Below, piece after piece: positions 1-64,000 of a stretch of DNA of 64,000 bases. This DNA is from Pseudomonadota bacterium (GTDB lineage Bacteria; Pseudomonadota; Gammaproteobacteria; Xanthomonadales; Xanthomonadaceae). Every line of letters begins with the position of its first letter. Within the stretch, counting starts at the first letter, position 1. The position numbers were made by a program, and so were the translations under genes. A model generated the notes under the pieces. It was given only the letters and a program-made list of their open reading frames with translations, was not told where the DNA came from and did no database searches. Location of the stretch: positions 372,001-436,000 of the forward strand of contig JAKACT010000002.1 of assembly GCA_021821195.1 (NCBI GenBank). The letters run 5' to 3'.

Positions 1-51
1 GCCGCCCACTGGCGGCTGCGCGACCAGGTCGCCCGCCAGTACCCCGGATAA
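1..51 (+). CDS. 3' end of an unidentified gene (partial)
   Basis: Frame 1 is open from the window edge to a TAA stop and would encode a C-terminus ending QVARQYPG. Codon use is GC-rich like the neighbours, and sixA follows 71 bases later on the same strand, so this is plausibly the tail of an upstream gene. Sixteen residues are too few to recognise a family. Confidence 0.4.
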   Translation, partial: AAHWRLRDQVARQYPG

Positions 52-122
52 GCCGATGCGATTGGCCGATGGCGGTGTACCCTGCCTGCAACCGGCCGCC
101 GCGGCCGAGGAAGGACCCCCAG

Positions 123-596
123 ATGCGCGAATTGATCCTGCTCCGCCATGCCCATGCCGATGCCTCCGCGGTCGGCCAAGACGACCTGCTGCGCCCGCTG
201 TCGGCGGCCGGTCTCGCCGAGGCGCAAGCTGCCGGCGACTGGCTGCGCGCGCACGCCCTGCTGCCCGACCGGGTGCTGTGCTCGACCGCCGCGCGCACCC
301 GCCAGACGCTGGCCGCGCTGGGTGAACTGGGCTGCACCGACGTACGCGAGGAAGCGGCGATCTACGAAGCCAGCCCGGGCACCCTGATCGCGCTGGCCGA
401 CGCCCATCGCGACGCGCGCCGGCTGCTGCTGGTTGGCCACAATCCTGGCCTGGAACAGTTGGCGGCGCTGCTGCATAGCGGCCAGTCCGGCGACTACCGC
501 GGCATGCCGCCGGGCGGGGTCGCGGTGCTGGAATTCCCGGTCGACGCGACGATCGAGCCCGGCGTGGCGCGGCTGTCGCGCTTCTGGTGGCCGTGA
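123..596 (+). CDS. sixA: Phosphohistidine phosphatase SixA
   Basis: A 157-residue histidine phosphatase (phosphoglycerate-mutase fold). SixA removes phosphate from phosphohistidine, classically on HPt domains of sensor kinases or on PTSNtr components in the cytoplasm. The N-terminus LILLRHAHAD carries the catalytic RHA motif (His9) and VGHNPGLE near residue 106 supplies the second catalytic histidine, both typical of SixA. The length matches the short SixA family (about 150-165 residues). The start is the ATG directly before the RHA strand; an upstream in-frame ATG at 69 would add an arginine/proline-rich stretch unlike the family. The next gene starts 28 bases downstream. Family call is secure; the substrate here is not known. 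Confidence 0.9.
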   Translation: MRELILLRHAHADASAVGQDDLLRPLSAAGLAEAQAAGDWLRAHALLPDRVLCSTAARTRQTLAALGELGCTDVREEAAIYEASPGTLIALADAHRDARRLLLVGHNPGLEQLAALLHSGQSGDYRGMPPGGVAVLEFPVDATIEPGVARLSRFWWP

Positions 597-624
597 GCCC
601 CGCTGCCGCAGGATGCTGGGCCCG

Positions 625-2595
625 ATGAGTCGCCGTAGCCCCGGCCGCGCACTGGCGGGGCTGCTGGCCCTGCTGCTGGCCGGCTGTGCCACCCTGTCGC
701 CGCAGCAGCGCAGCGCCGCCGCCGACGTCGCGACCAGCGCGCGCAGTACCCAAGTAGATTGCGCGCGCGCCGACGCCTGCGCGCTGCCGTCGCCGCTGCT
801 GGCGATGGCGCGCGACACCCTGGCCGCCTCCACCGCGGCCGCGCCGCGGCACCGCGCGCTGATCCTGGACGATGCCCCCGACGCGCTGCTGGCGCGGGTG
901 CACTTGATCCGCGCGGCGCAACGCAGCATCGACCTGCAGACCTACATCTTCGACGAGGACGATGCCGCCCAGCTGGTGCTGGACGAACTGCAGGCGGCGG
1001 CCTTCCGTGGGGTCAAGGTGCGCATCCTCATCGACCAGCTGGCGGCGCTGCGCAAGGTGGAGACGCTGGCGGCGCTGTCGTCGCTGCACGCCAACCTTGG
1101 GCTGCGCGTCTACAACCCGGTGCTGGACCGCGCGCGGCTGTCGCTGCCGATGTACGCGGTGGCGGCGGCCTGTTGCTGGGGCCAGCTCAACCGGCGCATG
1201 CACAACAAGCTGCTGGTGGTGGATGGCGCGGTCGGGATCGTCGGCGGGCGCAACTACCAGGACGACTATTACGACTGGGGCGGCGAGTTCAATTTCCGCG
1301 ACCGCGACCTGCTGCTGGCCGGGCCGGCGGTGGCCGACATGGTGGCGAATTTCGATGCGTTCTGGGCATCGAAGCGCAGCGTGCCGGCGGAACGGCTGGG
1401 CGACGTGGCGCGCTACCTGCGCGAGCACGGTCCCCCGCCGGCACCGCACCACGTGTTCCACAACCCGGCGCGGGTGCGTGCGCTGTTGGCCGAGGTGGCC
1501 GACGACGCGGTGCTGCGCACGCGCTTCGTCGCGCCGGCGCTGCCGGTGCAGGGCGTGCGCTTCCTCGCCGACCTGCCCAACAAGCATCGCCTGGATGCCA
1601 CCGATGACGCCACCAGCGCCACCAGCGTCGCTACGCAGGCTACGTCCGACACCAGCCACGGCCTGCGCGGGTTGATCACCGGCGCGGACCGCGAAATCCT
1701 CCTGCAGACGCCCTACCTGGTGCTGTCGAAGCCGGCGCAGGCACTGTTCCGTGAACTACGGCAGCGGCCGCAGCCGCCGCGCGTGCTGGTATCGACCAAC
1801 AGTCTGGCCGCCACCGACGCCTTCATCGCCTATGCGCTGTCCTACAAGTACAAGCGCCGCTACCTGCGCGACTTCGGCTTCGAGATCCACGAGTTCAAGC
1901 CGTTCCCGGCGGATGCGCCGTTCGAGCTGGGCGCCACCGGCGCCGGCTTGCAGGAGGCCGAGCCGCCGGCCGCGTCCGCGCGCGCCGGTGCCGGCAGCCT
2001 GCGCGATCGCCAGCTGGCCGAGCGCGGCCTGCGCAGCGAGCCGGCCAGCGAAGCCGGGCGGCCGTCGCCGTTCGCCTCCTCCGGCGGCCTGCCGGTGCGG
2101 CTCAAGCGCGCCGGTCTGCGCATGGGCATGCACGCCAAGTCGCTGGTGATCGACGGTCGCATCGGCGTGGTCGGTACCCACAACTTCGACCCGCGCGGCG
2201 ACCGCCTGAATACCGAGAGCGCGGTGGTGATCGCCGACCCCGGCTTCGCAGCTGCGCTGGCGGCCAGCATCCGGCGCGACATGGCGCCGGCCAATGCGTG
2301 GACCATCGGCCGCCGCGACGACGCGCCGATCTTCTCCGGGATCGAATACAACCTGTCCAAGCTGTCGGAGCGGATGCCGGTGTTCGACCTGTGGCCCTAC
2401 AAATACGCCACCAGCTACGAGTACGTGCCCGGACCGGGCTGCCCGCCGACGGTGGAGCCGCCGTCGCCGTTCGCGCCTGGGTTCCGCCGCTGCAACCAGC
2501 CGGTGGGCGATTTCCCGGAGGTCGACATCGGCCTGAAATGGCTGGGCGTGCGCGCGTTCACCGCGTTCGGCTCGGGGCTGTCGCCGATCCTGTGA
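625..2595 (+). CDS. Phospholipase D-family lipoprotein (ClsC/YmdC-like cardiolipin synthase)
   Basis: A 656-residue PLD-superfamily protein with two HKD motifs, HNKLLVVDG (about residue 193) and HAKSLVIDG (about residue 503), each followed by the usual G-x-x-N segment. It starts with a lipoprotein signal ending LLAGC (Cys21), so it is probably membrane-anchored in the periplasm. Such proteins act as cardiolipin synthases or phosphatidyl transferases; ClsC-type function is inferred. Two low-complexity linkers interrupt the family pattern: an Ala/Thr/Ser/Asp run near 1600-1660 and an Ala/Arg/Ser/Pro run near 1940-2090, the latter before the second HKD. The ATG at 625 gives the cleanest signal peptide; the in-frame ATG at 613 (four more residues) cannot be excluded. 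No good Shine-Dalgarno precedes either. Confidence 0.85.
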   Translation: MSRRSPGRALAGLLALLLAGCATLSPQQRSAAADVATSARSTQVDCARADACALPSPLLAMARDTLAASTAAAPRHRALILDDAPDALLARVHLIRAAQRSIDLQTYIFDEDDAAQLVLDELQAAAFRGVKVRILIDQLAALRKVETLAALSSLHANLGLRVYNPVLDRARLSLPMYAVAAACCWGQLNRRMHNKLLVVDGAVGIVGGRNYQDDYYDWGGEFNFRDRDLLLAGPAVADMVANFDAFWASKRSVPAERLGDVARYLREHGPPPAPHHVFHNPARVRALLAEVADDAVLRTRFVAPALPVQGVRFLADLPNKHRLDATDDATSATSVATQATSDTSHGLRGLITGADREILLQTPYLVLSKPAQALFRELRQRPQPPRVLVSTNSLAATDAFIAYALSYKYKRRYLRDFGFEIHEFKPFPADAPFELGATGAGLQEAEPPAASARAGAGSLRDRQLAERGLRSEPASEAGRPSPFASSGGLPVRLKRAGLRMGMHAKSLVIDGRIGVVGTHNFDPRGDRLNTESAVVIADPGFAAALAASIRRDMAPANAWTIGRRDDAPIFSGIEYNLSKLSERMPVFDLWPYKYATSYEYVPGPGCPPTVEPPSPFAPGFRRCNQPVGDFPEVDIGLKWLGVRAFTAFGSGLSPIL

Positions 2596-2689
2596 GCGCG
2601 GCGCCAGCGGGCCTGGCGGATGCCGATTGACGCGCCAGCGCGCGCGTCCTAGTCTGCCGAACTCAATTCCGTTGCCTTCCGGGGCCCAC

Positions 2690-3298
2690 ATGTCGATCAC
2701 CCTGAACTTCGAGCTCAACGACCACGATCTGGCCCATTTCCAGGCGGCAGCGGAGCGTTCCCGCAAGGCGGTGGAAGGCAAGGGCACCGAGGAGATCGTG
2801 GCTGCGGCGATCGCGCTGCTGGACGATGCACAGAAGACCCAGCTGCCGGACTTCATCCGCCAGCGCCTGCTGCGCCTGGACGACATGATCGCGATGGTGC
2901 GCGACGACGCCTGGTCGATGCCCGACGCCGACCGCCAGCGGGTGCTGTCGGCGCTGGCGTACTTCGCCGACCCGAACGACATCATCCCGGACGCCGTGCA
3001 GGTGCTGGGCTTCCTCGACGACGCGGTGATGATCGAGCTGTCGGTGCGCGAACTGGCGCACGAGCTGGACGCCTACGACGACTTCTGCGATTACCGTGCC
3101 CGCGAAGCCACTCGCCGTGGCGTCGAGCCGGCCACGCTGGGCCGCACCGACTGGCTGGATAGCCGCCGCGAGGAGCTGGTGGACCGGATGCATGCCCGCC
3201 GCGAGCGCGACTTCGGCGTCGGCTACGGCCGCAGCAGCGGCTATGGCCGCGAGTCCTACATCCGCACCTGGCGCCCCGGCGTGTTCACGGTGCGCTGA
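2690..3298 (+). CDS. YkvA-like DUF1232 protein
   Basis: A 202-residue protein whose middle carries the DUF1232/YkvA signature: LAYFADPNDIIPD followed by a hydrophobic helix with GFLDDAVMIEL. YkvA proteins are small, poorly characterised and often membrane-associated; no reaction is established. The C-terminal third is charged (many Arg) and ends in a Gly/Arg/Tyr-rich tail. A GGGG tract lies a few bases upstream of the chosen ATG, and an upstream in-frame start at 2627 would add sequence without family similarity. It sits six bases before the thioesterase gene and is probably cotranscribed with it. Confidence 0.8.
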   Translation: MSITLNFELNDHDLAHFQAAAERSRKAVEGKGTEEIVAAAIALLDDAQKTQLPDFIRQRLLRLDDMIAMVRDDAWSMPDADRQRVLSALAYFADPNDIIPDAVQVLGFLDDAVMIELSVRELAHELDAYDDFCDYRAREATRRGVEPATLGRTDWLDSRREELVDRMHARRERDFGVGYGRSSGYGRESYIRTWRPGVFTVR

Positions 3299-3303
3299 GC
3301 CGC

Positions 3304-3747
3304 ATGGCCGCGCGCGATTTCGCCTGGCCGCAGGGCACCACCCTCGAAGCCCTGAACGCGCGCTCCGCCGGGACGCTGATGGAGGCGCTCGGCATCGTCT
3401 TCACCGAACTGGGCGACGGCTACCTGCGCGCCACCATGCCGGTGGACGCACGCACCCACCAGCCCTACGGCCTACTGCACGGCGGCGCCTCGGTGGCGCT
3501 GGCGGAAACCCTGGGCAGCAGCGCCGGCGCGCTGCTGGCCGGCGGCAACGCGGTGGTGGGGCTGGAGATCAACGCCAACCACCTGCGCGCGGTGCGCGAA
3601 GGTAGCGTCACCGGCACCACCCGCCCCCTCCACATCGGCCGCAGCACGCAGGTGTGGGAGATCCATATCGAAGACGAGGCCGGCCGACCGGTCTGCATCA
3701 GCCGGATCACGCTGGCAGTGCTGCCACAGCCGCCCGCTTCCGCCTGA
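3304..3747 (+). CDS. Hotdog-fold thioesterase (PaaI/YdiI type)
   Basis: A 147-residue single hotdog-domain acyl-CoA thioesterase. The motif LLHGGASVALAETLGS (residues 57-72) contains the characteristic HGG and the catalytic acidic residue Glu68, as in YdiI/EntH/PaaI proteins that hydrolyse aromatic or fatty acyl-CoA. The length is normal for the family (135-150). It starts six bases after the YkvA-like gene and its ATG follows a TGA-GCCGC junction, suggesting translational coupling. Substrate cannot be read from sequence; a menaquinone role (MenI) is unlikely to be the reason for its presence, since UbiE is in the window but no men gene is. Confidence 0.87.
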   Translation: MAARDFAWPQGTTLEALNARSAGTLMEALGIVFTELGDGYLRATMPVDARTHQPYGLLHGGASVALAETLGSSAGALLAGGNAVVGLEINANHLRAVREGSVTGTTRPLHIGRSTQVWEIHIEDEAGRPVCISRITLAVLPQPPASA

Positions 3748-3819
3748 CGACGCGCGCGGGGTTTTGCCGCTTCCGCCTTACACTTGTCGCTTCCCTTCCC
3801 GGCGCCCCCACCGTCGCCC

Positions 3820-4557
3820 ATGCGCGCGTTCCGTTACCTGTATCGCCTGCCGCTGTTCGCCTGGCACGTCCTGATCCACCTGCCGCTGACCCTGCTGCTG
3901 ATCGCCATCGGCAACGGCGGGCCGCTGTCGCACGGCATCGTGCGCTGGTGGGCGGGCGGCTTGCTGCGGGTGTTCGGGATGCGGGTGCAGCGCGTCGGCA
4001 CCCCGCTGGCCGGCGGCACCCTGTTCGTGGCCAACCACGTCAGCTGGATCGACATCATGGCGCTGCATTCGCAGCACATGATGGGCTTCATCGCCAAGTC
4101 GGAGATCCGCCGCTGGCCGGTGGTGGGCTGGGTCACCACCCACGCCGAGACCATCTTCCTGCAGCGCGGCAACGGCGATTCGCTGGGGATGGTGATGGCC
4201 GAGATGTCGCAGCGCCTGCGCGCCGGCCGCGCGGTGGCGGCGTTCCCCGAGGGCGGCACCCGCGACGGCCGCGAGCTCGGCGCCTTCCACGCCCGCATCT
4301 TCACCGCCGCGGTCGACGCCGATGCGCCGGTGCAGCCGGTGGCGCTGTGCTACGGCGTGCATTGCGAAGCGCAGCCGATCGTCGCGTTCGCCCCGCGCGA
4401 GCATTTCATCGGCAACCTGGTGCGCCTGCTCGGCGAACCGTCGCGGCCGCTGCGGGTGTGCTTCATGCAGCCGATCCTGCCGGGCGAACACGACGGTCGC
4501 CGCGGCATCGCGCGGGTGGCGCGCGAGCGCGTCCTGCAGGCGATGTCCGAGGCCTGA
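3820..4557 (+). CDS. Lysophospholipid/1-acylglycerol-3-phosphate acyltransferase family protein
   Basis: A 245-residue PlsC-like acyltransferase. It has an N-terminal hydrophobic helix (about residues 10-30), the catalytic HX4D motif in NHVSWID (His73, Asp78), and the substrate-binding FPEGGTRDG block at 142-150. Such enzymes transfer an acyl chain to lysophosphatidic acid or related lipids at the inner membrane. The ATG at 3820 is chosen because the family begins with the basic-hydrophobic helix; an upstream TTG at 3784 would add proline-rich residues. The YheT-type hydrolase gene follows nine bases after its stop, so the two are likely one transcript. Whether this is the main PlsC or a paralogue is unknown. 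Confidence 0.87.
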   Translation: MRAFRYLYRLPLFAWHVLIHLPLTLLLIAIGNGGPLSHGIVRWWAGGLLRVFGMRVQRVGTPLAGGTLFVANHVSWIDIMALHSQHMMGFIAKSEIRRWPVVGWVTTHAETIFLQRGNGDSLGMVMAEMSQRLRAGRAVAAFPEGGTRDGRELGAFHARIFTAAVDADAPVQPVALCYGVHCEAQPIVAFAPREHFIGNLVRLLGEPSRPLRVCFMQPILPGEHDGRRGIARVARERVLQAMSEA

Positions 4558-4566
4558 GGCGGCCGC

Positions 4567-5568
4567 ATGCCGCTGCTGCCGTCCGCCTTCAACCCGCCGG
4601 CGTGGCTGCGCAACCCGCACCTGCAGTCGGTGGTCGCCGCCAGCCCGCTGCGGGCCGCGCGGGCGCGCCAACGCCTGCGCGAGGTGCCGGCGCGCCACGA
4701 CCCGATGGTCCTCGATGCCGGCGGCGGCGTGCGCCTGCAGGGCGTCGCCAGCCTGCCCGAAGGCGGGGCGCCACGCGCGCTGGCGCTGCTGCTGCACGGC
4801 TGGGAAGGCAGCGCCGAGTCCAGCTACATGCAGCTGACCGCGGCGCGCCTGTTGCGCGATGGCTTCGCGGTGTTCCGGCTGGATTTCCGCGACCATGGCG
4901 ACAGCCACCATCTCAACGAGGGCCTGTTCCACTCCAACCGCTTGGAAGAGGTGATCGGTGCGGCGCGCGCCGTGTCCGAGCGCTGGCCAACGCTGCCGCT
5001 GGTCGCCGCCGGCTATTCGCTGGGCGGCAACTTCGCGCTGCGGCTGGGCCTGCACGCGCCCGCGGCCGGCCTGTCGCTGCGCCGGGTGGCGGCCGTCTGC
5101 CCGCTGCTGGACCCGGCGCGGACCATGGATGCGATGGAGGCGGGGCCGGCGTTCTACATGCGCCATTTCGAGCACAAGTGGCGGCAGTCGCTGGCGCGCA
5201 AGCGCGCGCTGTTCCCGCAGGCGCATGCCTTCGGCGACGACGTGCTGCGCCTGCCCATGCGCGCGCTGACCGCGTGGATGGTGGCGCACAACACCGGCTT
5301 CCCGCATCTGGACGCCTACTTCGACGGCTATTCCGTTGCCAGCGACCGCCTGCAGGCGCTACCGGTGCCGGTCGACGTGCTGATGGCCGAGGACGACCCG
5401 GTGATCCCGGCCGACGAGTTCCATCGCATCGCCGGCTATCCCAACGTGACCCTGGAGCTGGCGCGGCATGGCGGCCACTGCGGCTTCATCGAGGCGATGA
5501 CGCTGGATGGCTATGCCGAGCGCTGGGTGGCGGCGAAGCTGGCGGCCGCGGTGGAGGCCGGGACCTAG
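4567..5568 (+). CDS. YheT-family alpha/beta hydrolase
   Basis: A 333-residue alpha/beta hydrolase. The start PPAWLRNPHLQSV is diagnostic of the YheT/EMB8 family. The nucleophile elbow is GYSLGG (Ser151), an oxyanion region LLHGWEGS lies near 76-82, an acid candidate sits in EDDPVIP, and the catalytic histidine is in HGGHCGF near residue 301. Members hydrolyse carboxylic esters, some membrane-lipid related, but the physiological substrate is unsettled. It follows the acyltransferase gene by nine bases, which fits a lipid-linked role by context only. Length is normal (about 320-340). Confidence 0.88.
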   Translation: MPLLPSAFNPPAWLRNPHLQSVVAASPLRAARARQRLREVPARHDPMVLDAGGGVRLQGVASLPEGGAPRALALLLHGWEGSAESSYMQLTAARLLRDGFAVFRLDFRDHGDSHHLNEGLFHSNRLEEVIGAARAVSERWPTLPLVAAGYSLGGNFALRLGLHAPAAGLSLRRVAAVCPLLDPARTMDAMEAGPAFYMRHFEHKWRQSLARKRALFPQAHAFGDDVLRLPMRALTAWMVAHNTGFPHLDAYFDGYSVASDRLQALPVPVDVLMAEDDPVIPADEFHRIAGYPNVTLELARHGGHCGFIEAMTLDGYAERWVAAKLAAAVEAGT

Positions 5569-5641
5569 CCCGGGGCCTGCGCGCGGCGCTTGCGCCGCCG
5601 CCGTCCTAGAATCGGCGCAACGTTTCTAGCGAGGGCTCCGC

Positions 5642-6253
5642 ATGCGCATCCATAGCGACAGTTTCCAGCACCGCCAACCGATCCCGGCCGAATTCGCGCT
5701 GGGCGCGCGCGACGGCAAGGACGGCTTCGGCGGCAACCGCAATCCGCACCTGGCCTGGGGCGACGCGCCCGCCGGCACCCGCTCGTTCGTGCTGCTGTGC
5801 ATCGACACCGACGCCCCCACCGACGGCGCGCTGGTGGCCGACGCCGCCACCCCGATCCCGGTGGCGCATCCGCGCGGCGACTTCGTGCATTGGGCGGTGG
5901 CGGACATCCCCGCGGATGTCCGCGAGATCGCCGCCGGCAGCTGCAGCGACGGATTCACCGCGAAGGGCAAGCCGGCTGGCCGCGACGCCGGCGGGGTGCG
6001 CGGGCTGAATGACTACACCGGTTGGTTCGCTGGCGATGCCGGCATGGGCGGGCGCTACTTCGGCTACGACGGTCCCTATCCGCCGGCGCATGACCTGCGC
6101 ACGCACCGCTACTTCTTCCGTGTGTTCGCGCTCGACGTGCCCAGCCTGGGCCTCGCCGACGGCTTCACGGCCGGCGATGCGCTGCGCGCCATGCAGGGGC
6201 ACGTGCTGGCCGAGGCGGCGCTGTACGGGACCTACAGCCTGCAGCCGGGCTGA
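5642..6253 (+). CDS. YbhB/YbcL-type PEBP (Raf kinase inhibitor-like) protein
   Basis: A 203-residue phosphatidylethanolamine-binding-protein family member. The ligand-pocket motifs are visible: CIDTDAPT, the HWAVADIP block, and RYFGYDGPYPP with the expected Gly-Pro pair. Bacterial YbhB/YbcL proteins are cytoplasmic or periplasmic and of uncertain function. No signal peptide is evident here, so a cytoplasmic location is inferred. It is 73 bases downstream of the hydrolase gene and converges on the kinase gene, whose stop is only 21 bases beyond its own stop. Confidence 0.88.
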   Translation: MRIHSDSFQHRQPIPAEFALGARDGKDGFGGNRNPHLAWGDAPAGTRSFVLLCIDTDAPTDGALVADAATPIPVAHPRGDFVHWAVADIPADVREIAAGSCSDGFTAKGKPAGRDAGGVRGLNDYTGWFAGDAGMGGRYFGYDGPYPPAHDLRTHRYFFRVFALDVPSLGLADGFTAGDALRAMQGHVLAEAALYGTYSLQPG

Positions 6254-6274
6254 CGCCCACGGGCGCGGCGGCGC

Positions 6275-9103
6275 TCAGCGCTTGGCGATGGTGGCGCCGG
6301 CCGGTCGGCCGCTGCCGCAGCCAACGCGCAGCCGCTGCACCTCGCGCGGGATCGCACCGCCTTCCGGGAGCAGCGGGTGCATGTCGGCCAGCACCGCGTC
6401 CAGCGCCATCCGCGCCGCCCGCGGCCGCGCCCGGCACTGCAGGTCCGCGGCGTAGGCGCGCGCCAGCCAGGCCGCCTTGCGCTGCTCGAGGTCACTGCTG
6501 CGGGTATCGCCCAGCGCGATCAGCCGCGCCAGCGCCAGTCCATCTCCCTGCTGCGCCTGCAGCCGCGCCAGCGAGATCTCGGCGCGGCGGGTATGCGAGT
6601 GGCGCGGGCCGAAGCCGGCGCGGGTCAGCCGCACCGCCTTTTCCAGCGAAGCCCGCGCGGCTTGCGGCTGGCCCAGCGCGTCGAGGATTTCGCCGTGCAG
6701 GCGTTCGTCGTCGCCCACCAGTGCGTGGTTGGCGCCGTACTGCCGGGCGCGCAACGCCGCCGCTTCGCGTGCCAGCGGCAACGCTTCGGGGTCGCGCCCG
6801 GCGTCGTGCAGGATCATCGCCAGGTTGAACACGCCGGCGGCGATCAGCCCGGCATTGCCGGACTTGCGCCAGGCCTCCACTGCCCGCTGTTGGTAGGCCA
6901 CCGCGCGCTCGGTGTCGCCGCGCTCCCAGGCCACCACCGCCAGGCTGTTGTAGGCGCGGGCCATGTCCGGATGGTGCGGGTCCAGGCGCGCGCCCATCCA
7001 TGCGGTGGTCTCGGTGAAGATCGCTTCGGCATCGCGGAAGCGGCCCATGTCCACGTACAGCGCGGCCAGCTGGCGGTTGGCATCGACGGTGGCGCGGTGG
7101 TTGCTGCCGTGCAGTTCCTGGGCCAACCGCAGGGACGCGTGGCAGTCGCGGATGGCGGCCTCCAGGGCGTCGGTGGCGCGTTCCAGCGAGCACAGCGCGC
7201 GCAGCATGTTGATGGCCTGCGGGTGGTGCCCGCCCAGCGTCCGGCGCAGCTGCGCCAGGCCGTCCACCAGCGTACGGATCGCGGCGGCCGACTGGCCCAT
7301 CGCCGACTGCAGGTTGGCCATGTCGAGGCGGGTTTCGGCCATCCCGGCCTCGTCCTTCTCACGCCGCCGCAATTCCAGCGCGCGCGCGTGCAGGCGGCGC
7401 GCCGCATCGAAGTCGCCCAGGTCGCGCCGGCAGCGGCCCAGCTGGGCGTAGAACGCGGCCGACTGCAGCGGTAGCCGCGGTTCTTCCTGCTGGGCCATGG
7501 TTTCCAGCGGCTGCATCCGCGCGGCGCAGCCATGCGGGTTGCCCAGCTGCAGGAATGCGTTGCCGCCCAGCGTGGCGGCTTCCAGCCGCAGGCTAGCCGG
7601 TGCGTCCGGTAGCAGCGGCAGCAGCCGCGACTGGCGTTCCAACAAGTCGTGGGCTTCGCGGTAGTCGCCCAGCCCCAGGCGCAGCTGCGCCACCGCGCCG
7701 TACAGCTCGGCGCGCGCCTCCGGCTGCCGGGCCAGGCTGCGCTCGCCGCGCAGGATGCCCATGTCCAGCAGGCTGCGTAGGTCGATCGGGGTATTGGAGG
7801 AGCTGCCGGCATCCTGGAACAGTTCGGTGACGAAGCGCTGCATCGCCTGCGCGCGCGCGGCTTCGCGCAGCGCGCGCTGGGCCTGCCAGCCAACCACCGC
7901 CAGCGCTGCGCTGAGCACCGCCAGGATCGCCACCGCGGCGCCGATCGCCCAGCGGTGGCGCTGTAGGTATTTCCGCGAGCGATAGCCGAAGCTTTCGCCG
8001 CGCGCCAACACCGGTCGCCCGCGCAGGTAGCAGAGCAAGTCCTGCGACAGCGCCTCGGCGGAGACGTAGCGGCGGGTGGGGCACTTGGCCAGCGCCTTCA
8101 GCGCGATGTTGTCGAGGTCGCCGGCCAGCTCGCGCGCCAGCCGCGCCGGCGAATACGGGCGGCTAGCCTCGGGTTCGGCGCGCAGCGCCGCCTGCGAGGG
8201 CTTCTGCGGGACGCCATCGAGGATCGCCTCCTCCCATTCCGCATCGGTCTGCCGCTTGAGCCGGTATGGCTTGCTGCCGGTCAGCAGCTCGTACAGCACC
8301 ACGCCCAGCGAATACACGTCGGTCATGGTGGTGACCGGCTCGCCGCGGATCTGTTCCGGCGCGGCGTAGTGCAGGGTGAACGCGCGCACCCCGGTGCGGG
8401 TCTGCTCCACCGGTAGCGGCTGCACGTCGAGTAGCTTGGCGATGCCGAAATCGAGCAGGCGCACGTGCCCGGCCGGGGTCACCAGGATGTTCGACGGCTT
8501 GAGGTCGCGGTGGACGATCAGGTTGGCATGCGCATGGCTGACCGCCTCGCAGACCTGGCGGAACAGGTCCAGCCGCGCCGGGATGTCGAGCTGGCGCGAC
8601 TGGCAGTAGCTGGTGATGGGCTCACCCTCGACGTATTCCAGCGCCAGGTAGGGCTGGCCGTTGTGGTCGATGCCGGCGTCGAGCAGGCGGGCGATGTGCG
8701 GGTGGGCGAAGCGGGCGAGGATGTCGCGCTCGCGGTCGAAGCGCTGGCGCAGCTGCGGGTTGGCCAGCCCCGGACGCAGCAGCTTGAGCGCGACCTTGCG
8801 CTCGTACATGCCGTCGGCGCGTTCGGCCAGCCACACTTGGCCCATGCCGCCTTCGCCCAGCAGCCGCTCCAGCCGGTACGGGCCCAGCCGCGCACCAGCC
8901 ATGGCGCCGGCCGGCAGGCTCATCGCGGGGCTGTCGAGGAAGCTGGCATCGCCGGCGTCGAGGGTCAGCAGGCGCGCCAGCTCGGCGGCCAGTGCCGGAT
9001 CCTCGTCGTGCAGCGTGCGCAGGTGTTCCTCGCGCTGGTCGGTGGGCAGCTCGAGCAGTGCGTCCAGCAGCGGGGACAGGCGTTGCCAGCGCTCGATGTC
9101 CAT
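6275..9103 (-). CDS. Transmembrane Ser/Thr protein kinase with C-terminal TPR region
   Basis: A 942-residue protein. A Hanks-type kinase domain covers about residues 74-365: glycine loop GEGGMGQV (83-90), Lys107 in VALKLL, HRDLKPSN (His198-Asp200) and DFG (Asp218). A single transmembrane helix follows at about 385-406, and the remaining 530 residues are helical repeats of TPR type. The kinase is therefore cytoplasmic with a probably periplasmic TPR sensor. The N-terminal 70 residues are helical and acidic. The gene lies 31 bases downstream of the ECF sigma factor gene on the same strand, and all catalytic residues are intact. Architecture and context resemble the PknS/EcfK and PpkA2/EcfP pairs, in which the kinase phosphorylates the sigma factor; a type VI link is not shown here. 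Confidence 0.92.
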   Translation of the reverse strand: MDIERWQRLSPLLDALLELPTDQREEHLRTLHDEDPALAAELARLLTLDAGDASFLDSPAMSLPAGAMAGARLGPYRLERLLGEGGMGQVWLAERADGMYERKVALKLLRPGLANPQLRQRFDRERDILARFAHPHIARLLDAGIDHNGQPYLALEYVEGEPITSYCQSRQLDIPARLDLFRQVCEAVSHAHANLIVHRDLKPSNILVTPAGHVRLLDFGIAKLLDVQPLPVEQTRTGVRAFTLHYAAPEQIRGEPVTTMTDVYSLGVVLYELLTGSKPYRLKRQTDAEWEEAILDGVPQKPSQAALRAEPEASRPYSPARLARELAGDLDNIALKALAKCPTRRYVSAEALSQDLLCYLRGRPVLARGESFGYRSRKYLQRHRWAIGAAVAILAVLSAALAVVGWQAQRALREAARAQAMQRFVTELFQDAGSSSNTPIDLRSLLDMGILRGERSLARQPEARAELYGAVAQLRLGLGDYREAHDLLERQSRLLPLLPDAPASLRLEAATLGGNAFLQLGNPHGCAARMQPLETMAQQEEPRLPLQSAAFYAQLGRCRRDLGDFDAARRLHARALELRRREKDEAGMAETRLDMANLQSAMGQSAAAIRTLVDGLAQLRRTLGGHHPQAINMLRALCSLERATDALEAAIRDCHASLRLAQELHGSNHRATVDANRQLAALYVDMGRFRDAEAIFTETTAWMGARLDPHHPDMARAYNSLAVVAWERGDTERAVAYQQRAVEAWRKSGNAGLIAAGVFNLAMILHDAGRDPEALPLAREAAALRARQYGANHALVGDDERLHGEILDALGQPQAARASLEKAVRLTRAGFGPRHSHTRRAEISLARLQAQQGDGLALARLIALGDTRSSDLEQRKAAWLARAYAADLQCRARPRAARMALDAVLADMHPLLPEGGAIPREVQRLRVGCGSGRPAGATIAKR

Positions 9104-9134
9104 GCGGTTGCCCCCGCGTCCGCCGACCTTGCGG

Positions 9135-9716
9135 TCAGCTGCGCGATGGTTCCTGCAGCGAGGCCAGCAGGAACATCCGCGCCTTCTGCCAGTCGCGGCG
9201 CACGCTGCGCTCGGAGCGCTGCAACAGGGCGGCGATTTCCAGCTCGGACAGACCGGCGAAATAGCGCAGTTCCACCACCTGGGTCAGCCGCGGATCGACC
9301 GACGACAGCCGGTTCAGCGCGGTGTCCAGCCCCAGCATGTCCTCGTCGAGGCTGAGCCCGCCCTCGAGGTTTTCCGGCAGCTCGGTGACCCGGTGCAGGT
9401 CGCCGCCGCGCTTCTGCGCCAGCCGCTGGCGCGCGTAGTCGACGATCACCGAGCGCATCGCCGAGGCCGCGTAGGCGAAAAAGTGCGCGCGGTCATCGAA
9501 CTGCGCGTTGCCGCTGCCGCGCCCGACCAGTTTGAGGTAGGCCTCGTGCACCAGCGCGGTGGCGTCCAGGGTATGGCCATGCTGCTGCCCGGCCAGCTGC
9601 CGGCGCGCCATGCCGTGCAGCTCCTGGTACAGGGTGGAGAGCACGCGGTCCAGCGCGGAACGATCGCCATCGCGGGCGGCGTCCAGCAGCACGGTGATGT
9701 CGCCGGGAGCGGTCAT
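9135..9716 (-). CDS. ECF sigma-70 factor, TIGR02999-like, kinase-associated
   Basis: A 193-residue extracytoplasmic-function sigma factor. Region 2 includes DATALVHEAYLKLVG (residues 51-65) and YAASAMRSVIVDYARQRL; region 4 has LSELEIAALLQRSERSVRRDW. Most ECF factors carry an acidic DAED motif at the first position, but here it reads D51-A-T53-A, so a threonine replaces the glutamate and the last acidic residue is lost. In kinase-controlled ECF factors of the EcfP/EcfK type, phosphorylation of a threonine in region 2.2 supplies the missing charge; Thr53 is the obvious candidate, by inference. No anti-sigma gene is adjacent; the downstream gene is a Ser/Thr kinase, consistent with that mode of control. 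Confidence 0.9.
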   Translation of the reverse strand: MTAPGDITVLLDAARDGDRSALDRVLSTLYQELHGMARRQLAGQQHGHTLDATALVHEAYLKLVGRGSGNAQFDDRAHFFAYAASAMRSVIVDYARQRLAQKRGGDLHRVTELPENLEGGLSLDEDMLGLDTALNRLSSVDPRLTQVVELRYFAGLSELEIAALLQRSERSVRRDWQKARMFLLASLQEPSRS

Positions 9717-9766
9717 TCGGGTTTTCAGGGGCGTCGGGGGACGCCGGGACTATAGCGAATGGCGGC

Positions 9767-10579
9767 TCACTTCTGGCAATGGCCGCACCAGACCGTCGCC
9801 CGCTGGCCGATGCTGGCCTGCTTCAGCGCGCGCCTGCAGCGCGGGCAGGGCTGCCCGCCGCGGCCGTAGGCCAGCAGCTCCTGCTCGAAGTAGCCGGGTG
9901 CGCCGTCCGGGCTGATGAAGTCGCGCAGGGTGGTGCCGCCGCGGGCGATCGCGTGGGCCAGGATCGCCTTCACCGCGTCCGCAAGCGCCGCATAGCGCTC
10001 GCGCGAGACCTTGCCGGCGGCGCGCAGCGGCGAGATGCCGGCGGTGAACAGCGCCTCGGCGGCGTAGATGTTGCCCACCCCCACCACCACCGACTGGTCC
10101 ATCAGGAAGGTCTTCACCGGCGCCTTGCGGCCGCGGCTGAGTTCGAACAGGTAGTCGCCGTCGAACGCCCCGGACAGCGGTTCCGGCCCCAGTCCCGCCA
10201 GCAGCGGATGGGTCTCGCCCGGCGCCTGCCAGAGCAGGCAGCCGAACCGGCGCGGGTCGTTGAAGCGCAGCACGCGCCCCGACTCAAGCGCGATGTCCAC
10301 GTGGTCGTGGGCGCGCACCGGCGTGTCCTCGGGCAGTACCCGCAGGCTGCCGGACATGCCCAAGTGCAGCAACGCGCTGCCGGCCGCGGTGTCCAGCAGC
10401 AGGTACTTGGCGCGCCGGCGGATGGTGTCGATGCGCTGCTCCGGCAGCAGTTCCCCGACCTCGCGCGGAATCGGCCAGCGCAGGTCGGGGCGGCGCAGCC
10501 GGACGTGGGCGACGCGTTGGCCCTGGACGTGCGGCAGCAGGCCGCGGCGGGTGGTCTCGACTTCGGGCAGTTCTGGCAT
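9767..10579 (-). CDS. mutM: Formamidopyrimidine-DNA glycosylase (Fpg/MutM)
   Basis: A 270-residue DNA glycosylase/AP lyase that removes 8-oxoguanine and formamidopyrimidines. The N-terminus MPELPEVET gives the catalytic Pro2 (after Met removal) and Glu3. The C-terminal zinc finger is complete: CPRC, 16 residues, then CGHC, ending QK. The segment DHVDIALESG and the QSVVVGVGNIYAAEALF block are standard Fpg. The start is fixed by the essential N-terminal proline; the 31-residue upstream extension to 10672 must be untranslated. The gene is divergent from the desaturase gene. Confidence 0.96.
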   Translation of the reverse strand: MPELPEVETTRRGLLPHVQGQRVAHVRLRRPDLRWPIPREVGELLPEQRIDTIRRRAKYLLLDTAAGSALLHLGMSGSLRVLPEDTPVRAHDHVDIALESGRVLRFNDPRRFGCLLWQAPGETHPLLAGLGPEPLSGAFDGDYLFELSRGRKAPVKTFLMDQSVVVGVGNIYAAEALFTAGISPLRAAGKVSRERYAALADAVKAILAHAIARGGTTLRDFISPDGAPGYFEQELLAYGRGGQPCPRCRRALKQASIGQRATVWCGHCQK

Positions 10580-10674
10580 GCGCCCATGATGCCGCGGCGG
10601 GGTGGCGTACAGCCATGCCGTGGCATCATTGCTTGGCGCGAATCCGCGCGCCCTTTCTCCCCCAAGAGTCACCG

Positions 10675-11877
10675 ATGTCCGCGTCCCTGCTCGATTTCCT
10701 CGCTGGCGGCCTGCTCCAGTTCGGCTGGTGGCAGATGCTGCTGTACCTGCTGGTCGTGACCCAGGTCACGATCTTCACCGTCACCCTGTACCTGCACCGC
10801 AGCCAGGCCCATCGCGGCGTGGATTTCCACCCGCTGATCGCGCACTTCTTCCGCCTCTGGTCCTGGCTGACCACCTCGATGATCACCAAGGAGTGGGCGG
10901 CGATCCACCGCAAGCACCACGCCAAGTGCGAGACCGCCGAAGACCCGCACAGCCCCATGCACAAGGGCATCGGCAACGTGCTGTGGAAGGGCGCGGACAT
11001 GTACCGCAAAGCGCGGCTGGCGCGCGCCGACATCGAGCAGTACGGCAAGGGCTGCCCGGACGACTGGATCGAGCGCAATCTCTACACCCGCTTTTCCAAT
11101 GCCGGCGTGGTGCTGCTGCTGGCGCTGAGCTTCGTGCTGTTCGGTGCCAAGGGCGTGGCCGCGTGGGCCATCCAGATGGCGTGGATCCCGTTCTGGGCCG
11201 CCGGCGTGATCAACGGGCTGGGCCACTGGTGGGGCTACCGCAACTTCGAGACCACCGACACCGCCACCAACCTCACCCCGTGGGCGGTGTGGATCGGCGG
11301 CGAGGAACTGCACAACAACCACCACGCGTTCCCGTCCTCGGCCAAGTTCGCGCTGCGCCGCTTCGAGTTCGACATCGGCTGGGCCGCGATCAAGCTGCTG
11401 GAAACGCTGCGCCTGGCCAAGGTGCTGCGCGTCGCGCCGTCGCTGAACCTGCGCCCGAACATCGCCATGCCCGACGCGGAAACGCTGCGGGCGCTGCTGG
11501 CGCACCGCTTCCAGGCGATGACCGACTACCAGCGCAACGTGCTGAAGCCGGCGCTGAAGGAAGAGGCCGCCGCCGCGGGCGCCAGGCTGCGCGCGCTGCT
11601 GCCGCGCCAGCTGCGCAAGGGCATGGTGGACGACGGCCGCTGGCTGAATCCCGAGGCGCGTGCGCAGCTGCAGGCGTGGATCGATGCGCGCCCGCGCATC
11701 CAGGCGCTGATCGAACATCGCAAGCGCCTGGCCGACGTGCTGGAAAGCCGCGGCCACGATGCCGCCGAGCGCCTGCGCCAGCTGCAGGCCTGGTGCGCCG
11801 AGGCCGAGGCCAGCGGCGTGCGTGCGCTGCAGGACTACGCGGCGCGCCTGCGCGGCTATGCGCTGGTGCAGGCCTGA
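10675..11877 (+). CDS. Membrane fatty-acid (acyl-CoA type) desaturase
   Basis: A 400-residue di-iron membrane desaturase. Three histidine boxes are visible: HRSQAH (41-46), HRKHH (78-82) and HNNHH (213-217), plus HWWGYRNFETTD, which is typical of delta-9-type desaturases. Hydrophobic helices lie at about 15-38, 60-70, 143-175. It introduces a double bond into acyl chains at the inner membrane and so affects membrane fluidity. The conserved desaturase ends near residue 250; about 130 further residues are charged, Ala/Arg/Leu-rich and predicted helical, an extension seen in some gammaproteobacterial members. The ATG at 10675 begins the first hydrophobic segment; an upstream start at 10615 would overlap the mutM promoter. 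Confidence 0.9.
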   Translation: MSASLLDFLAGGLLQFGWWQMLLYLLVVTQVTIFTVTLYLHRSQAHRGVDFHPLIAHFFRLWSWLTTSMITKEWAAIHRKHHAKCETAEDPHSPMHKGIGNVLWKGADMYRKARLARADIEQYGKGCPDDWIERNLYTRFSNAGVVLLLALSFVLFGAKGVAAWAIQMAWIPFWAAGVINGLGHWWGYRNFETTDTATNLTPWAVWIGGEELHNNHHAFPSSAKFALRRFEFDIGWAAIKLLETLRLAKVLRVAPSLNLRPNIAMPDAETLRALLAHRFQAMTDYQRNVLKPALKEEAAAAGARLRALLPRQLRKGMVDDGRWLNPEARAQLQAWIDARPRIQALIEHRKRLADVLESRGHDAAERLRQLQAWCAEAEASGVRALQDYAARLRGYALVQA

Positions 11878-11908
11878 CATCGCGCCGCTGGCAGGCGTGC
11901 GCCGGCGG

Positions 11909-12238
11909 ATGAATTCCGCCGTCGCCGTCCTGTTGCTGGTGGCGCCGATGGCGCTGCCGGCGCAGGTGCAGCGGGCCGGTGACTACCTGGCGCGGATGGA
12001 CCGGGATGGCGACGGCCGCGTCGCCCTGCCGGAATACCAAGACTGGATGGGCTATGCGTTCGCGCAGATGGATCGCGACGGCGACGGCGTGCTGTCCGCA
12101 GTCGAGCAGCCCGGCGGCCGCGGCAAGGCGATCACGCGCGAGGCCCACCGCGCTCTGCTGGCCGCCCGCTTCCATCGGCAGGACGCCAATCGCGACGGCT
12201 TCCTGGATGCCCGCGAACTGGCCGCGCCGCCGCGCTGA
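11909..12238 (+). CDS. Small secreted EF-hand protein
   Basis: A 109-residue protein with an N-terminal signal peptide (residues 1-18, MNSAVAVLLLVAPMALPA) and three calcium-binding loops. These are DRDGDGRVALPE (31-42), DRDGDGVLSAVE (55-66) and DANRDGFLDARE (92-103), each with Asp at positions 1, 3 and 5 or close equivalents and Glu at position 12. It is probably a periplasmic or secreted calcium-binding protein; no partner is evident. It follows the desaturase gene by 31 bases and may share its transcript. The ATG at 11909 gives the best signal peptide; the 159-codon upstream extension overlaps the desaturase gene and is not used. Confidence 0.8.
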   Translation: MNSAVAVLLLVAPMALPAQVQRAGDYLARMDRDGDGRVALPEYQDWMGYAFAQMDRDGDGVLSAVEQPGGRGKAITREAHRALLAARFHRQDANRDGFLDARELAAPPR

Positions 12239-12295
12239 ACCGGTGCCCGTGGCCGCCGCCGGGACGCCCCGCCTGAACCGCGGCTTCGCGCCGGT

Positions 12296-12324
12296 TTGCT
12301 TTTCGGATCGAATACGCCTACCGT
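12296..12324 (+). promoter_or_regulatory. Candidate sigma-70 promoter of the cold-shock gene
   Basis: TTGCTT (12296-12301) and TACCGT (12319-12324) are separated by 17 bases. This would give a leader of roughly 135 nucleotides before the csp start, in line with the long structured leaders of cold-shock mRNAs. It is a sequence match only, with no experimental support. Confidence 0.35.
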
Positions 12325-12467
12325 GGCGGGGCTGAATGACAAGGGTCACCTTGAATCGTGGCCTGATGTTGCAGTTTCCTGCATCGTTACACCCGCTTCT
12401 CAATTCTCCTTGCAGCCAGCGTTTCCGCCGCACCCGCGGCATTCCATCCGTTACAAGGAGCATTGAC

Positions 12468-12680
12468 ATGTCCCAGACCGAAACCGGTACCGTGAAGTGG
12501 TTCAACGACGCCAAGGGCTTTGGCTTCATCACCCAGGACGGCGGTGGCGACGACCTGTTCGTCCATTTCCGTTCGATTGAATCCTCGGGCTTCAAGTCCC
12601 TGCAGGAAGGCCAGAAGGTCTCCTACGTGGCCGTGAAGGGCCAGAAGGGCATGCAGGCCGAGCAGGTCCGCCCGCTCTGA
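12468..12680 (+). CDS. Cold-shock protein (CspA family)
   Basis: A 70-residue single cold-shock domain that binds single-stranded RNA/DNA. RNP1 (KGFGFITQD) and RNP2 (DLFVHFRSI) are both intact, and the start TGTVKWFND is characteristic. An AAGGAG ribosome-binding site lies seven bases upstream of the ATG. The reading frame is open 44 codons further upstream but that stretch is the mRNA leader. A strong intrinsic terminator follows 21 bases after the stop, so the gene is monocistronic. The numbering within the Csp family cannot be assigned. Confidence 0.95.
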
Positions 12681-12701
12681 GCCACGCCCACGCGTGATTC
12701 G

Positions 12702-12730
12702 AAAAACCCGGCCTAGCGCCGGGTTTTTTT
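12702..12730 (+). terminator. Intrinsic terminator of the cold-shock gene
   Basis: A perfect 11-base stem (AAAAACCCGGC at 12702-12712 with its complement at 12718-12728), a five-base loop, and a seven-T run form a classical rho-independent terminator just after the csp stop. Confidence 0.93.
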
Positions 12731-12758
12731 ATGCGCGCGAAGCAACGGGCGGCCCAAC

Positions 12759-12782
12759 AAAAACGCCGGCATTGCCGGCGTT
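12759..12782 (-). terminator. Intrinsic terminator of the M13 peptidase gene
   Basis: A nine-base stem (AACGCCGGC at 12762-12770 pairing with 12774-12782) with a three-base loop, followed on the minus strand by TTTTTG. It lies 41 bases beyond the peptidase stop codon. Confidence 0.85.
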
Positions 12783-12822
12783 CTTGCTGCGGGGCGCCGT
12801 GGAGCCGCGCCGGTTCCTGCAG

Positions 12823-14940
12823 TTACCAGATCTTCACCCGCTCATCCGGCTTCAGGTACAGCTTCTGGCCCTCGATCACCTTGAAGGTGTCGTACCAGGC
12901 GTCGATGTTGCGCACGGTCAGCGCGCGCCACTGGCCGGGCGCGTGCTCGTTGCCCACCACCTGCGAGCGCAGCGCGGCATCGCGCGCCTTGCTGCGCCAG
13001 GCCTGGGCGAAGGCGAGGAAGAAGCGCTCGTCGCCGCCCAGGCCGTCGATGACCGGCGCCGGCTTGCCGCCCAGCGACTTGTGGTAGGCCACGTAGGCAG
13101 CCTGCAGGCCGGACACGTCGGCGATGTTCTCGCCCAGCGTCTGCCGGCCGTTGATGTGCAGCCCCGGCAGCGCCTCGTAGGCGTCGTACTGCTTGACCAG
13201 CCGTTCGGCCGCGGCCTTGAAGTGGGCGGCGTCCTCCGGCGTCCACCAGTTGTGCAGCCTGCCCTGCGCGTCGAACTCGGCGCCGAGGTTGTCGAAGCCG
13301 TGGCTGACCTCGTGCCCGATCACCGCGCCGATGGCGCCGTAGTTGGCGGCATCGTCGGCATTGGCGTCGAAGAACGGCGCCTCCAGGATCGCGGCCGGGA
13401 AGTTCATCGCGTTCTGCAGCGGCAGGTTCACCGCGTTGACGGTCTGCGGGGTCATCCACCACTCGCCGCGGTCCGGCGCCTTGCCCAGCTTGGCCAGCTG
13501 GTGGCGGTATTCGGCCAGTTCGGCGCGCTGCGCATTGCCCAGCGCGTCATCGGCCTTCACTTCCAGCGCGGCGTAGTCGCGCCAGTGGTCGGGATAGCCC
13601 ACGCCGACCTTCATCGTTTCGGCCTTCTGCTTGGCCAGGCGCTTGGTTTCCGGGCTCATCCACGCCAGCTGGTCCACGCCGTCGCGGAACGCGGCCAGGA
13701 TGTTCGACACCATCGCCTCCACCCGCGCCTTGGAGCTGGCCGGGAAGTACTGCTTCACGTACAGCTGGCCGATGGCGTCGCCCAGCGCGCCGTCGGTGGC
13801 GGCCAACGCGCGCTTCCAGCGGTCGCGCTGCGCGGTGGTGCCGGACAGCTGGGTGCCGTAGAAGCCGAAGCGCAGGTCGGCATAGGCCTTGGGCAGCAGG
13901 GTGGCGCTGCGGTTGAGCGCGTGGAAGCGCAGGTAGTCCTTCCAGGCCTGCAGCGGCGCGCTGGCCACCAGCGCCGATAGCTTCTTGATCGCGTCGGGCT
14001 GCCATGCCACCAGCGTCGGCTGCCCGGACAGTTGGGCGGCGTCGAAGAACGCCGGCCAGTCGATGCCCGGCGCGCGCTTGCCGAACTCGGCCAGCGGCCA
14101 CGGGTTGTTGGCCTTGTGGATGTCCTGGGTGTCCACCACGCTGGCCTGCGCGTTGGCGATCTGCATCTCGAGGTCGAACACCGCCTTCGCCTGCTTGTCG
14201 GCGTCGGCGCTGCCGGCCTGCTTGAGCAGCGCGGCGATGTAGGCCTGGTAGGCGGCGCGGTTGGCGGCCATGTCCTTGTCGGCGGACAGGTAGTACTCGC
14301 GGTCCGGCATGCCCAGGCCGCCCTGCAGCAGGTAGCCGGTGTTCTTGTCCGGGGTGTCCAGTCCGGCCGCCACGAACAGGCCGAACAGGTGCTCGGTGTA
14401 GAAGTTGGTGGCGTTGATCGGGTCGACGTCGGCGCGCAGGCCAGCGCCGAGGTAGGCGGAGAGCCCCTTGCCGTCGGCAATTGCGTCGACCTTGTCCAGC
14501 GTCGGCTGCAGCGGCGCCAGGCCGCGCGCCTCGATGCCGGCTTCGTCCATCCAGGCGGCGTAGTAGTCGGCGATGCGGCGCGCGTCGGTGCCGGCGGCGG
14601 GGTTCTGCTTGCGCAGCGACTGCACCAGGTCGGCCAGGCGCTTCTCGGCCTTCTCGAACACGCTGTAGAACACGCCGGTGCTGGCGCGATCGGCGGGGAT
14701 CTCGGTGGTCTTCTGCCAGTTGCCGTTTGCATAGGCGTAGAAGTCGTCGCCCGGCGCCACCGACTTGTCGATGCCGGCCAGGTCGATGCCCACGCCGGTG
14801 GCGGCTGGTGCGCTGGCGGGGGGCGCGGTGGCCTTCGGGGCGTCGTCGCCGGCCGGCTTGCAGGCGGACAGGGTGGCGCCGGCGAAGGCGCACAGCAGGG
14901 CCAGCGCCAGCGGCGCGCGATGGAAGGAACGGGTGTGCAT
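12823..14940 (-). CDS. M13-family zinc metallopeptidase lipoprotein (PepO/neprilysin type)
   Basis: A 705-residue peptidase. The N-terminal signal ends in a lipobox-like LSAC (Cys26), so it is likely a lipoprotein facing the periplasm. The zinc site is HEVSH (about residues 543-547) in IGHEVSHGFDN, with the third ligand in GENIADVSG (Glu about 605); NAMNFPAAIL and a C-terminal KPDERVKIW match M13 enzymes. M13 enzymes cleave oligopeptides of less than about 40 residues. Length is normal for bacterial members (about 670-720). It is monocistronic: it has its own terminator and is divergent from the DUF294 gene 153 bases away. Confidence 0.94.
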   Translation of the reverse strand: MHTRSFHRAPLALALLCAFAGATLSACKPAGDDAPKATAPPASAPAATGVGIDLAGIDKSVAPGDDFYAYANGNWQKTTEIPADRASTGVFYSVFEKAEKRLADLVQSLRKQNPAAGTDARRIADYYAAWMDEAGIEARGLAPLQPTLDKVDAIADGKGLSAYLGAGLRADVDPINATNFYTEHLFGLFVAAGLDTPDKNTGYLLQGGLGMPDREYYLSADKDMAANRAAYQAYIAALLKQAGSADADKQAKAVFDLEMQIANAQASVVDTQDIHKANNPWPLAEFGKRAPGIDWPAFFDAAQLSGQPTLVAWQPDAIKKLSALVASAPLQAWKDYLRFHALNRSATLLPKAYADLRFGFYGTQLSGTTAQRDRWKRALAATDGALGDAIGQLYVKQYFPASSKARVEAMVSNILAAFRDGVDQLAWMSPETKRLAKQKAETMKVGVGYPDHWRDYAALEVKADDALGNAQRAELAEYRHQLAKLGKAPDRGEWWMTPQTVNAVNLPLQNAMNFPAAILEAPFFDANADDAANYGAIGAVIGHEVSHGFDNLGAEFDAQGRLHNWWTPEDAAHFKAAAERLVKQYDAYEALPGLHINGRQTLGENIADVSGLQAAYVAYHKSLGGKPAPVIDGLGGDERFFLAFAQAWRSKARDAALRSQVVGNEHAPGQWRALTVRNIDAWYDTFKVIEGQKLYLKPDERVKIW

Positions 14941-15093
14941 GGGCAGGCCTCGGTGGAAATGCCCGCCTATCCTGCGCCAATCGGCCCGGCGGGCATGTGC
15001 AGGAAGTCAGCCGGCTGCGCCGAAGGTCGCGTTGTGGCGCCCGCGCGGCGCTGCCATGATCCGGATGATGCCGCCGCGCGAGGAGGCGCGAGC

Positions 15094-16911
15094 ATGGAGA
15101 GCCTGCCCGGGCTGGACCTGAGCCAGCCGCCGTTCGACCTGCTGGACGAGGCCGGCCGCCAGCGTCTGGCCGCCAGGGTGGACATGGGCTTCCACCCGCG
15201 CGGCGAGACCATCATCGCCGGCGGCATGCCCTCGGAATGGGTGGTGGTGATCCTCAAGGGGCGGGTACAGGCCTTCGACCTGGACGCCGCCGGCCATGAG
15301 CAGCGCTTCGCCGGCTACGGCAGCGGCGACCTGTTCGGGGCCTGGGCGGTGATGGCCGGCCGCGCGCGCCACAGCTATCGCGCCGACACCGACGTGGTCA
15401 GCTATCTGATTCCCGCGCCGGTGTTCCGCCAGCTGCTGGCCGACTACCCCGCGTTCGCCGCGTGGTTCCAGGAAGGGCTGGCGGTGAAGGGCCAGCTGGC
15501 GCGGCGCGGCCGCGATTCCGAACTGGCCGAACTGATGGCCGCCCCGGTCGGCGCCGCGGAACTGGCGCCGGCGGTGCGGGTGCCGGCAACGATGGGTATC
15601 GCGGAGGCCAGCGCGCGGCTGCGCGAGGAGCGGGTGGACTGCCTGCTGGTGGACGACCCCGCACATCCCGAACCCGGCGTGGTCACCCGCACCGACCTGC
15701 TGGACGCACTGACCCGCGCCCGCGCCCCGCTGGACGCGCCGGTGGGGCCGCTGGCCAGCCGGCCGCTGGTGGCGCAGCAGACCACCGACGTGCTGTTCCA
15801 GGCGCTGACCACGATGGCCGAAAGCCGTATCGAACGGGTCGCGGTGCGCGACGGCGAGGCCATCGTCGGTACCCTCGGCATGGCCGAAGTGCTGGCGCAC
15901 TACGCCAGCCATTCCCACCTCATCACCCTGCGGCTGGCGCGCGCGCGCAGCGTTGTGGAAGTGGCCGAGGCTGCGCGCGGCATCCACCGGCTGGTGCGCA
16001 CCCTGCACGCGCAGGGCGTGCGCATGCCGGCGCTGATGGAGCTGGTCAGCGCGCTCAACAGTCGGATCATGGCGCGCCTGTACGAACTGCTGCTGCCGCC
16101 GGCGCTGCAGCGCCAGGCCTGCCTGCTGGTGCTGGGCAGCGAGGGCCGCCGCGAGCAGCTGCTGCGCACCGACCAGGACAACGCGCTGGTGGTGGCCGAC
16201 GGCTGCGACGAGGCGGCGCTGGAAGCGGCGATGGCCGGGTTCAGCCGTGCGCTGGGCGAGATCGGCTACCCGCCCTGCCCCGGCGGGGTGATGGTGTCCA
16301 ACCCGCACTGGCGCATGAGTGCGGCGCAATGGCGCGCGCGCTTGCAGGGCTGGCGGTCGAACTACGACGCGCAGGCGGCGATGGCGCTGTCGATCACCCT
16401 GGATGCGCGACCGGTGGCCGGCGACGCCGCGCTGTTCGCGCCGCTGGACGCGCAGCTGCAGGCACTGGGCGGCGACGAGCGCCTGCTGCACGCGATGGCG
16501 CGCGCGGCGCTGCAGTTCGACAACCCGCTGTCGTTCTTCGGCCAGCTGCGGCAGGACGAGCGCGGGCTGGACATCAAGCGCGGCGGCATCTTCCCGATCG
16601 TGCACGGGCTGCGTTGCCTGGCGCTGCAGCACGGCATCGGCCAGCGCAACAGCTTCGCCCGCTGCGAGGCGCTGGTGCAGGCCGGCGCGCTGGACGCGTC
16701 GCTGGGGCGCGACCTCGCCCAGACCCTGTCGGTGCTGCAGCGGATGCGGCTGGACGCGCAGCTGGCTGCGCTGGACGCCGGCGAAACGCCGGGCAACCAC
16801 CTGCGTCCCGAAACGCTGCGCCGGCTGGACCGCGACCTGCTGCGCGACGCGCTGCGCGTGGTCAAGGCGTTCCAGCAGCAGCTGCGCATCGCCTTCCACC
16901 TGGGCGATTGA
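15094..16911 (+). CDS. cNMP-binding/CBS/DUF294 nucleotidyltransferase-like protein
   Basis: A 605-residue cytoplasmic protein. In order: a cyclic-nucleotide-binding-like beta barrel (about 25-135), a pair of CBS domains (about 155-275), the DUF294 nucleotidyltransferase-like core with GSEGRREQ and RTDQDNAL (about 347-365), and the helical DUF294 C-terminal domain (about 460-600). Such proteins are believed to regulate by nucleotide binding or transfer; substrates are not known. In many gammaproteobacteria this gene and the following exonuclease gene lie beside actP/acs, suggesting a link to acetate metabolism. The ATG after the GGAGG-like AGGAGGCG at 15080-15087 is well supported. Confidence 0.88.
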   Translation: MESLPGLDLSQPPFDLLDEAGRQRLAARVDMGFHPRGETIIAGGMPSEWVVVILKGRVQAFDLDAAGHEQRFAGYGSGDLFGAWAVMAGRARHSYRADTDVVSYLIPAPVFRQLLADYPAFAAWFQEGLAVKGQLARRGRDSELAELMAAPVGAAELAPAVRVPATMGIAEASARLREERVDCLLVDDPAHPEPGVVTRTDLLDALTRARAPLDAPVGPLASRPLVAQQTTDVLFQALTTMAESRIERVAVRDGEAIVGTLGMAEVLAHYASHSHLITLRLARARSVVEVAEAARGIHRLVRTLHAQGVRMPALMELVSALNSRIMARLYELLLPPALQRQACLLVLGSEGRREQLLRTDQDNALVVADGCDEAALEAAMAGFSRALGEIGYPPCPGGVMVSNPHWRMSAAQWRARLQGWRSNYDAQAAMALSITLDARPVAGDAALFAPLDAQLQALGGDERLLHAMARAALQFDNPLSFFGQLRQDERGLDIKRGGIFPIVHGLRCLALQHGIGQRNSFARCEALVQAGALDASLGRDLAQTLSVLQRMRLDAQLAALDAGETPGNHLRPETLRRLDRDLLRDALRVVKAFQQQLRIAFHLGD

Positions 16912-16912
16912 G

Positions 16913-17527
16913 ATGGTGCCGCTGCCCCGCTGGTGGTTACGCAGGCGCCATGCCGGTGGCGAGTGGGCCGCGCTGTGGCAACCGCCGCCGGCCGGCGAAT
17001 GGGTCAGCCTGGACCTGGAAACCACCGGCCTGGACCCCACCCGTGATCACATCCTCAGCCTGGCCGCGGTGCCCGTGCGCGATGGCCGCGTCTGCCTGTC
17101 GGAGCGTTTCGAACGCCGCGTCCACACCGCGCGCGCGTTCGGCATCGAATCCATCCGCCACCACCGCATCACCCCCGATGAAGCCAGCGAAGGCGAGCAG
17201 GTGACGGACGTGGTGCGCGAGTTCCTGCACTGGCTGGGCAGCCGCCGCCTGCTGGGCTACTACCTGGGCTTCGACCTCGACATGCTGCGCCCGCACGTGC
17301 GCGCGCTGACCGGCTTCGACCTGCCCAATCCGGTGGTGGATCTCGGCGACGAAGTCGCCCGGCACCAGCGCCGCCAGCGCCCCAACGCCCCGGTAAACCT
17401 GGACTTCGCCCACATCGCGGAAAAGCTGGGCGTGCCGATGGTGGAGCGGCACAGCGCGCTGGGGGATGCGACGACGGTGGCGTTGTGCTGGCTTGCGTTG
17501 CAGGCGCGGGGATGGCCGGGGGAATAG
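16913..17527 (+). CDS. 3'-5' exonuclease, DnaQ/DEDDh family
   Basis: A 204-residue exonuclease resembling the epsilon subunit of DNA polymerase III. Exo I is SLDLETTGL (Asp34, Glu36), Exo II lies in YYLGFDLDML, and Exo III is HSALGDATTVA with the DEDDh histidine and aspartate. The start follows the DUF294 stop by one base (TGA-G-ATG), so the two genes are translationally coupled. The basic N-terminus (WWLRRRHAGGEW) is typical of this operon-associated class, not of replicative epsilon. The substrate is unknown. The gene marks the left edge of the lower-GC island that follows. Confidence 0.9.
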   Translation: MVPLPRWWLRRRHAGGEWAALWQPPPAGEWVSLDLETTGLDPTRDHILSLAAVPVRDGRVCLSERFERRVHTARAFGIESIRHHRITPDEASEGEQVTDVVREFLHWLGSRRLLGYYLGFDLDMLRPHVRALTGFDLPNPVVDLGDEVARHQRRQRPNAPVNLDFAHIAEKLGVPMVERHSALGDATTVALCWLALQARGWPGE

Positions 17528-17543
17528 CAGTTGGTCGTGAGAT

Positions 17544-17567
17544 GGCCGCTTTCGACCCTAAGCGGCC
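17544..17567. repeat. Hairpin at the left island edge
   Basis: A perfect eight-base inverted repeat, GGCCGCTT (17544-17551) and AAGCGGCC (17560-17567), with an eight-base loop TCGACCCT. It lies 16 bases after the exonuclease stop. It lacks a T-run and could be a weak terminator or a member of a dispersed palindrome family; similar CCGCTT elements occur at 20154 and 24363. Confidence 0.55.
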
Positions 17568-17633
17568 GGTCAGTCACACGGGAAGTACTGACGCCTGTCT
17601 TGTAGGATGGGAAGAACTGGATAAAGCAATCAA

Positions 17634-18968
17634 ATGCCAATGCGAACGCCATACATTCCCCATGTCTTTGGCGATGCAGTCGATCAGAAGCTTCGTAGCC
17701 AAATGGGATGGTTTACGGGAGCAGTTGCTTCCTCCATACCTTGGCCAACTAAAGACGTATGGATTCAGTACGCAGGCGATGACTTCATTCTTCGTGGAAT
17801 GGGAGACGGGGAGCAGCGGTTGGCGCCAGCGATCACTATGCCTGGTGTCATGCAGCGGCGAGACGAATGTCTTTCCAAGCTGTATCGCTTCACCTCGGTT
17901 CTGGGATGGTTTCGCGACGGGTTTGTAGACGTAGTCGATGTCTTGCATGGTAGTCGGGCGGCGGTCTTTGGCGTCGGAACTCGTCTGGCGCACTCCTCAA
18001 TCCGGGAGTTAGGAAGTAAAAGTTTTGACTGCAATCACATGCCGATCATCGAGGAAGAGAGCGTCCGGATCGCGCTGGCCTTCTGGCGAGAAGGAGAGAG
18101 GCTGTCCGGTGTCCACGACAGCTATGCGTTCCTTAGTTATTTCAAGGTTATCGAGTCCCAGTATCAGGATGGACGAGATCGGGCAGATTGGTTTACAAGA
18201 AATCTCGACGATCTGACTAATGAGCGAGCAGTGACTCGCATCGCGGAGTTGCGTGCGATTGGCGAGGATGTAGGACGCCACTTGTATGACAGTGGGCGCA
18301 ATGCTGTGGCGCACGCCTCTTTCGGCGGAGAAATTGTCGATCCGGATATTCCCTCTGATCGACGTCGTATTGCCGCTGATCTGGTTCTCATGAGGGAGCT
18401 GGCACGTCGATACATCGCAGAGGAGTTGAGCGTTCCCACTGCCATGTCGCTCTACGCATCACGTAATCGATTGGAGCCGTGGGAGCCACTTATCGATCCT
18501 CAAGCATTGACGACGCTCAAAGCCGGTGGAACGCCCGACCCAGCTTTGCTTGGGCTAGAAGAGCTGCGAGTTGGACTACGGCTCTGGCCAGATGACCCAC
18601 TTCCAGGTCTAGACGCGATGACGATGCGTGTAGATGCGGTCCATGAAGGAGCGGCTAGGGTGCTGTTATTCAATGATCGAATGACGATGATGTTTGCCTT
18701 TGTTCTTGATTATAGGAACGGGCGGATCCATACACAGCTCGACAATAGCAGTCTCCTCCAGAACGACGAGCATCGCCCGGTCGAGCAAGACGTCCGGGCG
18801 TTCTATACCGTGTTTCACAGCGTGATAGGAAACGCAGTCGTTGAGCTTCTCCTGGAAGGTCGGGAGCCGATCGACTGCGAAGTGGTGATTCCTGTGAATA
18901 TCATTCCCCGTAATCCGGATGAGGCTGTTGAGGAAGCTGTGGAGGCTTTTAGGCGACAACAGGAATGA
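17634..18968 (+). CDS. MauJ-like protein with a HEPN-type RNxxxH motif
   Basis: A 444-residue cytoplasmic protein with no signal peptide or membrane helix. The middle contains FLSYFKVIE (about 165-173) and, later, RNAVAHA at 222-228. The latter fits the R-N-x3-H core of HEPN domains, in which Arg and His line an RNase active site. The overall pattern recalls proteins annotated methylamine utilization protein MauJ, although no other mau gene is present, so that name is likely only a family label. The C-terminal third is a separate alpha/beta-looking region. Codon use is less GC-biased than flanking genes. The RES-domain gene follows 208 bases later on the same strand. HEPN assignment is by motif only; activity is inferred. 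Confidence 0.65.
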   Translation: MPMRTPYIPHVFGDAVDQKLRSQMGWFTGAVASSIPWPTKDVWIQYAGDDFILRGMGDGEQRLAPAITMPGVMQRRDECLSKLYRFTSVLGWFRDGFVDVVDVLHGSRAAVFGVGTRLAHSSIRELGSKSFDCNHMPIIEEESVRIALAFWREGERLSGVHDSYAFLSYFKVIESQYQDGRDRADWFTRNLDDLTNERAVTRIAELRAIGEDVGRHLYDSGRNAVAHASFGGEIVDPDIPSDRRRIAADLVLMRELARRYIAEELSVPTAMSLYASRNRLEPWEPLIDPQALTTLKAGGTPDPALLGLEELRVGLRLWPDDPLPGLDAMTMRVDAVHEGAARVLLFNDRMTMMFAFVLDYRNGRIHTQLDNSSLLQNDEHRPVEQDVRAFYTVFHSVIGNAVVELLLEGREPIDCEVVIPVNIIPRNPDEAVEEAVEAFRRQQE

Positions 18969-19176
18969 TGGGGGCTGGTTATGCCTGAGTAGGCCGGGGT
19001 GAGCTTGCGAACCCCAAAGCTGGGGGCGACAATACTGCGGCGCCAAATGTGATAAGCATCCACTAAGGCCCGATTTCAACGAATTGGGATTTCGGAAGCG
19101 AGCGACGATGGCTGTCGAGAAGGCTGACAATGTTGGGGTCTCTGTGCTCCCCAGCCTAGATAGGGATCACTAATTC

Positions 19177-20046
19177 GTGAACTTAGATCGATGCGAAGCT
19201 ATCTTTGATCGCGCTCTTGCGTCGAAAAGTGAGGCTGAGTTCTGCTATCACATCACTCCTCTTTTCGACGTTTACGAGATTCTTTCTTTCGGATTGGGGC
19301 GCGGCAGTAACACCTTCTGGCGCGCGAGGCTTACGGAAGCTGGCCCGTGGATGTTCCTGAAAGACATGGACTACCCGCCGGCTGAAAAAGCGCGTGCTGG
19401 GCGTCTGAACGATGCTGGCGCTCCTTGCTTCTACTTGGCCGGCAGAGTGGAAACAGCCTTGCTGGAGGTGGATGCTCAGGAGGGCCAATTGATACAGCTC
19501 GCGGCCTTCAAGATTGACTCAGAAGAGATGGTTCGCCTAGTGCTTGTGGGCGAGTACACGTATGTACATAAGACTGGATACGTGCGACTTACAGGCGTTG
19601 ACCCTGCGGGGACAATCAAAAACGTACTCAATGGAATGTCGCCTGAGAATGCTAAAGCAACAATCTACATAGATAGATTCTTTGCCAGCATCATCAATGA
19701 CCCTCACGCCAGAGAATCTGGATACATGTTTAGCCGAGCATTGGGTGCGGCATTGCACTCAAGAATTAAGGATGCCGACGGGATCGTATTCCCAAGTGTG
19801 CGCGACCCGGGCGGGTTCAACTACGCGATCCTGCCGGAACCTTCGGATCGCGTCTTTCGGAACGTTGCTTGTGCACTTGCTAGGATCGGAAAGCGCCGCC
19901 GTTATCAGCTAGTCGAGTACACGTTCGTCGGTTGCGCTGACTCGTTGGATACGGAGGAAAGTTTCATATGGGCCGATCCCTACCACCCCAACACGCTGGG
20001 GATGTATGGCATGACGAAGGATGAGTTCGAGCGTAAAGCGTTCTGA
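19177..20046 (+). CDS. RES-domain protein (putative NAD+-targeting enzyme)
   Basis: A 289-residue protein with a RES domain. The motif residues are in the expected order: Arg49 (FWRARLTE), the segment AGRLNDAGAPCFYLAGRVET with Glu92, and Ser207 in DGIVFPSVRDPGGFNYA. In characterised RES toxins these positions bind or cleave NAD+. The N-terminal 40 residues (YHITPLFDVYEILSFGL) precede the domain, and the C-terminal 60 residues are extra relative to the small toxin forms. The start is a GTG with only a weak AGGGA upstream. No small Xre-type antitoxin gene is adjacent, so it is not a standard two-gene toxin-antitoxin module; its probable partner is the preceding HEPN-like gene. Confidence 0.78.
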   Translation: MNLDRCEAIFDRALASKSEAEFCYHITPLFDVYEILSFGLGRGSNTFWRARLTEAGPWMFLKDMDYPPAEKARAGRLNDAGAPCFYLAGRVETALLEVDAQEGQLIQLAAFKIDSEEMVRLVLVGEYTYVHKTGYVRLTGVDPAGTIKNVLNGMSPENAKATIYIDRFFASIINDPHARESGYMFSRALGAALHSRIKDADGIVFPSVRDPGGFNYAILPEPSDRVFRNVACALARIGKRRRYQLVEYTFVGCADSLDTEESFIWADPYHPNTLGMYGMTKDEFERKAF

Positions 20047-20153
20047 CAAAACTCTTTCCGTCACCGGTCTTTCTGTGGCGTCTATACGGTGATTCGAATT
20101 CAGTTGCAATCGTGAAAGGTGGCTTCGGGTCGAACGTCGCCGCCAACTTAAGA

Positions 20154-20188
20154 GTCCGCTCTTGGCCGGATAACGACCCAAAGCGGGC
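20154..20188. repeat. Imperfect palindrome at the RES/STAND convergent junction
   Basis: GTCCGCT (20154-20160) and AGCGGGC (20182-20188) are inverted with one mismatch around GGCCGGATAACGACCC. It lies between the RES stop and the NTPase stop and resembles the elements at 17544 and 24363. It may serve as a bidirectional terminator or be a dispersed repeat. Confidence 0.4.
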
Positions 20189-20210
20189 ATACGAAAACCT
20201 ACAGAGACGG

Positions 20211-21844
20211 CTACCGGAGGATCAGTTCTTCCAAGGCGTTAAGTCGTTCTGTCAGCTCCAGACGGAATGGACCTTCATCGCTGTGTGTTACAGCCAATCT
20301 CGCCTGCTCCAACGCTGCCGGGTAGTTTCCAGCATGCTTCAGGCAGCGGCTGACCATGTCGAAGTACGACGCGAGGTTCTTTGCTGCGCGTGGATCAGCC
20401 TGTGCGCCGGCGAGGGCTTCCCTAGCCGTTTGAAGCGACTGAGGAAGTTCAAGTGCCAACTCAGCCTCGGCACGGCGGTAGAGCAACCAGTGGTTGACCT
20501 GTCCGGCCGGTACCCCCGTAATAATCTGCAGTGCGCGGGCTGGGTCGCCAGCAATCGTGAAAACCTTCGCAACGCCGCGAGCGGTAAATGAGTCCAGTGC
20601 GCCGGCCGCGAGCAGCGATTCAGCGTATACAAGACTCAAACCCGACAATCGCCTTGCCAGCGCCTCATCCCCTGCCCGCTCCGCATTCTGCGCGACATTG
20701 GCCAGTGATTCGCTGACGCTAAGCAAGTGCTTCTTGCCAATCGAGGCGGGTGAAACTTCGAACATGTCCCCAACGGCGCTAACCAACTCGAAGCTAATGC
20801 GCGGATGCCGGTAGCTGAACTTCGAGGTGAAAGCAAAGAAGGCGTCATAAAACTGATCGAGACCTTCGAGCGCTGATTGGCTTATCACCTCGCCAAGCGC
20901 ATTGATGCTCTGCTCATCGGCATTCAGCTTCTCGGTCAACTCAGGATAAGAGCGCAGGTTACTTAGCGCCGCCATGGCCACGCGCAAAGGCACGGCGGTT
21001 GGATCTTCAATCATCTGGGTGACCAGATGATCCAACGAGCGGTGCCCGGCTTCTTTGGCCTGCTCGTTGGCATCGTGCTGAGCGCCTAGATGTGCAATCT
21101 GGCCATGCGTCGCGTGCCACGTAGGCTCCAACTCCAGCAATTGCTGAAATGTCGCTAGTGCTCTATCGATCTCACCACTACGGCGATAGGCCTTACCAAG
21201 GTGATGCAGCAGCTCCGCTCTGTTTCTACCTTGCGCAGCGCCGAAGGCGCGGTCGTACTCCTGGGCGCATGTCGCGTAGTAGCCGGGGCGTTCCTGATGA
21301 TCCAAGGTGTAGGCGTACTGCTCACGCGCATTGATCGTGGACATGAGCGCTGCCAAACTGCCGTCAGGAACAATTGGCCAGCCGGCGTAGGCGCCGAAGA
21401 CCTCCTGCTTTGCCCCTTCGATCTGCAACAAGGCGTACAGCAACCAATCGGGATCGCGCTCTCCGCGGCGACGGCGCTCGTCCAACAATTGCGTTCGAGA
21501 CAAATGAATCTGCCGCAGCGCGGACGGAGTCATCTCTCCCTGCAACTGGTCGATGTACCGCTCGACTTCCATGACCAGGTCGGCCGTGCTGTCGGCCGTT
21601 CGAATGGCCCGGCACACAAGGTCATGGACAAGCAAGATTCCCGGCGCGCTCGCTGGCGAGAGGAACGCCAGCTTCTGAAGCTCTAACTTTGGGACGTGGC
21701 CAATGAAGTGAGCAAGAAAGCCTCCGTCATGCATTCCTAAGCCGGTGTTGGCAATCTTCTGCAAGGCGGCCAACGGTGCGCCATCCAGTCGACTCAGGAT
21801 ACTTCTTAGAATGGAGATGCCGTCGTCTCCACTCAGCGCGTCCG
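20211..21844 (-). pseudogene. C-terminal TPR part of a STAND NTPase, cut off by an IS element
   Basis: This fragment encodes about 544 residues, mostly helical repeats: a TPR unit AELLHHLGKAYRRSGEIDRALATF is followed by further repeats to the end (a final pair reads HAGNYPAALEQARLAV). TPR arrays in STAND ATPases serve as target-recognition or oligomerisation sensors. It lacks its own start and the NTPase domain. Joined to the segment at 23073-24235 after deleting the IS and one TCCG copy, the frame continues without interruption (PDALSGDDGISILRSILS across the junction). An internal TTG or ATG could start a truncated protein, but no good ribosome-binding site was noticed. Confidence 0.88.
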
Positions 21845-21870
21845 TGACCTGCCCCCACTGAGCCGTACCA
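21845..21870. repeat. Left terminal inverted repeat of the IS
   Basis: The first 13 bases, TGACCTGCCCCCA, and the inner CCGTACCA match the complement of the right end, with two or three central differences. Confidence 0.92.
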
Positions 21871-21910
21871 CTCGAAGCTAGGTAGAGTCCGTCATCCAGA
21901 GAGGACGGAC

Positions 21911-22177
21911 ATGCGCAAGAGTCGCTTCACCACGGAACAGATCATCGGCTTCATCAAGCAGGCCGAGGCCGGCATGGCGGTATCGGAGCTGGGCCGGCAG
22001 CACGGCTTCAGCCCGGCCAGCTTTTACGCCTGGCGGGCCAAGTACGGCGGCATGGAGGCCGAAGACGCCAAGCGCCTGAAGGAGCTGGAGTCGGAGAACA
22101 ACCGCCTGAAGCGGCTGCTGGCTGAAGCGCACCTGGACATCGAAGCGCTCAAGGTTGGCTTCGGGGTAAAACGTTAG
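21911..22177 (+). CDS. IS3-family transposase OrfA
   Basis: An 88-residue helix-turn-helix protein that binds the IS ends. The start MRKSRFTTEQIIGFIKQAE and the segment FSPASFYAWRAKYGG are hallmark IS407-type OrfA, and a leucine-zipper helix (LKELESENNRLKRLLAEA) follows. It ends with GTA-AAA-CGT-TAG. The AAAA there, together with an open -1 frame running into orfB, suggests that a fused OrfAB transposase is made by -1 frameshifting, as is known for IS3 elements. It is preceded by GAGAGGACGGAC. Confidence 0.95.
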   Translation: MRKSRFTTEQIIGFIKQAEAGMAVSELGRQHGFSPASFYAWRAKYGGMEAEDAKRLKELESENNRLKRLLAEAHLDIEALKVGFGVKR

Positions 22178-22209
22178 CCCCGCAACGCAAGCGCGAGGCG
22201 GTCCGGCGC

Positions 22210-23043
22210 ATGCTCGAACTCACGACGTTGAGCGAGCGCCGGGCCTGCCGCCTTGCGGGGCTGTCCCGCGATGCCTTCCGCCATCCGCCCGAACAGACGC
22301 CTGCGACCCAGGCGCTGTCGGCGCGCATCATCGAACTGGCGCAGGTGCGCCGCAGGTTCGGCTATCGCCGCCTGCACGACCTGCTACGTCCGGAGTACCC
22401 GGCTGTGAACCACAAGAAGGTCTACCGCCTGTATCGCGAGGCGAACCTGGTCGTGCGTCGTCGCAAGAAGGTTCGCAGGCCGCCCAGCGAGCGCCAGCCG
22501 CTGTCGTCTGCGACGGCACCCAACGCGGTATGGAGCATGGATTTCGTCAGCGACGCGCTGGCCAACGGGCGCCGCCTGAAGTGCCTGACGGTCGCCGACG
22601 ACTTTACCCACGAGTGCGTCGACATCACGGTCGACCATGGCATCAGCGGCGCCTACGTCGTGCGCGTGCTGGATCAGGCTGCGCGGTTCCGCGGCTACCC
22701 GCGGGCGGTGCGCACGGACAACGGTCCGGAGTTCACAAGCCGGGCCTTCATCGCATGGACGCAACAGCACGGCATCCAACACCTGCTGATCGAGCCTGGC
22801 CGACCCATGCAGAACGGCTACATCGAGAGCTTCAACGGCAAGTTCCGGGACGAGTGCCTCAACGAGCACTGGTTCACGTCGTTGGCTCAATCCCGCAACG
22901 TCATCGCCGAGTGGCGCCGCGACTACAACCAAGTCCGACCGCACAGCAGTTGCGGACGCATCCCGCCGGCCCAGTTTGCCGCCAATCATCGAACCCAAAC
23001 CAACCCCACCGAAGTACCCTTCAACCCTGGGCTCTCCCAGTAA
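22210..23043 (+). CDS. IS3-family transposase OrfB (DDE integrase domain)
   Basis: A 277-residue catalytic domain. The DDE triad is visible: Asp in WSMDFVSDAL, Asp in RTDNGPEFTS, and Glu in YIESFNGKFRDECLNEHWF, followed by the IS3-typical YNQVRPHSS. The HTH_21 segment RRFGYRRLHDLL precedes it. The ATG at 22210 is in the -1 frame relative to OrfA and the frame is open back through the OrfA stop, so most product is likely an OrfAB fusion. The stop lies four bases before the right inverted repeat. No disruption is seen. Confidence 0.95.
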   Translation: MLELTTLSERRACRLAGLSRDAFRHPPEQTPATQALSARIIELAQVRRRFGYRRLHDLLRPEYPAVNHKKVYRLYREANLVVRRRKKVRRPPSERQPLSSATAPNAVWSMDFVSDALANGRRLKCLTVADDFTHECVDITVDHGISGAYVVRVLDQAARFRGYPRAVRTDNGPEFTSRAFIAWTQQHGIQHLLIEPGRPMQNGYIESFNGKFRDECLNEHWFTSLAQSRNVIAEWRRDYNQVRPHSSCGRIPPAQFAANHRTQTNPTEVPFNPGLSQ

Positions 23044-23047
23044 TGGC

Positions 23048-23072
23048 TGGTACGGCTACTGGGGGCAGGTCA
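23048..23072. repeat. Right terminal inverted repeat of the IS
   Basis: TGGTACGGC...GGGGGCAGGTCA is the complement of the left end, with the terminal CA directly followed by the TCCG target copy. Confidence 0.92.
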
Positions 23073-24235
23073 TCCGGAGACGTTAGCACCTCTTTATAGA
23101 AGGCATCGCGTGGGATGCCTTGAGATTCAATGACGCTCTTGGCCGTAGCCAACACCAGAGGGAGGAATCCACACGCGTCCACGAATTGCTCGCTGATCTC
23201 CCTGGCTTGTGCGGGGTCTTCGCCAAGAATGCGCATGGCTACGTCCCTGGACACTCGGGGGATTGGGACATGCGAGTCCGCGCCAGGGACGGCGACTTGG
23301 GAGGTAACGATCACTACACCGCCCTTATCGAAGCCAGGCTGGAGCTCAGCAAACACTGCCGGGTCCACGGCCTGATCAAATCGGTCGAAAACCAGAATGG
23401 TCTTGGTCGAATTGAAGCTGCCGACCACGTTCAGGGGTCTTCCGCCGCGCCGCCGGGTCACGGCGGAGAGCGGGATGTCAGGGTTCCAGTCCCCACTTGC
23501 GAGCCAGACGTAGTTATCGAAGTTCGCCGCTTCCGTGTGGACGAAGTCGATCGCCGCTTGGGTTTTGCCCGATCCGCTCAACCCGTGCAACACGGCCAGC
23601 GAGCGCCCCCCCGCGAAGTGGTTGCGCAAGGCAGTGAGGACCTCTCCGTGGGACTGATGATTTGCACACTGGGCCGGTAGGCGACCGAAGTACTCGAAGT
23701 TGTCGAGCGCTTGGCCAAACTCGGGGAAGAACTCACTGAAGAAGGCAGCCGCATCGGGCCTCTCGACGGAAAGGTCATAGATACGTCTGGCAAGCTCCCG
23801 CGCGTCCAAGATGACTAGCGCCTCTCCCAGCTTTTGCGCCAAAGGGGTGCCATTGAACTTTGCTCGGAAGGAAGGGATTTCCTGGTCCGTGGACATCAGA
23901 TAGATCTTGGTCGCACCGGTCGTCGAGCTATGCGTTTCTGCGCTCTGTGCGTCCTTCTCTATCTTTTCGTAGACCGCAACACCATCTTTGCCGGTGTCCT
24001 TGAAGTAGGAGTCCTCGGTGCTGTATTGGGCAACGATCGTCGAATCGTCGGAAAATGAATCGACGGTATATCCGACGAACTTGTAGTCCTTATTGATGCC
24101 GTGATGCACCAGTCTCCTGTTCTCCAAGAGCTCCACCAACCCGTGTCCCGCCAGCTCCAGATGCAAGGGATCCAGCGCCGAAATCTCACTGATCAATCCA
24201 CTGACAATACGCTGCTTGATGGACTCGAATAACAT
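23073..24235 (-). pseudogene. N-terminal NTPase part of a STAND NTPase, truncated by an IS element
   Basis: About 387 residues of the original gene. Residues 1-160 form an uncharacterised N-terminal domain with TVDSFSDDSTIVAQYSTED, loosely like a nuclease core; this is speculative. Then come Walker A GLSGSGKT (218-225), a Walker B-like ILVFDRFD (about 280-287) and a helical GFLPLVLATAKSV as in NB-ARC/STAND ATPases. The ATG at 24235 has a GGGGGAG site eight bases upstream and is preferred over a start at 24265. Translation now runs into the IS and ends at 23021 with a short foreign tail. The intact gene would encode 930 residues, the layout of Avs-like antiviral STAND proteins. Confidence 0.88.
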
Positions 24236-24362
24236 CGATAAAACTCCCCCATGTATTTGGGCCAATCCTACTGCCGTTTCATGCGAGAGCGCGGCTGCCT
24301 CTCCGCAGTCACAAAGCTCCGCTCACAGCAGGGGATGGTGAGCATCCGGGCAAGCAGGGGAC

Positions 24363-24387
24363 GACCGCTTCTGGCCGAAAGCTGCCC
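24363..24387. repeat. CCGCTT-type imperfect palindrome at the right island edge
   Basis: GACCGCTT (24363-24370), spacer CTGGCCG, then AAAGC and GCCC. It resembles the elements at 17544 and 20154 and lies just before the actP terminator. The pairing is weaker than at 17544. Confidence 0.3.
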
Positions 24388-24399
24388 TATTCCACAAAT

Positions 24400-24428
24400 A
24401 AAAAAACGCCGGCCTTGCGGCCGGCGTT
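24400..24428 (-). terminator. Intrinsic terminator of the actP operon
   Basis: A ten-base perfect stem, AACGCCGGCC (24405-24414) with its complement 24419-24428 and loop TTGC, followed on the minus strand by seven T. It lies 27 bases past the actP stop. Confidence 0.93.
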
Positions 24429-24455
24429 CTGCGTACGCGACGTGGGGGAGGCGCG

Positions 24456-26189
24456 TCAGTGGCCGGAGGACTTGGAAGCGCCGAGTCCCGTCTCCGCCCG
24501 CACCTGCTGGGCCTTGAACGCGCCGCGTTCCTTGGCGGCCTGGGCGCTGCGGTCGGTGATGGAGAAGAACCAGATGCCGGCGAAGGCGATCGCCATCGAG
24601 AACAGCGCCGGCGAGGTGTAGGGGAACCAGGCCGAGCCGGCGGGGTTGCCCAGCGTGGCTTCCCACACCGAGGGCGAGACCACCGTCAGCGCCACCGAGG
24701 ACACCAGGCCGAGGAAGCCGCCGATCACCGCGCCGCGGGTGGTGCAGTCCTTCCACAGCAGCGACAGGATCAGCACCGGGAAGTTGGCCGAGGCGGCGAT
24801 GGCGAAGGCCAGCGACACCATGAAGGCCACGTTCTGCTTCTCGAAGGCGATCCCCAGCAGCACCGCGATCACGCCCAGCGCCACCGTGGTGATGCGCGAG
24901 ACCTTCAGTTCGGAGGCGCTGTCGGCCTTGCCCTTCTTCAGCACGGTGGCGTAGAGGTCATGCGACACCGCCGACGCGCCGGAAAGCGTGAGGCCGGCCA
25001 CCACCGCCAGGATGGTGGCGAAGGCCACCGCCGAGATGAAGCCGAAGAACACGTTGCCGCCCACCATCTTGGCCACCAGCACCGCCGCCATGTTGGCCGC
25101 GCCGGCGCCGCCCTTGATGTTGCCGGCATCGGCCATTTCCGGGTTGGTCAGCACCATGGTGATGGCGCCGAAGCCGATGATGAAGATCAGGATGTAGAAG
25201 TAGCCGATCCAGGTGGTGGCCCAGAACACCGACTTGCGGGCTTCCTTGGCGTTGGGCACGGTGAAGAAGCGCATCAGGATGTGCGGCAGGCCGGCGGTGC
25301 CGAACATCAGCGCCATGCCGAAGCTGATCGCGCTGATCGGGTCCTTGATGAAACCGCCCGGGCCCATGATCGACAGTCCCTTGCCCGCCGCGCCTGCGGC
25401 TTCCTCGGGTGTCGCCGCTGCCGCGGCCGCCAGCTGGGTCTTCACCTGCACGCCCTTGGCGAACAGCGCCTCCGGGCTGAAGCCGTAGTTCGCCAGCACC
25501 ATGAAGGCCATGAAGGTCACGCCGGCCAGCAGCAGGCAGGCCTTGATGATCTGCACCCAGGTGGTGGCGGTCATGCCGCCGAACAGCACGTAGACCATCA
25601 TCAGGCCGCCGACGATGACCACCGCGATCCAGTACTCCAGCCCGAACAGCAGCTTGATCAGCGCGCCCGCGCCGACCATCTGCGCGATCAGGTAGAACGC
25701 CACCACCACCAGCGTGCCGGAGGCGGCGAAGGCGCGGATCGGGGTCTGGTTGAAGCGGTAGCCGGCCACGTCGGCGAAGGTGAACTTGCCGAGGTTGCGC
25801 AGGCGTTCGGCCATCAGGAAGGTGATGATCGGCCAGCCGACCAGGAAGCCGACGGAATAGATGATGCCGTCGAAGCCGCTGCTCATCACCATCGCGGAGA
25901 TGCCCAGGAACGACGCCGCGCTCATGTAGTCGCCGGCGATCGCCAGCCCGTTCTGGAAGCCGGTGATGCCGCCGCCGGCGGTGTAGAAGTCCGCCGCCGA
26001 ACGCGTGCGCGCCGCCGCCCACTTGGTGATCCACAGGGTGGCGAGCACGAACACGGCGAACATGCTGATCGCCACCCAGTTGGTGGGCTGCTTGTCGACC
26101 TGGCCGAGGTCGCCGCCGGCGGCCAGCGCGATGTTGCTGGCCGTCATCGCGGCCAGCGCCAGCGATGCCTTCATCTTCGATGCGTTCAT
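24456..26189 (-). CDS. actP: Cation/acetate symporter ActP
   Basis: A 577-residue sodium:solute symporter-family (SSF/SLC5) protein that takes up acetate and other short carboxylates across the inner membrane. It has an N-terminal cleavable-looking signal (residues 1-24) and about 13 membrane helices. Family motifs include [25 protein letters not shown] and [11 protein letters not shown]. An insert of Ala/Glu ([15 protein letters not shown]) lies in the loop after helix 7. The start overlaps the yjcH stop by four bases (ATGA), so the two are translationally coupled. The operon is porin-yjcH-actP, ending at a strong terminator. Length is close to E. coli ActP (549). Confidence 0.95.
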
Positions 26190-26503
26190 CGGGTGGCGTC
26201 CTCCAGGATCTGCGCGGTCAGGCGGTCGTACTCGCTGTTGGCGCGGCGCACGTACAGCCCGGTGATGGCGATGGTGAACACGATCACGCCGAACGCGATC
26301 GGGATGCCGAGGGTGGTGACGCCGCTGCTGATCGGCTGGGCAAGGAATTCCTTGTCGAACGCGATCAGGCCGATGAAGCCGTAATAGACCACCAGCATCA
26401 GGATGGTCAGCAGCCAGCCGAAGCCGTTGCGCTTGCGCTTGAGCGCCTGGTAGGCGGGGTTGGCCTCGATCCGGGCCACCACGGGATCCTGCATGTCGGA
26501 CAT
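26186..26503 (-). CDS. yjcH: DUF485 inner-membrane protein YjcH
   Basis: A 105-residue DUF485 protein with two membrane helices (about 29-50 and 64-85) and the motif [16 protein letters not shown]. YjcH is nearly always encoded directly before actP; its role is thought to be assisting the symporter. A good AAGGAGA ribosome-binding site lies ahead of the ATG, and only 11 bases separate it from the porin stop. Its stop overlaps the actP start. Confidence 0.93.
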
Positions 26504-26514
26504 GGCGTTCTCCT

Positions 26515-27894
26515 TCAGAAGCTGTATTTGACGGTGGCGTGCAGTCGGCGCAGGTCGCCGTCTGCGCCGCTTTCCAGTTCGCGGTTGCCCCAGATCAGTT
26601 CGGCCCCGACGTCGAGCTTGGGGAACGGCGAATAGATCAGGTTGGCGTGGAACGACTGCGCGGACTTGGTCACCCCGAAGCCGGTCCAGTCGGTGTCGTT
26701 GTCCAGCTGCGCGCGCGAGAACATCAGGTTGCCGCGCAGCTTGGGGTTGAACACGTGCCGCCACGCGATGAAGCCGGCCAGCACGCCGGTGGGCTCGATG
26801 TCGCCGGCGGCGACGTCGAGGGTGCCGTCCGCGCCCAGCGCGAAACCGACGTAGCGGCCGATGCCGTTGCCGCCGATCAGCATGTAGCGCAGGTCGTCCT
26901 GCTTGCCGAGGTTGTATTTGCCGGACAGGCTCAGGCCGTAACCGTTGCCGCTGGCATGGGTGCTGGCGGTGTCATGGCGCAGCTGGCGGGCGATGCCGGC
27001 CACGCTGACATGGCCGTAGTCGCCCTTGCCGGTCCAGCGCACGGTGATGTCGGGCAGGTTGCCGTCGTCGCTGGTGGTGCGCGCGGTGCCGCGGTAGGCG
27101 CCGACCACCGTTTGCGGGTTCTCCAGCGCCACCGAGAACGGCCCGCTGGTGTAGCGCAGCTGGGCCTGGCGCACGAACACCGTGCCTTCGGTGGGGCCGA
27201 CGAAATCCACCGCGTCCGGCAGCGCCGCCACGTCCTGGAAGTTGGACCAGGTCTGGCCGGCCAGCCACTTGTCCCAGCTCACGTAAGCCTGACGCAGGGT
27301 CACGCCGTGGGTATTGGTGGAGGCCTGGTTGCCGAGGTTGGCCATGCCGCCGCCGAACAGGTCGAACTCCAGGTAGGCGCGCGCCTTGTGGCCCTGCACC
27401 TCGCCGTCGCTGGCGAACCAGAAGCGCGAGAACTGCGCGTGGCTGTCGAGGTCGGTGCGCGATTCGTCGGCGCCACCCACCGGGATCGCGCTGGGCAGGT
27501 AGAACATGCGGCCGGCGCTGCCGTCGGCGATCTCGCCGGCATTGGTGCTGGTGGCCATCGCATCGAGCTTGATGAAGCCGCCAAAGCTGAAGCGCGTGTC
27601 CGGATTGCCGCTGGCCAGGATCGGCGCCGACTGGATCTTCGGCTTGCCGTCGGCCTGCGCCACTTGCACGGCATCGAGCTTGGCCTGCGCCTGCGCAAGC
27701 GTGCCCTGCTGCTGGGTGATCGCGGCCTGCTGTTGCTGCTGTGCGCCCAGCAGTGCCTGCACCTGCGCCTCCAGCTGGGCGATGCGGGCTTCCAGTTCCT
27801 TTTCTTTGGCGGTCTGCGCGAAGGCCATGCCGGGCAGCAGCAGCGCCGTCGCGATTGCAAGCGCCAATGGCTTGCGGATGGAGCGTGCGTTCAT
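26515..27894 (-). CDS. DcaP-like outer-membrane porin
   Basis: A 459-residue protein with a signal peptide (about 1-25, ending AMAFAQ-like MAFAQ), a coiled-coil segment rich in Glu and Gln ([20 protein letters not shown]), then a beta-barrel sequence (alternating aromatic strands, [16 protein letters not shown]) ending in YSF as expected for Bam-inserted proteins. The coiled coil suggests a DcaP-type trimer for carboxylate uptake. It leads the yjcH-actP operon and is divergent from acs, so acetate entry is a reasonable inference. A GGGAGGGG site precedes the ATG. The function has not been tested. Confidence 0.87.
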
Positions 27895-27962
27895 CGTTCC
27901 CCTCCCGGAATCAGTGCACGCGGTCGAGGGTGCGTGCAGCCGCGATGCGCGCCTATTCGCCA

Positions 27963-27992
27963 TTGGTCGTAGATCGGGCCGATTTCGACCAA
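27963..27992. promoter_or_regulatory. Nested dyad between the porin and acs genes (candidate operator)
   Basis: TTGGTCG (27963-27969) and CGACCAA (27986-27992) are perfect inverted arms enclosing a second dyad ATCGG/CCGAT. The 30-base symmetric site lies in the 188-base divergent promoter region, about 90 bases from acs and 70 from the porin. A LuxR-type dimer such as CrbR could bind here; this is inference. Confidence 0.5.
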
Positions 27993-28082
27993 GGTCTAAT
28001 TCCACTTGCTGCGTCGCAGCAGCATTGATGCGGCACACTTGCGGAAAGTGGCAACGCCCGCGTGGCGAATGGGAGAAGCACG

Positions 28083-30026
<1,944 letters not shown>

Positions 30027-30036
30027 CGCCGGCTCC

Positions 30037-30708
30037 ATGACCACCCTGCTGATTGCCGACGACCACCCGCTGTTCCGCGAGGCGCTGCGGGGGGTCGCGC
30101 TGCGGCTGTTGCCAGAGGCCGACATCCGCGAGGCGGACAACGCCGCCGCGCTGTACGCGCTGGTGGAAGCCGAGCCCGACGCCGACCTGCTGCTGCTCGA
30201 CCTCAACATGCCCGGCGTGCACGGCTTCTCCGCGCTGGTGCACCTGCGCGCCGCGCATCCGCAGCTGCCGGTGGCGATCGTCTCCGCGCGCGAAGAACCC
30301 GAAGTGATGCGGCGCGCGCTGGACCACGGCGCGATGGGCTTCATCCCGAAGTCCTCCGATGCCGCCACCCTTGGCACCGCGCTGCGGCAGGTGCTGGACG
30401 GCGAGCGCTGGATCCCGCCGGCGGCGCTGGCGGCCAAGCCCATGGCGGAGGAGGAGCGGGCGATCGCCGCGCGCATCCGCGAGCTCACCCCGCAGCAGTT
30501 CCGCGTGCTGCAGATGCTCGGCTCCGGCCTGCTCAACAAGCAGATCGGCTACGAGCTGGGCGTGTCGGAAGCCACCATCAAGGCGCACATGAGCGCGATC
30601 CTGCGCAAGCTGGGCGCGACCAACCGCACCCAGGCGATCCTGCTGGCGGGCAAGCTGCTGGTGGATCCTGAAAGCGTGGTGCTGCCGGAAGAACCCGAGG
30701 CGTCCTGA
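30037..30708 (+). CDS. crbR: LuxR-family response regulator (CrbR/AcsR type)
   Basis: A 223-residue response regulator. The receiver domain (1-120) has Asp55 in LLLLDLNMPG; the C-terminal LuxR helix-turn-helix contains LTPQQFRVLQMLG and VSEATIKAHMSAILRKL. Homologues next to acs (CrbR, AcsR, ErdR) activate acs and acetate-transport genes when phosphorylated by CrbS. Here it is 10 bases downstream of acs and 190 bases from the convergent crbS. The symbol rests on context with crbS and acs, not on a tree. Confidence 0.88.
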   Translation: MTTLLIADDHPLFREALRGVALRLLPEADIREADNAAALYALVEAEPDADLLLLDLNMPGVHGFSALVHLRAAHPQLPVAIVSAREEPEVMRRALDHGAMGFIPKSSDAATLGTALRQVLDGERWIPPAALAAKPMAEEERAIAARIRELTPQQFRVLQMLGSGLLNKQIGYELGVSEATIKAHMSAILRKLGATNRTQAILLAGKLLVDPESVVLPEEPEAS

Positions 30709-30745
30709 GCCCGCGCACTGGCGGCGTGGTGCGCAGGCGAAAGCA

Positions 30746-30769
30746 GGAAGCGGGACTTTTCCGGCTTCC
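30746..30769 (+). terminator. Possible weak terminator after crbR
   Basis: GGAAGC (30746-30751) pairs with GCTTCC (30764-30769), with a partly paired inner GGGA/TTCC and a short loop. There is no T-run, so it could also be incidental. Confidence 0.3.
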
Positions 30770-30899
30770 ATGCGAGGCTTCGCACCCTGCGTGCGTTGTT
30801 GTCGACGATGCGTTGGGCCCGCGATGCAGCCAGCGCCGTGTCCGCGCGTCCCAAGCTGTCGCGCGTTGCGCGAGGTGACGGCGGACTAGCGCCGGAGCG

Positions 30900-33800
30900 C
30901 TATGCCTGCGCGTGTTCCCGCACCGCCGCCAGGAACGCGCGCAGCGACGCCGGCTTCACCGGCTTGGTCAGCACCCGGTAGCCGCGTGCACGCGCAGCCT
31001 GCTTGAGCGCGGCGCTGCCGTCGGCGGTCAGCAGCGCGCCCGGCACGTTGCCGCAGGCGGCGCGCAGCGCGTCCAGCGTGTCCAGCCCGTCCAGCCGGTC
31101 GTGCAGGTGGTAGTCCACCAACAGCACCTCCGGCGCGTTGGCCACCTGCGCCAGCGCGGCGTCCACGGTGTCGGCGCAGTGCACGCGCACGTTCCAGCGC
31201 TCCAGCAGCGCGCGCATGCCGGCCAGGATGTCCGGATCGTTGTCCACGCACAGCACGCGCAGGCCGTCGAGGCCGGGGTCGGGGATCGCCGCGGCCACCG
31301 GCGCGGCGACGACGACGGTGTCGCTGCGCGGCACGCTGATCGAGAACATCGAGCCGCGTCCGACCGTGGAGCGCGCGTCCAGCGCATGCCCCAGCAGGCG
31401 CGCGATGCGTTGGCAGATCGACAGGCCCAGCCCCATGCCGCGGCCGTCCCAGTCGAACGGCTGCTCGTAGCGGTGGAACTCCTCGTAGATCTGGCGCATG
31501 TGGTGGGCGGGGATGCCGGGGCCGGTGTCCCAGACCTGCAGCGCCACCTGCTCGCCGCGCCGCCGCGCCGCCAGCACCACCCGCCCCTGCGGGGTGTAGC
31601 GCAGCGCGTTGGCGAGGAAGTTTTGCAGCACCCGGCGCAGCAGGCGCGGGTCGCTGCGCACCGCCAGCGGCGGCGCATGCACGCGGATCTCGATGCCGCG
31701 CGCCGCCGCCATCGGCGCCGCCTGCGCGGCCAGCTCGCGCAGCAGCTGGCCGGCATCGAGGTCGCGGATTACCGGGGTCAGCGCGCCGGCGTCCAGCCGC
31801 GACACGTCCAGCAGGCCGTCCAGCAGTTCCTCGGCGGCGCGCAGCGAGGCGTCGACGCGTTCGGCCAGGTGGTGCTGCTGGGCGGCCTCATCGGTCTCGC
31901 GCAGCGCGGAGGCAAACAGCCGCGCCGCGTTCAGCGGCTGCAGCACGTCATGGCTGATCGCGGCGAGGAAGCGTGCGCGCGACTCCTGCGCCGCCTCGGC
32001 CTCGCGGGTGCGCTCGGCCACGCGCTGTTCCAGCGTCTCGTTGATGTCGCGCAGTTCGCGCTGGGCATGCACGTGCTCGGTCACGTCGGAATAACTGGTG
32101 GCGTAACCGCCGCCCGGCAGCGCCTGTCCGCGCAGTTCCACCACCGTCCCGTCGGGGCGCAGGCGCACGGTGACGTGCGGCGAGCCGGCGCGCATGTAGC
32201 CGAGGCGCTTGTCCACCTGCGCCTGCACGTCGCCGTCGTCGAGCACGCCCAGCTCGCCGCGCTCGATGTTGTAGCGGATCATGTCGGCGATCGGCCGGCC
32301 CACGTAGAGCATGCCGTCGGGGTAGTCGAACAGCCGCTGGTAGCTGCGGTTCCAGGCCACCAGTCGCATCTCGCGGTCGACCACGCTGACGCCCTGGTCG
32401 ATGTTCTCCAGCGTGGTGGACAGGATCTCGCGGTTGAAGCGCAGCGCCTGCCCGGCCTCGTCCAGCACCGCCACCACTTCCGCCACCTCCATGCCGGAGC
32501 CGCGCAGCGCGCTGGTCAGCACCCGCCGCGCCGAGGCCGCGCCCAGCGCCGCGGCCAGCAGGCGTTCGGTGAACTGGATCCACTGGCGGTCGGCCTGCGC
32601 CATCGGCGCCAGCTCGCGGCCGAGGCTGCGGGCCTGCTCGGCGAAGGCGCGCTGGGCGGTGCGTTCGCCGACGATGCGCTCGGCCAGCGAACGCAGCTCG
32701 CCGACCCGCACGCTGCCGCGCCAGTCGTCGCCGGCCAGGCTGCGCTGCTCGGCGTAGGGGTCGAGGAAGGGCGCCGCGCGCAGGCGCTCGTCCAGGCTCG
32801 GACGCCAGCGCATCGAGGCCAATAGCAGGCCGGTGACGTTGGCGAGCAGCGAGCACACCGTGCCATGGGTGAGCGGGTCCCAGCCGGACAGGCCGAACAG
32901 CTGCTGCGGGCGCAGCCAGCCGATGCCGAACGGGCCGGCCTCGACCCAACCGGCGTCCAGCCAGCCCGAGCGGGCCAGCGTGGGCAGCAGCAGGGTATAG
33001 GCCCACACCACGAAGCCCGCCAGCAGCGCGGTCTCGGCGCCGCGCCGGCTGGCGCCGCGCCAGTACAGCCCGCCGATCAGCGGCGGCGCGAACTGCGCCA
33101 TCGCCGCGAACGCCATCAGCCCGTAGGTGGCGAGGTCGGTATCGCTGGCGCTGGCGCGGTAGTAGCCCCATGCCACCACCGCCAGCAGCACGATGGCCGC
33201 GCGGCGGATCCACAGCACGGTCGAGCCCACGTTGTCGCCGACCAGGCCGGAGCGCAGCAGCAGCGGCATCGCCAGGTCGTTGCTGACCATCGTCGCCAGC
33301 GCCACGCTGGCCACGATCACCATGCCGGTGGCGGCGGAGAAGCCGCCGACGTAGGCCAGCAGGGCCAGCGTGCTGTGGCCGTCGGCCTGCGGCAGCGCCA
33401 GCACGAAGCTGTCCGCCGGCACCGCGCCGTCGCTGCCGAAGCGGGCCACCCCGGCCACGGCAATGGGCAGCACCATCAGGCTGATCGCGACCAGGTAGGC
33501 GCCGAACATCCAGCGGGCGCGGCGGATGTCGGCGACGTCGGCGCATTCCACCACCGCCACGTGGAACTGGCGCGGCAGGCAGACGATGGCGGCGAACGCC
33601 AGCAGGGTCTGGGCGACGAAGCCGACCGGCGGTGCGTTGTCGACCAGCGCGCGGGTGGCCGCGCCCAGCGGGATCGCGCGCGCGTCCAACCAGGACAGCG
33701 CGAACACGCCGATCGCCACCAATGCCACCAGCTTGACCAGCGACTCCAGCGCCACCGCCAGCATCAGCCCGGGGCGGTGCTCGGTGGCGTCCACCTGGCG

Positions 33801-34328
33801 GGTGCCGAACAGGATCGCGAACAGCGCCATCAGCGCCGCCACGTACAGCGCCGGGTCGCCCCACACCGAGGTCCGTGCGCTGCGCCCGCCCAGCACGTCC
33901 AGGCTGATCGCCACCGCCTTGAACTGCAGCGCGAGGTACGGCACCGCCGCGATCAGTGCGATCACCGCCACCAGCGCCGCCACCTGCTGCGAGCGGCCGT
34001 AGCGGGCGCCGAGGAAGTCGGCGATCGACACCGTGCTCTGCGACTGCGCGATCAGCGCCATCCGCTCGAGGATGCGCCAGCCGAACAGCAGGAACAGCAG
34101 CGGGCCGAGGTAGATCGGCAGGTAGCCCAGGCCCTGCCGCGCGGCGGTGCCGACCGCGCCGTAGAACGTCCACGACGAGCAGTACACCGCCAGCGCCAGG
34201 CTGTAGACCAGCGGGCGCAGCCAGTTGCTGCGCGGATACAGCGGGTGGCGGTCACCCAGCCAGGCCACGCCGAACAGCAGCGCGGCATAGCCCACCGATA
34301 CCAGCAGCAGCGCCCAGCCCGGCAGCAT
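30900..34328 (-). CDS. crbS: Hybrid sensor histidine kinase with SLC5 sensor domain (CrbS type)
   Basis: A 1142-residue membrane kinase. Residues 1 to about 490 form an SLC5/sodium-solute-symporter domain with some 12-13 helices (QSQSTVSIADFLGARYG). A STAC-like region (about 525-630, DWRGSVRVGELRSLAERIVG) and a PAS domain (about 640-745) follow. HisKA has His793 in AISHDVLQPLN; the ATPase has DTGPGIP and GRGMGLGLSIC; a C-terminal receiver has Asp1072 in LLVDYHLHD. This is exactly the CrbS plan: an acetate-responsive kinase that controls acs via CrbR. It converges on acs-crbR and lies 13 bases after the HD-GYP gene, so those two are probably cotranscribed. Confidence 0.93.
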   Translation of the reverse strand: MLPGWALLLVSVGYAALLFGVAWLGDRHPLYPRSNWLRPLVYSLALAVYCSSWTFYGAVGTAARQGLGYLPIYLGPLLFLLFGWRILERMALIAQSQSTVSIADFLGARYGRSQQVAALVAVIALIAAVPYLALQFKAVAISLDVLGGRSARTSVWGDPALYVAALMALFAILFGTRQVDATEHRPGLMLAVALESLVKLVALVAIGVFALSWLDARAIPLGAATRALVDNAPPVGFVAQTLLAFAAIVCLPRQFHVAVVECADVADIRRARWMFGAYLVAISLMVLPIAVAGVARFGSDGAVPADSFVLALPQADGHSTLALLAYVGGFSAATGMVIVASVALATMVSNDLAMPLLLRSGLVGDNVGSTVLWIRRAAIVLLAVVAWGYYRASASDTDLATYGLMAFAAMAQFAPPLIGGLYWRGASRRGAETALLAGFVVWAYTLLLPTLARSGWLDAGWVEAGPFGIGWLRPQQLFGLSGWDPLTHGTVCSLLANVTGLLLASMRWRPSLDERLRAAPFLDPYAEQRSLAGDDWRGSVRVGELRSLAERIVGERTAQRAFAEQARSLGRELAPMAQADRQWIQFTERLLAAALGAASARRVLTSALRGSGMEVAEVVAVLDEAGQALRFNREILSTTLENIDQGVSVVDREMRLVAWNRSYQRLFDYPDGMLYVGRPIADMIRYNIERGELGVLDDGDVQAQVDKRLGYMRAGSPHVTVRLRPDGTVVELRGQALPGGGYATSYSDVTEHVHAQRELRDINETLEQRVAERTREAEAAQESRARFLAAISHDVLQPLNAARLFASALRETDEAAQQHHLAERVDASLRAAEELLDGLLDVSRLDAGALTPVIRDLDAGQLLRELAAQAAPMAAARGIEIRVHAPPLAVRSDPRLLRRVLQNFLANALRYTPQGRVVLAARRRGEQVALQVWDTGPGIPAHHMRQIYEEFHRYEQPFDWDGRGMGLGLSICQRIARLLGHALDARSTVGRGSMFSISVPRSDTVVVAAPVAAAIPDPGLDGLRVLCVDNDPDILAGMRALLERWNVRVHCADTVDAALAQVANAPEVLLVDYHLHDRLDGLDTLDALRAACGNVPGALLTADGSAALKQAARARGYRVLTKPVKPASLRAFLAAVREHAQA

Positions 34329-34341
34329 CCCCGCGCCCGCC

Positions 34342-35442
34342 TCAGGCCGCCTCGGGCTGGTGGAAGCGGGCGTGGATGGCGCGCCAGTCGTCGAAGCAGC
34401 GCTCGGCCATCGCCACGCACCGTGGGTCGAACTGGCTGCCGCTGTTCTCGCGCAGGTAGGCCAGCCCTTCGTCCAGCGTCCACGCGCGCTTGTACGGGCG
34501 TGGGTTGGTCAGCGCGTCGAACACGTCCGCCACCGCCACGATCCGCCCGGCCAGCGGGATCGCCTCGCCGGCCAGTCCGCGTGGGTAGCCGGCGCCGTCC
34601 CAGCGCTCGTGGTGGCAGGCGATGACGTCGAGCAGCAGCTGCGCGTAGTGCTCGTTGGCCAGCCCGAACTCGCGCATCATCGCCTCGATCATTTCGCTGC
34701 CCTTCTGCACGTGCGACTGCGCGATCGCGTACTCCTCCGGCTCGAGCTTGCCCGGCTTCAGCAGGATGCAGTCGGGCACGGCGATCTTGCCGATGTCGTG
34801 CAGGCCGGCGAACTGGAACAGGAACTCGATGTCCTCGTCGCTGTGGCCCATGTCCTGCGGCAACGCCCTTGCGATCGAGCGGGTATAGTGGGCGACGCGG
34901 TTCAGGTGGCCCGCGGTTTCCGCGTCGCGGTGGCGGCCCAGCTCGCGCGCCAGCGCCATCGCGCTGCGCAGCGCGCGGGTGGCGGAGAAGGCATGCGACA
35001 CCAGCGTGCCGATCAGCTGGGCGTAGGCATCCAGCTCCAGGGTCACTTCATCGCGGAAGTGCCCGGGCTCGCGCGAGTCGAAGAACAGGAAGCCCAGCAG
35101 TTCGCCCCGCGCATACAGCGGGCAGGTGTAGCTGGAGCGGTAGCCGGCGGCGAGGATCCGCCGCGTGTGCTCGCTGGGGGAGTCGGCCAGCGTCGCCAGG
35201 TCGTCGATGATCCGGCTGTGCCCGCTCTCGTGCAGCTGCCGCAGTGATGGCACTTCCGCCAGCGGCGCCTGGTAGCGCTCCAGCGGCACCCGTTCGTCGG
35301 AGCTGTGGATGAAGGTGCTGAGCTGGCCGCTGTCGGCGTTGTACATGGCGATGCCGATGCGGCCGACGTTGCCGACATGGCCCTGGATCTGTGCGTGGAT
35401 ATCCGCGATCTTCCTGCCCAGCGTGTCCTGCTGCTGCATCAT
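34342..35442 (-). CDS. GAF-like/HD-GYP cyclic-di-GMP phosphodiesterase
   Basis: A 366-residue protein: an N-terminal GAF-like domain (about 20-155) followed by a complete HD-GYP domain. The catalytic elements are HDIGK (His215-Asp216), HHERWDGAGYP (277-287, with intact GYP) and VADVFDALTNPRPYK. It should hydrolyse cyclic di-GMP (to pGpG or GMP) in the cytoplasm. A GGGGGAAGG ribosome-binding tract precedes the start, where two ATG codons are adjacent. The crbS gene begins 13 bases after the stop, suggesting one transcript linking c-di-GMP turnover to acetate sensing. The ligand of the GAF-like part is not known. Confidence 0.91.
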   Translation of the reverse strand: MMQQQDTLGRKIADIHAQIQGHVGNVGRIGIAMYNADSGQLSTFIHSSDERVPLERYQAPLAEVPSLRQLHESGHSRIIDDLATLADSPSEHTRRILAAGYRSSYTCPLYARGELLGFLFFDSREPGHFRDEVTLELDAYAQLIGTLVSHAFSATRALRSAMALARELGRHRDAETAGHLNRVAHYTRSIARALPQDMGHSDEDIEFLFQFAGLHDIGKIAVPDCILLKPGKLEPEEYAIAQSHVQKGSEMIEAMMREFGLANEHYAQLLLDVIACHHERWDGAGYPRGLAGEAIPLAGRIVAVADVFDALTNPRPYKRAWTLDEGLAYLRENSGSQFDPRCVAMAERCFDDWRAIHARFHQPEAA

Positions 35443-35481
35443 CCGTCCTTCCCCCGGGGCGGCCGCGCGCGCGGCGTTTGC

Positions 35482-36261
35482 TCAGAAACCGTAGCGCAAA
35501 AAGCCGCCGTCGACAGCGATGCACTCGCCGGTGACGTAGCCGGACGCCGGCAGGCACAGGAACGCGACCGCCGCCGCCACTTCCTCCGGCTCGCCCACGC
35601 GGCCCATCGGCGTGCGCAGCAGCACCTCGTCCAGGTAGTCGGGATCGGCCAGCTTGCCGCTGGTGCGGCGGGTGCGGATGTACCACGGCGCCACCGCGTT
35701 CACGCGGATGCCGTCTTCGGCCCACTCGACCGCGAGGTTCTTGGTCATCTGGTGCAGCGCCGCCTTGCTCATGCCGTAGGGCGCGCCGCTGCGCACGTGG
35801 GTGAGGCCGGACACGCTGCCGATGTTCACGATGCCCGATGCCGCGTGCTTCGACAGCAGCGGGTGCGCCAGCCGGCACAGCTCGAAGGCGGAGAACAGGT
35901 TGGTCTCGAAGATCCCGCGCCACTGGTCCTCGCCGTAGTCCAGCGTCGGCCGGGTGAGGTTGCCGCCGGCGTTGTTGACCAGCAGGTGCAGGCCGCCCTG
36001 GTCGTTGGCCCAGTCGATGATCTCGGCGCGCTGTTCGTCGTCGGTGACGTCGGCGGGCAGTGCCAGCACCGCGTCCTCGGGACCGGGGAATTCTTCCTCC
36101 AGTTCGGCGCGCGCCTGCTCCAGCAGGTCGGCGTCGCGGGCCACCATCAGCACCTGCGCGCCGAAGCCCAGCAGTTCGCGGCAGATCGCCAGGCCAATGC
36201 CGGCGCTGGCGCCGGTCACCAGCGCGCGTTGTCCCGACAGGCTCCAGCGGGGCGAATGCAT
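35482..36261 (-). CDS. Short-chain dehydrogenase/reductase
   Basis: A 259-residue classical SDR. The Rossmann motif is TGASAGIG (16-23); the catalytic tetrad includes Ser in NIGSVSG and YGMSK (Tyr162, Lys166); NNAGG stabilises the core. It resembles tropinone-reductase-like or glucose-dehydrogenase-like SDRs; the substrate cannot be read from the sequence. TGGAG lies just ahead of the ATG. The upstream 60 codons to 36441 overlap the divergent lipoprotein gene and are not used. It is 39 bases downstream of the HD-GYP start codon on the same strand, with its stop facing it. Confidence 0.88.
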
Positions 36262-36322
36262 GCGCGATCTCCAGGAAAGGGTCGGGCGTAGGATAAGCGC
36301 AAGCCCGCCGCCGGAGACCGCC

Positions 36323-36538
36323 ATGCGCCGCGTCATGCCGATGTCGTTATGCGTTGCCTGCCTGCTGGCGGCCTGCACGCCTTCGCCGCCGGATCCCGAA
36401 CAGCGGCCGGAGCCGCAGGTGAAGCCGGCGATCACCGCCAATGCCGATGCCTACAAGGATGCCGCGCGCGATGTGGCGGCAAAGACGCAGGCGCAGGCCG
36501 CGCAGCAGGCGCGCGCGGCGGAGGAAGCGGCGCGTTAG
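36323..36538 (+). CDS. Small lipoprotein of unknown function
   Basis: A 71-residue predicted lipoprotein. The signal [18 protein letters not shown] ends in a consensus LAAC lipobox (Cys18). The mature part is Pro/Glu-rich, then a helical Ala/Gln/Lys segment. A GGAG site lies eight bases ahead of the ATG. Divergent from the SDR gene by 61 bases and convergent with sppA. No homology is recognised. Confidence 0.7.
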
Positions 36539-36580
36539 CCGTGTTGCGGGGCGACCGGGTTGCCCCGGTCGCCGCATGCC

Positions 36581-38473
36581 TTACATCGGCTCGCAGAAGC
36601 AGTAGGCCAGCGCTTTGACCCGCGCCTGTCCGCGCTTGTCCAGCGCGTCCTGCACGAAGCGCAGCGGCGCCTGTTCATGGGTGCGGGTGGCCAGCAGCAG
36701 TTCGCCCAGCCCGGTCCCGCGCAGCAGGCCCAGCCCGGCGCGGCTCTGCATCAGCTCGGAGAGCATCTGCGACAGCGGCACCGTGCGTTCTTCCACGTAC
36801 ACGGTCTGCCAGCGGTCCGGCTTGCCCAGATTGGCGCGCGCGGCGGCGTCGGCCACCGCTTCGCCCAGCCCGCCCAGCGCGTCCACCAGCCCACGCTGCC
36901 GTGCCTGCGCGCCGCTCCACACCCGGCCGCGCGCGACTGCGTCGATCTGCTGCACCGGCTTGCCGCGCGCCTGCGCCACCTTGCCGGTGAAGTCGCGGTA
37001 ACCCTTCTCGATCACCGCCTGCACGGTGGTGGCCACGCCCGGGTCGAGCGGACGGGTGATGTCGAACGCGCCGGCGTACTTCGCGGTGGCGACGCCGTCG
37101 GTGTGCACGCCGAGCTTGCCGAGGGTGCGGTCGACGGTGGGGAACAGGCCGAAGATGCCGATCGAGCCGGTGATGGTCGAGGCATCGGCATAGATGCGGT
37201 CGGCGTTCATGCTGATCCAGTAGCCGCCGGACGCGGCGACGTCGCCCATCGACACCACCACCGGCTTGCCGGCGGCCTTGAGCGCCTCGACTTCGCGGCG
37301 GATCTGCTCGGACGCGAACACCTCGCCGCCGGGCGAATTCACCCGCAGCACCACCGCCTTCACGTCGTCGTCGTCGCGGGCCTCGCGCAGCAGCGCCGAG
37401 GTGGATTCGCCGCCGACCTTGCCCGGCGGCAGTTCGCCGCCGGCGATCTCGCCCTCGGCCACCACCACCGCCACCTGCGGGCGGGTGTCGGCCTGCGGCA
37501 GGGTGCCGTCCAGATGCTGCAGGTAGGTGGCCAGCGCGACCTGGCGGAAGCCGCCGTCGGCATTGTCGTCGGCGACGCCGCGCTCGGTGAGCAGGCTGGC
37601 GACGTCCTCGCGGGTCTTCAGCGCGGTCACCAGCTTCTGCCGCAGCGCCAGCTGGGCGAGGTCGCCATTGGCTGCCGCCACCTGTTCGGGCAGGGAGTTG
37701 GCATAACCTCCCAGGACGGTGGGATCGAGCCCGCGCGCCTTGCCGACATCGGCCAGCAGGCGCTTCCACAGGTCGCCCATCCAGAACAGGTCGGCTTCCT
37801 TCGATGCGGGCGAAGCGGCATCGAGGATGTAGGGTTCGGCGGCGGACTTGTACTCGCCGACCTTGAACAGGTGCATGTCCACGCCGAGCTTGTCCTGCAG
37901 CGCCTCGCGGTAGTACTGCCGGTACGAGGCCAGCCCGTCCAGCATCACCCCGCCGGGCGACATCGGGTCGAGGTAGATCTCGCTGGCCTGCGCCGCCAGC
38001 AGGTACTGGCCTTGGCCGTAGGCGTCGCCATAGGCGATGACCTGCTTGCCGGCGGCGCGGATCGCGGCAAGCTTGGCCGCCACCTCGCGCAGCGAAGCGA
38101 AGCCGCTCGGCTGCAGGTCGTCCAGGTACAGCGCCACGCGCTCGATGCGCTTGTCGGTGCGGGCGGCGTCCAGCGCGCGCAGGGCGTCGCGCAGGCGCAC
38201 TTCGCGGCAGTCGCCGCTGCCGGTGGCGCGGGCCAGGTTGCGGCTGAACGGGTCGCAGCTGTACTGCTCCACCAGCCGGCCTTCGGGTGCGAACACCAGG
38301 GTGGCGCGCGGTTCCAGCGGCGCCAGCTTGCCGCCGCCGAACAGCGCCACCAGCACGATGGCCAGCACCAGCAGGAACAGCAGGTTGAAGACCAGCCGGC
38401 GGCTGAAGTTGACGGCGTCCCACAGGCCGACGGCCAGGCGGACGATGGGGCCGCGGCGGCGCGGTTCGTTCAT
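36581..38473 (-). CDS. sppA: Signal peptide peptidase SppA (67K type)
   Basis: A 630-residue membrane serine protease that degrades signal peptides left by signal peptidase. There is one N-terminal membrane helix (about 23-45), two tandem ClpP-like domains, Lys209 in VGEYKSA and Ser415 in DVAASGGYW, the Lys/Ser dyad of the 67-kDa SppA. RVNSPGGEVFASE is also conserved. Length agrees with E. coli SppA (618). A 73-base gap separates it from the upstream MATE gene on the same strand, so cotranscription is possible. Confidence 0.95.
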   Translation of the reverse strand: MNEPRRRGPIVRLAVGLWDAVNFSRRLVFNLLFLLVLAIVLVALFGGGKLAPLEPRATLVFAPEGRLVEQYSCDPFSRNLARATGSGDCREVRLRDALRALDAARTDKRIERVALYLDDLQPSGFASLREVAAKLAAIRAAGKQVIAYGDAYGQGQYLLAAQASEIYLDPMSPGGVMLDGLASYRQYYREALQDKLGVDMHLFKVGEYKSAAEPYILDAASPASKEADLFWMGDLWKRLLADVGKARGLDPTVLGGYANSLPEQVAAANGDLAQLALRQKLVTALKTREDVASLLTERGVADDNADGGFRQVALATYLQHLDGTLPQADTRPQVAVVVAEGEIAGGELPPGKVGGESTSALLREARDDDDVKAVVLRVNSPGGEVFASEQIRREVEALKAAGKPVVVSMGDVAASGGYWISMNADRIYADASTITGSIGIFGLFPTVDRTLGKLGVHTDGVATAKYAGAFDITRPLDPGVATTVQAVIEKGYRDFTGKVAQARGKPVQQIDAVARGRVWSGAQARQRGLVDALGGLGEAVADAAARANLGKPDRWQTVYVEERTVPLSQMLSELMQSRAGLGLLRGTGLGELLLATRTHEQAPLRFVQDALDKRGQARVKALAYCFCEPM

Positions 38474-38546
38474 TGCAATGCTCCGGGAGATGCGGGCCGC
38501 GCAGCGGCGGCCAGTGGGGGAATGCTAGCCGAGCCGGGTGAGGGAC

Positions 38547-39926
38547 TCATGCGCAATCCGTCATGGTGACCGATGGCGTCGGCATGGGCAGGCGCGCGCT
38601 GCTGCGCAGGAAGCGCCGGCACAGCAGCACCGCCGCCACCAGCAGGCCGGCGGTCAGCCCCAACCACATCCCGCGCGGCCCCCAACCCAGCCACAGGCCC
38701 AGCCCGGCGCCCACCGGCATGCCGATGCCCCAGTAGGCCAGCGCCGCCATCCACATCGGCACGCGGGTGTCGTTGAGCCCGCGCAGCGCCCCGGCCGACA
38801 CCACCTGCACGCCGTCCGGCAGCTGGAACAGCGCCGCGTACAGCAGCAGGCTGCCGCCCAGCGCGATCACCGCTGGGTCGGCGCTGTACAGCGCGGCGAT
38901 GGCGTCGTGGCCGGCCAGCATCAGCAGCGCCGAGCAGACCTGGGTGCACAGCGCCAGTGCCAGCCCGGCGAAGGCGGCGCTGCGCACGCCGTCGCGGTCG
39001 CCGCGGCCCAGCGCATGGCCCACCCGCACGGTGGTGGCCTCGGCGATGCCGAACGGCAGCATGAAGCACAGCGTGGCCACGTTCAGCGCCACCTGATGGG
39101 CGGCCGCCGGCACTTCGCCCAGGCGCCCGATCAGCAGCGCGGTGGCGGCGAACAGCCCGCCCTCCATGGTCACGGTGACGCCGATCGGCAGGCCGTTGAG
39201 CAGCAGTTCGCGCTGCGCCGGCCAGCGCGGCCATTCGAAGTGCGCGAACAGCTGCAGGTCGGCGAAGCGAGGGCTGCGCCACAGGTACAGCGCGAACCCC
39301 AGCGCCTGCACCCAGAACATCAGCGCAGTCGCCAGCCCGATGCCGGCCGCGCCCAGCTCCGGCAGGCCCAGCAGGCCGTTGGTCAGCACATAGGCCGTCG
39401 GCGCCAGCAGGCACAGCCCGCCGAAGCCCAGCAGCATGGTCGGCAGCGACCAGTGCAGGCCGTCGCTGAGGTAGCGCATCGACAGGTACAGGGTGAACGC
39501 CGGGATACCCCAGCGCACCGCGTGCAGGAAGTCGACCACGCCCGGCACGATGTCGGGCGCGATGCCCATCGGCCGCAGCAGCAGCGGCATGGCCGACAGC
39601 AGCGCCAGCAGCACGATGCCCAGCCCCAGCGCCAGCCACAGCGCCTGCCGGAACAGCGGGCCGATCGCGGCGCGGCGGCCGCCACCGTCCAGTTGCGAGA
39701 CCGCCGGCGGCAGCGCCATCAGCGTACCCATCGGCGCCAGCATCGGCAGCCACAGCAGCGCCGAGCCCACCGACACCGCAGCCAGCGTGGCGGTGCCGTG
39801 GTGGCCGGCGACCATCGCATCGACGAAGCCGACCAGCCCGTGCGACAGGTGTCCGGCCGCCAGCGGCGCGGCCAGACGGGCGGTGCGACCCGCGTCGCTG
39901 CGCAGGCGGGAAAGGAAGGTGGGCAT
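38547..39926 (-). CDS. MATE-family efflux transporter (NorM type)
   Basis: A 459-residue inner-membrane protein with about 12 hydrophobic helices in two halves. The first helix region is APLAAGHLSHGLVGFVDAM and the second half starts NGLPIGVTVTMEGGLFA, both characteristic of NorM-type MATE exporters that use sodium or proton gradients to expel cationic drugs. The start at MPTFLSRLR follows GGAAGG and is preferred over an upstream start at 39953. Divergent from the DUF3667 gene by 65 bases. Substrates are unknown. Confidence 0.92.
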   Translation of the reverse strand: MPTFLSRLRSDAGRTARLAAPLAAGHLSHGLVGFVDAMVAGHHGTATLAAVSVGSALLWLPMLAPMGTLMALPPAVSQLDGGGRRAAIGPLFRQALWLALGLGIVLLALLSAMPLLLRPMGIAPDIVPGVVDFLHAVRWGIPAFTLYLSMRYLSDGLHWSLPTMLLGFGGLCLLAPTAYVLTNGLLGLPELGAAGIGLATALMFWVQALGFALYLWRSPRFADLQLFAHFEWPRWPAQRELLLNGLPIGVTVTMEGGLFAATALLIGRLGEVPAAAHQVALNVATLCFMLPFGIAEATTVRVGHALGRGDRDGVRSAAFAGLALALCTQVCSALLMLAGHDAIAALYSADPAVIALGGSLLLYAALFQLPDGVQVVSAGALRGLNDTRVPMWMAALAYWGIGMPVGAGLGLWLGWGPRGMWLGLTAGLLVAAVLLCRRFLRSSARLPMPTPSVTMTDCA

Positions 39927-39991
39927 GGGTGGTACCGGAAGACAGGGGCGCACGCTGGCGCCGGCGCCGCGCGGCCTGTCATTCTACCGGG

Positions 39992-41155
39992 ATGAGCCAG
40001 CCGCCCGTTCGCGAACCCGACCCGCAACCCGCGCCGGAAGCGCACTGCCGCAACTGCGGCGTGGCCCTGCACGGCCCCCATTGCCACGCCTGCGGGCAGC
40101 CGGTGAAGGGGCTGGTGCGGCCGCTCGGCAACCTGTTCGGCGACGTGCTGGACAGCGTGTTCGACCTCGACACCCGTGTGTTCCGCACGCTGCCGCCGCT
40201 GTTCGCCAAGCCTGGCTTCCTCACCCGCGAATACTTCGCCGGCCGGCAGATCCGCTACGTCACCCCGTTCCGGCTGTTCTTCTTCCTGGCCGTGGTGGCG
40301 TTCTTCGTTGCCCAACTGACCTTGGACGGCCCCAACATCAACCTCGGCGATGGCGACGCCGTTGCCCGGGCCACCACCGTGGCCGAAGTGGAGAAGGCGC
40401 GCGACGCCAAGCTGGCGGAACTGGCGAAGGTGAAGCAGGGCATGGCCGGCACGGCGGCGGCCACCGGCATCCCCGGCGTCGAGGCCGGCGCGCAGGCGGT
40501 GCGTGAAGTCGCCGCCGAGCGCATCGCCACGCTGCAGAAGGCGCAGGCCGCCGGATTGCCGCCGCCGGCAGCGGGTCGTGACGGGGAAAACACGCTGGAC
40601 GTGCGCTTCAACGACAGGCGCTGGGACGAGGAGAAGAACCCGCTCGACACCTGGCTGCCCGGCTTCGCCGACCGCTGGCTCAATGCGCAGGTGGCCCGCG
40701 CCAGCCACAACATCGCCCGCCTCAAGCAGGACCCGGCGGCGTTCAAGGACGCGGCGCTGGGCGCGGTGCCCACCACCCTGTTCGTGCTGGTGCCGATCTT
40801 CGCGCTGATGCTGAAGCTGGCCTACTTCTTCAAGCGCCGGCTGTACATGGAGCACCTGGTGGTGGCGCTGCATAGCCATGCCTTCCTGTGCCTGGACCTG
40901 CTGCTGGTGCTGCTGGTGCGTGCGCTGGCGCAATGGCTGGCACCGGGCGAGGGCGCGCTGGCCACGCTGTTCGCCTGGATGGAAGGCTTGTTGATCGCGT
41001 GGATGCCGGTCTATCTGCTGCTGATGCAGAAGCGCGTGTACGCACAGGGCTGGCCGATGACCGCACTGAAGTACTTCGTGCTGGGCACCTGCTATTCGGT
41101 GCTGCTGGGCTTCGCGGTGGCGGCCAGCATGGCGATCGGGCTAGTGGCGATGTGA
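39992..41155 (+). CDS. DUF3667 membrane protein with zinc ribbon
   Basis: A 387-residue protein. The N-terminus has a zinc-ribbon-like CRNCGV...CHACGQ (about 19-37), followed by the DUF3667 signature FLTREYFAGRQIRYVTPFR and a hydrophobic helix. A long charged Ala/Glu/Lys-rich loop (about 110-250) separates it from three C-terminal membrane helices. The function is unknown. The stop overlaps the next start by three bases (GTGA), so the DUF4286 protein is likely coexpressed. Confidence 0.85.
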   Translation: MSQPPVREPDPQPAPEAHCRNCGVALHGPHCHACGQPVKGLVRPLGNLFGDVLDSVFDLDTRVFRTLPPLFAKPGFLTREYFAGRQIRYVTPFRLFFFLAVVAFFVAQLTLDGPNINLGDGDAVARATTVAEVEKARDAKLAELAKVKQGMAGTAAATGIPGVEAGAQAVREVAAERIATLQKAQAAGLPPPAAGRDGENTLDVRFNDRRWDEEKNPLDTWLPGFADRWLNAQVARASHNIARLKQDPAAFKDAALGAVPTTLFVLVPIFALMLKLAYFFKRRLYMEHLVVALHSHAFLCLDLLLVLLVRALAQWLAPGEGALATLFAWMEGLLIAWMPVYLLLMQKRVYAQGWPMTALKYFVLGTCYSVLLGFAVAASMAIGLVAM

Positions 41156-41460
41156 GCGCGGTGACCTACGAGGTCAACCTCGATGTAGACGCCGCCATCG
41201 CGGCCGAGTATCGCGGCTGGCTGGAGGCGCACGTGGCCCAGATGCTGGCGCTGCCGGGGTCCATCGAAGCGCGGACGACCGAGGTGCTGGAGCCCGCGCC
41301 CGCACCGGGCCGGGTCGCCTTCTGCGTGCATTACCGGCTGCGCGACGAGGCCGCCCTGCAGGCGTACTTCGACCACCACGCGGCCGCGATGCGCGGCGAC
41401 GGCGTGGCCCGCTTCGGCGGCCGCTTTTCCGCCAGCCGACGGGTGCTGCGCGACGCCTGA
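41152..41460 (+). CDS. DUF4286 family protein
   Basis: A 102-residue protein with the DUF4286 pattern VTYEVNLDVDAAIAAEYRGW and MLALPGSIEAR, a ferredoxin-like small fold of unknown function. The GTG at 41152 overlaps the previous stop and gives the family's N-terminus; a GTG nine bases later would also do. It is probably translated by coupling with DUF3667. It converges on the DUF3106 gene 19 bases away. Confidence 0.8.
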   Translation: MSAVTYEVNLDVDAAIAAEYRGWLEAHVAQMLALPGSIEARTTEVLEPAPAPGRVAFCVHYRLRDEAALQAYFDHHAAAMRGDGVARFGGRFSASRRVLRDA

Positions 41461-41479
41461 AGCGGCGCCGGCGCGGCGG

Positions 41480-42847
41480 CTACTGCTGCAAGCGCGCCTG
41501 CAGCCAGGCGGTGCGTTGCGCCGGCAGCTGCGCCAGCAGTTCGCGACGCAGCGCGGCGCGGGCTTCCGGCGGGGTGATCTGCGCCAGCCGCGCCAGCGTG
41601 TCCAATTCTTCGGCGGAGGCGGCGCGTAGCAAGCGCAGCAGGGCTTCGCGCTCGCCAGGCTCGACATAGGCGAACAATGCGCCGATGCGCGGCCAGTCGC
41701 GCCCCAGCCGCGGGCCCAGGTGCCAGCCGCGGTGGGCATCGAACGACAGCGCCGCGTAGCGCTCGCGCAGCGCCTGCTGCTCGGTGGAAGGCAGCGCGGC
41801 GAAGCGCGCCGCCAGCCGCCGCAGGAGCGCCTGTTCTTCGGTCGGCAGGGCCTGCCATTCCGCCAGCGCGCCGCGCTGCCGTGCGCGCTGCAGCGGCGAC
41901 AGCTGGTCCCAGGCACGCATGCGTTCCGACAGGCTGGCGGCGGGGGTGGGCTCGGCCGGTACCGCCGAGGCGGTGTCCGCGAAGGCCGGCGCCAGCGGCG
42001 GCGCCGGCAGCGCGTCGGCCGCTTCCGTCGCCAACCACGCCAGTAGCGGCAGCTGCAGCGCCAGCTGCAGGGTGCCGGGCTCGGCCAGCAGCGCGCGATC
42101 CGGGTGCAGGGCCGGATCGGCGGGGTCGAAGCGCGCCTTGGGTGCAGCGGCGGGCGGCAGCGGCTCCACCTGCACGTGGTTGCGCCAGCTGTCCAGCAGC
42201 TCGCGGCCGCGCGGATGCAGGAAGAAGCTCGCCACCAGCGCCACCGCGCACAGTGCGACGCCCAGCCACAGCCAACGCATGCGCCGGCGATGGCGGGCAG
42301 CGTCCCCGGCCTCGTCGGCTTGCGTCACTGGCGGTTGCGGCGGCACCGGGGCGTCGTCGGCTGCCTCCGGCATGGCGTCCAGCGCCCGCTGCGCAGCGGC
42401 CCGCCAGGCCCGCCAGACATCGAGGTCGGGCTGGCCCAAGGCATCGCGCGGCAGCGCGTCGCGGATCCGTAGCTGGTAGGCGTCCACGTCGATGCCCAGT
42501 GCGGCGGCGGCATCGGCCTCGCCTAGCGCCGCCACCAGGTGCAACAGCAGCGCCGCCCGCACCTGCGGTGGCAGCCGGGCGATGCCGGGCAGCGGGCCGG
42601 CGGCGGAACCTGTATGCCGCATGCTGGGTGTCGACAGCAGCAGCCGCCAGTATTGCCGCGGCCACTGCGCGATGGGCCATTGGCCGGCCTCGGTGGCAAA
42701 GACCCGGGCGGCGGCGTCGAGCGCGCGCTGGGCCGCCGTGGCGTCGCCGGACTGCACCAACGCCAGCAGCCGCGCGCGCCGGTCTAGGCCGCGCAGGAAT
42801 GCGGAGACGGCCGTGGGTTGGGGGGGAGGGGGAATGGGGTTGGTCAT
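41480..42847 (-). CDS. Membrane protein with sigma4-like N-terminus and DUF3106 C-terminus
   Basis: A 455-residue protein. Residues about 86-135 (GIARLPPQVRAALLLHLVAAL, then a recognition-like helix ALGIDVDAYQLRIRDAL) resemble sigma-70 region 4, and the part before it, with VQSGDATAAQRALD, resembles a degenerate region 2. One transmembrane helix lies at 192-210 after HRRRMRW. The periplasmic part contains Pro/Ala linkers and a DUF3106-type repeat (about 310-420, ERMRAWDQLSPLQRARQR). It looks like a membrane-anchored sigma-like fusion; DNA or RNA-polymerase binding is untested. The start at 42847 lacks a good ribosome-binding site. Confidence 0.75.
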   Translation of the reverse strand: MTNPIPPPPQPTAVSAFLRGLDRRARLLALVQSGDATAAQRALDAAARVFATEAGQWPIAQWPRQYWRLLLSTPSMRHTGSAAGPLPGIARLPPQVRAALLLHLVAALGEADAAAALGIDVDAYQLRIRDALPRDALGQPDLDVWRAWRAAAQRALDAMPEAADDAPVPPQPPVTQADEAGDAARHRRRMRWLWLGVALCAVALVASFFLHPRGRELLDSWRNHVQVEPLPPAAAPKARFDPADPALHPDRALLAEPGTLQLALQLPLLAWLATEAADALPAPPLAPAFADTASAVPAEPTPAASLSERMRAWDQLSPLQRARQRGALAEWQALPTEEQALLRRLAARFAALPSTEQQALRERYAALSFDAHRGWHLGPRLGRDWPRIGALFAYVEPGEREALLRLLRAASAEELDTLARLAQITPPEARAALRRELLAQLPAQRTAWLQARLQQ

Positions 42848-43109
42848 GTCGGGGGGATCGGCACGGCCCAATCTTATAGCGGTCCCGCCTCGCTTCTGCC
42901 GCTTGACATCCGCGCCGGAAGGGCGCACGGCCGCGACAGTTGTGCACAGCGGCATGAATTGCGTCGGCGCACCAAACCGGTGGTCGCGCAGCCGCTTCTC
43001 GGCGGCGTGTGATTTGTGCAAGTGGTTGATTTTAAAGGCTATCGCTTGAGCGGTGAAATTTTCGCCAAGCGCGTGCAGGGCGCATGGGCGCAGCCTCGCG
43101 CGGATCCCT

Positions 43110-43181
43110 CCCGGCGTCACGCACAGGTTTATCCACAGGGCGTGTGGATAAGGGGTCTTTCCCTTCCAGAACAGCCGCTTG
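43110..43181. repeat. Imperfect 72-base repeat, copy A
   Basis: Aligned with copy B (43469-43540), it shares GCACAG, the DnaA-box pair, GTCTTTCCCT and AACAGCC, with about a dozen differences. The copies lie 359 bases apart. Confidence 0.8.
43129..43151. promoter_or_regulatory. Inverted DnaA-box pair A
   Basis: TTATCCACA (43129-43137) and TGTGGATAA (43143-43151) are two perfect consensus DnaA boxes head to head with a five-base spacer GGGCG. Confidence 0.8.
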
Positions 43182-43384
43182 TGCGGGATTCCGTGCGCTG
43201 GCTCACACAAGTTCCGGCGCCGTCGCCCGCCACGATGGCTTGACACCCCCTGTTCGGTCGGCTCCGCGAGCTGTGGCGCGGATTGCGGGCAGGGCAGTTG
43301 TGCACAGCCGTGAAGAATCCGTCACAAACGTCGGTTTCACGTCAAACGGGTAATCGAATGGTGCCGTGTTCCACGGATAAGCCA

Positions 43385-43424
43385 ATGATTTAAAAACAAA
43401 AATCAAATATGGCTATTTTTTGTC
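43385..43424. other. AT-rich stretch between the DnaA-box pairs
   Basis: A run including GATTTAAAAACAAAAATC and CTATTTTTTG stands out strongly in this GC-rich genome. It could be an unwinding-prone segment or an insertion remnant. Confidence 0.6.
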
Positions 43425-43468
43425 CACCTGAACGAAAGGACGCTGGCACGGCCCTTGCGCAGTCGTGG

Positions 43469-43540
43469 CCGGGCGCCATGCACAGACTTATCCACAGTGC
43501 GTGTGGATAAGCCGTCTTTCCCTGCAATAACAGCCACTTG
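43469..43540. repeat. Imperfect 72-base repeat, copy B
   Basis: Second copy of the module at 43110-43181, 75 bases before priA. Confidence 0.8.
43488..43510. promoter_or_regulatory. Inverted DnaA-box pair B
   Basis: TTATCCACA (43488-43496) and TGTGGATAA (43502-43510), again perfect consensus with a five-base spacer (GTGCG). Confidence 0.8.
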
Positions 43541-43614
43541 GACGAATTAGGTGAGCTTGCGGCCAGGTATGCCGCGCAAGCTGAACGGTAGCCGACGGGG
43601 CTAGACTTGCGGCG

Positions 43615-45825
43615 ATGACTGCTCCCGCGACTCTGCGCGTGGCCCTGCCGGTGCCGCTGCCGCGCCTGTTCGACTATCTGCCGCCGCCCGGCCTCGACGC
43701 CGCCGCGGTGGCGGTGGGCGCGCGGCTGCGGGTGCCGTTCGGCCAGCGTGAGGTGTGCGGACTGGTGGTCGGGCATGGGCAGGCGGAGCCGGGCGTCGAG
43801 CTGCGCGCCGCGCTGGCGGCGCTGGACGGGGCGCCGCTGCTGCAGGGCGAGCTGCTGACGTCGTTGCGCTGGCTGGTCGCCTATCTGCACGCCCCGCTGG
43901 GGGAAGTGCTGGCGGCCGCGCTGCCGGCCGCGCTGCGGCGCGGCGAGCCGTTGCCGGATATCACCCGCCATGGCTGGGTATTGAACGAAGCGGGGCGCAC
44001 CGCGCTGCCGGCGATGCGTGCGGGCAAGCCGAAGGCGCTGGCCGGGCTGTTGGCCGAAGCGCGCGCCGAAGACTGGCTGGACGAATCCGTGCCGGGCTGG
44101 CGCGCGCCGCTGCGCACGCTGCGCGAGCGTGGGCTGGTCGAACGGGTGAAAGCGGGGTCGGAAGCCGAAACGGGGTCAGGTTCACTTCTTCGTGGAAGTG
44201 AACCTGACCCCGTTCCTTTCTCTGCCAATACCGAGCAGCAGCTCGCCATCGAGGCGATCCGCAGCGCCGACGGCTTCGCGCCGTTCCTGCTGGACGGCGT
44301 CACCGGCAGCGGCAAGACCGAGGTCTACCTGCAGGCGATCGCCGAGTGCCTGGCGCGCGGCAGGCAGGCGCTGGTGCTGGTGCCGGAGATCGGCCTGACC
44401 CCGCAGGCGCTGGCGCGCTTCCGTGCGCGCCTGGGCGTGCCGGTGCATGCGCTGCATTCCGGTCTCAACGACAGCGAACGGGCCGCAACCTGGCTGGCCG
44501 CCGCTAGCGGGCAGGCGCGGGTGATCGTGGGCACGCGCTCGGCGGTGTTCGTGCCGCTGCCGGAGGCCGGCCTGGTCGTGGTCGACGAGGAACACGACGG
44601 CAGCTACAAGCAGTTCGACGGCATCCGCTACCACGCCCGTGATTTCGCCATCGTGCGCGCCCGCGCGCTGGCCGTGCCGGTGGTGCTGGGCAGCGCCACG
44701 CCGTCGCTGGAGACGCTGCACAACGCGCGCTGCGGGCGCTACCAGTACTTGCGCCTACGCCAGCGCGCGGGTGCCGCCCGGCCACCGCAGGTGCGGGTGC
44801 TGGACGTGCGCAAGCGCCCGCTGCACGCCGGGCTGTCCGAGGAGTCGCTGGCGGCGATCCGCGCTGCGCTGGACGGGGGCGGGCAGGTGCTGGTGTTCCG
44901 CAACCGACGCGGCTATGCGCCGGTGCTGCTCTGCCACGACTGCGGCTGGAGCGCGCACTGTCCGCGCTGCAGCACCCCGGAGCGGCCCACCGCGATGACC
45001 GTGCACGCCCACGGCAAGCGCCTGCAATGCCACCATTGCGGCCACCGCCGGCCGTCGCCGCCGGCCTGCCCGGACTGCGCCAGCCTGGCGCTGCAACCGC
45101 AGGGAAACGGCACCGAACGGATCGAGGCCGAACTGCAGGCACGCTTCGACGCGGTGCCGGTGATCCGCATCGACCGCGGCAGCACCGGCCAGCGCGATGG
45201 CCTGCAGAAACACCTCGATGCGCTGGGCAACCGGCCGGGCATCCTGATCGGCACGCAGATGCTGGCCAAGGGCCATGACCTCGGCAACCTGGTGCTGGTG
45301 GTGGTGGTGGGGATCGACGAGGGCCTGTTCTCCGCCGATTTCCGCAGCGGCGAAAAGCTCGCCCAGCTGCTGATCCAGGTGGCCGGCCGCGCCGGCCGCG
45401 CCGAGCGGCCGGGCACGGTACTGCTACAGACGCATCACCCGGAGCATCCGCTGCTGCAGACGCTGGTGGGCGGCGGCTACCACGCCTTTGCCGACGGCGA
45501 ACTGGCGCTGCGCGAAGCCGCCGATTTCCCGCCGTTCGCGCACCTGGCCCTGCTGCGCGCCGAGGCCAAGCAGGCCGAGCATCCGCTGCAGTTCCTGCAG
45601 CTGGCGAAGACCCTGCTGGCGGGTAGCGGCATCGACATCCATGGCCCGCTGCCGGCACCGATGCCGCGCCGCGCCGGCTACGTGCGTTCGCAGCTGCTGC
45701 TGGCCGCGCCGGCACGCGCCGCCCTGCATGCGGCGCTGGACGTGGCGGTGCCCGCGCTGTACGCCGCGCCGGAAGCGCGGCGGGTGCGCTGGTCGTTGGA
45801 CGTGGATCCGCTGGACCTGTACTGA
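43615..45825 (+). CDS. priA: Primosomal protein N' (replication-restart helicase PriA)
   Basis: A 736-residue 3'-5' DNA helicase that reloads the replisome at stalled forks. The N-terminal DNA-binding domain starts VALPVPLPRLFDYLPP. Walker A is GVTGSGKTE (about 228-236), the DEEH box is at 324-327, and paired zinc-binding cysteines CHDC/CPRC/CHHC/CPDC lie at about 440-490. An unusual feature is a segment around residues 185-200 (GSGSLLRGSEPDPVP) encoded by a perfect 20-base-arm palindrome at 44169-44214 in the linker before the helicase core; the frame is kept. The rest is normal, so function is probably preserved. The start is the only suitable ATG. Confidence 0.96.
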   Translation: MTAPATLRVALPVPLPRLFDYLPPPGLDAAAVAVGARLRVPFGQREVCGLVVGHGQAEPGVELRAALAALDGAPLLQGELLTSLRWLVAYLHAPLGEVLAAALPAALRRGEPLPDITRHGWVLNEAGRTALPAMRAGKPKALAGLLAEARAEDWLDESVPGWRAPLRTLRERGLVERVKAGSEAETGSGSLLRGSEPDPVPFSANTEQQLAIEAIRSADGFAPFLLDGVTGSGKTEVYLQAIAECLARGRQALVLVPEIGLTPQALARFRARLGVPVHALHSGLNDSERAATWLAAASGQARVIVGTRSAVFVPLPEAGLVVVDEEHDGSYKQFDGIRYHARDFAIVRARALAVPVVLGSATPSLETLHNARCGRYQYLRLRQRAGAARPPQVRVLDVRKRPLHAGLSEESLAAIRAALDGGGQVLVFRNRRGYAPVLLCHDCGWSAHCPRCSTPERPTAMTVHAHGKRLQCHHCGHRRPSPPACPDCASLALQPQGNGTERIEAELQARFDAVPVIRIDRGSTGQRDGLQKHLDALGNRPGILIGTQMLAKGHDLGNLVLVVVVGIDEGLFSADFRSGEKLAQLLIQVAGRAGRAERPGTVLLQTHHPEHPLLQTLVGGGYHAFADGELALREAADFPPFAHLALLRAEAKQAEHPLQFLQLAKTLLAGSGIDIHGPLPAPMPRRAGYVRSQLLLAAPARAALHAALDVAVPALYAAPEARRVRWSLDVDPLDLY
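44169..44214. repeat. REP-like palindrome inside priA
   Basis: Perfect 20-base arms (44169-44188 and 44195-44214) with a six-base loop TTCGTG; the arm includes GGGGTCAGGTTCACTTC. GGGGTCAG-type palindromes like this are dispersed in proteobacteria and linked to REP-associated tyrosine transposases. No transposase gene is near. It contributes about 15 residues to PriA. Confidence 0.88.
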
Positions 45826-45902
45826 GCCTTCGATGCAGCGACCATACAATGCAACGCCAACCCGTGGCTGCGACTGCAAACGATGCTGCCGGAGGAAACG
45901 CA

Positions 45903-46538
45903 ATGGCGGTTGAAACTGCGCTGATCGAAGGCCTGCTGCTGGCGTTCGACCTGCTGGGCACTTTCGTGTTCGCGCTCAGTGGCGGGGTGCTGGCGGTGCG
46001 CAAGCGGCTGGACCTGTTCGGCGTGCTGGTGCTCGCCTGCGCGGCGGCGGTGTCGGGCGGCGTCGTCCGCGACGTGCTGATCGGCGCGCATCCGCCGGCG
46101 TCGCTGGCCGATTGGCGCTACCTGGTGACGGCGATGACCGCCGGGCTGGTGGCGTTCCGCTGGCACGGCTTGATCGAGCGCCTGCGCAACCCGGTGCAGC
46201 TGTTCGATGCCGCTGGCCTTGCGCTGTTCGCGGTGCTTGGCACTGGCAAGGCGCTGGCGTTCGGGCTGTCGCCGTTTGCGGCGACCCTGCTGGGGATGAC
46301 CACCGGCATCGGCGGCGGCATCGCCCGCGACGTGTTGGTGGCGCGGGTGCCGGTGGTGCTGCAGGCCGAGCTGTACGCGGTGGCCGCGCTGGTCGGTGGC
46401 GGGGTGGTGGCGTTCGCGGCGGTGCTACGGCTGCCGCAGCAGCCGGCGATGGTGGTGGGTGCGCTGGCCTGCTTCGGCTTGCGCTACATGGCCCTGCGCC
46501 ACGGCTGGCGGCTGCCGGTGGCGCGCGCACGTCGGTAG
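45903..46538 (+). CDS. Trimeric intracellular cation channel (TRIC)-family / UPF0126 protein
   Basis: A 211-residue inner-membrane protein with seven hydrophobic helices and two inverted-repeat halves. The halves carry VSGGVVRDVLIG and the matching GIGGGIARDVLVA motif, the UPF0126/YadS-YicG signature. Family members are TRIC-like cation channels or potential transporters; the substrate is not settled. GGAGGAAACGCA precedes the ATG as a strong ribosome-binding site, which decides this start over 45849. Convergent with rpoH. Confidence 0.9.
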   Translation: MAVETALIEGLLLAFDLLGTFVFALSGGVLAVRKRLDLFGVLVLACAAAVSGGVVRDVLIGAHPPASLADWRYLVTAMTAGLVAFRWHGLIERLRNPVQLFDAAGLALFAVLGTGKALAFGLSPFAATLLGMTTGIGGGIARDVLVARVPVVLQAELYAVAALVGGGVVAFAAVLRLPQQPAMVVGALACFGLRYMALRHGWRLPVARARR

Positions 46539-46558
46539 GCGCGCCTTTCCCGCAAGGC

Positions 46559-46588
46559 AAGACGGCCCGGATCGCTCCGGGACGTCTT
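46559..46588. terminator. Hairpin between the TRIC gene and rpoH (likely bidirectional terminator)
   Basis: AAGACG and CGTCTT enclose a second perfect stem CCCGGA/TCCGGG with loop TCGC. It lies between convergent stops. There is no long T-run. Confidence 0.6.
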
Positions 46589-46609
46589 GGTATCGCGTGA
46601 TGGCGTTGC

Positions 46610-47476
<867 letters not shown>

Positions 47477-47651
47477 GTTGGCTTCCCTCATGCGGCCGAT
47501 TCTAACAGTCGCCATTTGTGACTGTCGTTCACGCCGATAGTTCACAGTCGTTTCATTCATGGAACAACGGCAGCGGGTTTCCGTTCAGGAAATCACGGCC
47601 CATCCAAGCGATCTGGGGGCGTCCTGCAGGGTCTGCAAGCCCGACGCGCGC

Positions 47652-47680
47652 TTGACAGCATGCAGGCGCGCCTCGATCCT
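47652..47680 (+). promoter_or_regulatory. Candidate promoter of the thiamin operon
   Basis: TTGACA (47652-47657) and GATCCT (47675-47680) are 17 bases apart, just ahead of the TPP riboswitch. The -35 is perfect consensus, the -10 is weaker. Confidence 0.5.
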
Positions 47681-47687
47681 GCGCGCA

Positions 47688-50639
<2,952 letters not shown>

Positions 50640-50640
<1 letters not shown>

Positions 50641-50837
50641 TGCAGATCGTCGTGAACGGCGAAGCGCGCCGGGTCGAAGCCGCCACGCTGGCGCTGGCGC
50701 TGCTGGAACTGGGCTATCGCGATGCCCGCGTCGCCACCGCGCTGAACGGCGTGTTCGTGCCCGCCGGACAGCGCGCGGCGCAGGCGCTGGGCGACGGCGA
50801 TGCGCTGGAAATCCTCGCGCCGATGCAGGGAGGTTGA
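50640..50837 (+). CDS. thiS: Sulfur carrier protein ThiS
   Basis: A 65-residue ubiquitin-fold sulfur carrier. The C-terminus ends in the required Gly-Gly (MQGG), which is thiocarboxylated, and [13 protein letters not shown] and [11 protein letters not shown] are standard. The ATG overlaps the thiO stop; a GTG three bases upstream is possible. The thiG start follows one base after the stop. The activating ThiF is not in this operon and must be elsewhere. Confidence 0.95.
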
Positions 50838-50838
50838 G

Positions 50839-51609
50839 ATGCAGGTCTACGACAGTGAAGTGGGTTCGCGGCTGTGGCTGGGCAGCGCCCGCTATCCCTC
50901 GCCGGCGATCTTGTCCGAAGCGGTGCGCGGCGCGGGCTGCGACGTGGTGACCGTCTCGCTGCGTCGCGAAAACGCGCAGGCCGGCGCCGGACAGGCGTTC
51001 TGGGCGCTGATCCGCGAGCTGGGCGTGCGCGTGCTGCCCAATACCGCCGGCTGCCACACGGTGCAGGAGGCCGTCACCACCGCACGGATGGCGCGCGAGG
51101 TGTTCGACACCCGCTGGATCAAGTTGGAAGTGCTGGGCACGGGCGAGCTGCTGCAGCCGGACGTGTTCGGGCTGGTGGAGGCGGCGCGGATCCTCTGCGA
51201 CGAGGGTTTCCAGGTTTTCCCCTACACCACCGCCGACCTCGGCGTGGCCGAGCGCCTGCTCGATGCCGGCTGCCGGGTGCTGATGCCGTGGGGCGCGCCG
51301 ATCGGCAGCGCCCGCGGGCTGGCCGATCCATTCGCGCTGCGCGCGCTGCGCGCGCGCTTCCCCGACATCCCGCTGGTGGTCGATGCCGGCCTGGGCCTGC
51401 CGTCGCACGCGGCGATGGCGATGGAGCTGGGTTTCGATGCGGTGCTGGCGAACACCGCGGTGGCGCTGGCCGCCGACCCGGTGCGGATGGCGCGCGCGTT
51501 CGCCGATGCGGTGTGCGCCGGTGCCGCCGCGCATGCCGCGGGACCGATGCCGGTGCGCGATTTTGCCGAGCCCTCCACGCCGGTCATCGGCCAGGCCTGG
51601 CGCGCATGA
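50839..51609 (+). CDS. thiG: Thiazole synthase ThiG
   Basis: A 256-residue TIM-barrel enzyme that makes the thiazole phosphate from deoxyxylulose phosphate, ThiS thiocarboxylate and glycine imine. The Schiff-base lysine lies in WIKLEVLG (about residue 95), and [23 protein letters not shown] and [11 protein letters not shown] are diagnostic. A GGGAGG site overlaps the thiS end. It overlaps thiE by four bases. Confidence 0.97.
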
Positions 51610-52214
51610 GCCGGCTCGATCCCTTCTATCCGGTGGTCGACAGCGCCGCCTGGGTGCAGCGCCTGCTGCCGCTAGGCACCAGGTTGGTGCAGCTGCGGAT
51701 CAAGGACGCGCCGGAGGCGCGGCTGCGGGCGGAGATCGGTACCGCGCTAGTGGCCTGCCGCGCGCATGCCGCGCAGCTGGTGGTCAACGATCATTGGCAG
51801 CTGGCGCTGGACGCGGGCGCGGACTTCGTCCACCTCGGGCAGGAAGATCTGGAGGATGCCGACCTGCCGGCGCTGCGCCGGCGCGGCGTTCGGCTGGGCA
51901 TCAGCACCCACGACGAGGCCGAACTGGCGCGCGCGCTGGCGCTGGCGCCGGACTACATCGCGCTGGGTCCGGTGTATCCGACCACGCTGAAGCAGATGCC
52001 GTGGGCGCCGCAGGGGCTGCCGCGGATCGGCGAATGGAAAGCGAAGATCGGCACGCTGCCGCTGGTGGCGATCGGTGGCATCACCCTGGAACGCGCGCAA
52101 GGTTGTTTCGATGCCGGCGCCGACGCGGTGGCGCTGGTCAGCGACATCACCCGCCACCCGGAACCCGACGCGCGCACCGTGGCTTGGCTGCAGGCCACGC
52201 GGGGGCGGGCATGA
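51606..52214 (+). CDS. thiE: Thiamin phosphate synthase ThiE
   Basis: A 202-residue TIM-barrel enzyme joining HMP-PP and the thiazole phosphate. Motifs seen are [46 protein letters not shown] and VAIGGITLE, in the normal order. The ATG overlaps the thiG stop and the thiD start overlaps its own stop. The length is normal for ThiE. Confidence 0.96.
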
Positions 52215-52963
52215 AGCCGCTGGCGCTCACCATCGCCGGCTCCGATTCCTGCGGCGGCGCCGGCCTGCAGGCCGACCTGGCCGCCTTCGCCGCGCTGGGC
52301 GTGCGTGGCGCCACCGCGATCACCGCGGTGACCGCGCAGAACCGCAGCGGCGTGCGCGCCGTGCAGGTGCTGCCGGCGACGCTGGTGCGCGACCAGATCG
52401 ATGCGGTGTTCGAGGAGGAGCCGGTGCGCGCGGTCAAGCTGGGCATGCTGGCGGAAGCGTCGATCATCGAAGTGGTGGCGGCCAGCCTGCGCCAGCATCG
52501 CGCACGCGCAGTGGTGATCGATCCGGTGATGATCGCAAGCTCCCGCGCGCGGCTGCTGCGCATCGAGGCGGTGGCCGCGCTGCGCCGCGAGCTGCTGCCG
52601 CTGGCCGACTGCCTGACCCCCAACCTCGACGAGGCCGCCGCGCTGCTGGATGCGCCGCGCGCGCAGGACGAGGCAGGGATGCTGGAACAGGGGCGCGCGC
52701 TGCTGGCGCTGGGGCCGCGTGCGGTGCTGATGAAGGGCGGGCACGCGCCGCTGGCCGAGGCGGTGGACCTGCTGGTGACTGCAGATGCAGTCCAGCGTTT
52801 TGCCGCGCCGTGGATCATCGGTGCCGACGGTCACGGCACCGGCTGCACGCTGTCCGCGGCAGTGGCGGCCGGGCTGGCGCTGGGCGACGGGCTGGAGGTC
52901 GCGGTGGGCGTCGCCAAGCGGCATCTGGGCCACTGGCTGGGCGAGCGCTTCAGGTCGTTGTAA
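52211..52963 (+). CDS. thiD: Hydroxymethylpyrimidine/phosphomethylpyrimidine kinase ThiD
   Basis: A 250-residue ribokinase-fold kinase that makes HMP-PP in two steps. It has [15 protein letters not shown] near the start, DPVMIASS in the middle, NLDEAAALL, and the anion-hole [17 protein letters not shown]. It is the last gene of the thi operon. Its 3' end overlaps ung, on the other strand, by 14 bases. Confidence 0.96.
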
Positions 52964-53660
52964 GCAGCGCGCGCGGCGGCAGCGACCAGTCGATCGGGGC
53001 CTTGCCGCAGCGCGCCAGGTACTGGTTGGCGGCGGAGAAGTGCCCGCAGCCAAGGAAGCCGCGGTGCGCCGATAGCGGCGAGGGGTGCGGCGCCTTCAGT
53101 ACCCGGTGGCGACGACCGTCGATCACCGCGCCCTTCTTTTGCGCGTAGCTGCCCCAGAGCAGGAACACCAATTGCTCGCACTCGCGGTTGAGCACGTCCA
53201 CCACATGGTCGGTGAAGCCTTCCCAGCCGCGTCCTTGGTGGCTGCCGGGCTTGCCGTCCTCCACCGTCAGCACGCTGTTGAGCAGCAGCACGCCGCGCCG
53301 CGCCCACGGCAGCAGGCAACCGTGGTCGGGACGGATGAAGCCGATGTCGCGCTCCAGCTCCTTGTAGATGTTCAGCAGCGACGGCGGCACCGGCACCCCC
53401 GGCGGCACCGAGAAGCACAGCCCGTGCGCCTGCCCGGCGCCGTGGTACGGGTCCTGGCCGAGGATGACCACCTCCACCGCGTCGAACGGCGTGGCGTCGA
53501 AGGCGGCGAAGATGTCCCTGCCGGGCGGGTAGATGCGCGCGCCGGCGGCCTTGCGCTGGCGCAGGAAGGCGGACAGTGCGCGCATGTCCTCGCGCGCGAA
53601 CCATTCGCCCACTCGCGCCTTCCAGCTCGGTTCCAGTTGCAGCGCGGCGGCGGCGTCCAT
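52950..53660 (-). CDS. ung: Uracil-DNA glycosylase, family 1
   Basis: A 236-residue base-excision enzyme that removes uracil from DNA. The water-activating loop GQDPYHG (68-74, Asp70) and the HPSPLS loop (about residue 195) are intact; [10 protein letters not shown] is also conserved. [14 protein letters not shown] is taken as the start; the upstream 34 codons overlap the small membrane protein gene. It is one gene of a ubiE-side cluster on the minus strand. Confidence 0.97.
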
Positions 53661-53665
53661 CGCGC

Positions 53666-53854
53666 TCAGATCACGCCGCGCTTCTTCTCGAACAGCAGGT
53701 AGGCCACGCCCAAGGCGGCGCCGATCCCCAGCGAGGCCGGCCAGCCCAGCGGGCCCAGCCACTTCACCAGCCCGGCCAGCAGCAGGCCCAGCACCACGAA
53801 CTGCGAATAGCGCCAGCGGCTTTCGCGAAAACTTTTCATCTCCGGGCCGGCCAT
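53666..53854 (-). CDS. Small membrane protein of unknown function
   Basis: A 62-residue protein with two likely membrane helices (about 17-34 and 38-55) and a basic C-terminus. Starts at 53854 or, with five fewer residues, at 53839. It is five bases from ung and four from ubiE in a compact minus-strand group, which supports a real gene. No family is recognised. Confidence 0.6.
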
Positions 53855-53858
53855 CGGC

Positions 53859-54620
53859 TCAGACCTTGTAGCCGGTGTGGATGGCGACGATGCCGGCGCT
53901 CATGTTGCGGAAGCTGCAGCGGGCAAGCCCGGCTGCTTCCATCATCGCCTTGAGCTCGCGCTGCGGTGGATGCTTGCGGATCGACTCGGCCAGGTACTGG
54001 TAGCTCTCGGCGTCGCCGGCGAACAGGCTGCCCAGCTTCGGCAGCACCTTGAAGGAATGGAAGTCGTAGATCGGCTTGAACCACTCGGCCTGCACTTCGG
54101 AGAATTCCAGCACCCGCGCCTGCCCGCCGGGGCGCAGCACCCGCGCGATCTCGCGCAGCGCGGCGTCCTTGTCGGTCACGTTGCGCAGGCCGAAGGCCAT
54201 GGTGACGAGGTCGAAGCTGGCGTCGGGGAAGGGCAGGCATTCGGCGTTGCACTGCACGTACTCGAAGCCGCGCACGTTGCCGCGGTCGGTCATGCGGTCG
54301 CGGCCCACCCGCAGCATGTCGCCGTTGATGTCGCCCAGCACCAGTTCGCCGGTTTCGCCCACCCGCTCCTTCAGCAGCGCGGCGATGTCGCCGGTGCCGC
54401 CGGCCAGGTCGAGCACGCGGTCGCCCTTGCGCACCTGCGTGGTGGCGACGAAGAAGCGCTTCCACAGCCGGTGGATGCCCAGGCTCATGGCATCGTTCAT
54501 CAGGTCGTACTTGCCGGCCACCGAGGTGAACACCTCGGCGACCAGCTTCTGCTTCTGGGCCACCGGCACGTCGCGGAAACCGAAGTGGGTGGTGCCGGCT
54601 TTGTCCTGGGCTGTATCCAT
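53859..54620 (-). CDS. ubiE: Ubiquinone/menaquinone C-methyltransferase UbiE
   Basis: A 253-residue SAM-dependent methyltransferase for the C-methylation step of ubiquinone (and, where present, menaquinone) synthesis. Methyltransferase motif I is LDLAGGTGD (70-78); [25 protein letters not shown], and the C-terminal [15 protein letters not shown] are diagnostic. It is the first of the ubiE-small-protein-ung group and divergent from the GspE-like gene by 90 bases. Confidence 0.97.
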
Positions 54621-54710
54621 GGCGGGGATTATCGCACCATGGATTGACCCCGATCATGCCAGCCGGCCGCCGCCCGGCGAGAATGGTCCCGACCGCCGCC
54701 GGAGCCCGCC

Positions 54711-56387
54711 ATGCAATCACCCGAATCGCACCAGCCGCTGCTGATTGCCGACGACCGCGCACTGGAGGCCTACATGGCCGACGTGCACGGCAAGAACTTC
54801 GCGTCGCGCCGCGACGGCGGGATCGCGCTGGCGGACTGGCTGGCCAGCGGCGACGACGCCGAGGAACGCAGCTACCGCCATGCCGAGCGGCTGGGCCTGC
54901 CACTGGTGCGGCTGCCCGAGGTGGCGGTGGATCCGCAGGTGGCGGCGCTGCTGCGCCCCGAGCAGGCGCGCCAGCTGCGGGTGGTGCCGCTGCGCCTGCA
55001 CAACGGCCTGCTGGCCGCAGCGATGGAGGACCCTACCAGCCAGCAGGCGATGGCCGCGCTGGAGTTCGCCACCGCCCACCACGTGCTGCCGATGGTGGCC
55101 AGCGCGCGCGGCATCCGCGAGGCGATCGCCCACAGCTACGACCTGGCCGAGGACCGCGAAACCGTGCGCCAGCTCGGCCTGGACCCGCATGCGGCCGGGA
55201 TCGAGAGCGAGGCCGAGGCCAACCGGCTGGCGCGCGAACAGCCGGTCGTGCGGCTGGTGCACGGCCTGATCGCCGACGCGGTGGCCCGCCGCGCCTCCGA
55301 CATCCACCTGCGCCCGGGCGAACACGATACCGACGTGCTGTTCCGCATCGACGACGAACTGGTGCCGGTGCGCAGCCTGATGCGCGCCCTGCACCCGGCC
55401 GCGATCAGCCGGGTGAAGGTGCTCGGCGCGATGAACCTGGCCGAGCACCGGCTGCCGCAGGACGGCCGCACCAGTTTCATCCTCGACAACGGCGGCAAGG
55501 TCGACCTGCGCATCTCGATCCTGCCGACGGTGAACGGCGAAAGCGCGGTGGTGCGCCTGCTGGACCCGCGCGAGGGCCTGTGGAACCTCGACCAGCTGGG
55601 CCTGAGCGAGGCCGACAAGCTGCGCGTGGACGACGTGATGACGCGCAGCCACGGCATGTTCCTGACCACCGGGCCCACCGGCTGCGGCAAGTCCACCACC
55701 CTGTACGCGATGCTGCTGGAGATGCGCAAGCAGCGCATCAACATCCTCACCATCGAGGACCCGGTGGAGTTCCACGTCGCCGAGATCCAGCAGATGCAGG
55801 TCAACCGCGCGGCCGGCTTCACCTTCGCCAGCGCGATGCGCAACTTCCTGCGCCATGACCCCGACGTGATCATGGTGGGCGAGATCCGCGACCGCGAGAC
55901 CGCCGGCATTGCGGTGGAAAGCGCGCTCACCGGCCACTTGATGCTGAGCACCCTGCACACCAACACCGCCGCGACCACGGTCACCCGCCTGCTCGACCTG
56001 GGCGTGGAGCCCTACCTGCTGCGCGCCAGCCTGCTGGCGGTGATGTCGCAGCGGCTGGTGCGGATCACCTGCCCGCATTGCCGCGAGGTCGAGCAGGTGC
56101 CGGCGCGCATCCGCGAAGCGCTGGGCGTGGGTGCCGACGAGGTGTTCCACACCGGACGCGGCTGCGCCCGCTGCGAAGGGCTGGGCGTGCACGGCCGACG
56201 CGCGGTCTACGAGCTGCTGGTGATGAGCCCGCGCCTGCGCGAACTGGTGGTGCCCGGCGCCGAGGCCGACAGCATCCACCGCGTGGCGGTGGAGGAGGGC
56301 ATGGTGCCGATCACCCAGGCCGCGGTGGCGCTGGCGCGCAGCGGCGAGATCTCGCTGTCGGAAGCCTGGCGGGTGCGCGCGGACTGA
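54711..56387 (+). CDS. GspE/PilB-type secretion ATPase (orphan)
   Basis: A 558-residue hexameric ATPase of the type II secretion/type IV pilus family. It has a T2SSE N-terminal domain (about 40-150), Walker A GPTGCGKST (about 321-329), the His box GHLMLSTLHTN, and a zinc-binding CPHC...CARC pair (about 455-490). Such ATPases drive pseudopilus or pilus assembly at the inner membrane. No other gsp or pil gene is adjacent; ubiE and a mutarotase flank it, so its partner system lies elsewhere. The start MQSPESHQP is the first ATG in frame. Length is typical (about 560). Confidence 0.9.
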   Translation: MQSPESHQPLLIADDRALEAYMADVHGKNFASRRDGGIALADWLASGDDAEERSYRHAERLGLPLVRLPEVAVDPQVAALLRPEQARQLRVVPLRLHNGLLAAAMEDPTSQQAMAALEFATAHHVLPMVASARGIREAIAHSYDLAEDRETVRQLGLDPHAAGIESEAEANRLAREQPVVRLVHGLIADAVARRASDIHLRPGEHDTDVLFRIDDELVPVRSLMRALHPAAISRVKVLGAMNLAEHRLPQDGRTSFILDNGGKVDLRISILPTVNGESAVVRLLDPREGLWNLDQLGLSEADKLRVDDVMTRSHGMFLTTGPTGCGKSTTLYAMLLEMRKQRINILTIEDPVEFHVAEIQQMQVNRAAGFTFASAMRNFLRHDPDVIMVGEIRDRETAGIAVESALTGHLMLSTLHTNTAATTVTRLLDLGVEPYLLRASLLAVMSQRLVRITCPHCREVEQVPARIREALGVGADEVFHTGRGCARCEGLGVHGRRAVYELLVMSPRLRELVVPGAEADSIHRVAVEEGMVPITQAAVALARSGEISLSEAWRVRAD

Positions 56388-56413
56388 GTCTGCCTGCATG
56401 CGACACTGCGCGC

Positions 56414-57232
56414 ATGCAGACTGAATCGGTTTCCTTCCGCGGCACGCCCTGCCTGCGCATCACCGCCGACGGCGCCAGCGCACTGGTTTCCCTGCACGGT
56501 GCGCAAGTCCTGTCGTGGCGGCTCGCCGACGGGCGTGAACGCCTGTTCCTGTCGGAGCGCGCGGTATTCGATGGCAACACGGCGATCCGCGGCGGCATCC
56601 CGGTGATCTTTCCGCAGTTCGGCGAGCGCGGCGCGGGCCATCGGCACGGCTTCGCCCGCAACCGCGCGTGGATGTTCGCGGGCGTGGAAGGCGACGAAGC
56701 CGTGTTCACGTTGGCCGGCGACGGCAGCGATGCCGACTGGCCGCATTCCTTCATCGCCCGCCTGCGCATCGGCCTGGCCGGCGAACGACTGCAGGTTGCG
56801 CTGGAGATCGGCAACACCGGCACCACGCCGTTCGCCTTCACCGCTGCCCTGCACAGCTACCTGCGCGTGGACGACATCGCCCATGCCGCCATCGAAGGCT
56901 TGCAGGGCTGCGACTTCGAAGACAGCGTCAACGGCGGCACCCTGCACCGCCAGCACGACTACGAAGTCACGTTTGACGGGGAGACCGACCGCATCTACAA
57001 CGACGTGGTCGCACCGCTGGCGCTGCTGGATGGCGCGCACCGGCTCGACATCGAACAGGACGGCTTCGGCGACGTAGTGGTCTGGAACCCGGGCGAACAG
57101 TTGTGCGCGCGCATCGCCGACCTGGCCCCGGACGACTGGAAATGCTTCGCCTGCGTGGAAGCCGGGCAGGTGTTGCAGCCGGTGGTGCTGGGGCCGGGGG
57201 AGCGGTGGTCCGGGGTGCAGCGTCTGGGCTGA
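56414..57232 (+). CDS. D-hexose-6-phosphate mutarotase
   Basis: A 272-residue aldose-1-epimerase-like protein of the YeaD family, which interconverts alpha and beta glucose 6-phosphate. Motifs are HGAQVLSWR, GGIPVIFPQFG, RHGFARNRAW (with the catalytic histidine) and, later, VVWNPGEQ. The ATG at 56414 is 26 bases after the GspE-like stop. It precedes the convergent hsdR gene; 202 bases lie between the stops. Length is typical. Confidence 0.92.
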   Translation: MQTESVSFRGTPCLRITADGASALVSLHGAQVLSWRLADGRERLFLSERAVFDGNTAIRGGIPVIFPQFGERGAGHRHGFARNRAWMFAGVEGDEAVFTLAGDGSDADWPHSFIARLRIGLAGERLQVALEIGNTGTTPFAFTAALHSYLRVDDIAHAAIEGLQGCDFEDSVNGGTLHRQHDYEVTFDGETDRIYNDVVAPLALLDGAHRLDIEQDGFGDVVVWNPGEQLCARIADLAPDDWKCFACVEAGQVLQPVVLGPGERWSGVQRLG

Positions 57233-57339
57233 TGCGCGTGGTGGTTCAACCTTTCGCGGGTTCGGTGAGTGCCTTTGGCATCGGGCGTCCGCATTAGCGA
57301 CGTCCTTGGTGTGCTGTTTGCCGTCCGCTGCGGTCAACT

Positions 57340-57368
57340 CCAACTGGTGACAATCCGTCACCAGTTGG
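57340..57368. repeat. Perfect 12-base-stem hairpin between the mutarotase and hsdR
   Basis: CCAACTGGTGAC (57340-57351), loop AATCC, and GTCACCAGTTGG (57357-57368). No T-run on either strand. It lies in the 202-base convergent gap and may be a terminator, a transcript-stabilising hairpin, or an insertion scar at the R-M locus edge. Confidence 0.6.
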
Positions 57369-57434
57369 CCTTCCTCGGCAAGCTGGTGTGTCTGCTTGTC
57401 CTGTACTTGCTTGCGGTGGTGGCGTCCGGCTGGG

Positions 57435-59765
57435 TCAGTTCCGACCGGGCGGCAGGTACAGGTATTTTTGGAAGCCGACGAAGGTCTGCCTGATCTGTTC
57501 CGGTGTGCCAAGGTCGGCTGCCGCATCCGCAATGGCGTTGTACTTCAGGCGCAGCAGGGGCGTGAGCTTGCCGAGGTCGAGCTCGTCCACGCCCTCGTGG
57601 ACATAGTGCTCCAGCACGAACTCGACGAAGTCGAGATGGCGGTTGCTCTTGTAGCTGTCGCTGATACCGGACTTCGCCAGCACGGCGCGTTCGCTGCGCG
57701 GGATCGGCGCGCGGGTATAGGCCACATAAGCCAGGACGTCGAAGAGATCGCTGTCCTCGGCCTCGATGGCCTTCTGCATTTCCGCCAGCGCCTCGCGACC
57801 AAAGCCCTTGTCGGCCAGTCCGTCCAGCAGCGCCCTGCGCGTGACCGGATCACTCCAGATCTCGCGCAACTGGTCCTCGTCCTTGAAGAAGTTGGGCAGC
57901 GCCCCGAACAGCCCTTCCAGGAACTGCGCCGCCGACATCGGCTTGCCATCGGCACTCCAGAACGTGGTCGCCACCATGCTCTGGAGCTGGCGCACCTTGC
58001 CATCGGCAAGTTTGACCTTGATGCGCTGGGGGCGGGGCTCCATCGGGTCGGACTGGACCGACGCCGCCACGACGTCCGCCTCACTGGCCGTTAGCCGCGC
58101 TGCGCGCGGTTCCGGTTCCACCGGCTCGCCGTCCCATTCCGGGTCGCTGAAATGCAGGTAAGCCTTCACGAAATCGTGGAGGGTGAAGTAGTCCTTGCCC
58201 TCGTACAGGCGGGTGCCGCGGCCGACGATCTGCTTGAACTCGATCATCGAGTTGACCGGGCGCATCAGCACGATGTTGCGCACATTGCGCGCATCCACGC
58301 CGGTGGACAGCTTCTGCGACGTGGTGAGGATGGTCGGGATGGTCTTCTCGTTGTCCTGGAAGTCGCGCAGGTATTCCTCGCCTTTCGCTCCGTCGTTGGC
58401 AGTGACACGCACGCAGTACAGCGGATCCGGATTGGCCTTGTTCTGGTTGATCAGGTCGCGCACCAAGGCCGCGTGTTCCTGGGTGGCGCAGAACACCAGC
58501 GTCTTTTCCTTGGGATCGACCTGCTTCATCCATTCCTGCACGCGGAACGCTTCGCGCTCGGGGATGACGATGATCCGGTTGAAGTCCGACTCGGTATAGC
58601 GCTTGCCGGGCAGCACCTCGCCCTCCACCACGGCGTCGTCCGGCGTGTAGGTGTAGTCGTCCAGCGTGGTGGCCCACTGTTTGACCCGGAACGGGGTCAG
58701 GAAGCCATCGTTGATGCCTTCCTTCAGCGAATAGGAATAGACCGGCTCGCCGAAATAGGCGTAGGTGTCGGCATTGCTCCGCCGCAGTGGCGTGGCGGTC
58801 AGGCCCAGCTGCACGGCCGGCGAGAAGTACTCCAGGATCGCCCGCCAGCTGCTCTCGTCCTTCGCGCCGCCGCGGTGGCATTCGTCGATGACGATGAAGT
58901 CGAAGAAGTCGGGCGGGTAGTCGCCGAAGTACGGCGTTTCGCCAGGCCCGCTCATGAAGGTCTGGAAGATGGTGAAGAACACGCTGCCGTTTTTCGGCAC
59001 CCGGCCCTTCTTGCGGATCTCATCGGGGGCGATGCGCACCAGCGCGTCGTCATCGAAGGCGGAAAACGCGTTGTAGGCCTGGTCGGCCAGGATGTTGCGG
59101 TCCGCCAGGAACAGGATGCGCGGCCGTCGCGTCGGCTCGCCCTCGCCCTTCCAGTCAGTGAGGTTCCACTTGCTCTGGAACAGCTTCCACGCCAGCTGGA
59201 ACGCGGTGAAGGTCTTGCCGGTGCCGGTGGCCAGGGTCAGCAGGATGCGGTCGCGGCCCTCGCTGATGGCGTCCAGCACGCGCTGGATGGCGATGTCCTG
59301 GTAATAGCGGCCCTGCCAGGTGCCGCCCTTGTCCTCGAAAGGAACCGCGGCGAAGCGGTCGCGCCAGGCGTTGGCATGGGCGAAGGTGCGCGCCCACAGT
59401 TCCTCGGGCCCGGGGAAGGTGGGCACATCGCCTTCGCTGCCCGTGGCCATGTCGATGCCGTAGATCGCCTGCCCGTTGGCGGCGTAGGTGAAGCGCACCG
59501 CCAGCTTGGCCGCGTAGGCCTTGGCCTGCATCACGCCCTCGGTACAGGGCACGGCCCACGCCTTGGCCTCCACCACCGCCAGCCGGGTGTTGCGGTGGAT
59601 CAGCACGTAGTCCGCGATCTCGGGCTTGGCCCGCTGCCCGTGGCCCTGCAGCCGCCCTTCGGTGATGCGGAACTCGCGGCGGATCTGGCTGCCTTCCACC
59701 ACGCTCCAGCCCGCGGCCTTCAAGGCCGGGTCGATATGTTCGGCGCGGGTCTCGGCTTCGTTCAT
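57435..59765 (-). CDS. hsdR: Type I restriction enzyme R subunit (EcoEI-like HsdR)
   Basis: A 776-residue motor-nuclease subunit. The nuclease core is near the N-terminus: Asp52 in EIADYVLI and EAK at 66-68. Walker A is ATGTGKT (179-185), the DEAD-box is IDECH (about 293-297), and LSTGVDARNVRNIVLMRPV and QIVGRGTRLYEG are helicase motifs V-VI. The C-terminus resembles EcoEI R. It translocates and cuts DNA with HsdM and HsdS. GGGGAG is close upstream of the ATG. Composition is less GC-rich than neighbours, consistent with transfer. It lies 194 bases after the DUF3800 gene. Confidence 0.94.
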   Translation of the reverse strand: MNEAETRAEHIDPALKAAGWSVVEGSQIRREFRITEGRLQGHGQRAKPEIADYVLIHRNTRLAVVEAKAWAVPCTEGVMQAKAYAAKLAVRFTYAANGQAIYGIDMATGSEGDVPTFPGPEELWARTFAHANAWRDRFAAVPFEDKGGTWQGRYYQDIAIQRVLDAISEGRDRILLTLATGTGKTFTAFQLAWKLFQSKWNLTDWKGEGEPTRRPRILFLADRNILADQAYNAFSAFDDDALVRIAPDEIRKKGRVPKNGSVFFTIFQTFMSGPGETPYFGDYPPDFFDFIVIDECHRGGAKDESSWRAILEYFSPAVQLGLTATPLRRSNADTYAYFGEPVYSYSLKEGINDGFLTPFRVKQWATTLDDYTYTPDDAVVEGEVLPGKRYTESDFNRIIVIPEREAFRVQEWMKQVDPKEKTLVFCATQEHAALVRDLINQNKANPDPLYCVRVTANDGAKGEEYLRDFQDNEKTIPTILTTSQKLSTGVDARNVRNIVLMRPVNSMIEFKQIVGRGTRLYEGKDYFTLHDFVKAYLHFSDPEWDGEPVEPEPRAARLTASEADVVAASVQSDPMEPRPQRIKVKLADGKVRQLQSMVATTFWSADGKPMSAAQFLEGLFGALPNFFKDEDQLREIWSDPVTRRALLDGLADKGFGREALAEMQKAIEAEDSDLFDVLAYVAYTRAPIPRSERAVLAKSGISDSYKSNRHLDFVEFVLEHYVHEGVDELDLGKLTPLLRLKYNAIADAAADLGTPEQIRQTFVGFQKYLYLPPGRN

Positions 59766-59821
59766 GGGCTCCCCTTCGACAGTGAGGATATCAACGTGCG
59801 CTATAGTTCAGCCCAACATGG

Positions 59822-59857
59822 CCCCCGCCTCTTGGTTCCCCGGAACTTACGCGGGGG
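59822..59857 (-). promoter_or_regulatory. Nested hairpin in the hsdR leader
   Basis: CCCCCGC (59822-59828) and GCGGGGG (59851-59857) enclose a second stem GTTCC/GGAAC. It is in the 194-base gap before hsdR, about 60 bases upstream of its start. It could separate expression of the R subunit from that of M and S. Function is unknown. Confidence 0.45.
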
Positions 59858-59959
59858 TTCTTTTCAGGATCGAGCGCGTGCTTGCATTTCTCGGCCACTG
59901 AGACATACTTGCCGCAAGTGGGTTGGGGGTTCCCGGCCGGCGTCATGGCCTCGGTGCGT

Positions 59960-60844
59960 TCACCGGGGCCTTTCGCTTTCTGGGGCTGGGTGAATTTTCA
60001 GTCCCCAACCTTCAAAGTCCGCCCCAACGCGCTTGCGGCCGCCGCTGCAAAAGAACTTGCGCTTCAGCACCTCGAACGCGCGATTGGCCTGGCCGGGTCG
60101 AACCACGGAAAGCCCGATGGGGCGTGCCACCAGATCGGCCAGTTGCAGGCCCGTCGAGTTGGTTCTCTTGTCGGCGAACACGACCTCGAAGGGTAAGGGC
60201 CGCCCGAACCTATTCTCGCCTGCGCACATGCGCCGGAACTCCAATTCCAGTTCGGCATCCTCCTTCTTGCCCCTGCACTCGACGACGACATGGGTCGGCA
60301 AGTCATCCTGGTGTTTCTCCTGCATCAACTCGTACAGCGTCTCCAGACAGAAGCCCAAGGCAAGGTGATATGGATTTTCACTGCGTTCACGCAGTCTCGC
60401 CTTGTCGATGACACAACCAATCAGGATGAAGTTGTTGGCCTCGATGATGCCGGTCAGCTCATCTAGGAATGCAGCCTTGTGCGGCCGGCTGGAGAACCGG
60501 AAGTCGCCACGCTCCTTGCGGATATCGGTCTCGTGCAGCACCACGACGTCATGACCGAAGTGCTTGAACTTGAACCCCTCCAGTGCGGGCACGATCTTGC
60601 TGGCGTAGTAGGCTTTCTGGAACACGCAGAAAGCCAGCACGAACACCGGATACTGCGGGTCAATGCTCTCCAGGCTGTGGTCGCCGCTCTCGTCCACATA
60701 GACCACGTAGTTGCTGTACTGCTTGCCCGGCACCATTGGCCCCGCTTCCCGCACCTGCGCCGGGACGTGTTCGCCGAATAGCGGATATTGGCCGGAAGTA
60801 TCCAGCGCCGATGGTTTGTCGGAAGGCGGTGACGGATTGGTCAT
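59960..60844 (-). CDS. DUF3800 domain protein in the R-M operon
   Basis: A 294-residue protein with the DUF3800 signature VVYVDESGDHSLES (about 46-60), then FVLAFCVF and a later acid-rich C-terminal half including VVECRGKKEDAELE and LQLADLVA. DUF3800 is predicted to be RNase H-like, with Asp/Glu positions as metal ligands; no reaction is established. It lies nine bases after hsdS, before hsdR, and is often found in mobile or defence regions. An accessory role is inferred. Confidence 0.85.
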   Translation of the reverse strand: MTNPSPPSDKPSALDTSGQYPLFGEHVPAQVREAGPMVPGKQYSNYVVYVDESGDHSLESIDPQYPVFVLAFCVFQKAYYASKIVPALEGFKFKHFGHDVVVLHETDIRKERGDFRFSSRPHKAAFLDELTGIIEANNFILIGCVIDKARLRERSENPYHLALGFCLETLYELMQEKHQDDLPTHVVVECRGKKEDAELELEFRRMCAGENRFGRPLPFEVVFADKRTNSTGLQLADLVARPIGLSVVRPGQANRAFEVLKRKFFCSGGRKRVGADFEGWGLKIHPAPESERPR

Positions 60845-60853
60845 GGGGTCAGC

Positions 60854-62041
60854 TTACAACTGCCCCGAGAAAGCCCGCTGCAGCAGGGATTGCTTGAGCT
60901 GGTCCAGGGCAGCGAGTTTGCGGGTGTAGAGGGATTGGATGTGCGCAGCTTCCTCCCGCAACGTATCAAGTCGCTTGGCGATCTCATTCTGCTGTGACAG
61001 AGGCGGAATCTTGACCTTGATATTTCGCAGGTCGCCAATGTTGATCTGCATCAGCGCGGTGCCGTACGTGTTTTCGCGAATCTGCGATTGCACGGCCGCC
61101 GACTTCATTAGGTGATAGCCGAATGGGGAGGTCACTTGCTCCGGGTTGAAGCGAATCGGAACGATGCCGCGCGTGACATTCGCGCCTTCAAGCTCGGGCG
61201 CGGCGATCGAAACCGTGCCGGTCGTCCCCCGCACGCACAACAGCAATTCGCCTCCTTGCAACTTGGTGCGCTGATAGCCCAAGGCCAATTCCGGGTCAAT
61301 GCGCTTGAGGCCATCCAGCGTGATGACATCGCGCGTCAAATCCACCGGTCGCACCACTGGAAGTCCGCCTTCCAAGTCATTGCCAGGCTGCACGATGCCA
61401 TACGACAGACTGCAATCGTCGGCAGCAACCGATTCCAAAGGCAACTCATCTCCGCCTCCGGAATCCAGCACTTGCTCAGAGATGGATTCGGAAACCTCCC
61501 GCGCATCACACAGGCTCTTCTCGACATTGGCCTTGGCAGTGGCGATGCCCGCAAACGCTTCGTCGAGGATGGCGACGATGCGGTGTTGTTCGGCAAGCGG
61601 CGGTATCGGAAGTCGCTGCATTCGAACTTCCGCATCCGTTACAGCCGGATAGCTTGCACCCTTCTGCAATTCCTCCATCGCAGCCATAAACTTCTGGCTT
61701 TGGAGGAAATAAAAGACGAAGCGATTGCTCAACTCCGGCCTGGGACGTAACACCAAGTATCCCGTGCTGCAAATTTCCTTATCGAGGTCCTCCGGAACAA
61801 TGGCAATACGTCTCAGGGTCGGTCTGATGGTCGCAAAGAGTACGTCCCCATTCCGAACGAAACGCCGCGCTCGGCTTGGCGCATCGCTCACAGCGAGCGT
61901 TTGCACCTCTTCAATGCTCAACGTTTCGTTCGACACCGAAGAAACGTCGATATAGCAAAATTTTGATTTGCCAAGCGAACGTGGGTCAACGCTCTCTGTT
62001 CTCTGCAGGACATCCCCAAGCTGCTTGACCGGCCAACTCAT
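60854..62041 (-). CDS. hsdS: Type I restriction-modification specificity subunit HsdS
   Basis: A 395-residue specificity subunit with two target-recognition domains. The spacer segments are IPPLAEQHRIVAILDEAFAG after the first domain (about 145-165) and IPPLSQQNEIAKRLDTL near the C-terminus; QLKQSLLQRAFSGQL ends it. The recognised DNA sequence cannot be predicted. The start overlaps the hsdM stop (ATGA). The composition is lower in GC than hsdM and hsdR, common for exchanged S genes. Confidence 0.95.
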   Translation of the reverse strand: MSWPVKQLGDVLQRTESVDPRSLGKSKFCYIDVSSVSNETLSIEEVQTLAVSDAPSRARRFVRNGDVLFATIRPTLRRIAIVPEDLDKEICSTGYLVLRPRPELSNRFVFYFLQSQKFMAAMEELQKGASYPAVTDAEVRMQRLPIPPLAEQHRIVAILDEAFAGIATAKANVEKSLCDAREVSESISEQVLDSGGGDELPLESVAADDCSLSYGIVQPGNDLEGGLPVVRPVDLTRDVITLDGLKRIDPELALGYQRTKLQGGELLLCVRGTTGTVSIAAPELEGANVTRGIVPIRFNPEQVTSPFGYHLMKSAAVQSQIRENTYGTALMQINIGDLRNIKVKIPPLSQQNEIAKRLDTLREEAAHIQSLYTRKLAALDQLKQSLLQRAFSGQL

Positions 62042-63492
62042 ACCAACGCCCTAATCTTCGCCAGCACCTGCGCGCTCTCCGCATCCAGCGCCGCAATCTC
62101 ATCAAGGATTTCACGCGGACTGCGCTGCGCCTTCACCTCGCCGCCGTTCGGGTTCTTCACCGACAGGTCGAACGTGGCCTGATCGACGGACGCCGCATCC
62201 ACCGTCCAGCTCTTCGCCGAATCGGCGAAAGATTTCTGCAGCGCCACGAACTCGGCCAGATCCGCATCGTGGAGCGGATTGGTCTTGCCCAGGCTGCGGC
62301 CCGGATCGAGCTGGTAGTACCAGGTCTTGCGCGTGGGTGCGCCCTTCTCGAAGAACAGCACCACGGTCTTCACGCCCGCGCCCTGGAAGGTGCCGGACGG
62401 GCAGTCCAGCACCGTGTGCAGGTTGCATTCGGCCAGCAGCTTGCGGCGCAGGCTGGTGCTGGCGTTGTCGGTGTTGGACAGGAAGGTGTTCTTGATGACG
62501 ATGGCCGCGCGCCCGCCGGGCTTGAGCATGCGGATGAAGTGCTGCAGGAACAGGAACGCGGTTTCCCCGGTCTTGATGGGGAAGTTCTGCTGGACCTCCT
62601 TGCGCTCCTTGCCGCCGAACGGCGGGTTGGCCAGCACGATGTCCTTCTGATCCTTCGGCTGGATGTCGTTGAGGTTCTGGCCGAGGGTGTTGGCGTGGAC
62701 GATGTTGGGCGCCTCGATCCCGTGCAGGATCATGTTCATCACGCCGATCACGTAGGCCAGACCCTTCTTCTCTTGGCCGTAGAAGGTCTTTTCCTGCAGG
62801 GTCTTGATGTCCCTGGTGGACAGCTTGTCCTGCCCGCGCAAGTGATCGTAAGCCTCGCACAGGAAGCCCGCACTGCCGCAAGCCCCGTCGTAGAGGGTTT
62901 CGCCGATCCTCGGGTCCAGCACGCGGATCATGGCGCGGATCAACGGGCGCGGCGTGTAGTACTCGCCGCCGTTGCGCCCGGCGTTGCCCATGTTGCGGAT
63001 CTTCACCTCATACAGGTGGCTGAGTTCGTGCTTCTCCGCGCTGCTGCCGAAGCGCAGCTCGTCCACGCGCTCGATCACATCGCGCAGGTTGTAGCCGCTG
63101 CGGATCTTGTTGGTCAGCTCGCCGAAGATCTCGCCGATCTTGTATTCCAGCGTCTGCGGGCTGCTGGCCTTGATCTTGAAGCCCTGCAGGTAGGGGAACA
63201 GCTCGTCATCGACGAAGTCCACCAGGTCCGGCCCGGTCATGGCCTTGTGGTGGTCCAGCCGGCCGTCCTTGTCCTTCGGCGCGGCCCAGCTTTCCCAGCG
63301 GTACTTCTTCTCCAGCAGCCACTGGTACTTGCGGTCTTCCAGCTCGGCCTGCATCGCCCGCTCGCGCTCCAGCGCGTCCAGGTACTTCAGGAACAGCAGC
63401 CACGAGGACTGTTCGGTGTAGTCCAGCTCGCTGGTGCAACCGGCATCCTTGTGCAGGATGTCGTCGATATTCTTGAAGGCCTGCTCGAACAC
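62038..63492 (-). CDS. hsdM: Type I restriction-modification DNA methyltransferase HsdM
   Basis: A 484-residue N6-adenine methyltransferase. The N-terminal HsdM domain (VFEQAFKNIDDILHKDAG) precedes YTPRPLI, the SAM motif DGACGSAGFL (about 201-210) and the catalytic NPPFGG (about 287-292). The start is GTG at 63492, supported by GGAG seven bases upstream; the longer frame to 63570 is unlikely. It is first of hsdM-hsdS-DUF3800-hsdR. It lies downstream of rho with a terminator between. Confidence 0.95.
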   Translation of the reverse strand: MFEQAFKNIDDILHKDAGCTSELDYTEQSSWLLFLKYLDALERERAMQAELEDRKYQWLLEKKYRWESWAAPKDKDGRLDHHKAMTGPDLVDFVDDELFPYLQGFKIKASSPQTLEYKIGEIFGELTNKIRSGYNLRDVIERVDELRFGSSAEKHELSHLYEVKIRNMGNAGRNGGEYYTPRPLIRAMIRVLDPRIGETLYDGACGSAGFLCEAYDHLRGQDKLSTRDIKTLQEKTFYGQEKKGLAYVIGVMNMILHGIEAPNIVHANTLGQNLNDIQPKDQKDIVLANPPFGGKERKEVQQNFPIKTGETAFLFLQHFIRMLKPGGRAAIVIKNTFLSNTDNASTSLRRKLLAECNLHTVLDCPSGTFQGAGVKTVVLFFEKGAPTRKTWYYQLDPGRSLGKTNPLHDADLAEFVALQKSFADSAKSWTVDAASVDQATFDLSVKNPNGGEVKAQRSPREILDEIAALDAESAQVLAKIRALV

Positions 63493-63570
63493 GCGGTGGC
63501 TCCGTTCTTGGAGACGGGACTGTAACGGGCGGCATGGCTGCGGCCAAGCGCCCGGCGCAGGCAGAAACAA

Positions 63571-63598
63571 GAACGCCCCGCATCACTGCGGGGCGTTC
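63571..63598 (-). terminator. Intrinsic terminator downstream of rho
   Basis: GAACGCCCCGC (63571-63581) and GCGGGGCGTTC (63588-63598) form a perfect 11-base stem with a six-base loop. On the minus strand it is followed by TTGTTTC. It lies 24 bases past the rho stop. Confidence 0.85.
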
Positions 63599-63622
63599 CG
63601 TTTGCATCGGTTGCGCGAAGGG

Positions 63623-64000
63623 CTACTTCCGCATCGAGCTGAAGAACTCGTCGTTCGACTTGGTGTTCTTCATCTTGTCGAGCAGGAACTCCATCGCCGC
63701 GATCTCGTCCATCGGGTGCAGCAGCTTGCGCAGGATCCAGATCTTCTGCAGCAGGTCGGGTTCGATCAGCAGGTCCTCGCGGCGGGTGCCGGAGAGGTTG
63801 ACGCCGATCGCCGGGTAGACGCGCTTCTCGGTGATGCGGCGGTCCAGGTGCACTTCGCTGTTGCCGGTGCCCTTGAACTCTTCGTAGATCACCTTGTCCA
63901 TCGCGCTGCCGGTATCCACCAGCGCGGTGGCGATGATGGTCAGGCTGCCGCCTTCCTCGACGTTGCGGGCCGCGCCGAAGAAGCGCTTCGGCCGGTGCAT
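63623..64000 (-). CDS. rho: Transcription termination factor Rho, C-terminal part (partial)
   Basis: The last 125 residues of Rho, an RNA-dependent hexameric helicase that ends transcription. [47 protein letters not shown] and [14 protein letters not shown]-like [15 protein letters not shown] are signature segments near the secondary RNA-binding and R loops. It ends FFSSMRK. The N-terminal part lies beyond the window. Confidence 0.98.

Follow-up and report, generated by a model that had tools for sequence, protein, structure and literature searches.

An IS3-family element interrupts a gene from a little-studied group of STAND-TPR proteins related to known bacterial immune sensors

Avs proteins are activated by the terminase, the portal or another phage protein, and triggering of STAND effectors normally goes through their sensor, as described in the available text of PMC12931631. 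Two further described systems place additional genes inside restriction operons. In PrrC-EcoprrI an hsd operon contains the gene of a suicide effector, the anticodon nuclease PrrC, which the restriction enzyme sequesters (available part of PMC3874165). The EPEC RptR-RMS-DarTG2-M48 island carries DarT and a macro-domain gene between hsdS and hsdR of a type I restriction operon, and has seven ORFs and no STAND gene in the part of PMC12255303 that was available.

The gene studied here lies in a 64,000-nucleotide stretch of Xanthomonadaceae DNA (the window) and shares with Avs proteins an N-terminal nuclease-type domain, a central STAND NTPase and a C-terminal repeat region, a likeness of layout only. 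The earlier description of the gene as Avs-like thus stands for its three-part layout but not for the AVAST-named models, none of which matched in the members tested. Our defence models were those of PADLOC-DB 2.0.0 (the 2023 PADLOC library), which includes AVAST models. The two window fragments had no match to any model, and no AVAST-named one matched either the eight STAND proteins searched at E up to 0.01 or the seven members searched at E up to 1, where four other families did match. The chain of Avs4 (AVAST type 4, PDB 8dgf) has 1,534 residues against 930 here; its N-terminal domain matches ours in fold, with 14% identity in the aligned domain. The STAND-TPR genes described below are related to known bacterial immune sensors but have been little studied.

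A single insertion into a STAND-TPR gene

An IS3-family element interrupts the STAND gene, which lies on the minus strand of the window. The parts, assigned with the help of an uncut homologue in Lysobacter sp. yr284 (L007), are:

20211..21840, minus strand: C-terminal STAND fragment (linker and TPR/helical-repeat region), 543 codons and stop; TPR_2 E 5.2e-08, 89% identity to L007 388-930, helical in the L007 model
21841..21844, no strand: target-site duplication TCCG, left copy; repeat and L007 comparison
21845..23072, plus strand: IS3-family (IS407-group-like) insertion sequence, 1,228 bp; domains, repeats, DNA similarity
21911..22177, plus strand: IS OrfA, 88 aa; reading frame, HTH_Tnp_1 match
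22210..23043, plus strand: IS OrfB, 277 aa, integrase core; reading frame, rve_3 match
23073..23076, no strand: target-site duplication TCCG, right copy; repeat and L007 comparison
23077..24235, minus strand: N-terminal STAND fragment (nuclease-like domain and NTPase), 386 whole codons and one base; 92% identity to L007 residues 1-386, no stop

The element ends in perfect 13-bp terminal inverted repeats (TGACCTGCCCCCA), lies between identical copies of TCCG, and keeps both OrfA (HTH_Tnp_1, E 2.7e-25) and OrfB (rve_3, E 2.1e-32) open. Its two frames with an integrase core, the 4-bp duplication and full-length DNA similarity to ISXca1 (82.4%) and IS476 (79.7%), IS3-family elements which we take to be members of the IS407 group, agree with the group proposed in the earlier note. 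The nearest copies found are neither of these two but elements 96% and 95% similar in other genera of the family. The insertion as such is an ordinary event.

Neither STAND fragment contains an internal stop. Their closest uninterrupted relative is a single frame of 2,793 bases including the stop (930 aa) at 8001-10793 of L007, to which they align over residues 1-386 and 388-930; the residue between the two alignments falls on the target site. In the DNA alignment, window position 21844 corresponds to L007 9160 and 23073 to 9163, the window flanks overlap in L007 on exactly the four target bases, and the tetranucleotide occurs there once, at the predicted place. The earlier note had proposed a single clean insertion into a gene of about 930 codons, joined the fragments on paper (1159 + 4 + 1630 = 2793 bases, 931 codons), and expected an uninterrupted homologue elsewhere with the same junction: coordinates and arithmetic hold, and the L007 frame has exactly that length and agrees with the predicted junction. 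Since this natural homologue exists, the in-silico join is no longer needed, and since homology is full-length and colinear, neither is a chance expectation for the split gene. Natural uncut homologues rule out a chance or frame artefact. Within the same genus no uncut allele was found, the C fragment having matches in 0 of 15 other genomes.

The same comparison does not bear out the view that the disruption is recent. The nearest uncut allele, in L007, lies at dS 0.36-0.40 (target-site codon excluded here and from the change counts), so the insertion cannot be dated, and open fragments are weak evidence of recency because a stop results from just 3-4% of random single changes. Window-only changes in the C fragment comprise 22 nonsynonymous and 45 synonymous, against 5 and 34 on the L007 branch (Fisher P 0.036), an excess that may reflect some decay or rapid evolution and is suggestive only. 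The N fragment has no nonsynonymous excess (nonsynonymous to synonymous 11.5:28.5 window-only, 7:20 on the L007 branch), and the change ratios of the two window fragments do not differ (P 0.83, with 11.5 and 28.5 rounded to 12 and 28). This lack of excess, together with the lack of a stop, fits the idea that the truncated N half is still made, as 386 native residues with an IS-coded tail, and acts for instance as a constitutive or dominant-negative effector. Such a product would, however, have lost the sensor, the normal trigger route of STAND effectors in the available text of PMC12931631, and toxicity would be expected of an unrestrained nuclease; a weaker point is that a simple scan of 21700-24500 found no sigma-70-like promoter, with 0.6 expected by chance. 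We regard a functional N half as very improbable.

Domains of the STAND protein

Two regions could be delimited within the N-terminal fragment:

23078..23650, minus strand: P-loop STAND NTPase region, residues 196-386; motifs, FxSxx_TPR and NB-ARC similarity
23723..24235, minus strand: PD-(D/E)XK-like N-terminal domain, residues 1-171; structure model of residues 1-188, VIA matches, conservation

A Walker A NTPase and a TPR C-terminus had been read from the letters alone, and both are supported. The NTPase carries GLSGSGKTQ, TILVFDR and CGFLPL, which we take to be its Walker A, Walker B-like and GLPL-like motifs, and G218, G221, G223, K224, T225, D284, P359 and L362 are invariant in all ten members compared. 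Similarity to NCBIfam FxSxx_TPR was found in 7/7 members (over 197-390 in L007), far under the model's cut-off, and to NB-ARC in 5/7, under the Pfam cut-off in the member with bits shown. Walker A, the Walker B aspartate and the GLPL-like motif, followed by repeats, correspond to a STAND NTPase of the NB-ARC/AP-ATPase type. The C fragment has the TPR_2 match and is helical in the L007 model; when PDB was searched with the full profile, all matches at E up to 0.01 were TPR-type proteins of consensus, engineered or designed origin, aligned over the TPR region. Searching for similar folds with the complete model of 930 residues gave mostly TPR and similar helical-repeat proteins, including the STAND-TPR protein 6mfv (E 5.1e-4) and the apoptosome 3j2t, and being filled by such proteins was uninformative on the N-domain.

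The N-terminal domain, left as uncharacterised by the earlier note, can now be described. The model of residues 1-188 (mean pLDDT 81.4, pTM 0.80; residues 46-60 below 50) has the alpha-beta core fold of PD-(D/E)XK nucleases, and its best matches, with moderate scores, are these nucleases and the N-terminal domain of Avs4 itself. Foldseek gave zero rows for this domain at E up to 0.001, and a PDB sequence profile search gave weak rows only (E 0.03 or more; ferritins and others), which we took as chance. Among 17 N-domains D59 is invariant and position 70 is E or Q, but the D...(E/Q)-x-K signature is absent: position 72 is S in 16 and N in one. The sole invariant lysine, K91, sits in the helix after the usual lysine position, and an atypical PD-(D/E)XK site is therefore possible.

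The lysine missing from the ExK position in 17/17 N-domains may alternatively mean that the domain is a catalytically dead nuclease fold that binds DNA or protein, with the STAND protein serving to scaffold or regulate a partner such as an adjoining restriction enzyme. The gene's place between hsdM and hsdS in two genomes (below) fits this; yet both subgroups, of which the second is 23-28% identical to the window copy, keep E27, D59 and K91 without exception, and PD-(D/E)XK enzymes are known in which the lysine has changed place. We consider a dead N-domain unlikely.

Gene neighbourhoods and proposed function

The split gene lies in an island set apart by its base composition:

17530..24400, no strand: low-GC variable island with MauJ-like, RES and STAND genes; GC, gene content, comparison with relatives

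GC is 58% over 17400-24300 and 68.5% over the window. The same site in one relative (G150) carries a run of attC-like repeats, which raised the idea of an integron cassette; we rejected it for the window, where sharing with the G150 attC stretch is limited to the downstream flank, an IS-like stretch and one 24-base match (E 0.006). Rfam gave zero matches over 17000-25000 at E up to 0.5. Relatives of the STAND gene had no match in 50,697 phage records, and 32 pattern stretches in viral contigs yielded no confirmed case.

A named defence-type gene lies within about 5 kb in 7 of the 10 loci examined, a raw count not set against a background rate. In L053 and L054 the STAND gene stands inside a type I restriction operon, hsdM-STAND-hsdS-darT-macro-hsdR, and a third genome has it in such an operon by reading frames, with some parts truncated. 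L053 resembles the EPEC island (PMC12255303, available part) in its DarT and macro-domain gene, and differs in the STAND gene between hsdM and hsdS. The hsd-embedded position recalls PrrC (PMC3874165, available part), although no contact with the restriction enzyme is known for the STAND protein here. Gene context supports a defence role.

A signalling or regulatory role unrelated to phages seems improbable given these neighbours, counted as above, and the patchy presence of the STAND gene, although some STAND-TPR proteins do act as regulators and the same host site in relatives seems, from frames read by eye, to hold non-defence cargo. Our preferred reading, with a probability of about 0.68, is that the gene encoded a single-protein STAND-type anti-phage receptor with a nuclease-effector mechanism, and that the window copy was inactivated by the IS. 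The C-terminal TPR region would recognise a phage component and so free the NB-ARC-like NTPase for oligomerisation. The PD-(D/E)XK-fold domains, brought together at the N-termini, might then cleave phage DNA, host DNA or both, so that the cell would be killed or arrested and the infection stopped. Transposition has cut the window copy at the NTPase-sensor boundary, leaving an effector and NTPase without sensor and a sensor without its own start signal; the system in the window strain is therefore most likely inactive. More ambitiously, and in our judgement distinctly unlikely, the genes may form a family, so far undescribed, of compact nuclease-STAND-TPR receptors, which moves by itself but has also been incorporated into type I operons of the above order. 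There it would add a further, PrrC-like suicide layer that monitors the restriction enzyme for attack by phages, with the active-site lysine moved to a helix.

The insertion draws attention to a rare STAND family whose nuclease-fold domain is unusual and whose tested members are not named by the 2023 PADLOC library. It also leads to operons in which restriction, DarT with a macro-domain gene and a STAND receptor are stacked. Layered or guarded bacterial immunity can be tested concretely on these, and the window is an example of such a gene most likely lost through transposition.

Insertion, uncut relatives and chromosomal site

An IS3-family element interrupts the STAND gene after codon 386, where the NTPase ends, in the stretch G000:C6:372001-436000 of a 2.92 Mb genome. 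The relevant features are:

17530-24400, variable island site, between exonuclease-like and acetate-symporter-like genes (named by eye)
24235-20211, minus strand, split STAND gene, from the ATG at 24235 to a stop ending at 20211
21845-23072, IS3-family element, with 13-bp perfect ends and TCCG flanking both sides

Both frames of the element are open and match the HTH_Tnp_1 and rve models. It is the sole full-length copy found in its own genome, where the four other matches are partial (65-81% identity). At E up to 1e-100, the element was matched in 23 of 296 sampled family genomes, the window's own counted, with full-length copies in G232 (96%) and G287 (95%); among annotated plasmids its relatives are ISXca1 (82.4%) and IS476 (79.7%).

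Scanning genome contigs with the N fragment yielded six loci with uncut relatives, all complete frames of ~930-937 aa, the exact length varying with the start codon. Searching the window's family with the C fragment recovered one of these six again (G283, taken as Lysobacter sp. yr284, from the same family as the window genome and a different genus) and, additionally, G263. The earlier note had predicted both an uncut homologue and the sequence of the restored junction, and both were found at L007, the Lysobacter sp. yr284 locus: the N and C fragments each align to its 930-aa protein without internal gaps, and in the DNA alignment the two flanks from the window overlap there on the four target bases alone. 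The observation of an IS-split STAND gene is fully confirmed.

GC content falls from 68.5% for the window to 58% in the island (17400-24300). On the left, four same-genus genomes lose homology to the window at 17522-17529; on the right, five regain it at 24360, 24400-24401 or 24426. In three relatives that span the site, these flanks enclose cargo (its content read by eye) of ~3.2 kb in G081, ~5.4 kb in G668 and ~39.9 kb in G150. Apart from an IS-like stretch in G150, none of it matches window DNA at E up to 1e-8; in a further genome, G666, the site is interrupted by contig ends and holds a TonB-receptor-like frame (by eye). The site is variable, and nothing marks it as dedicated to defence. 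Because the DNA match to L007 is confined to 20208-24279, the STAND gene seems to have arrived as a single gene.

The loci at this site in same-genus genomes are L033, L034, L035-L037 and L038. In G150, L036 combines an integrase-like gene with a series of short genes in which near-identical repeats of ~60-110 bp are frequent. It lies beside the metal-transport-like genes of L035 and resembles an array of integron cassettes (attC and IntI recognised by eye, without a model). The window's low-GC island also encodes a MauJ-family protein (17634-18968; PF17419, E 6.5e-25) and then a RES-domain protein (19177-20046; PF08808, E 9.1e-17), convergent with the STAND gene and possibly a toxin-type pair.

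State of the split gene

Pairwise dN/dS between the window and L007 is 0.114 for the N fragment and 0.136 for the C fragment, much like the values between the uncut L007 and L014 (0.104 and 0.103). We then counted changes with L014 as outgroup. In N, synonymous and nonsynonymous changes number 28.5 and 11.5 (window only) against 20 and 7 (L007 only); in C they number 45 and 22 against 34 and 5. The nonsynonymous excess of the window over L007 is nominally significant in C (P 0.036) and not significant in N (P 0.79); within the window, the two fragments show no difference (P 0.83). Given the excess in C, this half may be slightly decayed, or the sensor may be evolving fast. The disruption may be recent, as the earlier note proposed, or older; the proposed layout mostly holds, as a three-part STAND protein with uncut relatives, and the function is argued by analogy.

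The nuclease effectors of Avs1-4 cut phage and host DNA upon sensing packaging or other phage proteins, according to PMC12931631. By analogy, sensor, switch and nuclease would be combined here in one STAND chain. An insertion after codon 386 would part effector and switch from sensor, so the window gene has likely lost its function.

Protein architecture and putative active site of the N-domain

In the window fragments, Pfam matches are limited to TPR-type repeats and, weakly, AAA_16. All 7 full members carry the P-loop GLSGSGKTQ or a near variant, with D284, C355 and P359 invariant; 5 of 7 match NB-ARC and 7 of 7 match NCBIfam FxSxx_TPR (best E 1.5e-10), a match that in L007 spans the NTPase and lies far below the cut-off. 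The full-length predicted model of L007, whose C-terminal half is helical, is of moderate quality (mean pLDDT 74.2, pTM 0.50).

For the N-domain, residues 1-188 of the window copy were modelled together with six relatives (mean pLDDT 81.4, pTM 0.80; pLDDT < 50 at residues 46-60). Its predicted order is two helices, strands 57-60 and 67-72, helix 90-106, strand 110-115, two helices, strand 140-143 and three helices. The five best VIA-align scores go to MspJI (9.0), AspBHI (8.5), a second MspJI entry (8.4), Avs4 (8.3) and Shedu (8.1). Below them, from 6.9 down, come polymerase subunit E chains, mixed with further nucleases (SduA 6.8, EcoT38I 6.1, FokI 5.6) and Cap4 (5.5). Foldseek by itself gives weak matches (best EcoT38I, E 4.5e-3). 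With nucleases ranking first in VIA-align and Foldseek weak, the model points with good, not full, confidence to a PD-(D/E)XK-like fold.

We aligned 17 N-domains in two subgroups, 12 at >=47% identity to the window copy (itself counted) and 5 at 23-28%. E27, G46, D59, F78, K91, D95, L113 and A149 are invariant in 17/17. Residue 70 is always E or Q, and in place of the K that the motif calls for at residue 72 there is S in 16 domains and N in one. From this alignment we infer that the catalytic lysine may have moved to the helix, as K91.

Neighbourhoods and spread of the family

We surveyed neighbours at ten loci (L006, L007, L008, L009, L011, L019, L052-L055), with selected genes model-tested at nine. 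L007 carries Septu (PtuA 2.4e-44, PtuB 5.3e-29) ~3 kb upstream of the STAND gene, and a Schlafen/AlbA gene. At L006 an LmuB-like gene (2.9e-37) lies one gene away, the intervening gene having no model match. L019, an Enterobacter plasmid, carries Tmn (2.2e-48, over the first part of the gene) ~4 kb downstream; L052 (G263) has AbiTii (2.1e-34) nearby. Directly upstream at L008 is a GajB-like C-terminal piece (4.9e-51), and a 1,348-aa gene before L008 matched no model. L011 has a TnsB-like gene and, ~4 kb off, a UvrD/GajB-like helicase (1.3e-32) that may be an ordinary helicase. The single neighbour tested at L009, and further genes tested at L007, L011 and L052, matched no model.

By Pfam, HsdM precedes the STAND gene at L053 (G683) and L054 (G759), and HsdS, DarT and HsdR come after; the STAND frame overlaps the hsdM and hsdS frames by four bases. 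These type I restriction operons also hold a darG-like macro-domain gene, identified by Pfam at L053. L055 (G802) has the same gene order as read from frames only, with the STAND and HsdS parts truncated. A named defence-type neighbour thus occurs at 7 of 10 loci, a count that, having no background rate, is support for a defence role and not proof.

DarTG2 within a type I operon has been described before, in an island with anti-phage activity in E. coli (PMC12255303, where the term TPR is absent), and PrrC is an older case of an effector in such an operon (PMC3874165). Among the literature matches listed, mostly outside subscription papers, and in the passages covered, none showed a STAND gene in such an operon.

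Other arrangements were seen beside family members. In Lysobacter sp. yr284 an OST-HTH/LOTUS gene (L007:7046-7906) lies immediately upstream of the STAND gene; G263 has, just downstream of its STAND gene (L052:11954-12448), a 567-base match to part of this OST-HTH/LOTUS gene at 93.8% identity. Upstream of the L006 homologue (Pseudomonas sp. REP124) are two Sir2-like frames, 476-1273 (by eye) and 2865-3614 (SIR2, E 4e-52). A distant subgroup occurs on plasmids of Pseudomonas sp. XWY-1 (L020), Sphingomonas aerolata (L022) and Burkholderia glumae (L048), where the STAND gene is preceded by a divergent radical SAM gene and by one annotated as dTMP kinase; the L048 kinase matches the PADLOC candidate PDC-M51B (1e-13). 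Together these genes may form a multi-gene defence system.

The family is rare. C-fragment searches matched 5 of 296 family genomes, the true relatives being the window, G283 and G263; the remaining two matches are weak and partial (25% and 32% identity). The full profile, at E up to 1e-40, found 1 of 369 class genomes, the window's own, and 4 of 398 phylum genomes matched the profile of the N-domain, again with the window's own counted. Families of two of these matches were positive in 2/8 and 1/18 genomes, those matches counted, and the genus of G263 in 2/20. Plasmid records gave 4 matches in 72,556 at E up to 1e-5, one with coverage of at least 80%, and phage records none in 50,697.

As an event, the insertion is ordinary. 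Its moderate interest lies in the unnamed STAND family it points to, marked by an odd active site and by members in restriction operons.
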